From positions 1-64,000 of the forward strand of contig NZ_LNCU01000088.1 in NCBI RefSeq assembly GCF_001542415.1: a DNA stretch of 64,000 nt, in the 5' to 3' direction. A program made the position numbers and the translations under genes. The DNA is from Bradyrhizobium macuxiense. Lineage in GTDB: Bacteria; Pseudomonadota; Alphaproteobacteria; Rhizobiales; Xanthobacteraceae. How positions within the stretch are numbered: the first letter of the stretch is position 1; each line of letters opens with the position of its first letter. Below, one piece after another: positions 1 through 64,000 of this stretch. Below the pieces are notes generated by a model that saw only the letters and a list, made by a program, of their open reading frames with translations, was not told the DNA's origin and did no database searches.

Positions 1-52
1 AGGATTGAACGAAGCCGCTGTCGCGGCATGTAGGGAGCCATAGCAAGGATTG

Positions 53-106
53 CCTCCTGTCTGAGAGGATTGCGGGTTTTCGAAGCCCAACCCTTCAGAC
101 AGGAGG
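53..106 (+). promoter_or_regulatory. Hairpin covering the recombinase Shine-Dalgarno
   Basis: A perfect 12-base inverted repeat, CCTCCTGTCTGA at 53-64 and TCAGACAGGAGG at 95-106, can form a stem. Its loop contains a smaller GGGTT/AACCC stem. The right arm includes the AGGAGG ribosome binding site (101-106) of the recombinase gene that starts at 114, so folding would hide it. It may limit translation of the recombinase or serve as a DNA hairpin near the element end. Confidence 0.6.
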
Positions 107-113
107 TTTTCCG

Positions 114-974
114 ATGGCTGAGATCAGCCCACTTCGCCGCCGTATGATCGAGGACATGACGGTCCGCAATCTGTCACCGGCGACGCAGCAATCCTACCTC
201 AACGCCGTAGCGAAGTTGAGCCGGTATTTCGGTCGCTCTCCCGACCGCCTTGACCTGGAGGATATCCGTGCCTTCCAGGTTCATCTGGTGGCGACGGGGA
301 TGTCCTGGCCGGCGCTGAACCAAATCGTCTGCGCGCTGCGGTTCTTCTACGGTGTGACGCTTGGTCATGACACCGTTCCGGAACGCATCGCCTATGCGCG
401 CCAACCGCGCAAGTTGCCGGTCGTTCTGAGCGCCGACGAGGTGGTGAGCTTTCTGGAGGCGATCCCGAGCCTGAAGAGCCGTACCGCGCTGACGACGGTC
501 TATGCCGCCGGACTGCGCGTATCGGAAGTGGTCCTCTTGAAGGTTGTCGACATTGACAGCCAACGGATGTTGATCCGGGTCGAGCACGGCAAGGGCGGCA
601 AGGACCGTTACGTTATGCTCTCGCCGCAGCTTTTGAGGATTCTGCGGACGTATTGGCGGCTCACTCGGCCAAAGCGATGGTTGTTTCCCGGCCGCGACGA
701 CGAACGCCCGCTCGTCCCGAACGTGCTGCACGCCGCCTGCCGTTCAGCCTGTGCGGCAGCCGGCTTGAGCAAATCGGTGACGGTGCACACGTTGCGGCAC
801 ACATTCGCGACCCATCTCCTGGAGAACGGGGCCGACGTGCGCATCATCCAGATGTTGCTCGGCCATGCCAGTCTGGCCAGCACGGCGCGCTATACTCAGG
901 TCGCCACAAAGACCATCAGCAACACGCCAAGTCCGCTTGACCGGCTCCGCCTGGAGGTCGTGCCGCCCGGCTGA
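114..974 (+). CDS. Tyrosine recombinase of the IS91-like element
   Basis: A 286-residue XerC/D-like integrase. Residues 1-100 form an N-terminal SAM-like core-binding domain. The catalytic domain shows Arg in 'AAGLRVSEV' (about residue 143), a Lys in 'HGKGGKDRY', 'HTLRHTFATHLL' (His-x-x-Arg), the second His in 'LLGHAS', and the nucleophilic Tyr in 'TARYTQV', so all key residues are present. ATG at 114 has AGGAGG 7 bases upstream. The gene sits 9 bases before the IS91 transposase, an arrangement seen in IS91-type elements of Proteobacteria. The recombinase probably resolves or inserts element intermediates. That role is inferred from the family. Confidence 0.9.
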   Translation: MAEISPLRRRMIEDMTVRNLSPATQQSYLNAVAKLSRYFGRSPDRLDLEDIRAFQVHLVATGMSWPALNQIVCALRFFYGVTLGHDTVPERIAYARQPRKLPVVLSADEVVSFLEAIPSLKSRTALTTVYAAGLRVSEVVLLKVVDIDSQRMLIRVEHGKGGKDRYVMLSPQLLRILRTYWRLTRPKRWLFPGRDDERPLVPNVLHAACRSACAAAGLSKSVTVHTLRHTFATHLLENGADVRIIQMLLGHASLASTARYTQVATKTISNTPSPLDRLRLEVVPPG

Positions 975-983
975 GCGGACCTG

Positions 984-2162
984 ATGGCTCCGGTTCTGGA
1001 AGTGGCGGATATCTTCCGCCGCCACGGCGAAGCGTTTCGGCAAGCCCGTGCCGAGCATCTGGGCCGCGTCGAGCGGCGCGTCATGGGCGCGATCACGGCC
1101 TGCCGGACGGCTGTGCTCGGCGGCCACGTCGAGCAGTGCGATGACTGCGACGCCACACGCATCGCCTATAACTCCTGCCGCAATCGGCATTGCCCGAAGT
1201 GCCAGGGCGCGGCGCGCGCGCAATGGCTCGCCGAACGGCAGGCTGAACTCCTTCCCGTACCGTATTTCCACGTCGTCTTCACCATGCCGGCCCCCGCCGG
1301 AGAGATCGCCTTCCAGAACAAGGCCGTCGTCTATGCCATCCTGTTCCGCTGCGCGGCCGAGACGCTCACCACCATCGCAGCCGACCCCAAGCATCTCGGC
1401 GCTCAGCTCGGCGTGACTGCCGTCCTCCATACCTGGGGCCAGACCCTGCAACACCATCCGCATATCCACTGCGTCGTGCCGGGCGGTGGACCCTCGCTCG
1501 ACGGCACGCGCTGGGTCGCTTGCCGGCCCGGCTTCTTCCTGCCAGTGCGCGTTCTCTCCCGGCTGTTCCGCCGCCTGTTTCTGCAAGAGCTGCAAGCTGC
1601 CTTCGCGGCTGGCGAGCTGGGCTTCTTCGGCGCTCTCGCCCATCTCGCCGATCCAGCTGCATTCGCCGCGCGCCTTAATCAACTTCGACGGACCGACTGG
1701 GTCGTCTATGCCAAGCCACCATTCGGCGGGCCCGAACAGGTGCTGGCTTATCTCGGCCGCTATACGCATCGCGTCGCCATCGCCAACAGTCGGCTGATCT
1801 CGCTTGCCGACGGCAAGGTGAGCTTTTCCTGGAAGGACTATCGGCAAAATCGCAAAGCCAAGGTAATGACGCTTGACGCCGACGAGTTCATTCGCCGCTT
1901 TCTACTGCACACTCTGCCGGACGGCTTCCACCGCATCCGGCACTACGGCTTCCTCGCCAACGGCGGCCGCAACGATAAGATCGCCCTCTGCCGTCAACTC
2001 CTTGCTGTCTGCAACGCGCCAACTGATCAAGAAGCCGCCCCCGATCCCCTCGCCACATGCGAGATCCCCGTCTGCCCACATTGCGGCGGCACCATGCGGC
2101 GCGTCGATGTCGTCCCACGAGCGAGCGCGCGCGACCAACCGTTTCGTTGTGATACGTCATGA
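984..2162 (+). CDS. IS91-family transposase
   Basis: A 392-residue Y1-type transposase. The N-terminal region has a zinc-binding motif, 'CDDCDA' followed by 'CRNRHCPKCQG' (about residues 53-75). The HUH metal-binding motif is 'HPHIHC' near residue 158, and candidate catalytic tyrosines lie in 'YLGRYTHRVAIAN' (about 257-270). A short Cys pair, 'CPHCGG', is near the C terminus. Proteins of this family nick one strand and move the element by rolling-circle replication. The gene follows the recombinase closely and is probably cotranscribed. Length and motifs look intact, so the element may be active. Confidence 0.93.
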   Translation: MAPVLEVADIFRRHGEAFRQARAEHLGRVERRVMGAITACRTAVLGGHVEQCDDCDATRIAYNSCRNRHCPKCQGAARAQWLAERQAELLPVPYFHVVFTMPAPAGEIAFQNKAVVYAILFRCAAETLTTIAADPKHLGAQLGVTAVLHTWGQTLQHHPHIHCVVPGGGPSLDGTRWVACRPGFFLPVRVLSRLFRRLFLQELQAAFAAGELGFFGALAHLADPAAFAARLNQLRRTDWVVYAKPPFGGPEQVLAYLGRYTHRVAIANSRLISLADGKVSFSWKDYRQNRKAKVMTLDADEFIRRFLLHTLPDGFHRIRHYGFLANGGRNDKIALCRQLLAVCNAPTDQEAAPDPLATCEIPVCPHCGGTMRRVDVVPRASARDQPFRCDTS

Positions 2163-2446
2163 CCAACACCTGCACCATCGACCCCTTCCGTGGTCCGCTT
2201 CTCAGCGGTGACGTTCGATGTCGCCGTGGCCGCGTTCGTCACCAAACACCCCGCCAATCGTTCGGCCACGCGTTCCAGCGCAGCAATCCGCTCGCTGGAT
2301 CGCGCCCTTGGCCCGATCAATTGGGCCCTTCACATCCGATGAATGTGTCGCCGACGCGCGGCGACCTCAGGCGCGCCTTCCCAGAAGCCGCATCCGCGGC
2401 GCTATTCCCATAGCGCCCACAACTCCGCAGCTTCGTTCAATCCGGC
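2163..2446. other. Noncoding 3' end of the IS91-like element
   Basis: No credible gene lies in this stretch. It holds the 3' part of the mobile element and ends with the inverted copy of the left terminus (2430-2443). The terminator of transposition would be expected here in an IS91-type element. Confidence 0.5.
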
Positions 2447-2508
2447 TTCTGTGAGGTCGCACGCACGACCGAGCGCGCGACTCGCGCCTGCCACGCGACC
2501 TCACAGAA
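2447..2508. repeat. Perfect 14-bp inverted repeat between two IS
   Basis: TTCTGTGAGGTCGC at 2447-2460 is repeated inverted at 2495-2508 with 34 bases between. It starts four bases outside the IS91-like right end and lies 30 bases before the IS5-family element. It could be a terminator, a remnant of a site preferred by IS91-type elements, or part of an older element. Confidence 0.5.
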
Positions 2509-2538
2509 CCCTCAAGATTCCCATAGCAGAAAGATGCT

Positions 2539-3347
2539 GAATCAATGCATTCCGAACCGTTTTGATTCGGAGCGGGCTGATGGGTGTGAAGCGATATGAG
2601 CTCAGCGAGGCGCAATGGGCTCGGATTGCGCCGATGTTGCCGGGCAAGGCGGGTGAGGCCGGCCGCAGCGGTGTCGACAATTGCTCGTTCGTAAACGGGG
2701 TTTTGTGGGTTCTGCGATCCGGAGCCTACTGGCAGCACCTGCCGGAGCGCTATGGCAAGTGGAAGAGCGCGCACGCGCGCTTCACCCGCTGGGCCAAGGC
2801 GGGTGTGTGGGAGAAGGTGTTCGACGAACTGATCAAAGATCGCGACAACAAATATCTGATGCTCGATACCACTCTGGTTCGTGTCCACCAGCAGGCCGCG
2901 AGCGGAAAAGGGGGGCCAAAACTCAGGAATTGGGGCGTTCCCGAGGTGGGTTGACTACCAAGATCCACATGCTCTGCGATGGTCTCGGCCGGCCGCTGCG
3001 CTTCAAGCTCACCGCCGGCCAGCGACACGACAACCTGACTGCAAAAGCCTTGCTCGAAGGCTTCAAGGCCGAGGCCGTGCTCGCCGACAGGGCCTATGAC
3101 AACAACGACCTGCGCAAGACCATCACGGACATGAACGCCGAAGCGGTGATCCCCTCAACCCGCTCTCGCAAGGTCCCCATTCCACATGACAAGACGATCT
3201 ACAAGCTACGCAACCGCATCGAGCGCTGCTTCAACAAGCTCAAGCACTTCCGTCGATTCGCCACTCGATATGACCGGAGGGCAGACTACTCCCTCGCCTT
3301 CGTCCACCTCGCCGCAATCTGTATCTGGCTCCGGTGAATGTGGATTC
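2539..3347 (+). mobile_element. IS5-family insertion sequence
   Basis: The element encloses a DDE transposase in two frames. Imperfect inverted ends are proposed: GAATC at 2539-2543 and GATTC at 3343-3347, each followed inward by a matching CATTC block with small gaps. The ends and any target duplication are uncertain. The right end is 3 bases from the stop codon of the leftward FAD oxidoreductase gene, so insertion must have been at or just beyond the end of that gene. Confidence 0.65.
2580..3337 (+). CDS. IS5-family transposase split over two frames
   Basis: The first frame (2580-2954) gives the N-terminal half, 'KRYELSEAQWARIAPMLPG'. The second frame (open from 2681 to 3337) gives the C-terminal half starting near 'GRSRGGLTTKIH'. 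Together they make one full DDE transposase: Asp in 'LMLDTTLVRVHQ', Asp in 'LADRAYDN', Glu in 'NRIERCFNKLKHFRRF'. The switch to the -1 frame must occur near 2906-2915, a run of four A and six G, which resembles the slippery sites used for programmed frameshifting in the IS427 group of IS5. Simple decay by an indel in the G run is the alternative. ATG at 2580 is preferred over TTG at 2562 because homologues start close to 'KRYELS'. Confidence 0.8.
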
Positions 3348-3350
3348 GTC

Positions 3351-6059
3351 CTAGTTCACCGTCGGCAGCGACAGCGTCGTTTCTCCCGGGAGCAGCGATT
3401 TCACTCCGAGCAGCCGGGCGCGCAGCGCGGGATAGTTGGCGGCAAGGTTTTTCACGCTGTTGTCGCCGTTCTCGATCGCGAGCGCGGCAGCAACACCGGC
3501 CGATTGACCCATCTGCCAGAACGGCGGCTCCATGCGGATTTCGCTGATCGCGACATTGGTGGCCGAGCCGCCGAACAGACACAGAAGGTTAGACGGGTCA
3601 CCCGTCTTGGGAAGCATATACTCGTAAGGAATCGGCGCCTTCTTGTCCGCGCCGCTGGTCGGGGTGACGTAGATATTGCCCTCGATGACGACCTTCCACG
3701 TGCCGTCGAAATAGGCCCGATACTCAATGGCGTGACTGTCCATGTCGTAGGCGGCAACCGCAATCGTCTTGGTGGAGCGCGGCCTGGTGCCGTCCTTCGC
3801 GTTGAGGTCTTCGGCGGTCAGCATATCGTCGCCGACGATACGACGGCCGGAGCGGACATAGATCTGGCTGTTGAAGTAGGGCTGATCGCCCCAATTCGGC
3901 GAAACATAATGCTTCGCCGAGAGACCATAGGTCAGGGCCGAAGCGCGGATCGCGGCAGGGATGCGGCGGTCGGTGTCGTATTGCAGAAGGTACCACAGCC
4001 CGAAGATGTAGCTCTTGTGGAGTGCGATGATCTCTTCGCGGCGAGCATAGCTTGCCGTGGCGTATTCGGTCGAGGTCGGGTCGACGAAGTCGCTCGACAT
4101 GATGTTCTTCGTGTTGAAATCGAAGACACCAGCCGCCAGCGGCTGGATATTGAATATGTCGGTCAGGACCAGCGTCGGGTCCGCCGCGAACAGGCGCAGC
4201 AGGATTTCATATTTCGATTTCGCATAGCCGGCAGGCGGAGTTGACGGGAACGGGATCATGTAGGCCGGCGTCGTGGTCAACGTCAGGCGGTAGGCCATCG
4301 ATTGAACCTTGCCATCCGCCGAGCCATTCGCAGGGGTACCGTTGGTGAAGACGCCCTGTACGCCGGCAATCAACCCGGAGGCGGGGTCTCCCGGCGTGTT
4401 CCACGGATCGATGTTGACTGCCGCGCCCGAATGATCGGCTGCCTGGTTCGGCCGCGTGCCATAAGTGGTCTGAACTCCGCGGAAGCCGTTCGCCGCCTCT
4501 GCGCCGGCGCCGGCCTTCTCGCGACCAACCGTCATGGTGCAACCGCTGACATAGGCCAAGTCCATCTCGTAAGAGCAATCGATGAAGACTTTTCCACTGA
4601 ATGTCCGGCCGTCGCGCGTTGTGAAGCCGGTAATTTGTCCATCCGCAACGGTCGCGCTGACCGCGCCGGTCGACCAATAGACCGGGATATCGGCACCGCC
4701 GGCAAATGACGGGTCAAGCAGCTCCCGGTTGGCCTGCTCGAAATGGCGAGGCTCGAAATAGATGTCCGACCTGCCTTTGAGGAGCGTCTTGGCGCGCTTG
4801 CCGAGATATCGCGCCACCGCTGAGAACTCCGTCGGCGCGGTGCCGTCGGTCCAACCCAGATCACCGGCGAGCGCATGGGTCCGATCGATGAGATATCGCG
4901 CCAACCCCGTGATCGCGCTCGGCGCCGTGCTGTCAGTCCAACCCAGGCCACCGACGCCGGGCATTCCGCTCACGTTGTAGTCGCGCCAGCCGCCCACGAT
5001 ACAGACCGAATGCCCCTCGCGCGCAAGCGATCGCGCCGCGACGACACCGGCCGCCGTGGCACCATAAACAATCGCATCGTACGCGGTGACGCTCTGCGGC
5101 TGATAACCGGCTTCGTAAGTGTCCAGCTCGGCGGTCGACATCACCTGATGCCACATCGCGAGGACCGCGCTAAGTTCTTGCATCTGCGCCGCGGTGAGGT
5201 TGCGGCGGGCCACGAACCAGCTGGAGAGCGCTCTGGTGCTGCCCGACGGAGTCCCGTTGTTGTTGGCCGCCAACAGATACATCTCCTGCGTGGGCAAAGC
5301 CGCGGACAGAGACGCGACATTGGCGACCAGACGACCATTGCGGTAGGCTTGGAAGTTGGCGGAGTTGCCTCGCGAGACAGCGTTGAAATACTGGCCGTCC
5401 CAATCCGTGGTACCGCCGATGGTGGGAACGAGTGCATCGCCGCTCTGCGCAGCCATCCGGTTCGCTGCGCTATTCCATATCCCAAGCGTGATGCCGGTCG
5501 TGGAGTTGTTGGCGCCGATTTCCGACGATGTGTCGGCCACAGCTCCGGGTGAAGAAGAGAAGACGCCAACCGCGTGGCTGGTCGGAGGAAGGCTGGAGCA
5601 TGTCAGACCCGTAATCCGGAAATAGCCGCCTCCAGAAGCTGCGACGGTGGTGTTGGCAACAAGCGTCACGTCGCCGACCTGCGTCAGATCAAAGGTGCCG
5701 GGGCTCTTGATGTTGATCTTTGAGGTGCCGAGCGTCGGTCCGGCCTTGCCGAGGTGGGCAAGACACGGCCAGACCGGATCGCTGAGCGGAAAGCTCTTCA
5801 GGCGCTTGATGCCCCGGTTGAAGGTGCATTTGCGACGACGCGTCATCGTGATGCCGGCCGCAGCCCATGCATCGGCAAGCGCCTCCGTCTCAAGCTCAAA
5901 GGCGAAGTCTGGGAGAACGGCAGGATCGCTGCCGCTCTTTCCGTTCTCGACGGAATCGGAGTGATCCTCGCTCGGCTCGCGCTGATTGATGCCGAAGGCC
6001 CGGCCTCGCTCACCCGCAAGGACTGCAGCCACGCCGACCAGCAATTCCCTGCGGTTCAA
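3351..6059 (-). CDS. Exported FAD-dependent oxidoreductase with lectin-like N-domain
   Basis: A 902-residue protein. The N terminus 'NRRELLVGVAAVLAG' looks like a Tat signal, fitting export of a folded flavoprotein. Residues about 100-305 are rich in Gly, Ser, Thr and Asn with 'WDGQYFNAVSRG' and resemble a concanavalin-type sandwich domain. A Rossmann FAD-binding motif 'YGATAAGVVAARSLAREG' lies at about 332-349. The rest matches the FAD_oxidored family (xanthan-lyase-like oxidoreductases), including 'FIDCSYEMDLAY' and a C-terminal 'GQSAGVAAALAI' FAD contact. The substrate is unknown. It stands alone between an IS5 element and an EF-hand gene. The start is a TTG, and I see no better one nearby. 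Position beside two IS elements suggests recent acquisition. Confidence 0.75.
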   Translation of the reverse strand: MNRRELLVGVAAVLAGERGRAFGINQREPSEDHSDSVENGKSGSDPAVLPDFAFELETEALADAWAAAGITMTRRRKCTFNRGIKRLKSFPLSDPVWPCLAHLGKAGPTLGTSKINIKSPGTFDLTQVGDVTLVANTTVAASGGGYFRITGLTCSSLPPTSHAVGVFSSSPGAVADTSSEIGANNSTTGITLGIWNSAANRMAAQSGDALVPTIGGTTDWDGQYFNAVSRGNSANFQAYRNGRLVANVASLSAALPTQEMYLLAANNNGTPSGSTRALSSWFVARRNLTAAQMQELSAVLAMWHQVMSTAELDTYEAGYQPQSVTAYDAIVYGATAAGVVAARSLAREGHSVCIVGGWRDYNVSGMPGVGGLGWTDSTAPSAITGLARYLIDRTHALAGDLGWTDGTAPTEFSAVARYLGKRAKTLLKGRSDIYFEPRHFEQANRELLDPSFAGGADIPVYWSTGAVSATVADGQITGFTTRDGRTFSGKVFIDCSYEMDLAYVSGCTMTVGREKAGAGAEAANGFRGVQTTYGTRPNQAADHSGAAVNIDPWNTPGDPASGLIAGVQGVFTNGTPANGSADGKVQSMAYRLTLTTTPAYMIPFPSTPPAGYAKSKYEILLRLFAADPTLVLTDIFNIQPLAAGVFDFNTKNIMSSDFVDPTSTEYATASYARREEIIALHKSYIFGLWYLLQYDTDRRIPAAIRASALTYGLSAKHYVSPNWGDQPYFNSQIYVRSGRRIVGDDMLTAEDLNAKDGTRPRSTKTIAVAAYDMDSHAIEYRAYFDGTWKVVIEGNIYVTPTSGADKKAPIPYEYMLPKTGDPSNLLCLFGGSATNVAISEIRMEPPFWQMGQSAGVAAALAIENGDNSVKNLAANYPALRARLLGVKSLLPGETTLSLPTVN

Positions 6060-6463
6060 AAGCTGCTGCCCCGCAAGGCTGAATATGATTTCAAATATGC
6101 CATTCCCGCCCTCTACGAGCAGCCAGCCCTCAACCGAACCCCGAGCTTGCGGTCAAGCTACTCGGCGAGGCTTACGTCAGCCTTACGGATGAGGAGTCGT
6201 GCACGTAAAGTGAGCGGCGCGGCCCGGATGGAAATCAGGCAATTTGCGCCCCTATGTGGGGCGCTCAGCTGACACCAGCCTTTCAACGGATGAGGTCATC
6301 GCGAATATATTGCGGTCGGCCATTTCGCCGCCGTCAAATCGCCCTGCGTATGTCACCGATGAGTCGGCGTCGGACCGCACGCACATGGTGAAAAATATTT
6401 TCTGTGCGGGGCACGGCCGGTTCGCTGCCCGCGCGTCAGAAGCGTGACTTCGGTCACGCTGTC
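6060..6463. other. Intergenic region upstream of the FAD oxidoreductase
   Basis: No convincing gene on either strand. It should hold the promoter of the leftward FAD oxidoreductase gene. The only clear structure is the short hairpin at 6441-6460. Confidence 0.5.
6441..6460 (-). terminator. Hairpin after the EF-hand gene
   Basis: AGCGTGAC at 6441-6448 and GTCACGCT at 6453-6460 form a perfect 8-base stem with a 4-base loop, 3 bases beyond the stop of the leftward EF-hand gene. No T run follows, so it is only a possible terminator. Confidence 0.4.
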
Positions 6464-6958
6464 TCAGAATCGCTTGCCTCTGCCGCCTGGTGGCTTCTGA
6501 TCCGTTGCGGTGCTCTTTAACTCGTCCGGCGTCACGCGACAGTCGCCGTTCTTGTCGAATTGCAGGATGAACTCGTTCGGCTTGCCGACAAACTCGTTGC
6601 GCGTGATCTTGCCGTCCTGGTTCTCGTCGAAATAGCCGAAGTCCGCATCGGCGAGGACACCGCTGCTCGCCCGACGAACCGTTTCGAACTCTGCGGGCGT
6701 GAGGCTTCCATCGCGGTTGCGGTCGGCGCGATCGAACAGCCGGCCAAGATAGCTCTTCCACTCGTCGCAGGCGTAGACGCCGTCGTGATTGGCATCCCAG
6801 ATCTCGGCCGCGCTCGCCGGCGACGCATCGCGGCCCGACTGTGGGCGGCGCGTGCCCTGATCCGACGGCGCCGGTTGCGCCAATGCGAAGGGGACGGTGG
6901 TGTAAAGCAAGCTCACCGCGGCGATCATCCCACCGACGAATACCGATATGCTGCGCAA
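6464..6958 (-). CDS. Exported EF-hand calcium-binding protein
   Basis: A 164-residue protein with a signal peptide (residues 1-28, ending 'PFALAQ'). Four EF-hand-type loops follow: 'DANHDGVYACDE' (55-66), 'DRNRDGSLTPAE' (79-90), 'DENQDGKITRNE' (111-122) and 'DKNGDCRVTPDE' (135-146). Each keeps most of the Asp/Asn and terminal Glu ligands. The spacing is irregular, as in other bacterial EF-hand proteins. It should act in the periplasm as a calcium-binding or calcium-sensing protein. Partners cannot be inferred, since the neighbours are unrelated. Confidence 0.85.
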   Translation of the reverse strand: MRSISVFVGGMIAAVSLLYTTVPFALAQPAPSDQGTRRPQSGRDASPASAAEIWDANHDGVYACDEWKSYLGRLFDRADRNRDGSLTPAEFETVRRASSGVLADADFGYFDENQDGKITRNEFVGKPNEFILQFDKNGDCRVTPDELKSTATDQKPPGGRGKRF

Positions 6959-7118
6959 GTTGATGTCTCCGCGTCATTCCGAAATCGGCCGGAGTTGCCA
7001 GTTTCGCCATGGCGGAAATTGGGAGGAGCGCAGCGGGGATACAGCCGGTTACAATTTGGCCAGCGGTGTTCTTGCGTCGGTACAGCCACGTCAAAACGGC
7101 GCGCGCGGCCAGTTGTCG

Positions 7119-7151
7119 GCACGCGGACGGCGTCGGACGCCGTCCGCGTGC
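7119..7151 (-). terminator. Strong 15-bp hairpin after the binding-protein gene
   Basis: A perfect 15-base stem (7119-7133 and 7137-7151) with a 3-base CGG loop lies 3 bases downstream of the leftward stop codon at 7155. It is very GC-rich and lacks a T tail. It could terminate transcription, protect the 3' end, or be a dispersed palindromic element. Confidence 0.5.
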
Positions 7152-7154
7152 GCG

Positions 7155-8361
7155 TCATTGCGAGACCAATTCGCAGCCGCTCTCGTTGAGCGAACGGAAG
7201 GCCTGCTCGGCGGGAATCGTCGCGACGATGTCGTAATAGTCCCAGCGTCGCTTCGAGGCCGCCGGGGTCTTGACCCGCGCCAGATACATGTCGTGCACGA
7301 ACTGGCCGTCGGCGCGAACCGTGCCGTGGGCGAATGCGTCCGCAACCGGCAGCTCGCGGATCTTGGCGGCGACGGCAAGGCCGTCGTCGGAGTTCGCAGC
7401 CTGCACCGCGCGCAGATAGTGACGCACGGCGGAGTAGATGCCGGCCTGGGTCATGGTCGGCATTCGCCCGACCTTCTCGTAGAACTTGTTGGCCCATGCC
7501 CGCGACTCCGCATCGCGGTCCCAGTAGAACGCGGTCATGAACTGTAGGTTTTGCGCCGACGCGAGGCCCATGGCGTCGACGTCGGTGAGGAACACGGTCG
7601 GCGCCACCAGGGTCCGGCCTTTTGTGATGCCGAACTCGGCCGCCTGCTTCACCGAGTTGGTCATGTCGGCACCGGCATTCGCCAGCGCGATCACCTTGGC
7701 GCCGGAGGCCTGCGCCTGCAACAGCACCGAACTGAAGTCGGCGGTGCTGAGCGGGTGGCGCACCTCGCCGATCACTTTGCCGCCGCCGCTCTCCACCGCG
7801 CGGCGCATGTCGGCGGCGAAGGCGTGGCCGAACGAATAGTCAACCGTGATCAGGAACCAACTGTCGAGCTTCTGCGCCGTGAGCGCCCGCGCCAGGTCGT
7901 AGCCGTTGGTGTAGCTGGTGTACACCCACTGGAACGAGGTGCGGGTGCAGGCCTTGCCGGTGAAGTCCGAGGACGCCGACGCGTTCAGCACGATCTTGTT
8001 GCGCTCCTTGGCGAGCGCGGTCACTGCGAAGCCGACGCCGGAATTGGAGATGTCGGCGACGGCATCGACCTTTTCGGTATCGAACCAGCGCCGCACGATG
8101 GCAAGCCCGATGTCCGGCTTGTTCTGGTGATCGGCCGAGACGATCTCGACCGGCACGCCGCCGATGTTGTTGCCGAATTCGTCCGCGGCGATCTTCGCCG
8201 CGACGACCGACCCTTCGCCGCCGAGGTCGGCAATAGGCACCGGAGCGGTCGTTGAGAACCCCGATGCGGACCACATTGTCCGACATCGCGGCGTGCGCAA
8301 ATGAGGTGTGCAGCAAGGTCGCGGTCAGCGCCGCGCACAAGGCTTTGAATGGCGTCGTCAT
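7155..8361 (-). pseudogene. Branched-chain amino acid-type ABC binding protein, frameshifted
   Basis: The start is ATG at 8361, with GGAGG upstream on the minus strand, giving a signal peptide 'MTTPFKALCAALTATLLH' and the mature N terminus 'VRIGVLNDRSG'. The reading frame is then lost near 8232-8235, where one extra T (coding strand) turns the expected 'YADLGGEGS' out of frame. The remainder, from 'DLGGEGSVVAAKIAADEFG' to 'SLNESGCELVSQ', continues in another frame. The complete product would be about 400 residues, a LivJ-type periplasmic binding protein (type I fold). No permease or ATPase is adjacent. It is divergent from an XRE-cupin regulator that probably controlled it. A sequencing error cannot be excluded. 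Confidence 0.8.
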
Positions 8362-8480
8362 GGTTGGGCTCCTCCAAGGTGTTGTTTCTTGCTTGCTTGG
8401 TTGCGTGGTACGCAACTCGCATGCGCTCCGAAGCGGAGAACGGCGTCGTTTCCTGCAGTATCTCTGCGTCAGTCGCAGAA

Positions 8481-8503
8481 AAAATTGCTTGTAGAGCAAT
8501 TTT
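8481..8503. promoter_or_regulatory. Candidate operator of the XRE-cupin regulator
   Basis: AAAATTGCT at 8481-8489 and AGCAATTTT at 8495-8503 are perfect inverted arms with a 5-base spacer, in the divergent intergenic region between the binding-protein gene and the regulator gene. Placement 39 bases before the regulator start fits autoregulation and control of the divergent gene. Confidence 0.55.
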
Positions 8504-8541
8504 AATTGACAAGGAAGCAAATTCGGGAGAGGGTCTCGGCA

Positions 8542-9201
8542 ATGAAGACGCAGGACGAAACGCTGGCGAGACTCGGTGCACGCATCCGCTCGCTGAGGGA
8601 GGAGCGCGGCATGAAACTGAAGGAGCTGGCCGACACCACCGGACTGTCCGACGCCTTCGTGTCGCGGCTCGAACGCGGACAGGTGTCGAGCTCCGTTGCC
8701 AATTTGATCCAGATCGCGCAGGCGCTCGAGGTTGGTGTCAGCGAGCTGTTCGCTGCGCCGCAGGACCAGTCGCGCAGTCACGTCACGGTGCATCGCCACG
8801 GCGACCATGGCGAAGACCAGAGCATTCCGAGCACCGGCTATCGCTGGCGATTGTTCGCGGGCGGCATGCCGAACGACGATCTCGAGGTGTTTCACCTCTC
8901 GTTCCCGCGCAAGAACCGGATGGACCTGATGGTGTCGCATCCGGGGCAGGAATATTGCTACGTGATCAGCGGCCGCATTCGTTTCCATGTCGGCGCCGAG
9001 GTGTTCGACCTCGCGCCGGGCGAAGGCATCTTCCTCAATTCCGAGCTGCCGCACCGCGCCGACAACATCAGCGAGGACGAAGCGCGCATCCTGATGGTGG
9101 TCGCGAAGTCGCCGCTGAAGGTCGAGCACTTCGACTGGTGGCGCGTGCCGAGCGCCGCCGCTCCGCCCCGATCAACCAAGAGCAAGCCCCAGGGAGACTG
9201 A
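8542..9201 (+). CDS. XRE-type regulator with C-terminal cupin
   Basis: From ATG at 8542 the protein has 219 residues. Residues about 8-65 are a helix-turn-helix of the lambda-repressor type ('LKELADTTGLSDAFVSRLER'). The C-terminal half is a cupin barrel ('HPGQEYCYVISGRIRFHVG', then 'LNSELPHRADN'), the usual plan of regulators such as PuuR, in which the cupin binds a small-molecule effector. A GGGAGAGGG purine stretch precedes this ATG; an in-frame TTG at 8506 is less likely. The gene diverges from the binding-protein pseudogene and is followed after 3 bases by a cupin gene. The effector is not predictable. Confidence 0.85.
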   Translation: MKTQDETLARLGARIRSLREERGMKLKELADTTGLSDAFVSRLERGQVSSSVANLIQIAQALEVGVSELFAAPQDQSRSHVTVHRHGDHGEDQSIPSTGYRWRLFAGGMPNDDLEVFHLSFPRKNRMDLMVSHPGQEYCYVISGRIRFHVGAEVFDLAPGEGIFLNSELPHRADNISEDEARILMVVAKSPLKVEHFDWWRVPSAAAPPRSTKSKPQGD

Positions 9202-9204
9202 TCC

Positions 9205-9641
9205 ATGCAGACGGCAACCGCGACCGGCAGGCACCTGCCCTACGAGGCGAAGCACATCGACGATGTGGAGTGGGAGACCATCCGCTGGCCCGGCGAGACC
9301 GGCAAGATGCTGTTCCATCCGCGGCCGGAGCGGCCGACCGAGCCGAACGCGGGCATCCTGCGGCTGGAGCCGGGCGCGCATCATCCGATCCACAATCACG
9401 AGTTCGCGCAGGTCTGGTACATCTGAGCGGCGAATTCAAGATCGACGACAATCTCTACACGCCGGGCACGATGATCTTCCATCCGGACCCGCATTTCGAA
9501 GGCAAGTTCGAGACCGCGACCGGCGGCGAGATCCTGATCGTGCAATATCCGGGCCCGAGCACCGGAGGACGGCCGATCTATGCTGGGCGCTTCAACATGG
9601 AGCAGCGCCGCGACGTCGCGGAAGAGCGGACCGATCTCTGA
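9205..9641 (+). pseudogene. Cupin-domain protein, frameshifted
   Basis: The first frame (9205-9426) reads 'MQTATATGRHLPYEAKHI' through 'HHPIHNHEFAQVWYI' and then meets TGA. The next frame continues directly with 'LSGEFKIDDNLYTPGTMIFH' to 'AEERTDL' at 9641. Restoring one C near 9423-9426 would give 'VWYILSGEF' and a continuous protein of about 145 residues. The cupin metal motif 'HNHE' is present. It lies 3 bases behind the XRE-cupin gene and probably formed one transcript with it. It may be an enzyme or sensor of the same pathway as the broken binding protein. A sequencing error is the alternative. Confidence 0.75.
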
Positions 9642-9836
9642 TCGCACCACCGCGGCCAATCCGTGCCCCATTGATCCCTGGGGATACCGCGATACCCTGG
9701 AAGCAGCTTGGGGAGAGCAGCCGAAGCATGCGATAGAGGGCGCAGGCCGCTCACCGAAGCATGCTGGTGCGTGAGCTCCAGGCCTTGGCGTGGGCTTCGT
9801 CGATGGATGGAGCCCGGCGGGTGAAGTGGATCGCGG

Positions 9837-10709
9837 ATGAAGCTTTTTATTTTCGGGCTGGGTTACTCGGCAACCTACATCGCGCAGCGACTGGCTGCGG
9901 GTGGCGCGGCCATCGCCGGCACGGTCCGCTCGCAGGTGAAAGCTGATCAGCTGTCCGGCTTGGGCTACGCGATGCGGCTGTCCGCGTCTGCCGAGCGCGA
10001 TGGGGCCGTCGCGCGCGAGCTTGCTGATAGCGACGCGGTTCTGGTCTCGGTGCCGCCGGACGCGCGCGGCGATCCCGCGCTTGAGGTCTATCGCGACGAT
10101 CTCGCGGCCGCCTCGCGCCTGCGCTGGATCGGTTATCTGTCGACGGTCGGGGTCTACGGCGATCGTGACGGCGGATGGGTCGATGAAGCGACGGTGCCGG
10201 TGCCGACGAGCGAGGCCTCGCATCGCCGACTTGACGTGGAACGGCAGTGGCAGCAGTTCGGTGACACGCACCACATTCTGGTCCACATCTTTCGCCTCGC
10301 GGGGATTTATGGCCCCGGCCGCAACCAGCTCGTTCAGCTCGCCGAAGGCAAGGCGCGACGGATCGTCAAGCCCGGACACGTGTTCAACCGGATCCACGTC
10401 GAGGACATCGCGCAGATAGTCGAGGCATCGCTCGGTCGGCCGCGGGCCGGCGCGATCTACAACGGCGCCGACGGCGCGCCCGCGCCGCCGCAGGATGTGG
10501 TGACGTTTGCCGCCAGCCTCTGCGGTGTCGCGCCGCCGCCGGAAATTCCCTATGAGTACGCGGAGCTGACGCCGATGTCGCAAAGTTTCTTCAGCGAATG
10601 CAAGCGCGTCCGCAACACGCTTCTGCGCGACGAACTCGGCGTTACGCTGCGCTATCCGAGCTTTCGCGAGGGCCTGACCGCCTTGCGCGCCGCAGGCGAC
10701 GGGCCGTGA
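9837..10709 (+). CDS. NAD(P)-dependent epimerase-like protein
   Basis: A 290-residue protein of the extended SDR/epimerase group, like YeeZ. It has the N-terminal nucleotide-binding motif 'FGLGYSATYIAQRLAAGG' (residues 5-22), 'YLSTVGVYGDRDG' (Ser/Tyr catalytic region, about 101-113), and 'HIFRLAGIYGPGRN' (about 150-163). The canonical YxxxK is poorly kept, as is common in this subgroup. It is probably a cytosolic protein acting on a nucleotide sugar or similar compound; the substrate is unknown. It is transcribed alone. The upstream 195 bases hold only a duplicated CCGAAGCATGC (9720 and 9755 regions). Confidence 0.75.
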   Translation: MKLFIFGLGYSATYIAQRLAAGGAAIAGTVRSQVKADQLSGLGYAMRLSASAERDGAVARELADSDAVLVSVPPDARGDPALEVYRDDLAAASRLRWIGYLSTVGVYGDRDGGWVDEATVPVPTSEASHRRLDVERQWQQFGDTHHILVHIFRLAGIYGPGRNQLVQLAEGKARRIVKPGHVFNRIHVEDIAQIVEASLGRPRAGAIYNGADGAPAPPQDVVTFAASLCGVAPPPEIPYEYAELTPMSQSFFSECKRVRNTLLRDELGVTLRYPSFREGLTALRAAGDGP

Positions 10710-10996
10710 GCCGCGTGCGATCCACCGTTCACCGCGCAGCGGTGCGCGGCTGAAGCGGGAGCCTCTGTGTTTTCGATCGAGCCGGAGGTTCGTGCATGGA
10801 CAACGTGACGGCGAAATGTGGAGCGAGGCGTACTCCGCCTCAATTTCTCCTTGGCGCAGCCGAATAATGCGCTCCCCGGCACGCCCGTGCCGAAGCGACA
10901 ATGAAGCACATTCGACATGCGCTACTTGATGATCGCGAGTTCAGTTTCCTTCCGGTCGAGCGCGCAACAACAAGAAAATCAAAGGGGCGTCTGCCT

Positions 10997-12181
10997 ATGT
11001 CCTTCAAGCAATCCGCGATTTGGTCTGTTTCTCTTCTCATTTGCCTCGCTGCCGTCCCGCTTCATGCACAGAACCCGGCACCGTCGAAGCCGGATGAACC
11101 TGCGGCCCAGGCCAACGCCAACATGCCGGATGCGTGCAAACTGTTGACGCAAGGCGATCTCGAAGCGCTGTTTCCCGGCAGGCCGGTCGCCAGCAAGGGT
11201 CCCACCTTGAGCCCGATCTACAAAGGCCCGCAGTACAGCGAGAGCTGCATGTACACGGTCAGGGTGCCAAGCCCGACCTCAAGGGCGGAGCTGACCAAAT
11301 TTGCCACGATCACGGTCGTGCAATATGGCGGCGACAGCGATGGTCCGCACGCCTCGAATGCGACCTTCGCGTCGATGCGTTCGATGCGTGAAAAGGTCGA
11401 TGCCGACCAGAAACTCAACTACCGGACCGATCCGCTCTCCGGTATCGGCGACGAAGCGTTCGTGGAAACCTCGCCTTCGGTCGTCAAGGTGTATGTGCGC
11501 AAGGGCGACCTGATCTATGTCGTCAATCTCGACGTCTACTCGCCGCAGTCGCAGCCGAATGTCGTCGCCCTCGCCACGCAGGCGGCCAAGCGATGGAAGC
11601 CCGGGGCCGGCATGATCGAGGCCGCGACGCCGATTGCCGCAAACGGCGGCGTCGATATTCCCGACGATACGCGGACCTCCTCGGTTGCGCCCGTGGACCA
11701 GTGGCCGGATGCCTGTGCGCTGCTGGCGCCCGAAGACGTCCGCGCGATCTTCGGCGACATGAAGATCGATCCGCCGCGCAAGACGATGGGCCAGATCAAG
11801 TATGAATCGCGCATCGACCACGTCGAGGCCTTGCCCAAGCCGATCCGTTGCGTCTACCAAACCAGCCGGACCGATATGGTCAATGGCGAAAAACGCTTCG
11901 TGGTGCACGACGTCACCCTGATCGTCTCCAACATGGCGGCGAACGACGACATATCGAAGAAGTTCTATCAGGTGGTGCGCAAGACCGGCGATGCCAAGAC
12001 CGACGTTGCCGGGCTTGGCGACGAAGCGAGCATCAACGTCATGAACTCGATCTATATCCGCAAGGGACGGCTCGTCATCGAGGTTCGGGTCGGTGGCGAG
12101 GACCGCGATCGTGATCTGCATGACGACGCCACCCGGCGCGTCAACGAGCTCGCCAAGCTGGTGTCTGCAAAGATGCCTTGA
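10997..12181 (+). CDS. Exported protein with two similar domains, unknown function
   Basis: From ATG at 10997 the protein has 394 residues and a signal peptide ending near 'AVPLHAQNP'. The mature part contains two related modules, each opening with the same pattern: 'MPDACKLLTQGDLEALFPG' early in the protein and 'WPDACALLAPEDVRAIFGD' in the middle. Each is followed by a Cys-containing strand region ('SESCMYTVRV', 'PIRCVYQTSR') and ends in 'GDEAFVE' or 'GDEASIN' and 'IRKGRLVIEVRV'. This indicates internal duplication with a conserved Cys pair per module. I do not recognise a named family. It probably sits in the periplasm. It is convergent with the PepSY gene. Confidence 0.7.
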   Translation: MSFKQSAIWSVSLLICLAAVPLHAQNPAPSKPDEPAAQANANMPDACKLLTQGDLEALFPGRPVASKGPTLSPIYKGPQYSESCMYTVRVPSPTSRAELTKFATITVVQYGGDSDGPHASNATFASMRSMREKVDADQKLNYRTDPLSGIGDEAFVETSPSVVKVYVRKGDLIYVVNLDVYSPQSQPNVVALATQAAKRWKPGAGMIEAATPIAANGGVDIPDDTRTSSVAPVDQWPDACALLAPEDVRAIFGDMKIDPPRKTMGQIKYESRIDHVEALPKPIRCVYQTSRTDMVNGEKRFVVHDVTLIVSNMAANDDISKKFYQVVRKTGDAKTDVAGLGDEASINVMNSIYIRKGRLVIEVRVGGEDRDRDLHDDATRRVNELAKLVSAKMP

Positions 12182-12215
12182 GCCGTGAAGAGGCGGCCAT
12201 AGGAGCCAATGCGCC

Positions 12216-13412
12216 TCATTCGCCCGGAACGAGGCTTGCGATCGCTGGCCGTGCGAGGCCGCGATGTCTGCGGCGCGACAAATAGAGCAGGAAGCCCGTC
12301 ACCGTGAACAGCGGCATCAGCGCCGCGGCCAGCATGAAGGCGAGCTTGCCTGGCCATCCCAGGATGGCGCCGCGGTGGATATCGAGCACGCCCGCGAGGA
12401 CGCGCTCGCCGAGCGTCTTGTCGGCGTAGAGGTCCGCCGATACCAGGCGGCCGGTGACGGCATCGATGCGGAATTCGTCACGCACGCTCTCGAGCGTCGA
12501 GTCCGGCGCCCACGACCTGACCCGCACGACCGTGCCGGCGCCGGCGGGCAGCGTCAGCAGGGCTCTTGCATAGCGATTGCCCTCTTCGTGCAGGAACGTC
12601 GACCAGACGAGATCGAAGGCGAGTGGCTTGGCGTCGGCCTTGCCGGTGGTCTTGGCGGTGGCGTCAGCCGCACCGCGCGATGGCTTGGGCTGCATCGTCG
12701 TGGTCGGGGGACGCGCGAGCAGCCAGTTGGCGCCGGCCTTGTACCATTCGAACGAATACCACAGGCCGGTCAGCGTGATCACCAGATAGATCGGCAGCAC
12801 CCAGGTGCCGATCACGGCGTGCAGCGAGCGATGCAGCCCACGGCCGCGCAGCGCCAGATTGGGCTTCAGCCACATCTTCACGCTGCGGGCGCGATGCGGC
12901 CAGCGCAGCACGAGGCCGGTGATCAGCATTACGATCAGGCAGATCGCGGCGGTGCCGGTGATCTTGCGGCCATAGCCGTTGCCGTCGCCAGGCAGCAGCA
13001 GCCAGCGATGCAGCTTGCGGACGATGGCAAAGAACGCCTCACCGCGCGGCGAGCCGAGCACGTGTCCGTCATAGGGATCGACATAGACCGAGAGTGGCCG
13101 CGCGCCGCCTTCGTCCCGGGCGAACCGGAGCCGCACCGCGGCGGACGGATCGCTCGACATCGTCACCGCCGAGACTTTGCCGCTCTCGCCAGCGGCCTGC
13201 AGGTGCGCGACCAGCTCATCCGGCGTCAGCCGTCGCGTGGCGCTGGCGTCGACGCGCATGATGTCCTTGTTCAGGCCAGCCTCGATCTCGTCCTCGAAGC
13301 TCATCGTTGCGCCGGTGATCCCCACCACGGCCCACAGCAGCGCCAGCGCGAGGCCGGCGATGGAATGGACCTGGAGCAGTGCGGCGTTGATGGGACGTCG
13401 CAGCTCACTCAT
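12216..13412 (-). CDS. PepSY-associated membrane protein, iron uptake
   Basis: A 398-residue PiuB-like inner-membrane protein. A first membrane segment lies at 'AGLALALLWAVVGITGAT' (about 18-35), followed by a periplasmic PepSY region, then membrane segments near 'TAAICLIVMLITGLVLRW', 'VLPIYLVITLTGLWYS' and a final one near 'AFMLAAALMPLFTVTGFLL'. Conserved His residues (as in 'LHRWLLLPG' and 'LLQVHSIAG') are typical of the family, some members of which are thought to reduce siderophore iron. It overlaps the iron-binding-protein gene by 8 bases and is the last gene of a leftward iron operon. Confidence 0.85.
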   Translation of the reverse strand: MSELRRPINAALLQVHSIAGLALALLWAVVGITGATMSFEDEIEAGLNKDIMRVDASATRRLTPDELVAHLQAAGESGKVSAVTMSSDPSAAVRLRFARDEGGARPLSVYVDPYDGHVLGSPRGEAFFAIVRKLHRWLLLPGDGNGYGRKITGTAAICLIVMLITGLVLRWPHRARSVKMWLKPNLALRGRGLHRSLHAVIGTWVLPIYLVITLTGLWYSFEWYKAGANWLLARPPTTTMQPKPSRGAADATAKTTGKADAKPLAFDLVWSTFLHEEGNRYARALLTLPAGAGTVVRVRSWAPDSTLESVRDEFRIDAVTGRLVSADLYADKTLGERVLAGVLDIHRGAILGWPGKLAFMLAAALMPLFTVTGFLLYLSRRRHRGLARPAIASLVPGE

Positions 13413-14430
13413 CGAAGCCGACCTTCCTGATCAGCGCTATCGCGGCCTGCTGATGCGCGGCGATCTGGTCGATCGGCAGCGCATCGGGCGGGAACGACCC
13501 GATCTCGTCGAGGATCGGATGCCGCTCGGCCGCCGCGACCAGCGGATATTCGATCTCGGCGGCGGCGAAGATCGTCTGCGCCGCCGGCGTGAGGAGAAAT
13601 TCGATGAACCGTTGCGCGGCCGCCAGGTGGGGCGCATGTTTTGCGATCGCCACGCCCGTCAGGTTGACCTGAGTGCCGCCACCTTTGAATGTGGTCGGCA
13701 CCGCCTTGACGGTCTCGGCCCATGCCCGCCAGTCGGCGCCGTCGCGGCCGTCACGCAGCTGCGCGAGCGCAACCGTGTTGCCGATGCCGATCTCGCAGGT
13801 TCCTTTCGCGATCTCGCGGATCACGTCATTGTCCTTGCCGTCGGGCTTGCGCGCGAGATTGGCCTTCAGGTCGTTGAGCCAGGCCTCCGTCGCCTCGAGG
13901 CCGTGATGGGCGAGGTAGGCCGCGACCAGCGCGACATTGTTCTGGTGCTCGACCGAGCGCATGCACAGCTTGCCGCGCCATTTGGGATCGGCGAGATCCT
14001 CATAGTCGATCGCGGCAAGTGGATCGGTCTTGCGCGCCATCACCACGCGCGGACGAAGAACAAGCGCGATCCACTGCGAACCGCCGCCGCGCAGGTTCGG
14101 CGGCACCGCCTGATCGACCTGTGACGATGCGAAGCCTTGCGTCAGTCCGCGGTTGGCGAGCTGCGCGGTCTTGTCGAGGCCGATGGTCAGCAGGACATCG
14201 GCAGGCGATGCGTCGCCTTCGGCCGTCAGACGTTTGACCAGGCTGTCCCCGATGAAGACGGTCTTGACCCCGATGCCGCTCGCCTCGGTGAAGGCCGCGG
14301 TCACCGGTTCGAGCAGCTTGGCCTCGCGGGTCGCGTAGAGCGTGATCTCGTCGGCGCGGACCGCCGTGCAGCCGACGATGGCCGACGCCAGCGCGGCCAG
14401 CAACCCGATCGCTGTCCGCGCTGTGCCCAT
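13405..14430 (-). CDS. Periplasmic iron(III)-binding protein, FutA/AfuA type
   Basis: A 341-residue protein with a signal peptide ending 'CTAVRADE'. The mature protein has the type 2 periplasmic-binding fold with 'ITLYATREAKLLEPVTAAF' at the N terminus, 'PADVLLTIGLDKTAQLANRG' and 'DLADPKWRGKLCMR', all characteristic of ferric-iron binding proteins. No permease or ATPase is adjacent, so it would have to work with a transporter encoded elsewhere. It starts one base after the stop of the TonB receptor frame and overlaps the PepSY gene, so the three genes form one leftward operon. Confidence 0.88.
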   Translation of the reverse strand: MGTARTAIGLLAALASAIVGCTAVRADEITLYATREAKLLEPVTAAFTEASGIGVKTVFIGDSLVKRLTAEGDASPADVLLTIGLDKTAQLANRGLTQGFASSQVDQAVPPNLRGGGSQWIALVLRPRVVMARKTDPLAAIDYEDLADPKWRGKLCMRSVEHQNNVALVAAYLAHHGLEATEAWLNDLKANLARKPDGKDNDVIREIAKGTCEIGIGNTVALAQLRDGRDGADWRAWAETVKAVPTTFKGGGTQVNLTGVAIAKHAPHLAAAQRFIEFLLTPAAQTIFAAAEIEYPLVAAAERHPILDEIGSFPPDALPIDQIAAHQQAAIALIRKVGFDE

Positions 14431-14431
14431 G

Positions 14432-16777
14432 CTAGAATTTCACCGTCGCCGACAGCGAGAAGCGCCGCGCGTCGCCCATGGCCACGGCCAGGTTGCTGAC
14501 GGCGGAGGGATAGTAGACGGTGTCGAACAGGTTCTTGACGTTGAACTGGTAGATCACCGGCAGAGTTTCGTACTGCGTCTCATAGGTCGCGAAGACGTCA
14601 GCGACCGTATAGGACGGCAGCATGAAGGTGTTTGCGGCGTCGCCGGCGCGGTCGCCGACATAGCGCGCGCCGCCGCCGAGGCGCATCCGGCCGGGCAGGG
14701 CCGTGCCGAAATCGTAGACGAGATAGAGCGAGGCCGTGTTCATCGCGACGTTCTGCAGCCGGTTGCCCGCATAGGTCGGATCCTCGGTCACCCGGGCGTC
14801 GGTATAGCCGTAGCTGCCGATCATGCTCCAGTTGTCGGTCAGGCGTCCGGTGACGTCGACCTCGATGCCGCGCGAGCGTGCCTTGCCTGCGGTCGTGTAC
14901 ACGTTGAGGCCGGTCGTGGTGTCGAGCTGGCTGACCAGCACGTTGCTCTTGTCGATGTCGTAGAGGGCGACCGTTCCGGAGAGCCGCTTGTTGAGATCGA
15001 ACTTGACGCCGGTCTCGTACTGCACGCCCTCTTCGGGTGCGATGTTCGAGCCGAGCACCACGCCGCCGCCGTTGCTCAAGGGAGCGATCGTCGAGTTCGG
15101 CTTCAGCGATTGAGTGTAGCTCGCATACAGCGACACCTGGTCGGTGAGCTTGAGAATGACGCCGCCGAGCGGCAGCACCTGGTCCGCGGAGACGTTGGTG
15201 TTGGTGATGAAGGGCCGGCCCTTGCCGGCGATCTGCTCGTAATCCATGTAGCGCACGCCGCCGACCAGCGCGAACCGCTCGGTCAGATGCAACGTGTCCT
15301 GGAAGAACAGCGACCACTGGCCGAGCTTGTCGGTCTGTGCGCTGTCGCTGGCGGACACCGTCGTGCCGGGCGTGACCAATCCATAGACCGGATTGTAGAA
15401 ATTGAAGCTCGGTGTCGCCTGCCGGATCAAATTGTCGCGGTAGATCGTGCGGTACTGGCCGTCGCCGCCGAACACCACCTCGTTGCGCATGTTGCCGAGC
15501 CAGACATTGCCCTGCAAATAGGAGGTGCCGTAGCTGACATTGCTGAGCGAGCCCCACGTGCCGTCATTGCTGCGCGTCTCGACGCCGGTCTTGGTATTGA
15601 AGCCGGTGATTCGGAGCTGGTTCGCGCTGAAGGTCTCGGTGTTGTAGCTATAGGCGGCAAAAACCTTCCAATCCTGGTTCAGGCGATGCTCGACCGAGGC
15701 CTGCATCAGGTCGGAGGTGCCCCACATGTTGTTGAAGAGTTCGTCGAGCCTTCGTGTCGCGGGGATCGCCAGCGGTGCCTTCGTTACGGGATCGAAAGCG
15801 GTGCCGCGATCGAAGGGGGTGATGAATTCGCGATGCACGTAGTTGAGCTGTACCGTGGTGTTGTCGCCGTACCATGCGAGCGACGGCGCAACCAGCATCT
15901 CGCGGTGACGGCCGAAATTCCGCCAGTAGTCCTCGCTCACGCCATAGCCGATGAAGCGATAGGCGAGGCCGCCGTCGCCGATCGGGCCGGTGACGTCGAT
16001 TGTGCCGTCGGCGCCGGTCCTGGAATTGGCGTAGGTCGAACCGAGCAAAGTGACCTAGCCGTGCTGATAAAGCTCGGGGCGCTTGCTGATCGTGTTGACG
16101 ATGCCGCCGGGATCCATGATGCCGTAGAGCAGCGATGCCGGACCTTTCAATACCTCGACGCTCTCGACCGAGGGATTGAAGCTGCGGCCCTGCACCAGCG
16201 GCATGCCGTTGCGCATGATCGAGCCGTCGCGATTGTCGCCGAAACCGCGGCGGATCACGGCATCCTGGGTGCCGGCCAGCGTGTTGGTCTGGGTGATGCC
16301 GCTGATATTGATCAGCGCGTCATCGATGTTGCGCGGCAGCTGATCCTTCAGCACCTGCTCGGGCACGATGTTGACCGCTTGCGAGGTGTCGAGCGGCGAG
16401 GCGCCGCTGCGCAGCGTGGTCGAGCTTGGCATCGCGCGATAGCCGAGCTTGGCCTGGTTCAGTGCGGCGGCCGCGGCGGCGGCGCGCTCCGACGGCGTCG
16501 GCGGTGCCGGCTGGGCATTGCGGTTGCGTTGGCGGGCTGCTGCCGCGGCTTGCGTCCGCTGCGCCGATCTCGCCGCCGCAGTTGCGGGCTTGCGCTTTTG
16601 CGTCGGCGATTCCACCGTGACGGGTGGCAGCGCAACGCTCGATTGCGCGTTCGCTGCTGTCGCCGCGGAGGAGAGATCGGCGAGCAGGAAGGCTGCGCCG
16701 ATCAGCAGATGGGTACGGCCCTTGTCGGCAGGGGTTCGATGGTCTCCGACAAGCCGGCCATCCGCGTTGACAGTCAC
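14432..16777 (-). pseudogene. TonB-dependent siderophore receptor with in-frame amber codon
   Basis: The frame runs 16777 to 14432 with one TAG at 16055-16057 (CTA on the plus strand), so the reading frame itself is not shifted. Before the stop: signal peptide, a proline-rich linker and the plug domain ('AVNIVPEQVLKDQLPRNIDD'). After it: the beta-barrel, including 'ITPFDRGTAFDPVTKAPLAI' and a C-terminal strand ending 'FSLSATVKF' typical of outer-membrane proteins. The total of about 780 residues fits ferric-siderophore receptors of the FhuA/FoxA group. A CAG-to-TAG change after 'ELYQHG' would explain the stop. It heads an operon with an iron-binding protein and a PepSY protein. Confidence 0.85.
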
Positions 16778-17107
16778 TTCCGATACTTCCAGTCAGCAAG
16801 AACATTCGTGCCGTGGCCTCTAGCAGCCACCGCGCGTGAAAAGAACTGGACTGGACTTGAATCTCTCTAAGATGGGCGATGGCGCAGACTGGTTTGCGCG
16901 GCACATCTCACGACGTGTCGACGAGCCGGCGTGGATTGCATGCTCGGCGCTTCACGACGATCGGCGAGCGGCATCGCGCGCTACTGCGTCAAACGGTCGC
17001 GCTGTGTCATCCGCGCCTGCGACGTCTTTCAGCTCAGCTACACAGATATCTCGCCCGCGAAGCGGCGCGGTTACCCCTGCAACACCGCGCGCCGCGCGAT
17101 CAGCATG
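16778..17107. other. Intergenic region upstream of the receptor
   Basis: No gene recognised. It should contain the promoter of the leftward siderophore-receptor operon. I looked for Fur-, RirA- or Irr-type palindromes and found no convincing one. Confidence 0.4.
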
Positions 17108-17341
17108 TCATGACATTTCCAGGCAGACAGGCGTCGAACTGACCGTTCCCGCGCTCACACCGTCGCGCGCCATCGTTTCGATGGTGGTCCAGTTCTCGCG
17201 GAAAATCCGCGTCGCCTCGTTGGCGCTGTCGGTCTGGATCGTCAGGCTACACGCGCGTCTCGCGCCATTGCTTGCGAGCTGGAAATGGAAAACGAATCCG
17301 GACGACTCCGCATTTCGCGCGCCTAACGGTCCCTGTTGCAT
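17108..17341 (-). CDS. Small hypothetical protein
   Basis: From ATG at 17341 this gives 77 residues. The segment 'SLTIQTDSANEATRIFRENW' followed by 'TTIETMARDG' has the codon pattern of real genes here (G/C at most third positions) and looks like a compact alpha/beta sequence. No family recognised. It stands alone, divergent from the DUF417 gene. Confidence is limited because of its size. Confidence 0.4.
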   Translation of the reverse strand: MQQGPLGARNAESSGFVFHFQLASNGARRACSLTIQTDSANEATRIFRENWTTIETMARDGVSAGTVSSTPVCLEMS

Positions 17342-17665
17342 GAAGACACTTCCCCGAATTGCCTTGTTTGCGTCCCACCCGTAGGCAGGATTGGGCCGTG
17401 ATGAGGCGCAGTCGTGATTCACAAACCTGTAATCTGCGAGATTGCGCATTTTGTTCGGCGGTGTTGCCGGGATTCAACACGACGTGGAACTTTGCGGCAC
17501 CGGAACACGTCACCGGTCGCCCGGCGTTCGATCACCTCGTCTGCACCCGATCGTGAAGGCGGTGGTCGTGCCCTGCGCGTAACGGGCGTGCACCGCGCTG
17601 CGTAGACCTGCCACGAGCGCCGTACGACGCGGCGTTCGAGGTGATCGCAGCAGGGAATCGTCCGC
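17342..17665. other. Divergent intergenic region
   Basis: No gene seen. It probably contains the promoters of the small leftward gene and of the rightward DUF417 gene. No clear operator or repeat was noticed. Confidence 0.35.
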
Positions 17666-18196
17666 ATGAAGCAGTCTTTCAATATCGCCGAGACGGGCGA
17701 AGGATCCTATCGTCCGCTCGCGATCCTGCGCTGGGTCATGGTTGTCATCTTTGTGTCATTCGGTATGCAGAAGTTCACGCTGCAGTCGGCCCAGGGCATC
17801 GTCCAGTTCATCAGCAACAGCCCGTTCATCTCATGGCTATCGGTGTTCGGCCTGAGGGGAGAAGCCTATGTGCTTGGCGTCGCCGAGCTCGGCATCGCCG
17901 TGCTGCTTGCTGCCGGCGCCTTCAGCCCGATCGTGTCGGCGATCGGTTCGCTCATGGGGGTGATCACCTTCGCGGTGACATGGTCTTTCTTCTTCACGAC
18001 GCCGGGCGTCGTGAAATGGAGCCTATCGACGGACCCGATGGCCTGGAACCTGACCGGAGAATTCCTTTTCAAGGACATCGTGCTGCTCTGCGTCTGCCTC
18101 GTGTTGCTACTGGCGTCGCTGCCGCGCCCCATCGTCGGATTGCGCACCGCGCAGGCCGCGCGCCGGTCAGATCGGGGTACCGTCACATCTGGTTAA
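17666..18196 (+). CDS. DUF417 (YkgB/RclC-type) membrane protein
   Basis: A 176-residue inner-membrane protein with about four membrane segments: 'WVMVVIFVSFGMQKF', 'GVAELGIAVLLAAGAF', 'AIGSLMGVITFAVTWSFFF' and 'IVLLCVCLVLLLASL'. The pattern 'FGMQKFT' and the hydrophobic plan match the DUF417 family, which includes E. coli YkgB (RclC), linked to resistance to reactive chlorine. The exact function is unknown. The first residues are in frame with ATG at 17666. No partner gene of the Rcl system is adjacent. Confidence 0.8.
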   Translation: MKQSFNIAETGEGSYRPLAILRWVMVVIFVSFGMQKFTLQSAQGIVQFISNSPFISWLSVFGLRGEAYVLGVAELGIAVLLAAGAFSPIVSAIGSLMGVITFAVTWSFFFTTPGVVKWSLSTDPMAWNLTGEFLFKDIVLLCVCLVLLLASLPRPIVGLRTAQAARRSDRGTVTSG

Positions 18197-18346
18197 TCCA
18201 CGCTGAATTGCGGCAGCGCCAATCGCTGTATCCGGCACCTGAGGGGATGGGCCCCGATACAGGGCCTCCTGTTGCTCGAATTCATGAGGTCGCTGCAACC
18301 TTCGATTGACGAATTGTTGCTAATTGGACGTCTTCCCAATTGGGAG

Positions 18347-20162
18347 ATGAAAGTGACTACGCTTGAACTGTCGACGGCCGGCTCGGCGTCATCGGCGCTG
18401 CGCTATCGGATCCTTCCTGTCCTGTTCTGGACTTCCGGCACTCATTTACCAGCTCACCTGGCAGCGGAGCTTGTTCCGCATCTTTGGTGTCAATACCGAA
18501 TCCGTGACCATCGTCGTGACGGCTTTCATGCTGGGGCTGGGCATCGGCAGCCCCGCCGGAGGTTGGATCAGCCGGCGCCGCGCCATGCAGCCCTTGCTGT
18601 TGCTTGGCGGAATTGAGCTGCTGACGGCGACGTTCGGTCTTGCGTCGCTCTAGATCTTCGAACAGGTCGGCGACCTCGCCCTGGGCTGGTCGCTGCCGGC
18701 GATTGCGGCCGCCAATCTGTTGCTCGTCCTGATCCCCACGCTCCTGATGGGAGCGACGCTTCCGATCCTCGTGTCATACCTGGTGAGGAGGTCGGGCCGG
18801 ATCGCCCATTCGGTCGGCCTTCTCTACTACGTCAACACGTTGGGGGCCCTGATCCTGGCCAATATCGTTGGCGCGGCCTTGCTCCCGCTGCTGACCCAGT
18901 TTGCAGGGACCGGCATCGGCCTGATCGTGATCGTGATCGTGATGACCGGAATCTACCTGATCGCGCGACAATGGGGCGCGCTGCTGCCGTTCCTGTCGCA
19001 TTTCGGCATCGCTGCGGACGACCGGGCCGGCATGCAGACGGCGCTGCTCTACAGCGCGAACATCGCCGGATGCGCCACCGGTGCCGTCGTCACCGGCTTC
19101 GTTCTGACGAACTATCTTGGATTGCAGCAGATCAGCATTCTGCTGCTCGTGATCGGAACACTGTGTTCGTTGATCCTGATCCACAGGTCCAGCACCGTCG
19201 CTGGTGCGCGGGCGAGGGCGGTCGCGACCGCCGTTGCGGTTCTGGCCGCCGGAACGGTCATCGCGCCGCCCTTGTCCCGACATCTGTTCGAGAATCTTCA
19301 GTCCCGCACAATTTTCGACCATGCGTTCGCCCATGTGGTCGAAAACCGCAGCGGAGTGATCACGGTCGATACCGATGGCACGGTCTACGGCAACGGCATG
19401 TATGACGGGCGTTTCAATACCAGCCTGAAGTCCGATCGCAACGGCATCGTCCGTCCGTTTGCGCTTAGCCAGTTCCATCCCGCGCCGCGTGACGTCCTGA
19501 TGATCGGATTGGCGTCCGGTTCGTGGGCACAGGTCATTGCGAACAACCCGTCGGTTCAATCGCTCACCGTCGTCGAAATCAATCCGGGCTATACCCAACT
19601 GATCGCCGAGCAACCCGAGGTGCAATCGGTGCTGCGCAATCCGAAGGTCACGATCATCGAGGATGACGGGCGCCGCTGGCTGAACCGGCATGCCGGGTGG
19701 CAGTTCGATGCGATCGTTTCCAACACGACCTGGAATTTTCGCGCCAACGCGACCAACCTGCTCTCGACCGAATTTCTGCAGCTGGTCGGCCAGCACCTCA
19801 ATCCGGGCGGCATCGTGTTCTACAACACAACATCCTCGCGGCGGGTGGAAAAGACGGCCTGTGTGGCATTTCCCTATGCCGCGCGTTTTTCGAATCACAT
19901 GGTCGCATCGAACGCGCCGCTCGACTGGAATTATGAACGATGGCGCAAGGTCCTGGAAGCCTACACGATCGACGGAAAGCCTGAGTTCAATCTGAACGAC
20001 AAGGCCGATCGCGACTTTCTCGACGCGATGATGAAGGAATATCGCCTCGATGGCGATATGGTCGAGCAGTGTCCCGTCCTCCTGTCGAGAACCCAGGACA
20101 AGGCTGTCGTCACCGACGACAACATGGGGACGGAGTGGCGCTACTACCTGAATCTGGAATAG
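18347..20162 (+). pseudogene. Spermidine-synthase-like membrane fusion protein, broken
   Basis: The gene begins at ATG 18347 with GGGAG just before it and reads 'MKVTTLELSTAG' to 'ILPVLF'. It then shifts frame near 18425-18430 into 'SGLPALIYQLTWQRSLFRIF', meets an in-frame TAG at 18651-18653 after 'FGLASL', and continues in the same frame to 20162. The N-terminal half has several membrane segments. The C-terminal half is a spermidine-synthase/methyltransferase-type domain with 'DVLMIGLASGSWAQVI' and 'VVEINPGY', the usual SAM-site acidic residue. Intact members of this fused family have roughly 600 residues or more. Two separate lesions make loss of function likely, though the domain downstream (18720-20162) stays open. 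Confidence 0.75.
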
Positions 20163-20198
20163 CGGGATCGGTACCATCGTCGTCCGACTTGCACCGTC

Positions 20199-20220
20199 GA
20201 TTGTGGCGCCCGCCACAATC
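20199..20220 (+). terminator. Perfect hairpin after the spermidine-synthase-like gene
   Basis: GATTGTGGCG at 20199-20208 and CGCCACAATC at 20211-20220 form a 10-base stem with a 2-base centre, 37 bases after the stop codon. No T run follows. It is a probable transcript end or a protein-binding palindrome. Confidence 0.45.
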
Positions 20221-20400
20221 AGGCGGCGGAGCGCCTCAGGTTCGGTTGCTCTCTGACGCATCGCGACAGGCGTCGGTGACGACGGCGCGCGCAATCGTGA
20301 AGTCGGGCGCCCGGGGTTGTGCGGTAAGGTCGGGAATCATCGCGCCTCGACTGTTTCGTCGAGTCCGTTACGGAGCCTCTGCATCCGGACGATCGCTTCC

Positions 20401-21531
20401 ATGGGACTGTGGCTCCTGGCCCGGATCGCAGTGCCGCTGCTTGCCGTGCCATTCGTTATGGCGCCTTGCGCCGTGGCGGACTCCGACATGTCGGCACAGA
20501 TCAGGGACATCGTGACGCACGAACTCGCGCCGACCGCGACTGCGGCCGATCCGGGCGGTCTTGCCGCCGTGGTGTATGCCGGCGGCCATCTCGACTTCTT
20601 CAATTATGGCTTCGCCGACGCTGCCGCCAAGCGGCCGGTCACTCCGGACACGCTGTTCAATCTCGCATCGCTGAGGAAGATCTTCGAGGCCACGCTGGTC
20701 GCACTCGGCACCGAACGGGGCGAGTTGCGGCTGGATGATCCCGTCAGCAAATATCTGCCCGAGCTGCATGGCGATTACATCAGCCGCGTGACCCTCCGCG
20801 AGCTCGTTACGCATACGTCGGGTCTATTGCTGCCGACCGATCACCCGCCCTGGCCGAACGCGACCTTCAGCCGCGATCAGTTCATCGCGATGCTCAATGC
20901 GTGGACGCCGCAGGCGGGCGAGGAGCCCGGCAAGCAGCGCATCTATACGCATGCCGGCTACGTGCTGCTGCAACTCGCGCTGGAGCGGCGCTACGGCGAG
21001 CCGATCGGCACGCTGATCGAGAGCCGCATCCTGAAGCCGCTCGGCATGACCTCGACGTTCATTCCGGAGCGCGGCGAGGACGGCCGTGCGCTGCTGAGAC
21101 CCGAGATCATGCAGCGCGTCGTGCAAGGCTACTCCGACCAAGGCATGCCGATCGGCCCAAGCGGCAACCAGCAGAGCTATTATGATTTTCCTGGGACCGG
21201 CCAGATGTATTCATCGGCGCGCGACTTCGGCACGCTGCTGCGCGCCTGCCTCGACGGTGCGGTGATCGATCCCGAGTTGCGCGCAGCGCTGGAGATGACC
21301 GAGCGCGAGAGCTTCCGCATCGATGCGAAGTTCGGGCAGGCGATGGCGTGGGAGAATGTGCGCCTCGACGGCGTCGCCGTCGTCGACAAGCCCGGCGGCC
21401 TCAACAGCGCCTCGGCCTATATCGGCCTCGTGCCGGCGCGCAAGCTCGGTATCGCGCTGCTCGCCAATCGCGGCGAGTATCCGCACGAGATCGCGCGTTA
21501 CACGATCCTTCCGGCACTCGCCAAACTCTAG
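20401..21531 (+). CDS. Exported serine hydrolase, class C beta-lactamase fold
   Basis: From ATG at 20401 the protein has 376 residues with a signal peptide ending 'MAPCAVADS'. The active-site Ser-x-x-Lys is 'SLRK' in 'NLASLRKIFEA'. The second motif reads 'YTHAGYVLLQ', with His where beta-lactamases have Asn. The third, Lys-Pro-Gly-Gly in 'VVDKPGGLNSASAY', replaces KTG. The plan is that of AmpC-like penicillin-binding proteins and esterases. It is more likely a peptidase or esterase than a true beta-lactamase because of the altered second motif. The frame is open upstream to 20317, but that part lacks the features of a signal peptide. Confidence 0.8.
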   Translation: MGLWLLARIAVPLLAVPFVMAPCAVADSDMSAQIRDIVTHELAPTATAADPGGLAAVVYAGGHLDFFNYGFADAAAKRPVTPDTLFNLASLRKIFEATLVALGTERGELRLDDPVSKYLPELHGDYISRVTLRELVTHTSGLLLPTDHPPWPNATFSRDQFIAMLNAWTPQAGEEPGKQRIYTHAGYVLLQLALERRYGEPIGTLIESRILKPLGMTSTFIPERGEDGRALLRPEIMQRVVQGYSDQGMPIGPSGNQQSYYDFPGTGQMYSSARDFGTLLRACLDGAVIDPELRAALEMTERESFRIDAKFGQAMAWENVRLDGVAVVDKPGGLNSASAYIGLVPARKLGIALLANRGEYPHEIARYTILPALAKL

Positions 21532-21660
21532 CACCGGCGCGTGCCATCCCGATGACATCGGCGGCGCAAGCGCGGAGGAGCCCTGCGAAATTGCGATGGC
21601 GCGGCCCGCGGTTCGGCTGTATAAGCCGGTAGCTTCTTCTCCAACTTGAAGAGGCTGACA

Positions 21661-21961
21661 TGACCGACCTGCATTCGTGGCTTTCGCAACAGCACCACGG
21701 CTTGCGGACCTCAAAACCTTCCAGCAAAAACTCGAGACCTTGAGCACGCACGACCCCGAGCAACGGGCCGTGTGCCGGCTGCTGAGCGGTCTCGTCGGCA
21801 GCTATATCGAGGCCTTCGACGAGGCACCGCTGCCGGTCACAGTCGCCGACCGCGCCTATGGCCGGTTGCTCGACCTCGTCGCAAGCCTCGATCTGGGAGG
21901 AAGCGCCGACCGGCGGCTGGCCGACATCAACCGCATCGCGGCCTGCGACCTGCTGCACTGA
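21661..21961 (+). CDS. Small hypothetical protein, possibly frameshifted at its start
   Basis: The main open frame (GTG at 21677 to 21961) gives 94 residues, including 'LADLKTFQQKLETLSTHD' and 'RRLADINRIAACDLLH'. Its codons look real. However, the best start is ATG at 21661, with GAAGAGG about 8 bases upstream, reading 'MTDLHSWLSQQHHG' in a different frame. One missing or extra base near 21700 would join the two frames into 'HHGLADLKTF'. The protein is alpha-helical with no known family. It lies tail to tail with glgA, 9 bases away. Confidence 0.5.
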
Positions 21962-21970
21962 CGCACGCAA

Positions 21971-23428
21971 CTAGCGCTGCGGCGCGGCGATGAGCTCGCG
22001 ATAGAGCGTCGCGTAGCTGCCGGCGCGATTGTGCCAGGAGACGTCCGTTGCCATGCCGGCGTGCTGCAACCGGCGCCAGGTCACCTGGTCGTTGAACAGC
22101 AGGTTTGCCTTGCGCAGGGCATGCGCGAGTGCGTCGGCGGTGACGGGTGCGAACTTGACACCGGTCGCTGCGCCGCCTGCGACCGCGGCCTCGTCGACGT
22201 CGCGGACCGTATCGGCAAGGCCGCCGACATTGGCGACGATCGGGATCGCGCCATAGCGGAGCGCGCATAATTGGGTGAGGCCGCAGGGCTCGAAGCGCGA
22301 CGGCACGGCGAGCGCGTCGGCGCCGGCCTGGATCAGATGCGCCAACGCCTCGTCATAGCCGATGACGACCGAGATCCGCCCGGGATGGGCGTGCGCCAGC
22401 GCGGAGTAGCGATCCTGCAGATCGCGATCGCCGCTGCCGAGCAGAGCGAGCCGAATGCCTTCGCTCAGCAGCGTCGGGGCGGTCTCGAGCAAGAGGTCGA
22501 GACCCTTTTGCCATGACAGCCGGCTGATGACGCCGAGCAGCAGTGCGTCCGGATCAACTTGAAGGCCGAAGCGCTGCTGCAACGCCACCTTGTTCGCGGC
22601 GCGCTGCGCCGGTTGCTCCATGCTGTAGCGCGCGGCGATGTTCGGATCGGTGGCCGGATTCCAGACCGATAAATCGATGCCGTTGAGGATGCCGCTCAAT
22701 ACACCAGAGCGCTCGCGCAGCAGGCCGCCGAGCCCCATGCCGCCTTCGTCGCCTTGGATCTCCCGCGCATAGGTCGGTGAGACCGTGGTGATGCGATCGG
22801 CGAATTGCAGGCCGGCCTTCAGCAGGCTGATCGTGCCGTAATATTCGACGCCGTGCATGGCGTAGGATTCGGCCGGCAGTCCGAACGTCGCCAGCATATC
22901 GGGCGGAAACTGTCCCTGATAGGCGAGGTTGTGCACCGTCATCACGGTGCCGGGCCGCGGTTGCCTGCCGTAATGCAGATAGGCGGGAACGAGCCCGGCC
23001 TGCCAGTCATGCGCGTGCACGATGTCGGGGACGAAGGAAGGGATCGCGCCCTGGGCGATCTCGGCCGCCATCCGCGACAGCGCCGCAAATCGGATGCCGT
23101 TGTCGGGCCAATCCCTGCCGTCGGGGCCGACATAGGGATTGCCGGGGCGGGCGAACAGATGCGGCGCGTCGAGCGCGTAGAGATCGAGGCCGTCATGCGT
23201 GCCGCCGAGCACACGGATCGGCCCGCCATAGAATTCCGGCCATTGCAGCAGCGTTTCAGCCGACGCAAGCGTCCCGAGCACGGCGGGATAACCCGGTACC
23301 AGCGTTCGCGTCGCAACGCCATGCTCGCTGAGCGCTGCCGGCAGCGCGCCGGCCACGTCGGCAAGCCCGCCGGTCTTGACGACGGGATAGACTTCGGATG
23401 CGACCGCGAGGACGCGGATGGGCGTCAT
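21971..23428 (-). CDS. glgA: Glycogen synthase
   Basis: A 485-residue ADP-glucose:glycogen glucosyltransferase of family GT5. It has the N-terminal '[13 protein letters not shown]' motif (about residues 18-30) that binds ADP-glucose, '[18 protein letters not shown]', and the C-terminal nucleotide-binding region '[20 protein letters not shown]' with the catalytic Glu. It elongates the glucan chain in the cytosol. It overlaps glgC by 4 bases and is translated from the same leftward transcript, so ADP-glucose synthesis and use are coupled. glgB, glgX and glgP are not in the window. Confidence 0.97.
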
Positions 23429-24687
23429 GTCCCGAGCCTGTCGATCATCGCCTGTGTGATCAGCGAGATGCCTTGCGAGGTCCGGCGGAAGCGTTGGTCA
23501 TCGACGTCGGGGTCCTCGCCGACCACGAGGCCTTCCGGAATCTTGACACCGCGATCAATCACCACGTTCCGCAAGCGCGCGCCACGGCCCACATTCACAT
23601 AGGGCATGATGACAGCGTTCTCGACATAGGCGTACGAATTGACATGCACGCCGGTGAACAGCAGGGAGCGGCGCAGCGCCGCGCCCGAGATGATGCATGC
23701 GCCCGACACCAGCGAGGTCACCGCCTGGCCGCGCCGTCCCTCCTCGTCATGCACGAACTTGGCGGGCGGGGTGATCTCGGCATAGGTCCAGATCGGCCAC
23801 GAGCGATCGTAAAGGTCGAGCTCCGGCACCACGTCGGTGAGATCGATATTGGCGCCCCAATAGGCGTCGATGGTGCCGGCATCGCGCCAGTAGGCGCGGG
23901 GATCATCGCCGGAGCGGACGCAGGAATCGTTGAACTGATGCGCGATCGCCCGGCCGTGCTTCACGATATAGGGGATGATGTCCTTGCCGAAATCGTGGGC
24001 CGAGTTCGGGTCGGCGGCATCGCGACGCAGTTCATCGAACAGGAATTCCGAATTGAAGACATAGATGCCCATGCTGGCCAGCGACTTGTCGGGCTTGCCG
24101 GGCATCGGCGGCGGATCGGCCGGCTTCTCCAGGAAGGACTTTATCAGGCCGGTGTCGTCGATATGCATGATGCCGAAGCCGCTGGATTCCGCCCGCGGCA
24201 TCTCGAGGCAGCCCACCGTCACGTCGGCGCCGCTCTCGACATGCTGCTTCAGCATGATCTCGTAGTCCATCTTGTAGACGTGGTCGCCGGCGAGCACCAA
24301 AATGTACTTGGTGCCGTGCGCCTCGAGGATGTCGATGTTCTGGTAGACCGCATCCGCCGTGCCGACATACCACATCGTCTCGGAGACGCGCTGGCTCGCG
24401 GGCAGGATATCGAAACTCTCGTTTCGTTCCGGGCGGAAGAAGTTCCAGCCGCCCTGCAGATGCCGGATCAGGCTGTGCGCCTTGTACTGGGTCGCCACAG
24501 CGATACGGCGAATGCCGGAGTTCACGGCGTTGGAGAGCGCGAAATCGATGATCCGGGATTTGCCGCCGAAATAGACGGCGGGCTTGGCGCGTTTGTCGGT
24601 GAGCTCCTGAAGTCTGCTGCCGCGTCCGCCGGCCAGCACGAAGGCCAGGGCGTGACGTGACAGAGGTTCATTTCCAACGGTTCGCAT
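23425..24687 (-). CDS. glgC: Glucose-1-phosphate adenylyltransferase
   Basis: From ATG at 24687 (GGGAGG six bases upstream) the enzyme has 420 residues, the usual length. The N-terminal signature '[20 protein letters not shown]' binds ATP, and '[13 protein letters not shown]' and '[20 protein letters not shown]'-like regions mark the sugar-phosphate site (the latter reads '[20 protein letters not shown]' here). The C-terminal part is a left-handed beta-helix. It makes ADP-glucose from ATP and glucose-1-phosphate, the rate-setting step of bacterial glycogen synthesis. The open frame continues upstream to 24948 but that part is not conserved in character. glgC leads the glgC-glgA operon. Confidence 0.96.
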
Positions 24688-24951
24688 GGTCATCCTCCCG
24701 GGCTTCAGGGCAATGGCCCCGCCGCCTTCACTTGTCTGGAAGGTCTGATCGGGCGCCAAAAGGGCCGGCCGCAAGCGTAGCAAGCGCGCACGAATGAGCA
24801 AAGCGGTACGGCGGCGTTTCGTTCCGTGTTGGTGTACGGCGGGGACTTGCATGCAACGCAGGCATCCCGGGGGCGGGTCTCCAACCATTGACGGGGCGTG
24901 GTTTCGGTATAGAGCAGGCCGGCCCGTCGTTTCCGTCCAGGTCCGCATGCT

Positions 24952-26184
24952 ATGACCATGTCCACCGTCACACCCCAGGATATCCGCTCGGCGCTGCTGC
25001 TGCGCCGGGAGATCGCGCTACTCGATGTCAGGCACGAGGCCGAATTCGCCACCGGCCATCCGTTGTTTGCCGCCAACATGGCGGCCGACCGGATCGCGCT
25101 CGAGGCCGATCTGCGGCTGCCGCGCAAGGACGTGTCGATCGTTCTCTATGATGACGGCGATGGGCTGATCGCACGCGCCGGCGATCAGTTGCAGGCACTG
25201 GGCTACACCAATGTTGGTGCGCTGGCCGGCGGCCTGCAGGCCTGGCGGTCGGCCGGCTACGAGCTCTTCCGGGATGTCAATTCCTACGCCAAGGCATTCG
25301 GCGAGCTGGTCGAGGCGCGGCGTCACACGCCGTCGCTGAGCGCCGACGAGGTTGCCGCGCTGATATCGGAAAAGGCCGATATCGCGATCCTCGATGTCCG
25401 CCGGTTCGACGAATACACCACGATGAACATCCCGGGTTCGGTCAGCGTGCCGGGTGCCGAACTCGTGCTGCGCGCGGGTGGCGCGGCGCCCGGTCCCGAC
25501 ACCACGATCATCGTCAATTGCGCCGGCCGCACCCGCTCGATCATCGGAACGCAATCGCTGATCAATGCGGGATTGCCCAACAAGGTGCGGGCGCTGCGCA
25601 ACGGCACGATCGGCTGGACGCTGGCCCGGCACAACCTCGAGCACGGTGCCGACAGGCGCGGCGGCATCGGTCCGTTCGAAGGCGCCGGCGACAATGCGCG
25701 CGATGTTGCCTATCGTGCCGGCGTCCGCCGGATCGCCGCCGGCGAGCTCGCCGCGCTGGAGAGGGAGGCGCATCGCACGCTCTATCGGTTCGACGTCCGC
25801 GAGGCCGACGAATATGCCGCGGGCCATCTGGCAGGCTTCCGCCACTACGCCGGCGGCCAGCTCGTGCAGGAGATCGATATCGCCGCTCCCGTGCGCGGCG
25901 CGCGCATCGTGCTGACCGATAACCGGAGCATCCGCGCCGACATGACCGCTTCGTGGCTCGCGCAGATGGGGTGGGAGGTTTATGTGCTCGACGGCGGCTA
26001 TGACGGTCCGCTGGAGGCGGGGCCGCCACAAGTCCTGCCGAAGGGCGATCCGGCGCATCGCTACCGGCGTCCCTATGAAGGCACCTCGGTCGCGGAGCAG
26101 GCGATGCAAGCCTATCTCGATTGGGAGTATGGACTCGTCGAGCAGCTTCGCCGCGACGGGACGCACGGGTTTTACGTGATCTAG
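24952..26184 (+). CDS. Multidomain rhodanese-like protein
   Basis: A 410-residue protein of three consecutive rhodanese-type domains (about 8-115, 125-235, 255-375). The second carries a Cys in the active-site loop position, '[14 protein letters not shown]'. The corresponding loops of the first ('[14 protein letters not shown]') and third ('[13 protein letters not shown]') have Asp instead, so at most one domain is catalytic for sulfur transfer. Signature '[10 protein letters not shown]', '[10 protein letters not shown]' and '[15 protein letters not shown]' motifs start each domain. It is cytosolic and divergent from glgC with a 264-base gap. The sulfur donor and acceptor are unknown. Confidence 0.85.
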
Positions 26185-26224
26185 GGCAGGATGGGATTAG
26201 TCGAGCCGTAACCGCGTCGGAATT

Positions 26225-26400
26225 ACGTCACCTCTCCCGCTTGCGGTGAGGGTTAGGGTGGGGGCTCCTTCCACGAGTCGCATCGCGGAAAGAGCCCCCA
26301 CCCGCATCGCATAAAATGCGATGCGGCCTAAGAGCGAGCTTCGCTCGTCTCGACCCCGCAAGCGCGAGAGGCGCAGCAGAACCGCTGCCGGAGCGATTCA
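26225..26400. repeat. Mosaic of palindromic repeats
   Basis: This 319-base gap between genes (26185-26503) is filled by nested inverted repeats. GGGTGGGGGCTC (26256-26267) pairs with 26292-26303. A perfect 10-base stem with an AAA loop lies at 26303-26325, and GAGCGA/TCGCTC at about 26332-26346. The opening phrase around 26230-26260 resembles a repeat I recall as frequent in bradyrhizobial intergenic regions. Confidence 0.7.
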
Positions 26401-26503
26401 ACCTAACGTCGTCTCGATCTAGGATTCCATTGAAGCCAGGCGAGAACGAATTTGCTTGCCTTGCATTGAGTCCTTTTGCACTCTCAGGCAAGGAGGCCGA
26501 TGC

Positions 26504-26782
26504 ATGAAGAAACTGACCGTCGCATGCGCTCTCGGAGCGGCCCTGGTGCTGTGTCACCTCGGGACGTCTGGTGCTGAAGCCCGGGCGCGGAAGGCACAAA
26601 TCGTTCATGAACGGATGAGGATTGTCATCCCGACACCCGTGATAAGGCCAACTCCGTGGGATTATTATATTGTTCCACGATATCGCTATCGCCCTGAAGA
26701 CGACCGGGTCGATCCATACGGGCCGCCCCTGGTGTCGTCGTGGTACCGCTATGAGGGGTGGCGGTGGCCATACTGGTGGTGA
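26504..26782 (+). CDS. Small exported protein rich in Tyr, Trp and Pro
   Basis: A 92-residue protein from ATG 26504 with AAGGAGG at 26490-26496. A signal peptide (residues 1-27, ending 'GAEARA') is followed by a short basic region and a C-terminal part rich in Tyr, Arg, Pro and Trp ('WDYYIVPRYRYRPEDD', ending 'WRWPYWW'). No family or function recognised. It may be a small periplasmic or envelope protein. It is transcribed alone and is convergent with the cyclase gene. Confidence 0.65.
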   Translation: MKKLTVACALGAALVLCHLGTSGAEARARKAQIVHERMRIVIPTPVIRPTPWDYYIVPRYRYRPEDDRVDPYGPPLVSSWYRYEGWRWPYWW

Positions 26783-26834
26783 ACAGCGATCACGCCGAAC
26801 AGATCGCATTCTTCGGGCCGCACGAGTCCACGCC

Positions 26835-28268
26835 TTAGGATTCCATTCGGGCCAGGCGATAGACCGACATGGCCTTGCTGACGCCCTTGAGCTCGGCCTC
26901 GCTCTTGGCCACCGGGTACGGTGCGATGATGTCCGCCACAGCTGGCGCGGCGTGAACCTCTTCGGTGATGCAGATCTCGTCGCCATCGGCAAGGTTTTGC
27001 ACCCGCGCGGCGATGTTTACCGTCTGGCCGAAATAATCGAGCCGCTCGTTGAGCGTCACCGCGATCGAGGCGCCCCGGTGCACGCCGATTTTCAGGATGA
27101 AATCGCGCTGCGGGCGATCCCGGTTGAGCTGATCCACGGCCTCGCGCATCTCGAGCGCCGCCTGCACCGCATCGGCCGACGTCGAAAACGCCGCCATCAC
27201 GGCGTCGCCGATCGTCTTGGTGACGGCGCCGTTGTGTCGAACAGTGACGTCGAGAAGGTGCTGGAAGTGTCGCTGCACCTGAATGTAGGCGTTGAGGTCG
27301 CCGATCCGCTCGTAGAGCGCGGTCGAGCCCTTGAGATCTGTGAACACGAGGGTCACGTCGAGAACCGCGATGCCTTCCGTCGCGCTGATCACTTCCGAGC
27401 GGAAGAAGTCGCGAAAGGTCTGTGTCATCAGCAGCCGCTTGCCCGATAGAGCTGGCGTGAAGTCAAGCTGCGGGCGATGGAACGTCGCGGACGGAAGCTG
27501 AAGGATGCCGAACACCACCGCCACTTTGCCGGCGTTGCGAACGTCGAACACGATCTTGCCGGGCGCGATGCTTGCCGGGGCGGCCTCGCATTTGCCGGAG
27601 TCGAGTGTAACAGGCACATGGGATGACGATGCACCTGTGTCCGTTGCAATCGGGAAAAAGAAGTGGGCATCGCTGTCGAAATCCTGGCCCAGAAGTGCGC
27701 CTTCGACGGCATCGACCTCAAGACTGGCCACAGCACCCGGCTCGATGCGGGTGAGCACCCTGACCAGCCCCTTGGCAGCCTCGCTCCATGGCACGCCGTC
27801 GGGCAGGATGCCTCCTGGCGTCAATTTATAATGGAAGACGTAATCCCAGGCCGAAAGCGTATCGGGGTCATGGAAGCGAATACCGCGCACGGCGGGCGAC
27901 ACCGTAAACGTCACGGTGATGAAATCGTCAAGCGCGGCGTCGTAATCGCTTTGACAGAGCTGGCAGTGGAAATGCGTATGCAGCTTGCGCAGGCTTCGGA
28001 AGCTCTCGACCACGTCGGAGCACACCGGGCACACCAACTGCCAGTCCATGTCGAACAGCCCGGCGACGCAGGCATGGAGGAAGAGATCGATCGCTTCAGC
28101 TTCGGCGATCGATTTCTCCGTGGCGAACTGAATCGGATTGATGCGGTAGAGTGCCTCGTCCGTGCCCGAGCGCAGCAGCGTCTCCAGCCGCGAGACGACG
28201 CGCGGACTCCAGGATTTGGCCGCTTCGAGCGCAACCAGGCGATCTTCGAGCTTCTTTTCGTCGATCAT
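26835..28268 (-). CDS. Class III adenylate/guanylate cyclase with N-terminal zinc-ribbon domain
   Basis: From ATG at 28268 the protein has 477 residues. The N-terminal about 290 residues resemble the DUF5939 domain found before such cyclases and include two Cys pairs, 'CPVCSDVV' and 'CQLCQSDY', likely to bind zinc. Residues about 300-477 form the catalytic domain: 'LVFTDLKGSTALYERIGD' and 'TKTIGDAVMAAFS' supply the two metal-binding Asp residues. It has no membrane segment, so it is soluble and makes cAMP or cGMP; which one cannot be decided by eye. The frame is open upstream to 28478, but that part overlaps the small gene on the other strand and lacks domain character. Confidence 0.88.
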   Translation of the reverse strand: MIDEKKLEDRLVALEAAKSWSPRVVSRLETLLRSGTDEALYRINPIQFATEKSIAEAEAIDLFLHACVAGLFDMDWQLVCPVCSDVVESFRSLRKLHTHFHCQLCQSDYDAALDDFITVTFTVSPAVRGIRFHDPDTLSAWDYVFHYKLTPGGILPDGVPWSEAAKGLVRVLTRIEPGAVASLEVDAVEGALLGQDFDSDAHFFFPIATDTGASSSHVPVTLDSGKCEAAPASIAPGKIVFDVRNAGKVAVVFGILQLPSATFHRPQLDFTPALSGKRLLMTQTFRDFFRSEVISATEGIAVLDVTLVFTDLKGSTALYERIGDLNAYIQVQRHFQHLLDVTVRHNGAVTKTIGDAVMAAFSTSADAVQAALEMREAVDQLNRDRPQRDFILKIGVHRGASIAVTLNERLDYFGQTVNIAARVQNLADGDEICITEEVHAAPAVADIIAPYPVAKSEAELKGVSKAMSVYRLARMES

Positions 28269-28483
28269 TGCATTGCACCGCGATAGGCCTCGATCATCCC
28301 CGGCGTCCGGTTGCACCTTAACCTCAATACACAATTCAGGAACTCGGAGCGAGCCCATCGGGCGGCATTTCAGCCGGCGACGATCTTGCGGCTGAAGGTG
28401 ATCTGGCCGCCGAAGGTTGACGGCGGCACGGGGCGAGCGGCCTAATGCCGGTCTCAGCCATTCAACCCGAAAGGCCAAACGCG

Positions 28484-28828
28484 ATGCTTCGGTGCTTGCT
28501 CAGCGCAGCGCTCCTGACCCTCGCGTCCGGCGCTGCGTCAGCGCAGACGGTGAGGCTGGATCAGTATCAGCATCCCTCGGAGCCCAAGTTCAAGGTCTTC
28601 AACCAGCTGTATCTCAAGGGCGTCGTCGACGGCGTCATCGCCTACTCGGTTGGGCAGGACGTAAAAGATCGCTCGTTCTGCATCCCGCCAAAGACGGCCA
28701 TGACGGTCGAGCAAGCAGAGGAGATCATGCTGCGGTATGCCGAGAAGAAGCAGCTCCCGGGCACCATCCCGATCGCCGTGCCCTTGCTTGGTGGTCTCAA
28801 GGACGCCTTTCCCTGCACAAGGGAATGA
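28484..28828 (+). CDS. Small exported protein, Rap1a/Tai-like
   Basis: From ATG at 28484 this gives 114 residues with a signal peptide ending 'SGAASAQT'. The mature part has 'FNQLYLKGVVDGVIAYS' and a C-terminal 'FPCTRE', with two Cys (in 'DRSFCIPPK' and 'FPCTRE'), resembling the Rap1a/Tai fold family, named after type VI secretion immunity proteins. No effector or T6SS gene is near, so an immunity role is not supported here. It diverges from the cyclase gene. Confidence 0.6.
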   Translation: MLRCLLSAALLTLASGAASAQTVRLDQYQHPSEPKFKVFNQLYLKGVVDGVIAYSVGQDVKDRSFCIPPKTAMTVEQAEEIMLRYAEKKQLPGTIPIAVPLLGGLKDAFPCTRE

Positions 28829-28856
28829 GCTGCGGCGAATCGGTGATGGATAAACT

Positions 28857-28985
28857 CGTCATGCCCGGCCTTGCGCCTAGCATCCACGTCTTGGTTTTCG
28901 CGAGAGAAAGACGTGGATGGCCGGGCATAGGCGAGCGGAAGCGACGCCGTCCTTCGGACGGCTACGCCCGGCCATGACGAATGTG
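28857..28985. repeat. Dispersed palindromic repeat
   Basis: ATGCCCGGCC at 28861 pairs with GGCCGGGCAT ending at 28928. Inside, CATCCACGTCTT (28881) pairs with its complement just before 28920. A further GCCGTCC/GGACGGC hairpin and another CCCGGCCATGACG copy follow. It fills the gap between two convergent genes and is not coding. Confidence 0.7.
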
Positions 28986-29023
28986 GCGACCATCTCAGCC
29001 AGGATATGTGGTCGACCCGGCTG

Positions 29024-30031
29024 CTATTTCGGCAGCGTGACCGGCGTCAGCTTGAACTGGCCCGGGTCCTTTCCCTTGTCGGGACCGATGATGTAGGACA
29101 GCTTGCCTTCGGCGACCCAACCGGTATCGCCGACCTCAGTCACGGACACCGGTCCGGTGAAACCATCCTTGATGGTGTCGATCTCGGCGTCATCGCCCTT
29201 GACCGTGACCTTGTCGAGCTTGCCGTTGCCCTCGATCAGCAGGAAGCCGCTGCCGAAAGCGCGCATCGCATCGGCGTGATCGAGCGGCCGCGACGGTTTC
29301 AATTCGGTCACCGCGCCGGCCTTGCCGTCCTTGACCGCGACCTTGAACAGCTTGGCCGGGATGAAGGTCGTGACATAGATATTGCCATCCGCGCCGATCG
29401 CGATGCCGTCGAGCCCGACGCCGTCCTTGGCGGGCGCGAGCAGCGGATCGGTGGCAAAGCTCGTCAGCGCCGTGCCGCCCGGCCTCAGCGCGTGCACGAT
29501 CGGCGCACCGGAATCGCTGACATAGGCGGTGCCGTCGCTGCTGACCACGATATCGTTGCAGAATGATTTCGGCTCGCTCAGCGCAAAGCTGCCCTTTGGT
29601 GCACCGCTCTTGAGATCGAAGGTCTTGAGCCAGGCGCCCTTGGCGTCACTTGGCCCGGCGACGCCGACGCCGCTGAGGTCATTGGAGCAGACATAGAGCG
29701 TGCCGCTCTTCTCGTCGGCGAGCACGCCAAGCGTCGAGCGGCTGCCGCCGGCGCCCGGCTTGACGAGCTGCTCCGGCTTGCCGCCCGGAGCGATCTTCGT
29801 CACGCCGCCGAGATTGAAGCTGCCGACGTAAAGCGCGCCGTCGGAGGTCGAGGTGACGCTCTCCGGAAAGCTCTTGTCGGGGAGGCCGACCGGAGCCGTT
29901 TCGGCACATGCGGCGCCGATGGTGCCGAGGCTGAAGAAAATGGCCGCCGCGCCGAGCACAGATGCGCGGCGGACCTTGAGCAGTTCTCCCTGTGCGAGCG
30001 GACGTTCCGCGCCGCCGTCTTGTTTTGTCAT
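29024..30031 (-). CDS. Exported SMP-30/gluconolactonase-like beta-propeller
   Basis: A 335-residue protein with a signal peptide ending 'TIGAACAETA'. The mature part is a beta-propeller of the SMP-30/gluconolactonase/LRE group: repeated 'GKPEQLVKPG' and 'SDGTAYVSDSGAPIVHALRP' type blades, 'IAIGADGNIYVTTF', and 'KSFCNDIVVSSDG' carrying the Asn-Asp pair used as a metal ligand in this family. Its substrate, perhaps a lactone, is unknown. It is divergent from a small zinc-finger-like gene, and a palindrome lies between them. Confidence 0.75.
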   Translation of the reverse strand: MTKQDGGAERPLAQGELLKVRRASVLGAAAIFFSLGTIGAACAETAPVGLPDKSFPESVTSTSDGALYVGSFNLGGVTKIAPGGKPEQLVKPGAGGSRSTLGVLADEKSGTLYVCSNDLSGVGVAGPSDAKGAWLKTFDLKSGAPKGSFALSEPKSFCNDIVVSSDGTAYVSDSGAPIVHALRPGGTALTSFATDPLLAPAKDGVGLDGIAIGADGNIYVTTFIPAKLFKVAVKDGKAGAVTELKPSRPLDHADAMRAFGSGFLLIEGNGKLDKVTVKGDDAEIDTIKDGFTGPVSVTEVGDTGWVAEGKLSYIIGPDKGKDPGQFKLTPVTLPK

Positions 30032-30154
30032 GATCGCTATTCCTGATGAGACCCGGTGCGACCAGGCAGGAGTTGTTGAGGCGATCGTCGCCGGCCGACA
30101 GCTTGTGGGTCTTGCAGGTTTCCGACCGGATTGTTCGCTCGCCTGCCTTGTCGC

Positions 30155-30171
30155 TATCGATATATACGATA
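30155..30171. promoter_or_regulatory. Palindrome in a divergent promoter region
   Basis: TATCG at 30155-30159 and CGATA at 30167-30171 are inverted with an AT-rich 7-base centre. It lies between the leftward SMP-30-like gene and the rightward small gene. It looks like an operator of a PadR- or TetR-type regulator; which regulator is unknown. Confidence 0.4.
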
Positions 30172-30195
30172 GTATATAATGGTAGAAAAGAAGCG

Positions 30196-30459
30196 ATGGT
30201 GGGAGATCGCATCATGGAACTGGAACCGACGGTCCGGAGCCGGTGCATGTGCTGCGGTGGCGTCATCGACGGTCTCGCCGATGACGGTGCGATCGGGATC
30301 GATGCGCGGATCGGCCTGTTTTCCGACGAATGCGCTTTCGTCTGCAACGCGTGCACCGCGAACCTGATCCAGGCCGCGGCGCTGCGCAAGCGTGAGATGG
30401 TCCACCGCAAGTGGCCGTCGCGCGATCGGAGCGTTCAGTCGGCGCCGAAGGCGTCGTAG
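30196..30459 (+). CDS. Small Cys-rich protein, putative zinc finger
   Basis: From ATG at 30196 (or 30214) the product is 87 (or 81) residues. Two Cys clusters, 'RCMCCGGVIDG' and 'FVCNACTANL', are 30-odd residues apart and could bind one zinc ion. The C terminus is basic. No family is recognised. Its last 25 bases overlap the end of the convergent serine hydrolase gene, so the annotated C terminus is constrained on both strands. Confidence 0.5.
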   Translation: MVGDRIMELEPTVRSRCMCCGGVIDGLADDGAIGIDARIGLFSDECAFVCNACTANLIQAAALRKREMVHRKWPSRDRSVQSAPKAS

Positions 30460-31733
30460 ACCAGCTTCTTGAACGCCGGCGTGATGCGGCCGCGCTCGTT
30501 CTGGGTCTGCTCCAGCAGGATGTAGACCATGTCGAGCTTCGGATCGACGCCGAAATAGGTGCCGCTGCCGCTGTCCCATTTCAACTCACCGATCGAGCCC
30601 GGCGGGGGCGGCCTGGCGTTGCCGGGATCGGTACGGACGCCGATGCCATAGCCATAGCCAAACCCGTCGCCGGGAAAGTACCAGTAGTCGCGGCCGACGC
30701 CGGAACCCGGCCCGACATGGTCCGTCGTCATGTCCTTGAAGGCGGCGGGGCTGAGATAGCGCTTGCCGTCGTATTCGCCGCCGTTGAGCAGCATCTGAGC
30801 GAAGCGGGCATAGTCCAGCACCGTGGACGACAGCCCGCCGCCTCCGGATTCCCATTCGGGGTGCGCGAGCCGGTCACGCTCGCCGTCGAGCAGGATCTGG
30901 TCCGTCGGCAGCGGCCGCGCCATCCGCGCGCGCTCCTGGTCGGTCGTGATCACGTATTTCGTGCTGGTCATGTGGAGCGGATCGAAGATCCGCTCCTTCT
31001 CGAAGGCATAAAGCGACTTGCCGGACACGATCTCGATCACGGCTCCGAGCACGTCGGTCGAGTGGCCGTAGCGCCACAGTGTGCCCGGCTGCCGCGACAG
31101 CGGCAGCTTGGCGATGCGTTCGGCGAACTCCTTGTTGTCGAACTTGCCGTCGAACAGATGCGCCTGCCTGTAGATGTGCTGCACCCAGTCGGCGCCGATA
31201 TATTCATAGGTGATGCCCGAAGTCTGCCGCATCAGGTCCTCGATGGTCACAGGACGGTTCGGCGGCACCAGCTCCAGCGTCGCCATGCCGTTCTGGCCGG
31301 GCGGTTCGATGCCAACCTTCACATCGGCAAAGGCCGGGATGTATTTCGACAGTGGATCCTTCGGCGACAGCTTGCCTTCATCGACCAGCATCATCGCGGC
31401 GACGCTGGTGACCGGCTTGGTCATCGAATGCAGTGCGAAGATCGTGTCCGGCGTCATCGGCACCTTGGTCCTGACGTCGCTGTCGCCGAAGCATTTCAGG
31501 TAGACCTGCTTGCCATGCTGCTGGATCAGCACCACGGCGCCCGGCAGGCGGCCGGTCGCGACTTCATTGTCGAAGAATGCGGTGATGCGTTCGAGTCCTT
31601 GAGGCGATGGAGCAGGAGGCTGGGAGGCGCCCGTTGGTCCGGTGGCGCTGGCAAAAAACACGGCCGAGAGGACCGCTGCGCCGAGCAATCGCGTCAGCGT
31701 TGAAACGACACTCGGATGAAATCTGCGTGACAT
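30435..31733 (-). CDS. Exported serine hydrolase, class C beta-lactamase fold
   Basis: A 432-residue protein with a signal peptide ending 'GPTGASQPP'. The Ser-x-x-Lys motif is 'SMTK' in 'FALHSMTKPVTSVAAMML'. The second motif is 'YGHSTDVLG', Tyr-x-His instead of Tyr-x-Asn, and the third is 'WDSGSGTYFGVDP'. This combination points to the EstB-like esterase branch. It is probably periplasmic; the substrate is unknown. It is not closely related to the serine hydrolase at 20401 beyond the shared fold. Confidence 0.82.
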   Translation of the reverse strand: MSRRFHPSVVSTLTRLLGAAVLSAVFFASATGPTGASQPPAPSPQGLERITAFFDNEVATGRLPGAVVLIQQHGKQVYLKCFGDSDVRTKVPMTPDTIFALHSMTKPVTSVAAMMLVDEGKLSPKDPLSKYIPAFADVKVGIEPPGQNGMATLELVPPNRPVTIEDLMRQTSGITYEYIGADWVQHIYRQAHLFDGKFDNKEFAERIAKLPLSRQPGTLWRYGHSTDVLGAVIEIVSGKSLYAFEKERIFDPLHMTSTKYVITTDQERARMARPLPTDQILLDGERDRLAHPEWESGGGGLSSTVLDYARFAQMLLNGGEYDGKRYLSPAAFKDMTTDHVGPGSGVGRDYWYFPGDGFGYGYGIGVRTDPGNARPPPPGSIGELKWDSGSGTYFGVDPKLDMVYILLEQTQNERGRITPAFKKLVYDAFGAD

Positions 31734-31848
31734 TGACGAGTGAGCCCCGATTGCCCGAAGCGATCCCTCGAGCGCGCGGACTTTAGCGCGGGCATCTCGC
31801 GCGACCTAGCGGTTTCCTGCCGTTTGGCTTTACGACGACGATCGAAAT

Positions 31849-33225
31849 CTACACAATTTGCGTCGCGCCGACCGGCGTACGAACGGCATGTGACAGCACC
31901 TGCAAGGCCTGGCTCAACTCGGCGCGATTGCGCGCGGCGCCGAGCGAGACGCGCAGGCCCCGCGGCGCGGCATCGCCGACCGCAAAAGCATCTTCGCCGA
32001 CGACCGCCAGTCCGTTACGCATCAGGTGCGACAACAGGTCCGTGCCGCCGAAATGTTTCGGCAGCGGCATCCAGATGTGATGGCTCGCCGGCCGCGCCGC
32101 GTAGGTCACACCTTTGAGGAAGCGCGTCGCGAGCTGCTGGCGGGCGGCCGCTTCGTTGCGGATGGCGCGGATGATCTCGGCGGCGACACCCGAACGCAGC
32201 CATTGCGTGACCAGCGCGACCATCAGCGATGGCGGCATCTGCAAGGTAGCCTGCAGGCTCGCGCGCATGCGCTGCTCGGCGTCGGGATCCGGCGCCAGCA
32301 GGTAGGCGACGCGCAGCGCCGGCGCGATGCATTTGGCAATGCTGGCGGCGAAATAGGTGCGCTCGGGAATCAGCGTCGCGATCGGAGCTGCCTGCGGCTC
32401 GAGCGGGCCATAGACGTCATCCTCGATCAGCACGCAGCCCCGTTTGCGGATGATATCGGCGATCGCCTTGCGCCTGGCGGCACTCATCGTCACCGTGGTC
32501 GGGTTCTGTTGCGTCGGGACCAGATAGATCGCCTTCGGCTTGTGCTTGCGGCAGGCTTCGTCGAGCGCGGCGGGACTGATCCCGTCGGCGTCCATCGCCA
32601 CGCCGACGAGGCGAATATCGAGCCGCGCGGCAGCGGCCTTCACGCCGGGAAACGTCAATGCCTCCGTGAGCACGACGTCGCCCGGCGAGGTCAGCGCGAG
32701 CAGGGCGTTGAAGATGATCGCCTGCGAACCCGGATAGATCACGATGCGGTCGGCGGATGCGTGCGGCACGCGCGGCTGCAGCCAGGCAGCCGCGACCTCA
32801 CGCTCGTCGGCGGTGCCGCCGGGACGCGCATAGCCGAGATAGGCGGAGAAGCCGGCCTCGGAGCGGATGGTCGCCAGTCCCTGCGCGATGCGCAGATCGA
32901 GATTGGCTTCGACCGGCTGCGGCGGCAGGTTCATCGACAGGTCGATGTTGACGGGTGCGGGCAGGTCGGAGGCGGCGCGCGCCGTGGTCTCCGAGACGAA
33001 TGTGCCCTGGCCCACTCGCGCATCCAGCAGCCCGCGCCGGCGCGCTTCGCCATAGGCGCGCGTCACGGTGGTGAGATCGACCCCGAGCGCCGACGCCAGC
33101 GCACGGTGGGTCGGCAGCCGTTCACCGCGCACCAGCCGGCCGCTGGCGATGTCGGACGCCAGCGCATCGACGATGCGCAGGAACATCGGGCCCTGCCATT
33201 CCGAAACTGTAGGGATCCAATCCAT
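31849..33225 (-). CDS. MocR-type regulator: GntR domain fused to aminotransferase
   Basis: A 458-residue protein. Residues about 10-75 are a GntR winged helix ('DIASGRLVRGERLPTHRALA'), joined by a linker to a class I aminotransferase domain (about 110-450) with 'YPGSQAIIFNALLAL', 'PTQQNPTTVTM' (cofactor contact) and the pyridoxal-phosphate Lys in 'ASIAKCIAPALRVAYL'. Such proteins sense amino compounds or PLP and regulate adjacent divergent genes. A direct repeat in the upstream region is a likely binding site. It diverges from the DUF983 gene, the obvious candidate target. Confidence 0.92.
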   Translation of the reverse strand: MDWIPTVSEWQGPMFLRIVDALASDIASGRLVRGERLPTHRALASALGVDLTTVTRAYGEARRRGLLDARVGQGTFVSETTARAASDLPAPVNIDLSMNLPPQPVEANLDLRIAQGLATIRSEAGFSAYLGYARPGGTADEREVAAAWLQPRVPHASADRIVIYPGSQAIIFNALLALTSPGDVVLTEALTFPGVKAAAARLDIRLVGVAMDADGISPAALDEACRKHKPKAIYLVPTQQNPTTVTMSAARRKAIADIIRKRGCVLIEDDVYGPLEPQAAPIATLIPERTYFAASIAKCIAPALRVAYLLAPDPDAEQRMRASLQATLQMPPSLMVALVTQWLRSGVAAEIIRAIRNEAAARQQLATRFLKGVTYAARPASHHIWMPLPKHFGGTDLLSHLMRNGLAVVGEDAFAVGDAAPRGLRVSLGAARNRAELSQALQVLSHAVRTPVGATQIV

Positions 33226-33247
33226 GCAATCTAGCGCTTTGTCTTTG

Positions 33248-33276
33248 ATTGTATGCTTCGATATGCATATTGTATG
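33248..33276. promoter_or_regulatory. Direct-repeat operator for the MocR regulator
   Basis: ATTGTATG occurs at 33248-33255 and again at 33269-33276, 21 bases apart start to start, which is two helical turns. It lies in the short gap between the divergent MocR and DUF983 genes. MocR proteins typically bind spaced direct repeats, so this is a strong operator candidate. Confidence 0.6.
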
Positions 33277-33306
33277 GATCAGCAGATCAGGTCAAGGATG
33301 ACGGCG

Positions 33307-33741
33307 ATGACAGACACGGTTTCCCTGCCAAAGGCGATGATGCGCGGTTTCGCGATGAAGTGCCCGAACTGCGGGCGTGGTCACTTGTTCGGCCGCTTCC
33401 TGAAGGTGGCCGACCATTGCGAGGTCTGCCACGAGGATTTCACCCCGCAGCGCGCGGACGATTTTCCGGCCTATCTCGTGATCGTGGTGGTCGGCCACAT
33501 CGTGGTGCCGGCGCTGCTGTGGATGGAGATGACCTACGCGCCGCCGGCCTGGCTGCAACTCGCGATCTGGCTGCCGGTGACGCTGTTCGGTGCGCTCGGG
33601 CTGTTGCAGCCGACCAAGGGCGCGATCGTCGGCCTGCAATGGCAACTCGGCATGGAGGGATTTGCGGCGTCGCGGCGGCGGCGAGCGGTTGCTCCGGTGC
33701 GAGCGACGCGAAGTCGTGTACGGCGGATTAGCGAAGCGTAA
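33307..33741 (+). CDS. DUF983 membrane protein with zinc-ribbon N terminus
   Basis: From ATG at 33307 the product has 144 residues. The N terminus has two Cys pairs, 'CPNCGRGHLF' and 'CEVCHEDF', followed by two membrane segments ('YLVIVVVGHIVVPALLWM' and 'LQLAIWLPVTLFGALGLL'). This is the DUF983 plan, of unknown function. The last dozen residues ('TRSRVRRISEA') and the stop are encoded by a dispersed repeat beginning near 33719, so the C-terminal tail is probably not ancestral. Other in-frame ATG codons (33274, 33298) fall in the operator or lack a ribosome site. Confidence 0.78.
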   Translation: MTDTVSLPKAMMRGFAMKCPNCGRGHLFGRFLKVADHCEVCHEDFTPQRADDFPAYLVIVVVGHIVVPALLWMEMTYAPPAWLQLAIWLPVTLFGALGLLQPTKGAIVGLQWQLGMEGFAASRRRRAVAPVRATRSRVRRISEA

Positions 33742-33800
33742 TCCGCCATTCCGCTTGCGGGAAAGATGGTGGGTTACGCTTCGTTGACCCGCCCTACGAG
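33719..33800. repeat. Dispersed palindromic repeat overlapping the DUF983 end
   Basis: GGCGGATTA and TAATCCGCC surround a GCGAAGCG centre at 33722-33747, and a second imperfect arm ends at 33800 in CGCCCTACG. The same unit, in variant form, occurs at 36676-36748. It provides the stop codon of the upstream gene. Confidence 0.75.
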
Positions 33801-33812
33801 ATCTGCAGATCC

Positions 33813-35060
33813 TCAAATCGGGTGATGATGGGGCCGGAACATCCGGCCCTTTTCCGTCACCAGCACGACTGCGAGCGAGGCCAGCGTGCAGAGGAAGAAG
33901 CCGGTCGCGAACGGCAGCAGCGTGCCGTTGTAGTCCTGGCCGATCGTGGTGCCGATGCCGATCCCGAGCAACGTGGTGATGGTGCCGTAGAGCGACGAGG
34001 CGGTGCCGGCGATCTTGCCCTGCGGCTCCATCGCGAGCGCGGTGAAGTTCGCCATCATCAGGCCGAACGCGAACATCATCAGCGCCGACAGCACCATGAA
34101 CAGCGGCAGCGTCAGCACTCCGGTCTTGACAGCAACGAGCAGCGCCCCGGCGACGACGGCAAAGCCGGTCAGCGCGGCGTGCGAGATCACGCGCATGCCG
34201 ACGCGGCCGACGATGCGGGAATTGAGGAAGCCTGCGATCGCGACGCCGACCGCGCACGCCGCGAAGGCGACCGGGAAGTAATGTCCGAGCTTGAAGATCT
34301 CGGTGAACACCTGCTGCGAGCAGAACACGAAGGCGAACAGCGAGCCCTGCACGCCGCCGGCGGCGAGCGCGTAGCCGATGGTCTGGCGGTTGGTGACGGT
34401 CTGGCGGAACGCCGAGAGCACCTCGGGGATCGCCAGCGACTTGCGCATCTCCTGCGGCAGCGTCTCCGGCATGCGCAGCGCGCTCCAGGCGAGCGCGATC
34501 ACGCCATAGATCATCAGCAGCACGAAGATGCCGTGCCAGTTCGTCAGCAGCATCACGGCCTGGCCGAATGACGGCGCGATCACGGGGACCGCGATGAACA
34601 CCATCATCGCCAGCGACATCACGCTCGCCATGCGCCGTCCGGCGTAGCAGTCGCGCACGATCGAGGTCGCGATCACGCGGGTCGCCGCGGTGCCGAGCCC
34701 CTGTAGCGCGCGCGCCAGCAGCAGCGTTTCGAAGGACGGCGCCATGATCGCGAGCAGGCCGGCGACGGTGTAGACGGTCATGCCGCCGAGCAGCACCGGG
34801 CGACGGCCGAACCGGTCCGACAGCGGGCCCATGATGAACTGGCCGACGCCGAAGCCGACCAGGAAGATCGACAGTACCATCTGCGGACGGTTGGCGTCGG
34901 CGAGATGGAAGGCGGAGCGGATGTTGGGCAGCGCCGGCAGCATCATGTCCATCGCCAGCGGGTTCAGCGCCATGATGGAGGCAATGATGACGACGAATTC
35001 CGGGAAGCCCATCGGGCGGTGGCCTGAGGAAACCCAGGCATCGGCATTGATGTCAGACAC
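33813..35060 (-). CDS. Bcr/CflA-family drug exporter (MFS)
   Basis: A 415-residue 12-segment major facilitator. 'GPLSDRFGRRPVLLGGM' is the loop 2-3 motif A, and 'MALNPLAMDMMLPALPNI' in the first segment is the Bcr/CflA signature ('D-x-x-LPALP'). These proton-driven pumps export drugs or small metabolites such as bicyclomycin, chloramphenicol or cysteine. The start is a GTG at 35060 with AAGAGG 7 bases upstream. It is divergent from the MHS symporter gene. Confidence 0.9.
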   Translation of the reverse strand: MSDINADAWVSSGHRPMGFPEFVVIIASIMALNPLAMDMMLPALPNIRSAFHLADANRPQMVLSIFLVGFGVGQFIMGPLSDRFGRRPVLLGGMTVYTVAGLLAIMAPSFETLLLARALQGLGTAATRVIATSIVRDCYAGRRMASVMSLAMMVFIAVPVIAPSFGQAVMLLTNWHGIFVLLMIYGVIALAWSALRMPETLPQEMRKSLAIPEVLSAFRQTVTNRQTIGYALAAGGVQGSLFAFVFCSQQVFTEIFKLGHYFPVAFAACAVGVAIAGFLNSRIVGRVGMRVISHAALTGFAVVAGALLVAVKTGVLTLPLFMVLSALMMFAFGLMMANFTALAMEPQGKIAGTASSLYGTITTLLGIGIGTTIGQDYNGTLLPFATGFFLCTLASLAVVLVTEKGRMFRPHHHPI

Positions 35061-35333
35061 TTAACGACCTCTTGGGAGATCGGAATCATAGTCATTTTGT
35101 TGCGGTGCACAATCGGCGTTTCGGGATAGGTGCCCGTCGATAGCGGGTGAGGTAGCCCGGTGATGGGCTTGGCCATGCCGTGCGTGGCCGCGACTACATC
35201 GTTGCTGCTGCAACTATTCCGCTCGTACCGGGCGCGAAGCTCTGCTATCCCGGTACCAGCATCGTGCGGGGCAGGGCGCATCGCGGCAGATCGCGCGCCC
35301 CGCATAGACAGAAACGGGTAGTGGGGAGGCCAC

Positions 35334-36668
35334 ATGTCCATCGAACTGTCCGCGCGTTCCCGCGGCGCTGAACTGTCGGAAGAGGAACGCAAGGTCCTCA
35401 CCGCGACGCTCGTCGGCACCACCATCGAATGGTACGACTTCTTCGTCTACGCGCAGGCGGCTGGCCTGGTGTTCGGCGCGCTGTTCTTCGCGCCGATGAA
35501 CCAGAACAACCCGCTGCTGGCGCAGATCGTGTCGTTCGCGACGCTCGGCCTGTCGTTCCTGTTCCGCCCGCTCGGCGCCATCGTCTGCGGTCACCTCGGC
35601 GACCGCTTCGGGCGCAAGAACATGCTGGTCGTGACGCTGCTCTTGATGGGCGCAGCCACCGCGCTGGTCGGATTGCTGCCGACCTATGCGCAGGTCGGCG
35701 CCTGGGCGCCGGCGCTGCTGATCCTGCTGCGCATCCTGCAAGGCTTCTCCGCCGGCGGCGAGTGGGGCGGTGCGGCGCTGATGTCGGTGGAATCGGCACC
35801 GATCAACCGGCGCAGCTTCTTCGGCTCGTTCCCGCAGATCGGCACGCCGCTCGGCATGATCCTCGCGACCGGCGTGCTGTGGGTGCTCACCACGACACTT
35901 GGCAAGCAGGCGATGATCGAGTGGGGCTGGCGCATTCCGTTCCTGCTCTCGATCGTCCTGATCGTCGTCGGCATCCTGATCCGCCGCACGGTGGAGGAAT
36001 CGCCGGTGTTCCAGGCGATGCACCGCCGCCGCAAGGAATCCGCGGCGCCGCTCAAGGAGCTGATGCGCAATCACAGCAAGGAGATACTGCGCACGGCGCT
36101 GATCTTCATGGCCAACAACGCGGCCGGCTACATCCTGATCGCCTTCATCATCAGCTACGGCGCCAACACGCTGAAGATGCCGTCGGACCAGCTCTTGCTG
36201 ATCGGCACGCTCGCCGCGGTAAGCTGGTTCGTCTTCACGCTGCTCGGCGGCATCCTCGGTGACAAGATCGGCCGTGTGCGCACCTTCCAGATCGGCTACG
36301 GGCTGATGGTGCTGTGGGCGGTGCCGATGTGGTTTTTGATCGACAGCAAGAACCTGCTGCTGTTCTTCGTCAGCGCCGTCGGTCTCACCATTGCGCTCGG
36401 CCTGTCCTACGGGCCGCAGGCAGCGCTCTATGCCGAGCTGTTCCCGGCCAAGGTGCGCTATTCCGGCGTCTCGATCGGCTATGCGCTCGGCGCCATCTTC
36501 GGCGGCGCCTTCGCACCGATGATCGCGCAATGGATCATCGGCACCTACGGCCAATCCTGGCGCGTCGGCGTCTACATCGCGGTGCTGTCGCTGATCTCGC
36601 TCATTACTGTGTCGACGATCAGGGATCCGCAGGGCGTCGACCTAAATGTGAATGACACGAGCGCATAA
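35334..36668 (+). CDS. MHS-family metabolite:proton symporter (MFS)
   Basis: A 444-residue transporter with 12 membrane segments. 'VGTTIEWYDFFVYAQAAG' near residue 30 is the signature of the metabolite:H+ symporter family, as is 'GHLGDRFGRKNMLV'. 'FSAGGEWGGAALMSVE' is the family's segment 5 motif. Relatives carry shikimate, alpha-ketoglutarate, proline-betaine or citrate. The substrate here cannot be read from the sequence. The position beside the amino-acid catabolic genes suggests a carboxylate or amino acid. Confidence 0.9.
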   Translation: MSIELSARSRGAELSEEERKVLTATLVGTTIEWYDFFVYAQAAGLVFGALFFAPMNQNNPLLAQIVSFATLGLSFLFRPLGAIVCGHLGDRFGRKNMLVVTLLLMGAATALVGLLPTYAQVGAWAPALLILLRILQGFSAGGEWGGAALMSVESAPINRRSFFGSFPQIGTPLGMILATGVLWVLTTTLGKQAMIEWGWRIPFLLSIVLIVVGILIRRTVEESPVFQAMHRRRKESAAPLKELMRNHSKEILRTALIFMANNAAGYILIAFIISYGANTLKMPSDQLLLIGTLAAVSWFVFTLLGGILGDKIGRVRTFQIGYGLMVLWAVPMWFLIDSKNLLLFFVSAVGLTIALGLSYGPQAALYAELFPAKVRYSGVSIGYALGAIFGGAFAPMIAQWIIGTYGQSWRVGVYIAVLSLISLITVSTIRDPQGVDLNVNDTSA

Positions 36669-36675
36669 GCTCTGT

Positions 36676-36748
36676 GGGGCGGATTAGCCAACAGGCGCAA
36701 TCCGCCAGTGTCGCGGTGGATTACGCTTCGCTAATCCACCCTACGCCC
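36676..36748. repeat. Dispersed palindromic repeat
   Basis: GGCGGATTAGCC ... AATCCGCC, followed by GTGGATTACGCTTCGCTAAT and CCACCCTACG, the same family as 33719-33800. It occupies the whole gap between the MHS gene and the convergent racemase-like gene, whose TAG stop (36741-36743) lies inside the repeat. Confidence 0.75.
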
Positions 36749-37373
36749 CGAGTATCGTCTTCAATTTCAGCACGGCACTGTCGGGCGTCGTCAGCACAGG
36801 CCTGCCGGTGACCTCGGCAACGCGTTCGGCTGCGGGGGCCATGCTGTACTGGGCGAGCGCGATCAGGTCGCAGTCGCGCAAGTCCTTCGCCGCCTCGACC
36901 ACGATGCGATCATGCTCGGCGCTATCGCCGCGGTCGAGCGCGGCCAGCGCGCCCTCGGCAAGCTTCGGCACCAGTGTCACCGACGACGGAAACTCCGGCG
37001 GCATCGACACCAGGGTCGGCGGGAAAGTCGAAAGCAGTCCGATCGCCTTTCCCTTCGCGACCGCCTGCTCGATCATCGCCTCGTTCGGCTTCAACACCGG
37101 CATCGGCGCATGCGCGCGCGCGACCGCCTCGATGCAGGGACCGAACGCCGAGCAGGTGAACAGGATGCCGTTGGCGCCGGTGCCGGCCGCATAGCGGCCC
37201 ATGGTCAGGAAGCGCTCGGTCATGCGGTCAGTGAGCTTGCCGTCCTGCGCGAGATCGGCCGAGAGGCTGTCGTCGAGCAGGTTCATCAGCCGCGCCTCTG
37301 GCCACAGTCGGGCGAACGACGCCTCGATCGGAACGATCGAGTGCTTCAGGGCATGGATGAGGGTGATGCGCAT
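36741..37373 (-). CDS. Asp/Glu/hydantoin racemase-family protein
   Basis: From ATG at 37373 the protein has 210 residues. It shows the family's first catalytic-Cys region, 'GILFTCSAFGPCIEAV'. At the place where the second Cys usually sits ('LGC' or similar), the sequence reads 'LIALAQYSMAP', with no Cys. Racemases of this family use two Cys, whereas a decarboxylase and some isomerases of the fold use one, so racemase activity is doubtful. The frame extends upstream to 37439 but that part is encoded by a dispersed repeat, so the ATG at 37373 was chosen. It is probably cotranscribed behind the binding-protein gene. Confidence 0.75.
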   Translation of the reverse strand: MRITLIHALKHSIVPIEASFARLWPEARLMNLLDDSLSADLAQDGKLTDRMTERFLTMGRYAAGTGANGILFTCSAFGPCIEAVARAHAPMPVLKPNEAMIEQAVAKGKAIGLLSTFPPTLVSMPPEFPSSVTLVPKLAEGALAALDRGDSAEHDRIVVEAAKDLRDCDLIALAQYSMAPAAERVAEVTGRPVLTTPDSAVLKLKTILGA

Positions 37374-37390
37374 GGTCGCAACCTGTTCTT

Positions 37391-37480
37391 CGTAGGTGGG
37401 CAAAGGCGCGTCAGCGCCGTGCCCACCATTCTTGCTCATTGCGCGTGAGGGTGGGCACGCTTCGCTTTGCCCACCCTACG
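37391..37480. repeat. Dispersed palindromic repeat
   Basis: CGTAGGTGGGCAAAGG at 37391 pairs with CTTTGCCCACCCTACG ending at 37480, with further pairing inside. The same family is present at about 58240-58340, where a nearly identical stretch of some 35 bases around the 'GCCCACCATTCT' core is found. Confidence 0.75.
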
Positions 37481-37489
37481 GCTTCATTC

Positions 37490-38500
37490 CTACTTGAACG
37501 GAATGGCGTACATCAGGCCGCCCTTGCTCCAGGTGGCGTTGAGGCCCCGCTCGAGCTTCAGCGGGCTTGATTTGCCGACATTGCGCTCGAAGATCTCGCC
37601 GTAATTGCCGCCGGCCTTGATCGCGCCGACCAGCCAGTTGTTGGCGAGGCCGAGCCGCGAGCCGAGATCGCCGGACGCGCCGAGCAGGCGCTGGATCGCG
37701 GGCACCTGCGACTTCGCCATCTCCTCGACGTTGGCTTGCGTGACGCCGAGCTCCTCGGCCTCGACGAGGCCGTAATGCAGCCAGGTGATGATGTCGCTCC
37801 AGACCTCGTCGCCGTTGCGGGTGAACGGGCCGAGCGGCTCCTTGCTGATGGTCTGCGGCAGCACGACATAGTCGTCCGGCTTCGGCGCCGCGGTCGCAAC
37901 CGCGCCGGCGAGCGCGGAGGCGTCCTGGGTCATGGCATCGCAGCGGCCGCCGAAGAAGGTCTGGTACATGGTGTCGGGGCGGTCGAACACCAGCGGCTTC
38001 CAATCGATGCCGTTGGCGCGGCCATAGTCGCCGAGCGTGACCTCATGCGTGGTGCCCTGGGCGACGCAGACGGTGGCGCCGCTGAGACCCTTGAGGTCCT
38101 TCACGCCGAGGTCCTTCTTCACCACAAAACCCTGGCCGTCGTAGAAATTGACCGGGCCCTGACGCAGCCCGAGCGTGGTGCCGCGCAGAAAGGTCTCCGT
38201 CGAGTTGCGGTAGAGCACGTCGATCTCGCCCGACTGCAGCGCGGTGAAGCGGTTCTGCGCGGTCAGCGCGACGTAGCGCACCTTGTTGGGATCGCCGAGT
38301 ATGCCGGCCGCCAGCGCGCGGCAATAGTCGACGTCGAGGCCCTTGAAGTTGCCCTGCGAGTCCGGCGCCGAGAAGCCGGCGAAGCCGGTGCTGACGCCGC
38401 ACACCAGCGTGCCGCGCTGCTTGACCGTGTCGAGCGTCGCAGCACCCGCGCTTGAAATGCCCGCGGCGAGCAAGGCTGCCGTGATGATACCCTTGTACAT
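37490..38500 (-). CDS. aapJ: Amino-acid ABC binding protein, AapJ-like
   Basis: From ATG at 38500, behind a very strong GGAGGGGAGGA site, the protein has 336 residues with a signal peptide ending 'AGISSAGAAT'. It is a type 2 periplasmic binding protein of the polar amino acid group, with 'DTVKQRGTLVCGVSTGFAGF', 'FKGLDVDYCRALAAGILGD' and 'NRFTALQSGEIDVLYRNST' matching the general L-amino acid binding proteins AapJ/BztA. The permeases AapQ/AapM-like are encoded divergently at 40997-43307, with an aminotransferase and regulator between. No AapP-type ATPase gene is in the window. The gene name is by similarity; the actual ligand may differ. Confidence 0.88.
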   Translation of the reverse strand: MYKGIITAALLAAGISSAGAATLDTVKQRGTLVCGVSTGFAGFSAPDSQGNFKGLDVDYCRALAAGILGDPNKVRYVALTAQNRFTALQSGEIDVLYRNSTETFLRGTTLGLRQGPVNFYDGQGFVVKKDLGVKDLKGLSGATVCVAQGTTHEVTLGDYGRANGIDWKPLVFDRPDTMYQTFFGGRCDAMTQDASALAGAVATAAPKPDDYVVLPQTISKEPLGPFTRNGDEVWSDIITWLHYGLVEAEELGVTQANVEEMAKSQVPAIQRLLGASGDLGSRLGLANNWLVGAIKAGGNYGEIFERNVGKSSPLKLERGLNATWSKGGLMYAIPFK

Positions 38501-38562
38501 TGTCGTCCTCCCCTCCTGTTTGAGCATGATCCTCTCGGAAAACCGCTACCCGCGCTTCCGGA

Positions 38563-39927
38563 TCATGCTCCGTGACCAACGTCCTTCAACGCGCTGTCTA
38601 CTGCAGCGCCGAGTCTTTCGACGATCATGTCGATGTCGCCGGAAGTTGCAATATAGGGCGGAGCCAGCAACACGTGGTCGCCGCGTTGGCCGTCGGCCGT
38701 GCCGCCCGATGGATAGCAGGCCAGCCCGCCCGCGAAGGCGGCGGACTTGATCCGCTGGTGCAATTTCAGCTTGGGATCGAACGGCTGGCGCCTGGCTCGG
38801 TCGGCGACGAGCTCGATCCCCCAGAACAAGCCGCGTCCCCTGATGTCGCCGACATGGCGGTGATTGCCGAAGCGTTCGATGAGCCGCTGCTCGAGCTGCC
38901 TGCCGCGTTCCTTGACCTTGTCGAGCAGCTTCTCGTCGCTGATGGTCCGCTGCACTTCGAGCGCGGCGGCACAGGCGAGCGGATGCGCCAGATAGGTGTG
39001 GCCGTGCTGGAAAGCGCCGGAGCCGTTGCGCACGGTGTCGACGATGGTGCCGCTCGCGAGCATCGCGCCGATCGGCTGGTAGCCGCCGCCCAGACCCTTG
39101 GCGATCGCCTGGATGTCGGGCGAGATGCCTTCCTGCTCCCACGCATGGAGCGTGCCGGTGCGGCCCATGCCGCACATCACCTCATCGAGGATCAGCAGCG
39201 CGCCATGGCGGGTGCAGATCTCGCGCACTTCCTTGAAGTAGCCTTCCGGTGCGGGCACGCAGCCGGCGGTGGCGCCGACCACGGGCTCGGCGATGAAGGC
39301 CGCAACGGTGTCCGGGCCGAGCCGCTGGAATTCAGCTTCAAGCTCGGCGGCGAGCCGCGCCACGAAGCCGGCTTCTGATTCATCGTCGCGCTTCTCGTGA
39401 TAGGCAAAGGCCGGCGTGACATGGCTGAACGACGGCGACAGCAGCGGCGCATAGGGCTCGCGGCGCCAGGCATTGCCGCCGGCCGACAGCGCACCCAGCG
39501 TGTTGCCGTGATAGCTCTGCCGGCGCGCGATGAAGCGCGCGCGCTTCGGCTCGCCGCGCTCGATGAAATATTGCCGCGCCAGCTTGATCGAGGCCTCGAT
39601 CGCTTCCGATCCGCCGCTGACGAAATAGGCGTAGCCCAATCCGCCGGGCTCGTGGCCGACCAGGCGCTCGGCGAGTTCCTCGGCGGGTTCCGACGAGAAG
39701 AAACCGGTGTGGGCATAGGCGAGCGTCGAGGCCTGCTTGGCGATCGCGGCGAGCACGCGCGGATGCTGATGGCCGAGGCAGGAGACGGCCGCGCCGCCGG
39801 AGGAATCGAGGATGCGGCGGCCGTCTTCCGCGATCAGCCAGACACCTTCGCCCCCGACCGCTTTCGGCGGCGTCTCGCGCAGGCTTCGATGCATCACGCG
39901 GGTCCTGGTGGCGGCCATGATACTCAT
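38563..39927 (-). CDS. Class III aminotransferase
   Basis: A 454-residue PLP-dependent enzyme of the acetylornithine/omega-amino acid type. It has 'FVSGGSEAIEASIKLARQYF' (cofactor phosphate loop), 'YHGNTLGALSAGG', 'LLILDEVMCGMGRTG' (Asp of the pyridine ring), and the Schiff-base Lys in 'IQAIAKGLGGGYQPIGAML'. It probably transaminates an amine or omega-amino acid taken up by the adjacent transport system. It overlaps the upstream RpiR gene by 4 bases (ATGA), so the two are translationally coupled, and the binding-protein gene follows after 62 bases. Confidence 0.92.
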   Translation of the reverse strand: MSIMAATRTRVMHRSLRETPPKAVGGEGVWLIAEDGRRILDSSGGAAVSCLGHQHPRVLAAIAKQASTLAYAHTGFFSSEPAEELAERLVGHEPGGLGYAYFVSGGSEAIEASIKLARQYFIERGEPKRARFIARRQSYHGNTLGALSAGGNAWRREPYAPLLSPSFSHVTPAFAYHEKRDDESEAGFVARLAAELEAEFQRLGPDTVAAFIAEPVVGATAGCVPAPEGYFKEVREICTRHGALLILDEVMCGMGRTGTLHAWEQEGISPDIQAIAKGLGGGYQPIGAMLASGTIVDTVRNGSGAFQHGHTYLAHPLACAAALEVQRTISDEKLLDKVKERGRQLEQRLIERFGNHRHVGDIRGRGLFWGIELVADRARRQPFDPKLKLHQRIKSAAFAGGLACYPSGGTADGQRGDHVLLAPPYIATSGDIDMIVERLGAAVDSALKDVGHGA

Positions 39928-40799
39928 CCTTTCTCGACGAAATATTGTGACGTCTCGGCAAGCCGGCCCTCGGTCTGTTCCAGCTTGCGCTTGGCGTTCG
40001 CACCGCCCAGCGTGAAGGTGACGGCGGCAAGCGACTGCGCGACCGCGATCGCGCCGGTGAGGCTCGGGAAGAAACCGGGGGAGGAGGCGGCTTCGAACAG
40101 CAGCAGATGGTCGGCGCCCTCAGCCATCGGCGCGGCGATGGTGTCGGCAATCGCGATCAGCGTCGCGCGCGCGTTGTGCGCTGCACGCGCGGCTTCCACG
40201 CTGATCGCCGTGTAGGGTGCGAAGCCGATCACGACGACCGCATCGTGGGCGCGGAACGCGCCGAGATCGAGGTCGAACGGACCCGAGCCGCCGACCAGTT
40301 GCACCGCGTCAGGGCGGAACAGGCGGAGCTGATAGTTCAGGAGCTCCGCGACGCTGCGGCAGCTGCGAAAGCCGTTGATCCAGATTCTGTCGGCGCTGTG
40401 CAGCGCACGCGCGGCGTCGGCGATCGCGTTGGCCGAAATGCGTGCCACGCCCGCGGCTTCGGCGGCCAGCTTCTCCTTGACCAGCGTGACATCGGCGTTC
40501 GGCCCGATGCGGCGGCTCTTGGCGCGGACGGAGAACGGCGCGGTCTGCGCGGGCCGGCGCGCTTCGGTCAGCGCAGCGCGCAGCGCGTCCCAGCCGGAAT
40601 AGCCGAGCGCCTTGGCAAGACGTGTGAATGAGGCAGGATCGGCGCCGGCGACGGAAGCAAGCTCGCGCATCGAGCGTGTCGTAGCGTCGTAGTCATTGGC
40701 TGCGACAAAACGGCCAACCTCCTGCAACCGCATGGGCAGCGACGGCAATGCGCTGCACAATTCGTTGAGGGGCGATGGTTTCGGCTGAGCCTGGGCCAT
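39924..40799 (-). CDS. MurR/RpiR-family regulator
   Basis: A 291-residue protein with an N-terminal RpiR helix-turn-helix (about 25-90, 'SMRELASVAGADPASFTRLA') and a C-terminal SIS domain (about 125-270, 'INGFRSCRSVAELLNYQLR', 'VVVIGFAPYTAISVE') that usually binds a phosphorylated sugar or other metabolite. It heads the leftward aminotransferase-binding protein transcript and diverges from the permease genes. An 8-base inverted repeat just upstream of its start is the probable operator, so it may control both directions. Confidence 0.9.
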   Translation of the reverse strand: MAQAQPKPSPLNELCSALPSLPMRLQEVGRFVAANDYDATTRSMRELASVAGADPASFTRLAKALGYSGWDALRAALTEARRPAQTAPFSVRAKSRRIGPNADVTLVKEKLAAEAAGVARISANAIADAARALHSADRIWINGFRSCRSVAELLNYQLRLFRPDAVQLVGGSGPFDLDLGAFRAHDAVVVIGFAPYTAISVEAARAAHNARATLIAIADTIAAPMAEGADHLLLFEAASSPGFFPSLTGAIAVAQSLAAVTFTLGGANAKRKLEQTEGRLAETSQYFVEKG

Positions 40800-40806
40800 G
40801 AAACAA

Positions 40807-40837
40807 ATGTTGCATGAATATTAATTTGGTGCAACAT
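40807..40837. promoter_or_regulatory. Candidate RpiR operator
   Basis: ATGTTGCA at 40807-40814 and TGCAACAT at 40830-40837 are perfect inverted arms with a 15-base AT-rich spacer, 8 bases upstream of the RpiR start. Placement suggests autoregulation and control of the divergent permease operon starting at 40997. Confidence 0.6.
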
Positions 40838-40996
40838 ATGAAGTGCGCAGTCTCGAGCCTCCCGTTCCGATACGATCGAGCGAGGGACTCTTGATTCAAG
40901 TTTGACGCGTTTTCTTCACGCGAACCGGTTGTCCGCTTCGCTCGAAAACGCTCTAGCGCATGGCAGAAGATCGGTTCTCACAAGGATTCTTGTGCT

Positions 40997-42184
40997 GTGA
41001 CGACATCGACGCCGAAACGTCCTCCCGCCCGGCCCTTGCGCCTTTCGCTTGGTGATCCGCGCGTCGCCGGCCTGTTCTGGCAGATCCTGGTGGTCGGTAT
41101 CGCCATCGCCATCGTCGCCTGGCTGTGGTCGAATGCCGTTCACAATCTCTCGGTCCGCCGCATCTCGACCGGCTTTGCCTTCCTCGGCCGCGAAGCCGGG
41201 ATGCCGATCGCCGACAGCTGGATCGACTATACGCCGAAAAACACCTATCTGCGCGCCTTCGTCGTCGGCATCGTCAACACGCTGCGCGTCGCCGTCATCG
41301 GCATCGTGCTGGCGACCGTGCTTGGCACGCTGATCGGCATCGCGCGGCTGTCGTCGAACTGGCTGCTGTCGCGCCTCGCCGCCGTCTATGTCGAGGTGCT
41401 GCGCGACCTGCCGCTGCTATTGCAACTCCTGTTCTGGTACGTGCTGATGCAGGGACTGCCCGCGGCGCGCCAGGCGTGGAAGCCGGTCGAGGGCGTGTTC
41501 CTGTCCAATCGCGGGCTGATATTGCCGTCGGTTCCGCTGCACGAAGCCAATTGGTGGACGATCCTGGCCCTCGTCGCCGGGCTGATCGTGCTGCATTTCA
41601 TCAGGCGTCGCCTGGTCGCGCAGCAGATGCTGGACGGCAGAGCGAGGGCGGCCTGGCCCTATGCGCTTGGCCTCGTGGTCGCGTTGCCGGTGCTGGTGTC
41701 GTTTTTAACGGGCGCGAGCTGGAGCATCATGCTGCCCGAGCTGCGCGGCTTCAACTTTGTCGGCGGGTTGACGCTGTCGCCGGAATATTTCGCGCTGCTG
41801 ATCGCGCTCGTCACCTACACGTCGGCCTTCATCGCCGAGATCGTGCGCAGCGGCATCCAGGCGGTGCCGCGCGGGCAGTGGGATGCCGCCAAGGCGCTGG
41901 GGCTGAAGCGGAGCTTCTCGCTGCAGCACATCGTGCTGCCGCAGGCGTTGCGCGTCATCATTCCGCCAATGACGAGCCAGTACCTGAACCTGACCAAGAA
42001 TTCCTCGCTCGCGGTCGCCGTCGGCTATCAGGACATCGTCTCGATCGCCAACACCACGCTGAACCAGACCGGGCAGGCCATCGAGTCGATCGCGTTGATC
42101 ATGATGGTGTTCCTCACCATCAGCCTCGGCATCAGCCTGTTCATGAACTGGTACAATGCGCGTATCGCGCTGGTGGAGCGCTGA
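40997..42184 (+). CDS. aapQ: Amino-acid ABC permease, AapQ-like
   Basis: A 395-residue inner-membrane permease, with GTG start at 40997 and AAGGA about 10 bases upstream. It has the long N-terminal extension and the insertion between segments typical of AapQ/BztB. 'LRVAVIGIVLATVLGTLIGI' begins the core domain, and the EAA-type loop reads 'WDAAKALGLKRS' to 'LPQALRV', the contact site for the ATPase. It pairs with the next gene as a heterodimeric channel for a general or specific L-amino acid transporter. The ATPase must come from elsewhere in the genome. Confidence 0.88.
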   Translation: MTTSTPKRPPARPLRLSLGDPRVAGLFWQILVVGIAIAIVAWLWSNAVHNLSVRRISTGFAFLGREAGMPIADSWIDYTPKNTYLRAFVVGIVNTLRVAVIGIVLATVLGTLIGIARLSSNWLLSRLAAVYVEVLRDLPLLLQLLFWYVLMQGLPAARQAWKPVEGVFLSNRGLILPSVPLHEANWWTILALVAGLIVLHFIRRRLVAQQMLDGRARAAWPYALGLVVALPVLVSFLTGASWSIMLPELRGFNFVGGLTLSPEYFALLIALVTYTSAFIAEIVRSGIQAVPRGQWDAAKALGLKRSFSLQHIVLPQALRVIIPPMTSQYLNLTKNSSLAVAVGYQDIVSIANTTLNQTGQAIESIALIMMVFLTISLGISLFMNWYNARIALVER

Positions 42185-42185
42185 C

Positions 42186-43307
42186 ATGAGCTCGGTTGCA
42201 CATGTTCCGCAGGACCCGCTTCCGATCGGCCCGCCGCGCGTGCAGCGCAGCCTCAGTGGCCATATCCTGGTTTGGCTGCGCGCGAACCTGTTCCCGTCGG
42301 TCCCCTCGACCATCGTGACGCTGCTATTGCTGCTATTGCTCGGCAAGGTCTTCGTCAGCCTCTGGCAATGGGGGATCGCCAACGCGGTCTGGTCGGTCCC
42401 CGGCAGCGACACCAGCGCGTGCCGCGCGCTGCGCGGCATCGGCGCCTGCTGGGCGGTGGTCCCCGAGAAGTACCGCTTCATCCTGTTCGGCACCTATCCG
42501 TATGAGGAGCAGTGGCGGCCGGCGCTGGCGGTGCTGATCTTCATTGCGTTGTTCGTCGTCTCCAGCCGCCGCAGCTTCTGGCGCAAGGAGCTGTTCCTGC
42601 TCTGGGCCGTCGCGCTGGTTGTGATCGGATGCCTGATGTGGGGCGGCTTCTTCGGAATGTCCTTTGTCACGCAAGACCGTTGGGGCGGGCTGCCAGTGAC
42701 GCTGATCCTCGCGACCTTCGGGCTTGCCTTCGGATTCCCGCTCGGAATCCTGGTCGCGCTTGGCCGCCGTTCCAAGCTGCCGGCGATCCGCTCGCTCTGC
42801 GTGCTCTATGTCGAGCTGATCCGCGGCGTGCCGCTGATCAGTCTGTTGTTCATGGCGAGCGTGATGTTCCCGCTGTTCATGCCCGACGGCGTCAACATCG
42901 ACAAGCTGCTGCGCGCCCAGATCGCATTCATTCTCTATGCCGGCGCCTACCTCGCCGAGGTCGTGCGCGGCGGCCTGCAGGCGGTGCCGCGCGGGCAATA
43001 TGAGGCGGCGGATGCGATCGGGTTGTCCTACTGGCAGAAGAACGCACTGGTCGTGCTGCCGCAGGCGATCCGCCACGTGATCCCGCCGCTGGTCAACACC
43101 TTCATCGCCTTCTTCAAGGATACCAGCCTCGTTCTGATCATCGGCATCTTCGACCTCTTGACGACGGCGAAGACCGCGATCATCGATCCGGCCTGGCAAT
43201 CCTTCAGCGTCGAGGTCTACATCTTCGTCGGCGTGATCTACTTCGTGTTCTGCTATGCGATGTCGCGCTACAGCCGCAGCCTCGAGGCGCAGCGCGGGCA
43301 CGGGTGA
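42186..43307 (+). CDS. aapM: Amino-acid ABC permease, AapM-like
   Basis: From ATG at 42186, immediately after the aapQ stop, this gives 373 residues. 'VTLILATFGLAFGFPLGILV' opens the permease core, and the EAA loop reads 'YEAADAIGLSYWQKNALVVL' followed by 'PQAIRHVIPP'. The extended N-terminal region with a first membrane segment around 'IVTLLLLLLLGKVFVSLW' is typical of AapM/BztC. It is cotranscribed with the AapQ-like gene, and the two would form the membrane channel for the binding protein encoded on the opposite strand. Confidence 0.88.
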   Translation: MSSVAHVPQDPLPIGPPRVQRSLSGHILVWLRANLFPSVPSTIVTLLLLLLLGKVFVSLWQWGIANAVWSVPGSDTSACRALRGIGACWAVVPEKYRFILFGTYPYEEQWRPALAVLIFIALFVVSSRRSFWRKELFLLWAVALVVIGCLMWGGFFGMSFVTQDRWGGLPVTLILATFGLAFGFPLGILVALGRRSKLPAIRSLCVLYVELIRGVPLISLLFMASVMFPLFMPDGVNIDKLLRAQIAFILYAGAYLAEVVRGGLQAVPRGQYEAADAIGLSYWQKNALVVLPQAIRHVIPPLVNTFIAFFKDTSLVLIIGIFDLLTTAKTAIIDPAWQSFSVEVYIFVGVIYFVFCYAMSRYSRSLEAQRGHG

Positions 43308-43354
43308 GGCGGCCGTCTCATTCGTTCGGAGGCGGAGCCGGTATCGGGAGTGCA

Positions 43355-43475
43355 TCTCTCTCCATCGTCATTCCGAGGCTCGCCGTAGGCGAGAACCCGG
43401 AATCCATCGAGCCGCATCGCCCGCGGTGAGATGGATTCCGGGTTCATGCTTCGCATGCCCCGGAATGACAGAGAG
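43355..43475. repeat. Dispersed palindromic repeat
   Basis: A perfect 16-base stem, GAACCCGGAATCCATC at 43393-43408 and its complement at 43430-43445, is flanked by a further imperfect arm (CATCGTCATTCCGAGGC against the CCCCGGAATGACA stretch). This is a palindromic unit of the type I recall as common between genes in Bradyrhizobium. Confidence 0.8.
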
Positions 43476-43630
43476 CTGCGACAAATCACCCCGACGGGCA
43501 AAATTCCGCTTCGCGTTTGACCCAACTCAGCAGTCTAATGCCCGCCTCTCACCCGCTTGAGGGGCGCGTCGCGATCGTCACGAGTGTCGCGGTGGGATGC
43601 GGTGGACGCCGATTGCGTGACTGACGAGCA

Positions 43631-43780
43631 CGTATAAGCCGTAAACCATCGCGCAGGGAAAGCCGGATTGCTCCGGTTACACCTGTGGTCCTACCTCCCG
43701 CGTTTTTTTACTACGCGGGACCCATGGGTGCGATCGGCACCCGGCTTCCCCTGCGCCCTCTATTCTCAGAGCGGCGAAAT
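43631..43780. repeat. Long palindromic repeat element
   Basis: GCGCAGGGAAAGCCGG at 43651-43666 pairs with 43741-43756 with one mismatch. The loop contains a CCCGCGT/ACGCGGG hairpin with a run of T (43698-43719). I recall this GCCGTAAACCATCGCGCAGGG-like phrase from many bradyrhizobial intergenic regions, but that is memory, not a search. Confidence 0.65.
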
Positions 43781-43857
43781 GAAGATGCAAAGCTCGGACA
43801 AATCATGTCGCGAGAACGCTAAGCCATGGTTCACGAGCCGCGCCACAAAACTCGCTG

Positions 43858-43977
43858 TCGTCCCTGCGAAAGCAGGGACCCATAACCACCGATGTTTATT
43901 GTTGAGCAATGCCCGAACTGCGAGTCCCAATCCCAACACGCGCCGCGGAGTATGGGTCCCTGCTTTCGCAGGGACGA
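43858..43977. repeat. Perfect 27-bp inverted repeat
   Basis: The 27 bases at 43858-43884 recur exactly inverted at 43951-43977, around a 66-base centre. Each arm contains its own TCCCTGC-GAAA-GCAGGGA hairpin. It is unlike neighbouring repeats and could be a small mobile palindromic unit. Confidence 0.8.
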
Positions 43978-44011
43978 CGAACGGTGAGAGCAGTGCACTA
44001 CTCCGCGCACG

Positions 44012-44119
44012 TTATTCTGAGGAGCGCGTTCCGGGCCCCGTGACGGGTTTGGCAGCTTTCGCAGGGGCTTCGGCTGTGACAACCGTAATGACACGCCGTT
44101 GTTTGACGTCTTGAATCAT
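44012..44119 (-). CDS. Candidate 35-residue peptide gene
   Basis: ATG at 44119 has GGAGG about 6 bases upstream on the minus strand, a better ribosome site than most genes here. It encodes 35 residues ('MIQDVKQRRVITVV' and a Pro/Ala/Lys-rich tail 'APAKAAKPVTGPG'). It lies divergently 53 bases from the CnbZ-like deaminase gene. No family was recognised. The lack of any Glu-x3-Tyr motif excludes a PQQ precursor. Small size keeps confidence low. Confidence 0.4.
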   Translation of the reverse strand: MIQDVKQRRVITVVTAEAPAKAAKPVTGPGTRSSE

Positions 44120-44172
44120 GAGTATCCTCCTTCAACATCATCGTGACGAGCGCATCTGCACCGAGAGGCGAC

Positions 44173-44925
44173 ATGACCAGCACCATTGAAGCTCCCGACA
44201 GCGGCTATCGCTTCATGCCCGGCGTCAGCCAATATTCTTGCGGCATCGCTGCGCTGCCCGGCTTTGCCATCGAGCGCGTCAGGTTCAGCGAGCCGGTGCC
44301 GCTGGCGGACGGCTTCGCTCGGATCGCGCAGATCCTGAGAGCGGCGGGGCGTCCGCTGACGGCGTTCGGCGCCTGCGAGCTGCGGTCGCCGGCTCCGTTC
44401 ACCGAGGAGGGCTTCAAGGCGTTCAACGAGATCTACATCAAAACACTGATCGAGTGGGGCGTGATGCGCGACGGTGTCAATCCGGTGGCGCGCAGCAATG
44501 TCTGTCCGAAGATCGATCCGCCGAAGCAGCCGTGCTTCCACGCCGTCTCCTACACGGTGCCGGCACCGAAGGATGCGCCGGACAGCTTCGTCGTCGCCGG
44601 CAGCGGTGAATCGGTCGAGGGCAAGAGCAATTATCGCGATTGTATCGTCGCGCCCGGCGACACCAGCCCGGCCGGCATGCTTGCGAAAGCGAAATCGGTG
44701 CTTGACGAGATGGAACGCCGGATGAGCGCGTTCGGCAGCACGTGGAAGAACACCACCGCAGTGCAACTCTACACGGTGCACGATGCCTATCCGGTTCTCG
44801 AAAGCGAGCTCGGCCGCCGCGGCGTGTTCCGCAACGGTTTGACCTGGCATTTCGACCGGCCACCGGTGATCGGGCTCGATTACGAGATGGATTGCCGTCG
44901 TGTGCATGTTGAACGCGTGGTCTGA
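44173..44925 (+). CDS. CnbZ/RidA-like deaminase
   Basis: A 250-residue protein from ATG 44173. It recalls 2-amino-5-chloromuconate deaminase CnbZ and related proteins of the RidA superfamily: 'FGACELRSPAPFTEEGFKAF', 'GVNPVARSNVCPKIDPPKQP', 'SFVVAGSGESVEG', 'YRDCIVAPGDTSPAGMLAKA', 'TTAVQLYTVHDAYPV' and 'GLTWHFDRPPVIGLDYEMDC'. The family deaminates enamine or imine compounds such as 2-aminomuconates. No signal peptide is visible, so it is cytosolic. It precedes the exported amine oxidase gene by 108 bases and may act on its products after import. The assignment is from remembered family patterns. Confidence 0.65.
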   Translation: MTSTIEAPDSGYRFMPGVSQYSCGIAALPGFAIERVRFSEPVPLADGFARIAQILRAAGRPLTAFGACELRSPAPFTEEGFKAFNEIYIKTLIEWGVMRDGVNPVARSNVCPKIDPPKQPCFHAVSYTVPAPKDAPDSFVVAGSGESVEGKSNYRDCIVAPGDTSPAGMLAKAKSVLDEMERRMSAFGSTWKNTTAVQLYTVHDAYPVLESELGRRGVFRNGLTWHFDRPPVIGLDYEMDCRRVHVERVV

Positions 44926-45033
44926 CGCATCAAAAACGCGTGTGAGCACACATGGAAGCGTGCGCCCTTTCTTGACACCGGTCGCATCACCCGTTTCCTT
45001 TCTTACACGATCAATGCGGCTGGGTGAGCGCCG

Positions 45034-46626
45034 GTGCAGAACGGATCTGTGATCAAGCGGCGTGACCTGCTCGCGCTGATCGGTACTATCGCCGGCAGTT
45101 CGGCGATGTATCACGCGATGACGAGCCTCGGTTTCGCGTCCGAATCCGCCTACAGAGGTCCACTCAAGCTCGAAGGCAACCCGAAAGGGGCGTCCGTGCT
45201 GATTCTCGGCGCGGGGCTTGCAGGCATGACGGCGGCGCTGGAGCTGCGCAAGGCCGGCTACAAGGTCCACATCCTCGAATTCAACAGCCGCCCCGGCGGC
45301 CGCAACTGGACGATCCGCGGCGGCGACAGTTTTGTCGAGCTCGGCGGCTTCAAGCAGACCTGCGAGTTCGAGCAGGGCTTGTACATCAATCCCGGTCCGT
45401 GGCGGATTCCGTACCACCACCGTGCGTTGCTTGATTACTGTCGGCGGCTCAACGTGACGCTGGAGCCCTTCATCCAGCTCAATCACAATGCGTATATGCA
45501 CGCGACGCGTGCATTCAACGGCAAGCCGCAACGCATCCGCAGCATCAAGGCGGACTTCCGGGGCCAGGTGTCGGAGCTGTTGGCCAAGGTCACGCAACAG
45601 GGCAAGCTCGACGAGGCGGTCAGCAAGGAAGACCAGGAGATCCTGCTGCAGTCGTTGCGCACCTGGGGCGCGCTCGATCGCGACTACAAATACAGTGCCA
45701 ATCTCAACGCGTCCGAGTTCCGCGGCTACGCGCGCGATCCCGGCGGCGGGCTTTCGGCCGATCCGCTGCCGAGCGATCCGATTTCGCTGTCGGACCTCCT
45801 GCGCTCGCAATTGTGGCGCTATCTGCAGGCCTTCTCGCGCTACAATTTCCAGACCACGATGTTCCAGCCGGTCGGCGGCATGGACATGATCGGCAAGGCC
45901 TTCGCGCGCGAGGTCGGCGATCTCATCCGCTTCAACGCCAAGGTCACGCAAATCCAGCAGAACGGCTCCGGGGTCACCGTGAGCTATGTCGATACGAACA
46001 ATCCGGCCGGTGTGCAGCAGGCGGCCGCCGACTGGTGCATCTGCACCATCCCGTTGCCGATCCTGAGCCAGTTACCGATCGATGTCGGCACGCCGATGAA
46101 GAATGCGATCGATTCCCTGCCCTATGCCGCTTCGGTGAAGGTCGGGCTGCAGTTCAGGCGCCGCTTCTGGGAGGAGGACGAGGCGATCTATGGCGGCGTC
46201 AGTTTCACCGACCTGCCGATCCGGCAAATCGGCTATCCGAACTACGACTTCAACCGCAACGGCCGCGGCATCCTGCTCGGCGGCTATCTGTATGAGGGCG
46301 CCAACTCTTTCGAGTTCACCGCGATGACGCCGGCCGAGCGGGTCAAGAGCGCGGTCGAATTCGGTGCCATGATCCATCCGCAATACAAGGACGAGTTCGA
46401 GACCGGTGTGGCGGTGGCGTGGCATCGCGTGCCCTTCACGCTCGGCTGCGCCGGCGAATGGACCGATGCCGGCCGCGCACAGCACTATCGCAACCTCTGC
46501 CAGATCGACGGCCGCATCCTGCTGGCGGGCGAGCATGCTTCCGATCTGCCGGCGTGGCAGGAGGGCGCGATCCTGTCGTCGCTCGATGCCATCACGCGGC
46601 TGCACGAACGGGTGGTGAAGACGTGA
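45034..46626 (+). CDS. Tat-exported flavin monoamine oxidase/dehydrogenase
   Basis: A 530-residue flavoprotein (GTG start). A Tat-like signal, 'IKRRDLLALIGTIAGSSAM', lies at residues 7-25. The FAD-binding motif 'VLILGAGLAGMTAALELRKA' is at about 54-73, with 'RPGGRNWTIRGGDSFVELGG' following. The C-terminal 'GRILLAGEHASDLPAWQEGA' closes the FAD site, as in amine oxidases and L-amino acid oxidases. Export and the directly following cytochrome c gene (sharing the TGATG stop/start) suggest that electrons go to the cytochrome rather than to oxygen, as known for nicotine oxidoreductase NicA2 with CycN. The substrate is unknown. Confidence 0.88.
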   Translation: MQNGSVIKRRDLLALIGTIAGSSAMYHAMTSLGFASESAYRGPLKLEGNPKGASVLILGAGLAGMTAALELRKAGYKVHILEFNSRPGGRNWTIRGGDSFVELGGFKQTCEFEQGLYINPGPWRIPYHHRALLDYCRRLNVTLEPFIQLNHNAYMHATRAFNGKPQRIRSIKADFRGQVSELLAKVTQQGKLDEAVSKEDQEILLQSLRTWGALDRDYKYSANLNASEFRGYARDPGGGLSADPLPSDPISLSDLLRSQLWRYLQAFSRYNFQTTMFQPVGGMDMIGKAFAREVGDLIRFNAKVTQIQQNGSGVTVSYVDTNNPAGVQQAAADWCICTIPLPILSQLPIDVGTPMKNAIDSLPYAASVKVGLQFRRRFWEEDEAIYGGVSFTDLPIRQIGYPNYDFNRNGRGILLGGYLYEGANSFEFTAMTPAERVKSAVEFGAMIHPQYKDEFETGVAVAWHRVPFTLGCAGEWTDAGRAQHYRNLCQIDGRILLAGEHASDLPAWQEGAILSSLDAITRLHERVVKT

Positions 46627-47183
46627 TGCTCGGGTTGTCCTCATGGTTGCGCCGCCGGTGGCTTCATCCTTCGAGACGGCGCTTCGCGCCTCCTCAGGAT
46701 GAGGTCTTAAACCCTCATAGTGAGGAGCGCGGCGATGCCGCGCGTCTCGAACCACGAGGCCGCAGCAAGCGCCATCATCGTTTCATCCCCTTGGCTGGTT
46801 CAGTCGTGTTGCTCACGCTGCTGCCCCTGATGGCGTCGGCAGAAGACAGCGGGACGAGCCCGCGCACCTTCTCGTCAGGCTACCGTTTCGTGGAGATGAC
46901 CGGCGAGGAGCTGTTTGCCAACGTCTGCCAGGGCTGCCACATGCCGGATGCGACGGGAGCGAGCGGCGCCGGCCGCTATCCATCGCTGGCCGGCAACAAG
47001 AATCTCGAATCCGGCAACTACCCGATCTTCCTCGTCGTCAACGGCCGCCGCGGAATGCCGGCGTTCGGCGACATGATGACCGATGGCCAGGTCGCCGCCG
47101 TTGTGAATTACTTGCGGACGCATTTTGGCAACAACTATCAGGATGTGGTGACGGCCAAGGATGTCCAGGAAGCCCGCCGTTAA
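46626..47183 (+). CDS. Exported cytochrome c, partner of the amine oxidase
   Basis: From ATG at 46626, overlapping the oxidase stop, this gives 185 residues. The haem site is 'CQGCH' in 'FANVCQGCHMPDATGAS' and the probable axial Met is in 'NGRRGMPAFGDMMTDGQ', a single-haem class I cytochrome. A hydrophobic segment, 'SVVLLTLLPLMASAED', serves as signal peptide. It is preceded by about 45 unusual residues, rich in Arg, Pro and Glu, of which about 36 come from a dispersed palindromic repeat (46657-46763) inserted in frame. It should accept electrons from the flavoenzyme in the periplasm and pass them to the respiratory chain. Confidence 0.85.
   Translation: MLGLSSWLRRRWLHPSRRRFAPPQDEVLNPHSEERGDAARLEPRGRSKRHHRFIPLAGSVVLLTLLPLMASAEDSGTSPRTFSSGYRFVEMTGEELFANVCQGCHMPDATGASGAGRYPSLAGNKNLESGNYPIFLVVNGRRGMPAFGDMMTDGQVAAVVNYLRTHFGNNYQDVVTAKDVQEARR
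46657..46763. repeat. Dispersed palindromic repeat inside the cytochrome c gene
   Basis: Two arms, around 46661-46707 and 46712-46760, pair imperfectly (CTTCGAGACGGCGC against GCCGCGCGTCTCGAA; CTCCTCAGGATGAGG against CCTCATAGTGAGGAG). The unit matches in style the intergenic palindromes of this genome but lies within an open reading frame, adding about 36 codons without a stop. Confidence 0.75.
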
Positions 47184-47207
47184 TTGCATATGTTCGGGGA
47201 GGGGATG

Positions 47208-47699
47208 ATGAAACTTGTCGGTATCGTGCTGGGGGCTGCCCTGTCCGCCGTGACGACCGCTACCTGCGCGGACGTGGTCAGGCATCCGATTCCCAACTCG
47301 ACATTCCCGATCGCGCAGTCGGTCACGGTCACCGGCAACGCCACGATTATCTATGTCAGCGGCCAGGTGCCGCCAGTCATCAACAAGGATGCCGATTCCT
47401 CGAGCCCGCAGGCCTATGGCGATACCAAGACCCAGACTGTCGGCGTGCTCAATCGCATCAAGGGCGTCCTCGTCGGCCAGGGGATGGGCATGGGCGACGT
47501 CGTCAAGATGCAGGTGTTCCTGGTTCACACCCCGGCGGCGCCGATGGACTTCAAGGCCTTCATGGAAGGCTACACCCAGTTCTTCGGCGGCAGCCAACCG
47601 AACCTGCCCGCGCGCTCCGTGGTCGGCGTCGCCGCGCTCGCCAATCCCGGCTTCCTGGTCGAGATCGAGGTGATTGCGGCCAAGGATGCTGCGAAGTGA
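47208..47699 (+). CDS. Exported RidA-family protein
   Basis: A 163-residue protein from ATG 47208 (GGGGAGGGG at 47196-47204). A signal peptide ends near 'TATCADVVRH'. The rest is a RidA/YjgF domain: 'PIAQSVTVTGNATIIYVSGQ', 'LNRIKGVLVGQGMGMGDVVK', 'MQVFLVHT', 'FFGGSQPNLPARSVVGVAAL' (active-site Arg) and 'VEIEVIAAK'. RidA proteins hydrolyse reactive imines and enamines to carbonyls plus ammonia, mostly in the cytosol. Here the signal peptide puts the activity in the periplasm, where the amine oxidase would produce imines. It follows the cytochrome gene by 24 bases, in one operon. Confidence 0.85.
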   Translation: MKLVGIVLGAALSAVTTATCADVVRHPIPNSTFPIAQSVTVTGNATIIYVSGQVPPVINKDADSSSPQAYGDTKTQTVGVLNRIKGVLVGQGMGMGDVVKMQVFLVHTPAAPMDFKAFMEGYTQFFGGSQPNLPARSVVGVAALANPGFLVEIEVIAAKDAAK

Positions 47700-47816
47700 T
47701 GCACGCGAAACTGCGGGGCATGCGCGCGGAAATTGAAGGGCTTGCCGTCTTGCCAAAGCACGTGTCGCCTGTCTGAATTCGTGCCCGGTGAGGCGGTGGA
47801 ATTCCGGGAGAGCGCG

Positions 47817-49244
47817 ATGTCACACAAGAGCAAGAAAACGAGTCGATCGCTGCTGCTGTCGTCAGCCGTCTTCGGTCCGCTGCTGCTGGCAACGGGCGCG
47901 GCGGCGCAAGGATTGACCGAGCAGCAGCAATTCGCCCGCGGCATCTATCAGGAGTTGGTTGAGATCAACACCACCACCGCGACCGGTGACACGCAGAAAG
48001 CGGCAGAGGCGATGGGCGCGCGGCTGCGTGCAGCGGGCTTCTCCGAGGACGACGTGCATGTGTTCTCGCCGGCGCCGCACAAGGGCGATCTGGTGGCGCG
48101 GCTGCGCGGTTCCGGTGCGAAGAAGCCGATCCTGCTGCTCGCCCATATCGACGTCGTTCCGGCGAACCGCGAGGACTGGTCGGTCGATCCGTTCAAGCTG
48201 ACCGAGCAGGACGGCTATTTCTACGGCCGCGGCAGCAGCGACGACAAATACATGGCCGCATCCTTCATCACCAACCTGATCCGCTACAAGAAGGAGGGCT
48301 ACAAGCCTGACCGCGACATCATCGTGGCGCTGGAAACCGATGAGGAGATCCTGGATGCCAACGGCCTCGGCATCCAGTGGCTGATCAAGAACCATCGCGA
48401 CCTGATCGACGCCGAATTTGCGCTGAACGAAGGTGGCGGCGTCGGCCTGAAGAACGGCAAGGCGATCCGCAACAGCGTGCAGACCAGCGAGAAGGTCTCG
48501 ATCGGCTATCAGCTTACGGTGAAGGATCGCGGCGGCCACTCATCGCTGCCGCGCAAGGACAATGCGATCTATCGCCTCGCCGAAGGTCTCATTCGGCTCT
48601 CCAACTACAGCTTCCCGCTCAATCTCAATGAGACGACGCGGATCTATTTCACGAGGACGGCGGAGACGGAGAGCAAGCAGAACGCCGACGACATCCGCGC
48701 TGTGCTGGCGCCGCAGCCCGATCCGGCCGCGCTGGCACGGTTGTCGGAGCATCCCGGCTATAACGCGCAGCTCCGTACCACCTGCGTCGCGACCATGCTG
48801 CAAGGCGGCCATGCCCTCAATGCGCTGCCACAGCTTGCGACCGCCAAGGTGAATTGCCGGATCATGCCCGGCGAGCCGGTCGAGGGCGTGCAGACGGCGA
48901 TCGAGCGCGTGCTCGCCGACAAGCAGATTGCGGTGACGCCGACCGGCAAGGCCGTGCTGAGCCCGCCGTCGCCGCTGAACGAGGAGGTCATGGGATCGAT
49001 CGAGAAGCTGTCGAAGGAGTTCTGGCCGGATGCCGCGATCGTCCCGGTCATGAGCACCGGCGCCACCGACGGCAGCTATCTGCGCAATGCCGGGATTCCG
49101 ACCTATGGCCATTCCGGGCTTGCCGCCGATGTCGATGACAACAGGAATCATGGCAGGGACGAGCGTGTGCTCGTAAAGTCGTTCTATGAGGGCCAGGACT
49201 ATCTTTATCGCCTGGTCAAGATGCTCGCGGGAGGCAAGTCGTAA
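47817..49244 (+). CDS. Exported M20-family metallopeptidase
   Basis: From ATG at 47817 the protein has 475 residues with a signal peptide ending 'GAAAQGLT'. It is an M20/M25/M40 peptidase: 'LLLAHIDVVPANREDW' supplies a His metal ligand, 'YGRGSSDDKYMAASF' a bridging Asp, 'LETDEEILDANG' the catalytic Glu region, and 'YGHSGLAADVDDNRNHG' a late His. The dimerisation domain ('VKDRGGHSSLPRKDN') is present. It would release amino acids from peptides or N-acyl compounds in the periplasm. It may supply the amine oxidase system with substrate; that is inference from position only. Confidence 0.87.
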   Translation: MSHKSKKTSRSLLLSSAVFGPLLLATGAAAQGLTEQQQFARGIYQELVEINTTTATGDTQKAAEAMGARLRAAGFSEDDVHVFSPAPHKGDLVARLRGSGAKKPILLLAHIDVVPANREDWSVDPFKLTEQDGYFYGRGSSDDKYMAASFITNLIRYKKEGYKPDRDIIVALETDEEILDANGLGIQWLIKNHRDLIDAEFALNEGGGVGLKNGKAIRNSVQTSEKVSIGYQLTVKDRGGHSSLPRKDNAIYRLAEGLIRLSNYSFPLNLNETTRIYFTRTAETESKQNADDIRAVLAPQPDPAALARLSEHPGYNAQLRTTCVATMLQGGHALNALPQLATAKVNCRIMPGEPVEGVQTAIERVLADKQIAVTPTGKAVLSPPSPLNEEVMGSIEKLSKEFWPDAAIVPVMSTGATDGSYLRNAGIPTYGHSGLAADVDDNRNHGRDERVLVKSFYEGQDYLYRLVKMLAGGKS

Positions 49245-49247
49245 GCA

Positions 49248-50066
49248 ATGGCAGATTCAGGGATCAAGACCCGCGTGGCGGTGGCCGGCCTCGGTGCGAT
49301 CGGGGCTGACGTCGTCAAGGCGCTCGATCGGGGTATCGACGGGCTGGCGCTGGTGGCGGTGTCGTCGCAGGATCCCGGGAAGCATCGCGCCTGGCTTGCC
49401 GAGCTGAAGACACAGCCGAAGGTGCTGCCGATCGCGGACCTTGCCGATATCGCCGATATCGTCGTCGAATGTGCGCCGAGCAAGCTCGTGCGTTCGATCG
49501 TGGCGCCGGCGGTCGAGCGCGGCAAGACGGCTGTCGTGCTCAGCGTGGGCGCATTGTTGCAAAACGAGGACCTGATCGGTCTTGCCGCCGAGAATGGTGG
49601 CCAGATCATCGTGCCGACCGGCGCGCTGATCGGGCTCGATGCGGTGACCGCCGCGGCGCTCGGGACCATCCATTCGGCAAGGATCGTGACACGGAAGCCG
49701 ATCGCCGGCCTGCTCGGTGCGCCGTATCTGGTCGAGAACGACATCCAGATCGAAGGCATCACCGAGCCGCTGCGGATTTTCGAAGGGACCGCGCGTGAGG
49801 CGGCGAAGGGCTTTCCGGCCAATCTCAACGTCGCGGTGGCGCTGTCGCTCGCCGGGATCGGTCCCGACCGCACCCGGGTCGAGATCTGGGCGGACCCGAC
49901 GGTGACGCGCAACACCCACCGCATCGAGGTCGATGCCGATTCGGCGCGGTTCTCGATGACGATCGAGAATATCCCCTCGGAGAACCCGAAGACCGGCCGC
50001 ATCACCGCGTTGTCGGTGATCGCCTGCCTGCGCAAGCTGCGCGCACCGCTGCGGATCGGGACGTGA
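49248..50066 (+). CDS. nadX: L-aspartate dehydrogenase
   Basis: A 272-residue NAD(P)-dependent enzyme with the dinucleotide motif 'VAVAGLGAIGADVVKAL' (about 11-27), 'VECAPSKLVRSIVAP', and the catalytic His of 'TRNTHRIEVDADS'. The aspartate dehydrogenase family oxidises L-aspartate to iminoaspartate, which feeds NAD synthesis with quinolinate synthase. The pncA gene follows after 7 bases, consistent with a NAD-related unit. It starts 3 bases behind the M20 peptidase gene, so it may be cotranscribed with the exported amine genes. Confidence 0.88.
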   Translation: MADSGIKTRVAVAGLGAIGADVVKALDRGIDGLALVAVSSQDPGKHRAWLAELKTQPKVLPIADLADIADIVVECAPSKLVRSIVAPAVERGKTAVVLSVGALLQNEDLIGLAAENGGQIIVPTGALIGLDAVTAAALGTIHSARIVTRKPIAGLLGAPYLVENDIQIEGITEPLRIFEGTAREAAKGFPANLNVAVALSLAGIGPDRTRVEIWADPTVTRNTHRIEVDADSARFSMTIENIPSENPKTGRITALSVIACLRKLRAPLRIGT

Positions 50067-50073
50067 GGCGGCT

Positions 50074-50694
50074 ATGAAGATCGAGCGCGACGATCTCCTG
50101 CTCGTCATCGATGTGCAGAACGACTTCTGCCCCGGTGGCGCGCTGGCGGTTGCCGATGGCGATGCGGTGGTGCCCGTGGTCAACCGGCTCGCTGGGCGGT
50201 TCGACCATGTGGTGCTGACCCAGGACTGGCATCCGGCGGGCCACAGCTCGTTTGCGACGTCGCATCCGGGCGCGGCGGCTTTCTCGACCGTCAGCATGCC
50301 CTATGGCCCGCAGATGCTCTGGCCGGATCATTGCATCCAGGGCACGCCGGGCGCGGCCTTCCATCCGCAGCTGGCGACCGACAGGACCGAGCTCGTGATC
50401 CGCAAGGGTTTTCGCGCCGCGATCGATTCCTATTCGGCGTTCTTCGAGAACGACCGGCAAACGCCGACCGGGCTCGCGGGCTATCTGCGCGAGCGGGGAC
50501 TGACGCGCATCGTCATGGCGGGGCTGGCGACCGATTACTGCGTGCATTATTCGGCGCTGGATGCACGGCGGCTTGGCTTCGAGACCGCGGTCGTGCTGTC
50601 GGGCTGCCGCGCCATCGATCTCGCGGGCTCGCTCGCCTCAGCGACCGCGGCTATGCAGGCTGCCGGCGTCGTGCTGGTCGACGACATTGCCTGA
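50074..50694 (+). CDS. pncA: Nicotinamidase/pyrazinamidase
   Basis: A 206-residue cysteine hydrolase. The catalytic triad is Asp in 'LLVIDVQNDFCPGGALAV' (residue about 11), Lys in 'VIRKGF' and Cys in 'AGLATDYCVHYSAL'. The metal site is 'TQDWHPAGHSSF'. It converts nicotinamide to nicotinate in the NAD salvage pathway. It is directly behind nadX, so de novo and salvage steps are encoded together. Confidence 0.95.
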   Translation: MKIERDDLLLVIDVQNDFCPGGALAVADGDAVVPVVNRLAGRFDHVVLTQDWHPAGHSSFATSHPGAAAFSTVSMPYGPQMLWPDHCIQGTPGAAFHPQLATDRTELVIRKGFRAAIDSYSAFFENDRQTPTGLAGYLRERGLTRIVMAGLATDYCVHYSALDARRLGFETAVVLSGCRAIDLAGSLASATAAMQAAGVVLVDDIA

Positions 50695-50749
50695 ACAGGG
50701 GCAAAAACCGTTGTTTTGACTGACCTTTTGTTCTAATCCCCAGCCGTTG

Positions 50750-51760
50750 ATGATCATTCGCAGCGGAGACCCCGTGTCGGGACAGGCTTTACGGATCGGG
50801 ACGCGCAAGAGCGCGATGGCGCTGGCGCAGACGGGCGACGTCGCGCGCCTGCTGCGCGCTTCAGCGCCCGACCTTGCCGTCGACATCGTCAAGTTCGAGA
50901 CCCGCGGCGACCAGGACCAGACCAGCAAGCTGTTGCGTCATGGCGGCAAGGGCGGCGCGTTCGTCGCCGAGATCCGCGAGGCGATGCGCGCAGGCGCGCT
51001 GGAAGCCGCGATGCATTCATTGAAGGACGTGCCGGGCAATGAGGAGACGCCGGGTCTGGTGCTCGCGGCGATGCTGCCGCGGGATGCCGCCAACGATTCG
51101 CTTGTGCTGCGGGCCGGCCTGTCGCTCGAGACCTTCCGTGCCGCGCGCGGCAAGGGCTTCATGATCGGCACCAACGCGGTGCGCCGTGCCGCCTATCTGC
51201 ACCGGCTGTTTCCCGAGGCGACGGTGATCCACTTCCGCGGCGCGGCCGACACGCGGATCGCCAAGCTCGACCGCGGCGACAAGCAGCGGCTGCCGGATGG
51301 CGGCATGGTGGGGCCGGCGGATGCGCTGGTCATGGCGCGCTCCGGGCTCGAGCGCATCGGCATGACCGCGCGCATCGCGCATGATTTCTCCGTCGATGAA
51401 ATGCTGCCGGCCGTCGGGCAGGGCATCGTCGCGGTCGAATGTGTCGAGACCGACTGGGCAACGCGCGCGCGGCTCGCCAAGATCGACAACGTCCAGTCGC
51501 GGCTCAGCGCCGAGGCCGAGCGCGAGGTGCTGTGGGTGCTCAACGGCCACTGCAATTCGCCGATCGCGGGACACGCCGTTCTCGCCGGCAACGAGATGAC
51601 GCTGCGGGCGTCCGTGCTCGACGAAACCGGCCGCTTCATCGAGGTGACGCGGCATGGTCCGGCGAACCGCCCGCGCGAGCTCGGCCGCGCCGTCGGGATG
51701 GAGCTCTTGGAGAAGGGCGCCGCCGAGATCATCGCGCGCACCCGGCCCGACGAGCATTAG
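50750..51760 (+). CDS. hemC: Divergent hydroxymethylbilane synthase
   Basis: A 336-residue protein from ATG 50750 (a TTG at 50747 is less likely). Catalytic features are present: Asp in 'MHSLKDVP', the Arg pair in 'IGTNAVRRAAYLHRL', and the dipyrromethane-cofactor Cys in 'LNGHCNSPIAGHA'. The sequence differs from the usual start and motifs ('IGTRKSAMALAQ' in place of 'IGTRGSPLALAQ'), so it is probably a second, diverged copy in addition to a housekeeping hemC elsewhere. The reaction would be the joining of four porphobilinogens. Its adjacency to pncA is not explained. Confidence 0.75.
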   Translation: MIIRSGDPVSGQALRIGTRKSAMALAQTGDVARLLRASAPDLAVDIVKFETRGDQDQTSKLLRHGGKGGAFVAEIREAMRAGALEAAMHSLKDVPGNEETPGLVLAAMLPRDAANDSLVLRAGLSLETFRAARGKGFMIGTNAVRRAAYLHRLFPEATVIHFRGAADTRIAKLDRGDKQRLPDGGMVGPADALVMARSGLERIGMTARIAHDFSVDEMLPAVGQGIVAVECVETDWATRARLAKIDNVQSRLSAEAEREVLWVLNGHCNSPIAGHAVLAGNEMTLRASVLDETGRFIEVTRHGPANRPRELGRAVGMELLEKGAAEIIARTRPDEH

Positions 51761-51856
51761 GCAATATCCGCGAAACCTCCGTGCCGGCCTCGGCCGGCGG
51801 CGAAGCTGGCGCGCGCCGGCCTCGGCCTCGCCCGTTGCGACCGTCGCAAGGCCGAG

Positions 51857-52549
51857 CTAGCTTGCCTGCAGCGGCCAGCTTTTGATGATCCGGAACCGCG
51901 ATACGGCGTCGTCCTGCTTGAACAGCGCGAGGCGGTCGATCGCCAGCGTCGTAAGGCCCAGCGTCGCAAAGCGCTCGCGCAGCCAGTCCACGATCGGGCC
52001 ACGCCGCTCGTCGCTCAGTCGCCCCGTCAACGTCATGTGGAAGCGGAATTCCTCCATGACGTAGGGGTAGCCCCAGCGGTCGAGATATTCGTATTGCCGC
52101 GCGGAGAGCCGCTCGGGCTTGCGACGGGCGCGATCTGCCGGCGTCAGCGGCGCGCGGAAGGCGTCGAAATCGGTGACGCAGTCGGCGGCAAGCTGTTGAA
52201 GATCGTCGCAACGCCGCGCCGGAATCACCGCGATGAAGCCGCTGATGGCATCGACGACCGGCTCGATCACCGGAATGCGCCGCGCGCGGCCGGCGAAGGC
52301 GGCGCAGGCGTCGACGAGGTCGGCCTCGCGCTTGCTGTCGGCCAGCGCGATCGGCGCCTTCAGCGTGGCGTGAAACCCGTATTTGCGTGGGTCCTGGGTG
52401 ACCTCGCGCCAATCGGATGTGACCCCGTTGGGGAAGGGCATGTCATCACCCGACGCGGCGTCGTAGCCGAGCAGCGTCGAGCCGAAGCGGTGTAGTGCAC
52501 TGTCGGGTGACGGCGCGTGGTAAATCGCGTAGCGCGGATAATTGGCCAT
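51857..52549 (-). CDS. DUF1045 phosphonate-associated protein
   Basis: A 230-residue protein from ATG 52549. It matches the DUF1045 family, found in C-P lyase gene clusters and thought to belong to the 2H phosphoesterase superfamily: 'YGFHATLKAPIALADS' and 'FRFHMTLTGRLSDERRG' are the two His-x-Thr motifs. It probably hydrolyses a cyclic phosphate intermediate, such as the 1,2-cyclic ribose phosphate made by PhnJ. That role is inferred from the motifs and the locus. It is the last gene of the leftward phosphonate operon, 22 bases behind the PhnM-like gene. Confidence 0.8.
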   Translation of the reverse strand: MANYPRYAIYHAPSPDSALHRFGSTLLGYDAASGDDMPFPNGVTSDWREVTQDPRKYGFHATLKAPIALADSKREADLVDACAAFAGRARRIPVIEPVVDAISGFIAVIPARRCDDLQQLAADCVTDFDAFRAPLTPADRARRKPERLSARQYEYLDRWGYPYVMEEFRFHMTLTGRLSDERRGPIVDWLRERFATLGLTTLAIDRLALFKQDDAVSRFRIIKSWPLQAS

Positions 52550-52571
52550 GGGACAGCAGAATAGAGCCGGA

Positions 52572-53744
52572 CTACGCCGCCGCAACCGTCTTGCGCGGCG
52601 CGAGCGAATGAACGAGGCAGCTTGCGTCCGCGAGATGCACCAATCGTCCGCCGCCGATGACCGCGACGATGCGCGGGCGCAACGGCACCTTGTCGTCGAC
52701 GACGATGATGTCGGCACGGCGGCCGGGGGCAAGCGCCCCGCGATCCTCGAGCCCTGCGGCGCGCGCCGGGGCCGACGAGATCAGATCCCAGGCCTTTGCG
52801 AGCGGCAGGGTGCCGTCGGCGGCAAGGCGGAACGCTGCGAGCAGCTGTGCCGGATAGTAATAGTCCGACGCCAGCACCGAGCAGAGGCCCTTGGCGATCA
52901 TGTCGGATGCCTTGGTCCAGCCGGTATGGCTGCCACCGCGCACCACGTTGGGAGCACCGAACACGATGAAGTCGCCGGCGGCGGCCGCATCGCGCGCGGT
53001 CTCCTCGTTGACCGGGAATTCGGCGATCGCTGCGCCCAGCGCACGAAACTCCCGGCGCATCGCCGGACTGTTGTCGTCATGCGAGAGCATGCGGATGCCG
53101 GCTGTGCTAGCCGCGGCGGCCAGCCGCGCGATCGAAGCCGGCACGTCGGAGCGGCGTGCGACGACCTGGTCGAGCATGTCGTTGATCGCCTCGATCGAGA
53201 GTCCGGCACGTTCGGCAAGCTGGCTGCGCTTCTTCGGCTTGACGTTGCTGTGGTCGTTGAAAGCGAACAGATCGATGCGGCCCTCGGCGAGCCATTGCGT
53301 GATCTCGGCCTCGGCGTCGAGATTGTGGGTCTCATGGCGAAGATGGAAGCGCGTGTCGGCGGCAAGCTGCGGCCGCAGCGCCTCGATCGTGTTGAGGAGC
53401 TCTCGTGCATTGTCGGCGCTGCGCAGGCCGGGCTCCCACGACCAGGTCGTGCCATGGAAGACGGTGGTGATGCCGTTGGCGATCACCTGCCGGTCGCTGT
53501 CGATCAATGCGACGTCGGTGGGAAAGTCGACGCCGGGACGCGGCATCATCTGCCGCTCGAACGCGTCGCCGTGGAGGTCGACGATGCCGGGCAGCACCAG
53601 CAGGCCGTTGGCATCGAGATGTAGTGCCGCGCGGCCCTGCTCGGCGTCGAGCGCGGCGATATCGCGGCCAGCAGTCCGAAGCGATGTCTTGACGAACGCG
53701 CCGTCAACCAGGGTGCGCCCGCCCTCGATGAAGATGTCGGTCAC
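52572..53744 (-). CDS. phnM: PhnM-like diphosphatase (first copy)
   Basis: A 390-residue amidohydrolase-fold enzyme. It has '[19 protein letters not shown]' (metal His region), '[12 protein letters not shown]', 'SHDDNSPA', and '[17 protein letters not shown]', all typical of alpha-D-ribose 1-methylphosphonate 5-triphosphate diphosphatase. A second PhnM begins at 63767 in this window, with a clearly different motif ('ELHTDHLEMH'), so the cluster contains two PhnM proteins. One may process another substrate. It overlaps the acetyltransferase gene by 4 bases and belongs to the leftward operon. Confidence 0.88.
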
Positions 53745-54406
53745 GATGCGGCACTCCGTTGGTTGTCTTGTGATCGGGCAGTGGCCCTGGACTCGTACCT
53801 GTCGAGGAAGTCTTCCACCGAAAGCTTGCGGAAATCGGGCAGAGCGCGACGAAGTGTCTCATGATCCCAGTCCCACCATGCCAGCGCGGCGAGGCGATTC
53901 GCAATCGCCACTGGGAAGCGCGGCCTGATCGGCCTGGCCGGATTACCGGCAACGATGGTGTAGGCAGGCACGTCCTTGGTGACGACCGCACCGCCGGCGA
54001 TCACGGCTCCGGTTCCGATGGTCCGTCCCGGCAAGATGATCGCACCATGACCGATCCATACGTCATGGCCGATATGCACGTGATGCGCACGTCGCCAGTT
54101 GAAGAAATCGGTGTCGTCACTTTCTCCGGGAAAATAGGCGCTGGCGCGATAGGTGAAATGCGCCTGTGTGGCGCGGTGCATGGGATGGTTGCCCGGATTG
54201 ATTCTGGTCATCGCCGCGATCGAGCAGAACTTTCCGATCGTTGTGTAGGTGATCTGGCTGTCATTCACGACATAGGAGTAATCGTCCATGCTTACTTCGA
54301 GCAGGATCGTGCGCGCCCCAACTTCGGTATAGGTGCCGAGCTTGCTCTCGCGCACCGTCGCGGTGGGATCGACGGTCGGTACGACCGAGAGTGTTTTTCC
54401 GGCCAT
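53741..54406 (-). CDS. Hexapeptide-repeat acetyltransferase of the phosphonate cluster
   Basis: A 221-residue left-handed beta-helix transferase, like those annotated as 'phosphonate metabolism protein, transferase hexapeptide repeat family'. Helix coils are seen in '[19 protein letters not shown]', '[18 protein letters not shown]' and '[20 protein letters not shown]', '[20 protein letters not shown]'. The acetyl-CoA-dependent His is probably in '[11 protein letters not shown]'. It may acetylate an aminophosphonate, in the role PhnO has in E. coli. It heads the leftward operon and diverges from phnC with a Pho-box-like sequence between. Confidence 0.85.
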
Positions 54407-54544
54407 CAGGGCCTCCGCAATTATTGGCTTCTGCTCTTGGTTTCCCGGGGAGATGCGTCGTCTTCCCGATGCTCGATGACAGGATCATGACGTTGCGATG
54501 ACGGCGACGGAGGTGGTGTGGACGATCGCCGCACAGCGGCAGCC

Positions 54545-54562
54545 CCGTCACATAACTGTAAA
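54545..54562 (+). promoter_or_regulatory. Pho-box-like sequence upstream of phnC
   Basis: CCGTCAC (54545-54551), 4 bases, then CTGTAAA (54556-54562), close to the PhoB consensus of CTGTCAT repeats with 4-base spacing. It is 46 bases before the phnC start and also in front of the divergent acetyltransferase operon, so it could serve both. Confidence 0.55.
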
Positions 54563-54608
54563 ACAGCAGGGATAGCGATGGCCCAACGCGACGCGGGTGG
54601 AGCATTGC

Positions 54609-55424
54609 ATGCTGGTGGTGGAAGGTCTGACGTGCCGTTTCGGCACAAAAGCCGCGGTCGATAACGCATCATTCTCGATTGCGCCGGGCAGTTTTGTCGG
54701 CGTGATCGGTCGCTCGGGTGCCGGCAAGTCGACGCTGCTGCGGATGATCAACCGCCTCGCCGATCCGACCTCCGGCCGTATCCTGTTCGAAGGAACCGAC
54801 GTCACGGCGCTGCGCGGCAAGGCGCTGCGGCAGTGGCGCGCGCGCTCGGCGATGATCTTTCAGCAATTCAACCTCGTCGGCCGGCTCGACGTTCTGACCA
54901 ACGTGCTGATGGGGCGGCTCGCGGAAATCCCGTCGTGGCGCTCGCTGGCGCAGATGTGGCCGGAGCAGGACAGGGCGCTGGCAATGTCCGCGCTCGAGCA
55001 GTTCGATATCGCCCAACTCGCGGCGCAGCGCGCCGACCAGCTCTCCGGCGGCCAGCAGCAGCGCGTCGCGATCGCCCGCGCGCTGGTGCAGGAACCCGAC
55101 ATCATTCTCGCCGACGAGCCCATCGCATCGCTCGATCCGCGCAATACCAAGATCGTGATGGACGCGCTGCTGCGCATCAACAAGCACTTCGGCATCACCG
55201 TGCTCTGCAACCTGCATTCGCTCGATCTGGCGCGGAGCTATTGCGACCGCCTGATCGGCATGGCGGCAGGCCGCGTGGTGTTCGACGGTCAGCCCGCAAT
55301 GCTGACCGACCATATCGCCCGCGAGCTCTATGACCTCGAGGCGAACGACGTCATGGGCGGGGCGCCATTGCCTGCGCCTGAAGGCGCAACCGTTCCGGCG
55401 CTCGGCACCGCAGCCGCGGCCTGA
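54609..55424 (+). CDS. phnC: Phosphonate ABC transporter ATPase
   Basis: A 271-residue ABC ATPase. Walker A is '[20 protein letters not shown]', the signature '[15 protein letters not shown]', Walker B '[15 protein letters not shown]', and the H-loop is in '[12 protein letters not shown]'. It powers uptake of phosphonates with the PhnD binding protein and the PhnE permeases encoded downstream. ATG at 54609 is used; a GTG at 54597 is possible. It is expected to be induced by phosphate starvation through the Pho-box-like site upstream. Confidence 0.95.
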
Positions 55425-55502
55425 GCGACGCGCAAATTTCCGATCAGACTGGACGGGCATTTCGCCCGGCCAAACAGGCGTACCACAACAAGGGGATTTA
55501 TC

Positions 55503-56432
55503 ATGATCACTCGTCGCACCGTATTGGCCGGCGCAGCCACGCTGGCGTTCGTCGGCTCGGCTTCGGCCTCGGACTGGAAGTCGAAATATCCGGAGATCAC
55601 CTTCGCCGTGATTCCCGCGGAGAACGGTTCCGGCGTCACCGAGCGCTTCGGGCCGTTCGTCAGCTATCTGTCGAAAGAGCTCGGCATCAAGGTGAACCTG
55701 CGTGTCGCCAACGACTACGCGGCCGTGATCGAAGGCCAGCGCGCGGGCAACATCCAGATCGGCTATTACGGTCCGGCGTCGTTCTCGCGCGCCCTGCTGA
55801 CCGGCGTGAAGACCGATGCTTTCGTCATCGACGTCAATGCCGACGGCTCGAAGGGCTACTATTCGGTGTTCTACGTGCTCGCCAAGAGCCCGTACCGGAA
55901 GGTCGAGGACCTTAAGGGCAAGAATCTCGGCCTGGTCGATCCCAACTCGACCTCCGGCAACAACATGCCGCGCTTCAAGCTGAACCAGATGGGCATCGAG
56001 CCGGACAGCTTCTTCTCCAAGGTGATCTTCACCGGCAGCCACGAGAACGCCGTGCTGGCGCTGGCGCAGGGCACCGTCGACGTCGCCGCCAACTGGTGGA
56101 ACGCGGACGATGACTCCAACCTCACGCGCATGCTCAACAAGAACATGGTGAAGTCGAGCGATGGCACGCCGCTGAAGAAGGAAGACTTCCGCATCATCTC
56201 GAAGTCCGACCTCATCATCAACTCGCCCTACGCCTATCTCCGTGACCTCCCCGATGACATGAAGGCCGCGATCAAGCAGGCGTTCCTCGATGCCGACAAG
56301 AAGGATCCGGAAGCCTTCAAGAAGCTCTCCGACGGCAAGAACCAGCCGTGGCAGCCGATCACCAACGCCGACTACGACAAGACCATCGAGCTGATCAAGT
56401 TCGTCGACAATCTGCGCAAGAAGGCGTCCTGA
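55503..56432 (+). CDS. phnD: Phosphonate-binding periplasmic protein
   Basis: A 309-residue protein with a short signal peptide ending 'GSASASDW'. The mature protein opens with 'KYPEITFAVIPAENGSGVTE' and has 'IQIGYYGPASFSRALL' and 'PNSTSGNNMPRFKLNQMGIE', typical of PhnD and of phosphite/phosphonate binding proteins. It captures alkylphosphonates in the periplasm for the PhnC/PhnE transporter. A terminator-like hairpin follows, which would make its transcript more abundant than that of the permeases. Confidence 0.95.
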   Translation: MITRRTVLAGAATLAFVGSASASDWKSKYPEITFAVIPAENGSGVTERFGPFVSYLSKELGIKVNLRVANDYAAVIEGQRAGNIQIGYYGPASFSRALLTGVKTDAFVIDVNADGSKGYYSVFYVLAKSPYRKVEDLKGKNLGLVDPNSTSGNNMPRFKLNQMGIEPDSFFSKVIFTGSHENAVLALAQGTVDVAANWWNADDDSNLTRMLNKNMVKSSDGTPLKKEDFRIISKSDLIINSPYAYLRDLPDDMKAAIKQAFLDADKKDPEAFKKLSDGKNQPWQPITNADYDKTIELIKFVDNLRKKAS

Positions 56433-56448
56433 TCGCGCGTATTGATTT

Positions 56449-56476
56449 GGGCCGGGTCCTGTGACCCGGCCCTTTT
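56449..56476 (+). terminator. Terminator hairpin between phnD and phnE
   Basis: GGGCCGGGTC (56449-56458) and GACCCGGCCC (56463-56472) make a perfect 10-base stem with a 4-base loop, directly followed by TTTT. It has the form of an intrinsic terminator inside the operon, able to stop or attenuate transcription after the binding-protein gene. Confidence 0.75.
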
Positions 56477-56509
56477 CCGTTTATTTCTCGAGCAGATTGG
56501 CCTTCGTCG

Positions 56510-57394
56510 ATGGCGACCGCCGTATCCACCCTTCCTGCGCAGCAGCTGGCGGCGCTGAACGACGCCTACCGCAAGGCGGTCGCGCGCAAGCGGCTGAAGG
56601 CGACGCTGGCAGTCGCGGTGTTCTGCGCGGCGTTGCTGATCGCGGCGCTCGGCGCCGAGGTGAATCTGCGCACGCTGTTCACTTACTTCGGCAATTTCGT
56701 CAGCTATTTCGACCGTATCCTCACGCTCGATTCCGGCGCGCGGGTCTGGACCAACCCGGTCGAGTGGTTCTGGGGCTGGAAGAAATGGTTAAAGCTGCTC
56801 GGCGAGACGCTGCTGATCAGCTATGTCGGCACGCTGATCGGCGCGGTGTTCGCCTTCGCGCTGAATTTCTTCGCGGCGCAAAACACCTCGCCGGCGCCAT
56901 GGCTGCGCTTTGTGGTCCGGCGGCTGCTTGAATTCGCCCGCACCGTGCCCGGCATCGTGTTCGCGCTGATCTTCGTGATCGCCTTCGGTCTCGGTCCGAT
57001 GGCCGGCGTGCTCGCGATCGCGATCCATTCCACCGGCGCGCTCGGCAAGTTGTTCGCCGAGATCGTCGAGAATGCGGACATGAAGCCGGTCGAGGGCATC
57101 CGCTCCACCGGCGCGAGCTGGCTGTCCTGCATGCGCTTCGCCGTCCTGCCGCAAGTGTCGGCGGGCTATGCCAGCTACGCGCTGCTGCGGTTCGAGATCA
57201 ACGTCCGCGAGGCCTCCGTCATGGGCTTCGTCGGTGCCGGCGGCATCGGCCAGGAGCTCGTGGTGGCGATCCGCAAGTTCTACTATTCCGATGTCAGCGC
57301 CATCCTCGTGATGGTCATCGTCACGGTGTTCATCATCGATATCTCGACAGGCTGGCTGCGCGCCCGGCTGTTCGGCAAGGAGACCCGCCGATGA
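56510..57394 (+). CDS. phnE: Phosphonate ABC permease, first copy
   Basis: A 294-residue permease with about six membrane segments. 'ETLLISYVGTLIGAVFAFAL' opens the core, 'IVFALIFVIAFGLGPMAGVL' follows, and the coupling loop 'RSTGASWLSCMRFAVLPQVS' contacts PhnC. The C terminus ends with an inner-membrane helix near 'LVMVIVTVFIIDISTGWL'. It is cotranscribed with a second phnE, overlapping it by 4 bases, and the two form a heterodimeric channel for phosphonates. Confidence 0.93.
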   Translation: MATAVSTLPAQQLAALNDAYRKAVARKRLKATLAVAVFCAALLIAALGAEVNLRTLFTYFGNFVSYFDRILTLDSGARVWTNPVEWFWGWKKWLKLLGETLLISYVGTLIGAVFAFALNFFAAQNTSPAPWLRFVVRRLLEFARTVPGIVFALIFVIAFGLGPMAGVLAIAIHSTGALGKLFAEIVENADMKPVEGIRSTGASWLSCMRFAVLPQVSAGYASYALLRFEINVREASVMGFVGAGGIGQELVVAIRKFYYSDVSAILVMVIVTVFIIDISTGWLRARLFGKETRR

Positions 57395-58239
57395 GCCAGC
57401 TGCCGAAGCCGAACACGGGCGAGCTGCGCGAGAAGTACCCGGACGTCTTCGACCGCCCGGCCTCGGCGCGGCTGGCGATGCCGGCGATGATCGCGGCCGC
57501 GCTCGCGGTCTTCGTGTTCGGCCTGGTCGATCTCGACTTCTCGCCGACGAAGCTGATCACGGGGATCAGCCAGCTCGGCTGGATCACCATGATGATGATC
57601 CCGCCGAATCCCGGCTCGTCGTTCCCGCTTTACATGCAGGCGCTCGGCGAGACGCTGTCGATCGCGTTGCTCGGCACCACGCTCGCGGCGGTGATGGCGC
57701 TGCCAGTCAGCTTGTTGGCGGCACGCAACATCATCCCGTCGAACCTGATCCGCTTTCCGGTGCGCCGCTTCCTGGATTCGATCCGCGGCATCGATACGCT
57801 GATCTGGGCGCTGGTCTGGATCAACGTCGTCGGCTTGGGTCCGTTCGCCGGCGTGCTGGCGATCGCGGTGTCTGACTTCGGCGCGTTCGGCAAGTTGTTC
57901 TCCGAAGCTATCGAGGCCGCCGACCGCAAGCAGGTCGAGGGCATTCGCGCCTCCGGCGGCAACGCGCTGCACGAGATCCGCTTCGGTCTGTTGCCGCAGG
58001 TGCTGCCGGTCATTGCGGGCCAAGTGCTCTATTTCATCGAGTCGAACACGCGCTCCGCCACCATTATCGGCATCGTCGGCGCCGGCGGCATCGGCCTGCA
58101 GCTCGCCGAGCAAATCCGCGTGCTGGAGTGGCAGCATGTATCGTTCCTGATCCTGATGATCCTGATCGCGGTTGCCGTGATCGACTTCATCTCGGGCAAG
58201 CTGCGTTTCGCCATCATCGGGCAAAGAGCGGTCGCCTGA
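57391..58239 (+). CDS. phnE: Phosphonate ABC permease, second copy
   Basis: A 282-residue permease homologous to the preceding one. It has 'ETLSIALLGTTLAAVMALPV', 'IDTLIWALVWINVVGLGPFA' and the coupling loop 'RASGGNALHEIRFGLLPQVL'. It follows the first phnE with a 4-base overlap. The paired phnE genes are the usual layout in rhizobial phosphonate operons and differ from E. coli, which has one. Confidence 0.93.
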   Translation: MSQLPKPNTGELREKYPDVFDRPASARLAMPAMIAAALAVFVFGLVDLDFSPTKLITGISQLGWITMMMIPPNPGSSFPLYMQALGETLSIALLGTTLAAVMALPVSLLAARNIIPSNLIRFPVRRFLDSIRGIDTLIWALVWINVVGLGPFAGVLAIAVSDFGAFGKLFSEAIEAADRKQVEGIRASGGNALHEIRFGLLPQVLPVIAGQVLYFIESNTRSATIIGIVGAGGIGLQLAEQIRVLEWQHVSFLILMILIAVAVIDFISGKLRFAIIGQRAVA

Positions 58240-58340
58240 CGGGGTGGCAAAGGCGCGCAACGCCGAGCCCACCATTCTGGCGCCGTGCGCGGGAAGGTGG
58301 GCACACTTCCGCCTTCGCTCCTCGAGAGGTGGCGGACAAC
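58240..58340. repeat. Dispersed palindromic repeat between phnE and phnF
   Basis: GGTGGCAAAGGCGC with a following GCCCACCATTCT core, then GGTGGGCACACTTCC, an inverted unit of the same family as 37391-37480. It fills the gap between the convergent phnE and phnF genes. Confidence 0.7.
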
Positions 58341-58363
58341 TCACTTAGTCCGCCTCGCAGATA

Positions 58364-59089
58364 TCAACTGTTCTCGATCAGGAATTCGACCCGCTCCGCG
58401 GCAAAGCGCGAGCGCTTGGTGAGGAGCGGCTTGGCTGCGGTGTCCACATCAGTGGAATCGACGACAAGCACGGCATGGCCCAGCGTGAGATCGAGCCGCG
58501 CGGCGTCGGTGGCGTCGACAATCGCTCCGGTGATCCGGGTCGAGGAGCGCCGGTAATCCCTGATATCGTAATGCGCCAGCAGCTTCGTCATCGAGCGGAC
58601 GTTGGCGAACACGCTGCCGGCATCGGGAAAGCGCTCGGCGGAGAGCCAGGTAGTGGAGACGCAGATCGGAGTACGGTCGGCGAGCCGGACCGACTCGATC
58701 CGGATCAGCGGGGCGCCGATCTTCAAGCTCAGCTCGCGCGCGATCTCCCGGGTGGCGACGTCGTCCCTTGCGTCGATCAGCTTGCCGCGCGGCTCGTGCC
58801 CGCCGGCGCCGACGATCTCGGAAAATCGCGTGCGTGAGTGCAGGGGATAGGCGAGGCGCTGCGCCTCGACATAGGTTCCGCTGCCGCGCTCGGCGCGGAC
58901 CAGGCCGCGCTCGGCAAGTGCTGCAAGTGCGCGCCGCACGGTATGGCGGTTGACCCGGTAGGTCTCCGCGATCTCCATCTCGCTGGGCAGCTTTTCGCCG
59001 GCGATGAAGCGGCCGTCAGCGATGCCGCGCTCGATGCCGTCGGCGACCTGCCGCCACAAGGCGACGCCGGAACTTTCTTGCATGCTCAT
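58364..59089 (-). CDS. phnF: GntR-family phosphonate repressor
   Basis: A 241-residue regulator: N-terminal GntR winged helix (about 10-75, 'LPSEMEIAETYRVNRHTVRR', 'ALAALAERGLVRAERGSGTY') and C-terminal UTRA ligand domain (about 95-235, 'APLIRIESVRLADRTPICVS'). PhnF proteins repress phosphonate genes. A perfect palindrome lies 58 bases upstream of its start, in front of the divergent phnG operon. It is thus likely to control phnGHIJKLM and itself. It is convergent with the phnE genes. Confidence 0.92.
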   Translation of the reverse strand: MSMQESSGVALWRQVADGIERGIADGRFIAGEKLPSEMEIAETYRVNRHTVRRALAALAERGLVRAERGSGTYVEAQRLAYPLHSRTRFSEIVGAGGHEPRGKLIDARDDVATREIARELSLKIGAPLIRIESVRLADRTPICVSTTWLSAERFPDAGSVFANVRSMTKLLAHYDIRDYRRSSTRITGAIVDATDAARLDLTLGHAVLVVDSTDVDTAAKPLLTKRSRFAAERVEFLIENS

Positions 59090-59116
59090 GGCGCGGTGAT
59101 ACCAGAAATCTTCGAT

Positions 59117-59134
59117 TTGTCACGAAACAGTCAT
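59117..59134 (+). promoter_or_regulatory. Pho-box-like sequence upstream of phnG
   Basis: TTGTCAC (59117-59123), 4 bases, then CAGTCAT (59128-59134): each half matches 6 of 7 bases of the CTGTCAT/C repeat with the correct spacing. It is 60 bases before phnG and 13 bases from the PhnF palindrome. Confidence 0.65.
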
Positions 59135-59146
59135 GGCGTTCCGTTA

Positions 59147-59176
59147 TCAAGTTGTCTATTAACATAGACAACTTGA
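59147..59176. promoter_or_regulatory. Palindromic PhnF operator
   Basis: CAAGTTGTCTAT (59148-59159) and ATAGACAACTTG (59164-59175) are perfect arms, extended by one pair at each side, around a 4-base TAAC centre. The GTCTA...TAGAC core fits operators of the HutC-type GntR proteins, to which PhnF belongs. It lies between phnF and phnG. Confidence 0.75.
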
Positions 59177-59193
59177 ATCGAGCAAGGTTGCCC

Positions 59194-59655
59194 ATGAGTT
59201 CGTCCGGACAGAACAGCAAAGAGGCGCAGCGCAAGGCCGCAATGGCGGTGCTGGCGCATTCCGGCGCTGCCGAGATCGCGGGGCGATTGCAGCAGATCGC
59301 GGTGCCTGCGCATGAAAACCTCCGCGAGCCCGAGAACGGCCTGGTGATGCTGCGCGGCCGGGTCGGCGGCGACGGCGCACCATTCAATCTTGGCGAGGCG
59401 ACGGTGTCGCGTGCCGCGGTGCGGCTCGCGACCGGCGAGGTCGGCTTCGGCTACACGCTCGGCCGCGATGCGCAGAAGGCGCAAATGATCGCGCTGTGCG
59501 ACGCCATGGTGCAGTCGGCGCAATTCGCCGATGAGGTGGAAGCGAAGGTGGTTGCGCCGTTGCGCGCAGCCATGATCGCCGAACGCAGCCGCAAGGCCGC
59601 GGAGACCGCGGCAACGCGGGTCGATTTCTACACGATGGTACGCGGTGAGGGATGA
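59194..59655 (+). CDS. phnG: C-P lyase core subunit PhnG
   Basis: A 153-residue protein, close to the E. coli PhnG length of 150. 'ENGLVMLRGRVGGDGAPFNL' and 'GEATVSRAAVRLATGEVGFG' are conserved, as is the C-terminal 'RVDFYTMVRGE'. With PhnH, PhnI and PhnJ it forms the core complex that attaches the phosphonate to ribose triphosphate. ATG at 59194 is preferred to a TTG at 59152, which would lie within the PhnF operator. Confidence 0.95.
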   Translation: MSSSGQNSKEAQRKAAMAVLAHSGAAEIAGRLQQIAVPAHENLREPENGLVMLRGRVGGDGAPFNLGEATVSRAAVRLATGEVGFGYTLGRDAQKAQMIALCDAMVQSAQFADEVEAKVVAPLRAAMIAERSRKAAETAATRVDFYTMVRGEG

Positions 59656-59659
59656 TGCG

Positions 59660-60268
59660 ATGACCACGGTTGCCGAATTACCCGCAGGCTTTGCCGACAA
59701 GGTGTTGTCGGCGCAATCGACCTTCCGCTCGGTGATGGATGCGATGGCGCGCCCGGGCAGCATCCAGCGCGTCACGGCGAGTGCGGGAACGCCCGCCGGC
59801 ATGATGCGCGGGTCGGCTGCGATCGCGCTGACGCTGTTCGATCACGACACGCCGATCTGGCTCGATGCCGCGATGTCGGCGACGCCAGATGTGGCGAGGT
59901 GGCTGAAATTCCACACCAGCGCGCCGGTGATCGCGGATTCCTCGATCGCGAGCTTCGCGCTGGTCGGCAATCCGGCGAACTTGCCGGCACTCGATCATTT
60001 CGCGTTCGGCAGCAACGAATATCCTGACAGGTCGACCACACTGATCCTGCAGGTCGACAGTCTCGCGCATGGGCCGGCCTTCGAGCTGAAGGGGCCGGGC
60101 ATCGAAGGCACGGCGCTGCTGCAGGCGATGATCCGGCCGCGCGACCTGTTCGCACGGCTCTCGATCAACGAAGCCCTGTTCCCGCGCGGCATCGATGTCG
60201 TGCTGGTCCATGACGATGTCATTGTTGCGATCCCCCGCACCACGCGGCTGGTCGCAAGCGGAGTGTAA
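59660..60268 (+). CDS. phnH: C-P lyase core subunit PhnH
   Basis: A 202-residue protein from ATG 59660 (E. coli PhnH is 194). Conserved features are 'FADKVLSAQSTFRSVMDAMA' near the N terminus, 'ALTLFDHDTPIWLDAAM' and 'LPALDHFAFGSNEYPDRSTT'. It is part of the PhnGHIJ core. It is 4 bases behind phnG. Confidence 0.95.
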   Translation: MTTVAELPAGFADKVLSAQSTFRSVMDAMARPGSIQRVTASAGTPAGMMRGSAAIALTLFDHDTPIWLDAAMSATPDVARWLKFHTSAPVIADSSIASFALVGNPANLPALDHFAFGSNEYPDRSTTLILQVDSLAHGPAFELKGPGIEGTALLQAMIRPRDLFARLSINEALFPRGIDVVLVHDDVIVAIPRTTRLVASGV

Positions 60269-60271
60269 GCG

Positions 60272-61375
60272 ATGTATGTAGCCGTCAAGGGAGGCGAACG
60301 CGCCATCGAGAACGCTCACCGCCTGCTCGCGCATGAGCGGCGCGGCGACCGCGATGTGGCCGAAGTGTCGCTGGCGCAGATCTCCGAACAGCTCTCGCTC
60401 GGCGTCGACCGCGTCATGACCGAAGGCTCGCTCTACGATCGTGAGCTCGCGGCGCTCGCGATCAAGCAGGCGCGCGGCGACATGATCGAGGCGATCTTCC
60501 TAGTCCGCGCCTTCCGCGCCACGCTGCCGCGCTTCGGCGCCACCGAGCCGGTCAACACCGGCGAGATGCAGGTGCGGCGTCGCATCTCCTCGACCTTCAA
60601 GGACATTCCGGGCGGCCAGATCCTGGGGCCGACCTTCGACTACACCCATCGCCTGCTTGATCCGCAGCTGGCCGAAGGGTTCGTGCCGGAGCAGCCGTTG
60701 ACGGCGGAGGCGTTGCAGGCGGCGACGCCACGCGTGACCGACATCCTCGGCCGCGACGGCCTGATCGAAGGCTCGCCGCAAGCCGATGCCGACGCGCCGG
60801 TCGGCGACCTCACCCGCGAGCCGCTGAACTTCCCGGCCGATCGCGATCTGCGGCTGCAAAACCTGGCGCGTGGCGACGAGGGCTTCCTGCTCGCGCTCGG
60901 CTATTCGACCCAGCGCGGCTACGGCCGCAACCATCCGTTCGCCGGCGAGATACGTTTCGGCGAGGTCGAGGTCGAGTTCTTCGCCGAGGACGCCGGGTTC
61001 GCCGTGCCGCTCGGCTCGATCGAGCTGACCGAGTGCCAGATGGTGAACCAGTTCAAGGGCTCGGCGAACGAAGCGCCGTGTTTTACCCGCGGCTATGGCC
61101 TGGCCTTCGGGCAGAGCGAGCGCAAGACCATGTCGATGGCTCTGGTCGATCGCGCTCTGCGCGCGCGTGAACTTGACGAGGAAGCGACGTCGCCGGCGCA
61201 GGACGAGGAGTTCGTGATGTCGCACTCCGACAATGTGCAGGCGACCGGCTTCGTCGAGCATCTGAAGCTGCCGCACTATGTCGACTTCCATTCGGAGCTC
61301 GGCCTGCTGCGTAAGTTGCGGCAGGAATTCGCCGAGGCGAACGAGGCTCCCGAAATGCAGGAGGCCGCAGAATGA
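60272..61375 (+). CDS. phnI: C-P lyase nucleosidase subunit PhnI
   Basis: A 367-residue protein (E. coli 354). It carries 'MYVAVKGGERAIENAHRLLA' at the N terminus and 'RVMTEGSLYDRELAALAIKQ', 'RRISSTFKDIPGGQILGPTF' and 'ACFTRGYGLAFGQSERKTMS'-like conserved segments. PhnI removes the adenine of ATP and, with PhnGHL, makes ribose 1-phosphonate 5-triphosphate. It overlaps phnJ by 4 bases. Confidence 0.96.
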   Translation: MYVAVKGGERAIENAHRLLAHERRGDRDVAEVSLAQISEQLSLGVDRVMTEGSLYDRELAALAIKQARGDMIEAIFLVRAFRATLPRFGATEPVNTGEMQVRRRISSTFKDIPGGQILGPTFDYTHRLLDPQLAEGFVPEQPLTAEALQAATPRVTDILGRDGLIEGSPQADADAPVGDLTREPLNFPADRDLRLQNLARGDEGFLLALGYSTQRGYGRNHPFAGEIRFGEVEVEFFAEDAGFAVPLGSIELTECQMVNQFKGSANEAPCFTRGYGLAFGQSERKTMSMALVDRALRARELDEEATSPAQDEEFVMSHSDNVQATGFVEHLKLPHYVDFHSELGLLRKLRQEFAEANEAPEMQEAAE

Positions 61376-62256
61376 ACGCGCCGACTTACAACTTCGCTTA
61401 TCTGGACGAACAGACCAAGCGGATGATTCGCCGCGCGATCCTGAAGGCGATCGCGATTCCCGGCTACCAGGTGCCGTTCGCCAGCCGCGAGATGCCGATG
61501 CCCTATGGCTGGGGCACCGGCGGCGTGCAGGTGACGGCGGCGATCCTGGGGCCGCAGGACGTGCTGAAGGTGATCGACCAGGGTTCGGACGACACCACCA
61601 ACGCGATCTCGATCCGCAAATTCTTCGGCAAGACCGCGGGCGTGGAGACCACGACCTCGACCACCGACGCGACCGTGATCCAGACTCGGCACCGCATTCC
61701 CGAGGCGCCGCTGCATGCGGGGCAGGTACTGGTCTATCAGGTGCCGATCCCGGAGCCCCTGCGCTTCCTCGAGCCGCGCGAGACAGAGACGCGGCGCATG
61801 CACGCGCTCGCCGAATACGGCCTGATGCACGTCAAGCTCTACGAGGACATCGCACGCTTCGGCCACATCGCCACCGCCTACGCCTATCCGGTTAAGGTGA
61901 ACGCGCGCTACGTGATGGACCCGTCGCCGACGCCGAAATTCGACAATCCGAAGATGGACAATTGCCCGGCGTTGCAGCTGTTCGGCGCCGGCCGCGAGAA
62001 GCGCATCTACGCGATCCCACCTTACACCACGGTGGTCTCGCTCGATTTCGAGGACCATCCGTTCACGCGCTACCGCTTCGATGCGCCATGCGCGCTGTGC
62101 GGCGCCGCCGATTCCTATCTCGACGAGATCGTCACCGACGACAAGGGTGGACGGATGTTCGTTTGCTCGGACACCGATTTCTGCGAGCAGCGCCAGGCGG
62201 CCGGCCATCACGGCGCGCTGAGCGCGGCGCCGCACAAGGAGAAGGCGCATGTCTGA
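61372..62256 (+). CDS. phnJ: C-P lyase radical-SAM subunit PhnJ
   Basis: A 294-residue protein. The unusual cluster ligands are complete: 'CALCGAADSYLDE' gives C-x2-C, and after 21 further residues comes the third Cys ('FVCSDTDFC'), with the catalytic Cys 5 residues later, the same spacing as E. coli PhnJ (241, 244, 266, 272). A Gly needed for the radical is present in 'MPYGWGTGGVQV'. This is the enzyme that breaks the carbon-phosphorus bond. It overlaps phnI and phnK. Confidence 0.97.
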   Translation: MNAPTYNFAYLDEQTKRMIRRAILKAIAIPGYQVPFASREMPMPYGWGTGGVQVTAAILGPQDVLKVIDQGSDDTTNAISIRKFFGKTAGVETTTSTTDATVIQTRHRIPEAPLHAGQVLVYQVPIPEPLRFLEPRETETRRMHALAEYGLMHVKLYEDIARFGHIATAYAYPVKVNARYVMDPSPTPKFDNPKMDNCPALQLFGAGREKRIYAIPPYTTVVSLDFEDHPFTRYRFDAPCALCGAADSYLDEIVTDDKGGRMFVCSDTDFCEQRQAAGHHGALSAAPHKEKAHV

Positions 62257-63046
62257 GCTGTCCCGCCTCGACAATGATCAGCCGCTGCTGGTCGCCGAAG
62301 GGCTTGCTAAAAATTATGGGCAGCTCGCGGCCTGTCGTGACGTCTCCTTCTCACTCTATCCCGGCGAGGTGCTGGCGATCGTCGGCGAATCGGGTTCGGG
62401 CAAGTCGACGCTGCTGCAGCTTCTGTCGGCGCAGCTTGCGCCGAGCGCCGGGTGCGTCTCCTACAGGATGCGTGACGGTGTGCTGCGCGATCTCGCCGAT
62501 CTCGGCGAAGCCGAGCGGCGCTTCCTGTTCCGCACCGATTGGGGCTACGTGCACCAGGATCCGGCGCAGGGCCTGCGCATGGCGGTCTCGGCCGGCGCCA
62601 ATGTCGGCGAGCGGTTGATGGCGGTCGGCTGGAATCACTACGGCCGGATCCGCGACACCGCATCGACCTGGCTCGAGCGGGTCGAGATCGATGTCGGCCG
62701 CATCGACGATGCACCGAAAACCTATTCGGGCGGCATGCGGCAGCGGTTGCAGATCGCGCGCAACCTCGTCACTGAGCCGCGGCTGGTGTTCATGGATGAG
62801 CCGACCGGTGGCCTCGACGTCTCGGTGCAGGCGCGCCTGCTCGACCTGATGCGCAACCTCGTCAGCGAGCTCGGTCTCGCCGCCATCATCGTGACCCACG
62901 ATCTCGCCGTTGCGCGGCTGTTGTCGCACCGCGTGATGGTGATGAAGGGCGGCCGCGTCATCGAGACTGGATTGACCGATCAGGTGCTCGACGATCCCCG
63001 CGAGCCCTATACGCAACTGCTCGTTTCCTCGATTCTGCCGCCATGA
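62249..63046 (+). CDS. phnK: C-P lyase ABC protein PhnK
   Basis: A 265-residue ABC ATPase with Walker A 'IVGESGSGKSTLLQLLSAQL', signature 'YSGGMRQRLQIARNL' and Walker B 'LVFMDEPTGGLDVS'. PhnK docks on the PhnGHIJ core and is not part of the uptake system. It overlaps phnJ by 8 bases and phnL by 4. Confidence 0.95.
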   Translation: MSELSRLDNDQPLLVAEGLAKNYGQLAACRDVSFSLYPGEVLAIVGESGSGKSTLLQLLSAQLAPSAGCVSYRMRDGVLRDLADLGEAERRFLFRTDWGYVHQDPAQGLRMAVSAGANVGERLMAVGWNHYGRIRDTASTWLERVEIDVGRIDDAPKTYSGGMRQRLQIARNLVTEPRLVFMDEPTGGLDVSVQARLLDLMRNLVSELGLAAIIVTHDLAVARLLSHRVMVMKGGRVIETGLTDQVLDDPREPYTQLLVSSILPP

Positions 63047-63753
63047 GCCAGCCAATGACCGCGATGATCGAACTTGCCAATGCCGAGAAGACCTTCACCA
63101 TGCATCTGCAGGGCGGCGTCGAGCTGCCCGTGGTGCGCGGCGTCTCGTTCCATGTCGAGCCGGGCGAATGCGTGGTGCTGTCGGGCCCGTCGGGCGCGGG
63201 CAAATCCTCGATCCTGAAGATGATCTTCGGCAACTACCGCTGCGACGGCGGCCGGATCGGCATCCGCCACCACGGCTCGGTGATCGACCTCGCCACCGCC
63301 GAGCCGCGCCAGGTGCTGAGCATCCGCCGCTCGACCATCGGCTATGTCAGCCAGTTCCTGCGCGCCGTACCGCGGGTGGCGACGATCGATGTCGTCGCCG
63401 AGCCGCTGATCGCCAACGGCGTGGTGCGCGAGGAGGCCCGGGCACGCGCCGGGCAGCTGCTGCGCCGGCTCAACATCCCGGAGCGGCTGTGGCCGCTGCC
63501 GCCCTCGACCTTCTCCGGCGGCGAGCAGCAGCGCGTCAACATCGCGCGTGGCTTTATCTCGGACCTGCCGATACTGCTGCTGGACGAGCCGACGGCCTCG
63601 CTTGACGCGGCCAACCGCGCCGTGGTGGTCGAACTGATCGCCGAAAAGAAGACAAAGGGCGTCGCGATGGTCGCGATCGTCCATGATGACGAGATCCGTC
63701 ACTTGATCGCCGACCGCATCGTCGACGTGACCTCGTTTGCTGCTGCCGCCTGA
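63043..63753 (+). CDS. phnL: C-P lyase ABC protein PhnL
   Basis: A 236-residue ABC ATPase with Walker A 'LSGPSGAGKSSILKMIFGNY', signature 'FSGGEQQRVNIARGFI' and Walker B 'ILLLDEPTASLD'. PhnL is needed with PhnGHI for the ribose-phosphonate formation step. It overlaps phnK by 4 bases and precedes phnM by 13. Confidence 0.95.
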   Translation: MSQPMTAMIELANAEKTFTMHLQGGVELPVVRGVSFHVEPGECVVLSGPSGAGKSSILKMIFGNYRCDGGRIGIRHHGSVIDLATAEPRQVLSIRRSTIGYVSQFLRAVPRVATIDVVAEPLIANGVVREEARARAGQLLRRLNIPERLWPLPPSTFSGGEQQRVNIARGFISDLPILLLDEPTASLDAANRAVVVELIAEKKTKGVAMVAIVHDDEIRHLIADRIVDVTSFAAAA

Positions 63754-63766
63754 AGGACCGTTTGAA

Positions 63767-64000
63767 ATGACTGCCAAGCAAGACACCATCATCGGCAATG
63801 CTCGCCTCGTCCTCGCCGATCGCGTGATCGAGCAGGGCTGGGTTGCCATTGCCGATGGCAAGGTCGCGGAATTCGGCGAGGGCAGGGCGCCCGGTGCGAG
63901 CGAGGACGCCGGGGGCGACCTCATCATGCCGGGGATGATCGAGCTGCACACCGACCACCTCGAAATGCACTACGTGCCGCGGCCCAAGGTGTACTGGAAT
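63767..64000 (+). CDS. phnM: PhnM diphosphatase (second copy), cut by window end
   Basis: The first 78 residues, beginning 'MTAKQDTIIGNARLVLADRV' and including 'IMPGMIELHTDHLEMHYVPR', the metal-binding His region of PhnM. The product removes pyrophosphate from ribose 1-methylphosphonate 5-triphosphate before PhnJ acts. It continues beyond the window and is the classical PhnM of the phnG-M operon, unlike the copy at 52572. Confidence 0.93.
   Translation, partial: MTAKQDTIIGNARLVLADRVIEQGWVAIADGKVAEFGEGRAPGASEDAGGDLIMPGMIELHTDHLEMHYVPRPKVYWN

Follow-up and report, generated by a model that had tools for sequence, protein, structure and literature searches.

A lao–cccA–ridA-type locus in Bradyrhizobium macuxiense probably encodes a periplasmic L-amino acid dehydrogenase beside a Rid protein with a predicted signal peptide

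A 64,000-nucleotide stretch of the genome of the soil bacterium Bradyrhizobium macuxiense (contig NZ_LNCU01000088.1; hereafter the window) encodes a flavoprotein of the amine oxidase family with a predicted export signal, followed directly by a cytochrome c and a Rid protein, raising the question of whether the three act as one electron relay and, if so, on which substrate. A first-pass annotation had read four consecutive genes on the plus strand (44173–47699) as a single unit, in which the flavoprotein oxidises an amine or amino acid, the cytochrome takes the electrons and the Rid protein clears the resulting imine, and had considered the pairing of such a Rid with such an enzyme undescribed. 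All four genes are present at these positions, and the ATG of the cytochrome gene overlaps the oxidase stop codon, as described (Table 1). Judged from sequence comparison, the core would consist of the L-amino acid oxidase (LAAO)-family gene, the cytochrome c gene and the Rid gene, in that order, whereas the CnbZ-type deaminase is a lineage-specific neighbour. We consider that this core is probably an operon of the lao–cccA–ridA kind encoding a periplasmic L-amino acid dehydrogenase. All leader and Tat calls reported here were made with home-made motif rules.

Table 1. Features of the locus, in window coordinates
Feature	Position	Strand	Basis or remark
CnbZ-type deaminase	44173..44925	+	NF049982; leaderless; neighbour, excluded from core
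LAAO-family flavoprotein	45034..46626	+	Amino_oxidase PF01593, 172.6 bits
Tat-type signal segment with KRRDLL	45034..45138	+	from sequence; end inferred
Single-haem cytochrome c (cccA-like)	46626..47183	+	PF13442, 49 bits; PF00034, 40.8 bits
Dispersed inverted repeat, in frame in the cytochrome leader region	46652..46772	.	own-genome matches
Exported Rid protein (export predicted)	47205..47699	+	PF01042, 73.8 bits
Rid Sec-type signal peptide	47205..47270	+	from sequence and home-made leader rule; cleavage site inferred
Conserved Rid arginine codon (PARS motif)	47613..47615	+	alignment
M20 peptidase with signal peptide	47817..49244	+	PF01546, 106.1 bits

The gene arrangement is conserved beyond chance, because 76 of the 80 loci fetched by their Rid gene keep the LAAO–cytochrome–Rid order on one strand. 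The nearest named relatives of the locus are from Bradyrhizobium, and the cluster is also found in Xanthomonas melonis (L085). In an oxidase-centred sample, a cytochrome adjoins 21 of 39 oxidases, and 13 of these 21 have a same-strand Rid within 2.5 kb. Homologues lacking the Rid neighbour, which had been named as evidence against the relay, therefore do occur among cytochrome-bearing oxidases (8/21), and a Rid homologue search at E 1e-12 gave no match in three of the genomes concerned.

By its sequence and predicted model, the flavoprotein is assigned to the LAAO branch. Rhodococcus opacus LAAO (2jae) is its best match both in sequence (E 7e-90; 38% identity over 470 aligned residues) and in fold (TM 0.92 and rmsd 1.7, for an oxidase model with a pLDDT of 93.7). 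Residues R124, K369 and W508 are invariant in all 57 aligned sequences, and R124 aligns with the RIP arginine of 2jae, which we take to be the carboxylate-binding residue. Because the closest solved structure is the R. opacus LAAO, L-amino acids are the likely substrates. The earlier wording, ‘amine or amino acid’, would accordingly be narrowed, plain amines being the less likely substrates.

The presumed novelty of the pairing mostly fails, given lao–cccA–ridA in the sugarcane bacterium Gluconacetobacter diazotrophicus and a periplasmic pair in Chlamydomonas. The former was published in 2016 together with Tn5 mutants (PMC5053998), and its authors already proposed that the cytochrome and RidA work with the LAAO. 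The PAL5 cluster (GDI2456–2454), whose organisation was also noted in Caulobacter and Xanthomonas, resembles that of the window in its three genes, in the Tat signal on the LAAO and in the relationship of this LAAO to the R. opacus enzyme; this likeness is to the published description. It differs in that the evidence there is genetic and concerns tryptophan, that the part of the article cited mentions no signal peptide for RidA, and that CnbZ, M20 peptidase and aspartate dehydrogenase (AspDH) genes are neighbours typical of the Bradyrhizobium-type locus. Chlamydomonas LAO1 with LAO2/RIDA likewise acts in the periplasm, deaminating extracellular amino acids, but this is a eukaryotic system for which H2O2 is reported and, in the part of the source cited, a cytochrome partner is not mentioned (PMC10805672). 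Two further candidates for precedents, PMC9537276 and PMC7688666, were set aside, as the RidA or Rid6 proteins treated in the portions cited are not partnered by an LAAO with a leader. Thus, the cluster itself is already known, and what is new here is comparative, namely the linkage, the cytochrome clade, the Rid leaders and the joint loss of export.

The G. diazotrophicus work also suggests a narrower function, in which the main role is the conversion of tryptophan to indole-3-pyruvate for auxin, in place of general amino acid use. There, lao Tn5 mutants largely lost indole-pyruvate and made no detectable auxin, while auxin production in ccm mutants was reported as 5% (PMC5053998). The Bradyrhizobium affiliation of the window’s nearest named relatives would suit such a role. 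By contrast, a search of the window strain’s genome for the indolepyruvate decarboxylase family TIGR03394, the one family sought, gave no match above the cut-off (best 99 versus 554.5 bits), and the neighbours in the window, amino-acid ABC permeases, the leader-bearing M20 peptidase and AspDH, point to a broader use of amino acids or peptides. We regard auxin synthesis as an unlikely main role.

Dihaem peroxidases differ from cytochromes with a single CxxCH, and the window’s cytochrome has one such motif (CQGCH, 46926–46940). In a 56-row oxidase tree, an adjoining monohaem cytochrome marks one clade (35/56 rows), with one change (SH-aLRT 98). Homologues without a cytochrome, also named in the first-pass annotation as evidence against the relay, do exist, but on the tree they fall outside this clade; another oxidase outside it (L126) is adjoined by a different cytochrome with two CxxCH motifs and then by a Rid. 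According to a 2025 study, those NicA2-like enzymes that act as cytochrome-using dehydrogenases can be predicted from a Tat signal together with a neighbouring cytochrome c gene (PMC12224317). Both predictors occur in the window, as a KRRDLL leader, followed by a weakly hydrophobic stretch at the oxidase N terminus, and as an adjoining cytochrome with a Sec signal (by motif). NicA2/CycN and similar systems thus share with the locus a Tat-exported flavoprotein amine oxidoreductase and an adjacent single-haem cytochrome c, but that set was collected by BLAST from NicA2, and the terms LAAO, L-amino acid, imine and RidA are absent from the text of the study (PMC12224317). The Tat motif was discarded as a marker of cytochrome use, since a loose RR/KR motif is found in all 114 oxidase homologues with a full N terminus, with or without a cytochrome. 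Counting against the relay, a strict Tat rule failed in 13 of 98 cytochrome-bearing rows, although some of these sequences are incomplete or carry a charge within the stretch.

The same features bear on the possibility that the flavoprotein is a periplasmic O2-using LAAO, with the cytochrome disposing of H2O2 or merely co-expressed. The solved structures of LAAO relatives, 2jae among them, were deposited under the name oxidase, and the 2jae enzyme is known to use O2. Moreover, most of the tested Tat-exported enzymes without an adjacent cytochrome are fast with O2 (PMC12224317), and the RR/KR leader motif extends beyond the cytochrome clade (by the loose rule; strict rule, 10/22). However, the cytochrome goes with a single clade of oxidases, its single CxxCH is unlike dihaem peroxidases, and an adjacent cytochrome is the stronger dehydrogenase predictor among NicA2-like enzymes (PMC12224317). 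The window’s oxidase has the active-site lysine that is associated with O2 reactivity; because it is found in dehydrogenases and oxidases alike (PMC12224317), sequence does not decide the electron acceptor, and our literature search turned up no kinetic measurements on enzymes of this LAAO branch. On this evidence, we consider use of O2 quite improbable and favour the cytochrome as acceptor.

The Rid protein begins with the leader MMKLVGIVLGAALSAVTTATCA. Its nearest solved structures are 9bka (PSPTO_3006) and 9bkc (PFL_1385), with which it shares the catalytic arginine and whose subfamily, Rid3 (named in PMC5619798), it may belong to. All 33 aligned Rids have this arginine, and a loose PARS motif occurs in 101 of 101. 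Rid3 proteins remove imines made by venom LAAO, the PFL_1385 and PSPTO_3006 assays having used snake-venom LAAO and DauA rather than a neighbouring bacterial LAAO; the words ‘signal’ and ‘periplasm’ are absent from the text of that report (PMC5619798). By our rule, 99 of 101 neighbouring Rids have a leader, compared with 0 of 26 CnbZ and 0 of 24 AspDH controls; the exceptions are L147, in which a leader is visible by eye, and L129, in which it is absent.

Furthermore, in 143 of 155 pairs the rules assign oxidase and Rid the same export status, a count made with a laxer Rid rule after four pairs lacking an N terminus had been dropped, the CnbZ and AspDH controls belonging to the earlier, stricter count. 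A Fisher p-value for this agreement ignores relatedness and was hence set aside. Among the 12 discordant pairs, nine oxidases were called Tat-negative for one or two early Lys or Arg residues in the stretch; in the others, the motif was unscored (L144), the positive call fell at the wrong RR (L195) or the leader has no Lys or Arg (L234). In another genus, the oxidases of one clade have a degenerate Tat signal, and their partner Rids lack a leader in 29 of 29 rows (by rule); this joint loss of export signals, being confined to one clade, counts as a single event. With its matched exported and leaderless oxidase–Rid pairs, this genus offers a natural test of the need for a shared compartment.

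That the Rid serves another exported pathway and adjoins the oxidase by history only is very unlikely: a second leader-bearing Rid on another contig of the genome, where the frames listed nearby include no amine oxidase, indicates that exported Rids have other uses, and a neighbouring Rid is lacking for some of the cytochrome-bearing oxidases, but 76 of 80 Rid-centred loci are linked, the Rid’s export status tracks that of the oxidase, and products of LAAO are substrates of Rid3 proteins in vitro (PMC5619798).

We therefore return to the relay from exported flavoprotein to cytochrome c, with imine clearance by an exported Rid, which the comparative evidence partly supports. We infer that the Tat-exported flavoprotein would convert L-amino acids to imino acids, that its FADH2 would be re-oxidised by the adjoining cytochrome c, which would hand the electrons to the respiratory chain, and that the Rid, exported to the same compartment, would convert the imino acid to a keto acid and ammonium. 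We also lean, with less assurance than for the operon itself, towards the view that the cytochrome-bearing clade of LAAO homologues became cytochrome-c-using L-amino acid dehydrogenases, in a switch apart from that of NicA2/Pnao, with the exported Rid as a compartment-matched partner. If so, the locus would amount to a module for amino-acid respiration in the periplasm, equipped with an imine hydrolase, in which amino acid oxidation would feed electrons straight into respiration instead of producing H2O2; the clearance of reactive imines by bacteria would extend from the cytoplasm to the space outside it, the 2025 amine dehydrogenase finding would extend to the LAAO branch, and the auxin loss in G. 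diazotrophicus cytochrome c maturation mutants could be explained.

In the window, a dispersed repeat lying in frame lengthens the leader of the cytochrome, a feature on which the first-pass annotation is silent. The repeat has at least 58 matches in its own genome, itself included, among the matches listed (40 of 117 candidates scored), and it matched none of 76 oxidase–cytochrome junctions of relatives, the loci of B. ivorense and B. mercantei (L009 and L012) being examples that lack it. The strain’s own cytochrome may be impaired by this repeat in its leader.

The CnbZ-type protein scores 386 bits against its family model, above the cut-off of 220, and gave no match to Pfam. Of 117 genomes of the genus, 112 carry its gene and 30 that of the oxidase, and the two genes adjoin in 15 of these 30 (adjacency from listed coordinates); CnbZ was accordingly rejected as a core part, and the proposed four-gene unit reduces to three. 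Its Rid-like and Toblerone-fold matches, of low confidence, and a 51% profile match are leads only, because the model is poor (pLDDT 63.7). The surroundings of the genome’s other CnbZ copy (L167), RND efflux and peptide ABC transport frames by eye, provided no explanation of it. The M20 peptidase is a common neighbour in Bradyrhizobium-like loci, lying within 800 bp after the Rid gene in 35 of 42 loci (L009–L050), and a leader is found in 38 of 41 of its homologues.

The cluster in the window is one more member of a gene-cluster type already known, comprising a flavoprotein of the L-amino acid oxidase (LAAO) family, a cytochrome c and an exported RidA-type protein (Rid). Its mechanism is likely to be the relay proposed in the first-pass annotation, in which the exported flavoprotein passes electrons to the cytochrome and Rid clears the imine, but operating on L-amino acids. 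The comparative evidence from the cytochrome clade and from matched export is what we did not meet in the published work found.

Gene cluster and flanking genes in the window
Feature	Position
Amino-acid ABC permease genes, two	upstream of cluster
CnbZ (deaminase-family protein)	44173-44925
Flavin amine oxidase with Tat-type leader	45034-46626
Cytochrome c, single-haem	46626-47183
Rid protein with Sec-type leader	47205-47699
M20 peptidase with leader, and aspartate dehydrogenase	downstream of cluster, 47817-50066

A sequence search identified the Rhodococcus opacus L-amino acid oxidase as the top solved relative of the oxidase (E 7e-90), and fold comparison of a structure model (57 sequences, mean pLDDT 93.7) likewise ranked the R. 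opacus structure 2jae first (TM 0.92, rmsd 1.7), with venom LAAOs next. The RIP-motif arginine R124, which we take to be the residue binding the carboxylate of the substrate, is invariant in all 57 aligned sequences, as are lysine 369 and tryptophan 508. Given the family match and the conserved RIP arginine, L-amino acids are therefore more likely substrates than plain amines, so that only the second half of the originally proposed "amine or amino acid" is favoured. The 8.7-Mb genome has 14 Amino_oxidase matches, among which the window's oxidase is the sole close LAAO homologue, because the next match to it is short (E 8.8e-4). In one relative, a second copy of the oxidase (G1077:C5:2783-4212) is split in two, one part containing an internal TGA, and is probably a decaying duplicate.

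We used Rid as a query against the genome collection and retained the best 80 of 406 confirmed relatives, the closest named ones being Bradyrhizobium. An LAAO homologue is present in all 80 loci and a cytochrome in 76, where the genes lie on a single strand in the order LAAO, cytochrome, Rid, bearing out the co-occurrence that the first-pass annotation proposed as a check; the four loci without a cytochrome (L059, L062, L068 and L074) are all cyanobacterial, and in L040 the oxidase and Rid are ~3 kb apart. Since a sample drawn with Rid favours loci that carry one, we took a second, oxidase-centred sample. At E 1e-50, 18 of 299 genomes from the phylum carry an oxidase homologue; at E 1e-40, so do 19 of 385 from the class and 5 of 369 from a second class, these samples overlapping. 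From them we took 38 regions with 39 full-length oxidases, after exclusion of a fragment (G386:C379). A cytochrome lies beside 21 of the 39, 13 of which also have a same-strand Rid within 2.5 kb; 7 of the 18 oxidases without a cytochrome have a Rid. Among the eight cytochrome-bearing oxidases lacking such a Rid, one (L136) has it on the opposite strand, two (G547 and G456) have it ~3 kb upstream, two (G155 and G259) are in genomes with a Rid beside another oxidase, and three are in genomes with no match to the window's Rid at E 1e-12 (G466, G074 and G138).

In a quick tree of 56 oxidases (the 39 oxidase-centred and 17 picked from the 80 Rid-centred loci), the monohaem cytochrome is confined to one clade of 35 rows (SH-aLRT 98), corresponding to one state change, and none was found elsewhere on the tree. 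Homologues without the cytochrome, part of what was named at first pass as evidence against the relay, do occur (18 of 39), but on the tree they lie outside the cytochrome clade. Furthermore, at L126, whose oxidase is outside this clade, a two-CxxCH protein (2359-2976, minus strand) is encoded between an LAAO homologue and an exported Rid, and resembles the dihaem c4-type partners of clade 1 in the accessible text of PMC12224317. L126 is an independent cytochrome pairing, as the electron-acceptor role predicts, albeit a single case.

Leaders, called with a home-made rule, were found in 99 of 101 Rids and in none of the controls (26 CnbZ, 24 aspartate dehydrogenases, three aminotransferases and three regulators); the rule misses some true leaders, being positive for 38 of the 41 M20 peptidases and for 71 of the 96 cytochromes. 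With a laxer Rid rule, oxidase and Rid agree in export status in 143 of 155 pairs across all loci. In the genus of G286, where the oxidase is present in 64 of 249 genomes and the Rids resemble the Pseudomonas Rid3 proteins PSPTO_3006 and PFL_1385, the 62 oxidase-Rid pairs comprise 31 with both signals, 27 with neither and 4 discordant, again by rule. The signal-less pairs group within a single 29-row clade (SH-aLRT 100); by rule, its Rids lack a leader in 29 of 29 rows and its oxidases lack the Tat stretch in 28 of 29, the exception, L195, being called positive at a wrong RR. In the N-termini inspected, from part of the 29, remnants such as TRREALSSIAAVGG persist in the oxidases ahead of charged residues, and the Rids begin directly at the domain. 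The 29 rows represent one event, not 29. Because the export signals were lost together in one clade, these sequences argue that oxidase and Rid work in one compartment, and the clade serves as a natural experiment on moving the pair to the cytoplasm. Loci with a degenerate-Tat oxidase and leaderless Rid are L179, L180, L189-L192, L194-L200, L202, L204 and others up to L229.

The pairing had been called undescribed at first pass, which mostly fails. The accessible text of PMC5053998 reports a lao-cccA-ridA cluster in Gluconacetobacter diazotrophicus, notes this organisation in Caulobacter and Xanthomonas, assigns the LAAO a Tat signal and already proposes that the cytochrome and RidA act jointly; Tn5 insertion in lao abolished auxin and most indole-pyruvate, and lowered lao, cccA and ridA transcripts. 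Likewise, Chlamydomonas LAO1 and LAO2/RIDA are described as periplasmic in the available part of PMC10805672. The portions available of three further reports state that RidA, and sometimes Rid3, genes cluster with amine oxidase genes (PMC4433059, where "signal peptide" and "periplasm" are absent from that portion), that Rid3 proteins remove LAAO-made imines (PMC5619798), and that a Tat signal with an adjacent cytochrome predicts dehydrogenases among NicA2-like enzymes (PMC12224317, where LAAO is unmentioned in that portion). A literature search, with most subscription journals outside its reach, found no biochemical test of the LAAO-cytochrome-Rid set.

Among 42 loci (L009-L050), a leader-bearing M20 peptidase lies within 800 bp 3′ of Rid in 35 and an aspartate dehydrogenase within 4 kb in 23; their recurrence near Rid suggests that peptide or acyl-amino-acid use feeds the oxidase. 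In the genus, 112 of 117 genomes carry CnbZ and 30 the oxidase; in 15 of these 30 a CnbZ copy adjoins an oxidase with at least 82% identity to the query. CnbZ is probably a recent neighbour of the oxidase. A common copy is near-universal in the genus and a further one stands beside the oxidase in a sublineage (copies noted at 44173-44925 in the window and at G000:C40:36495-37214); the window's genome has two.

All 33 aligned Rids keep the Rid arginine. Lipobox-like leader ends (LTGC, VTGC and IGAC among others) suggest that the Rids of L113, L115, L118 and L119, and of L171 and L172, all lipoprotein-like by eye, may be lipid-anchored; a loose lipoprotein pattern matched 11 Rids, several of them doubtful. 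The window's genome encodes 12 other Rid domains, one with a leader: a 455-residue protein on contig C107 (L170:3930-5297, minus strand) combines a signal peptide with two or more Rid domains (PF01042 matches twice, and the length suggests a third) and is predicted to be the second exported Rid of this genome, a multi-domain one.

In the window, an inverted repeat of ~120 bp (46652-46772) lies in frame after the cytochrome start codon (46626) and before the hydrophobic stretch of the leader. The repeat is dispersed, with at least 58 matches in this genome among those listed, itself included (40 of 117 candidates scored), and no match to it occurs among the 76 oxidase-cytochrome junctions from Rid-centred relatives. 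The distance from the oxidase end to the haem motif is ~300 bp, compared with 150-168 bp in seven close relatives, and the cytochrome frame stays open through the repeat, giving a predicted leader n-region of ~50 residues.
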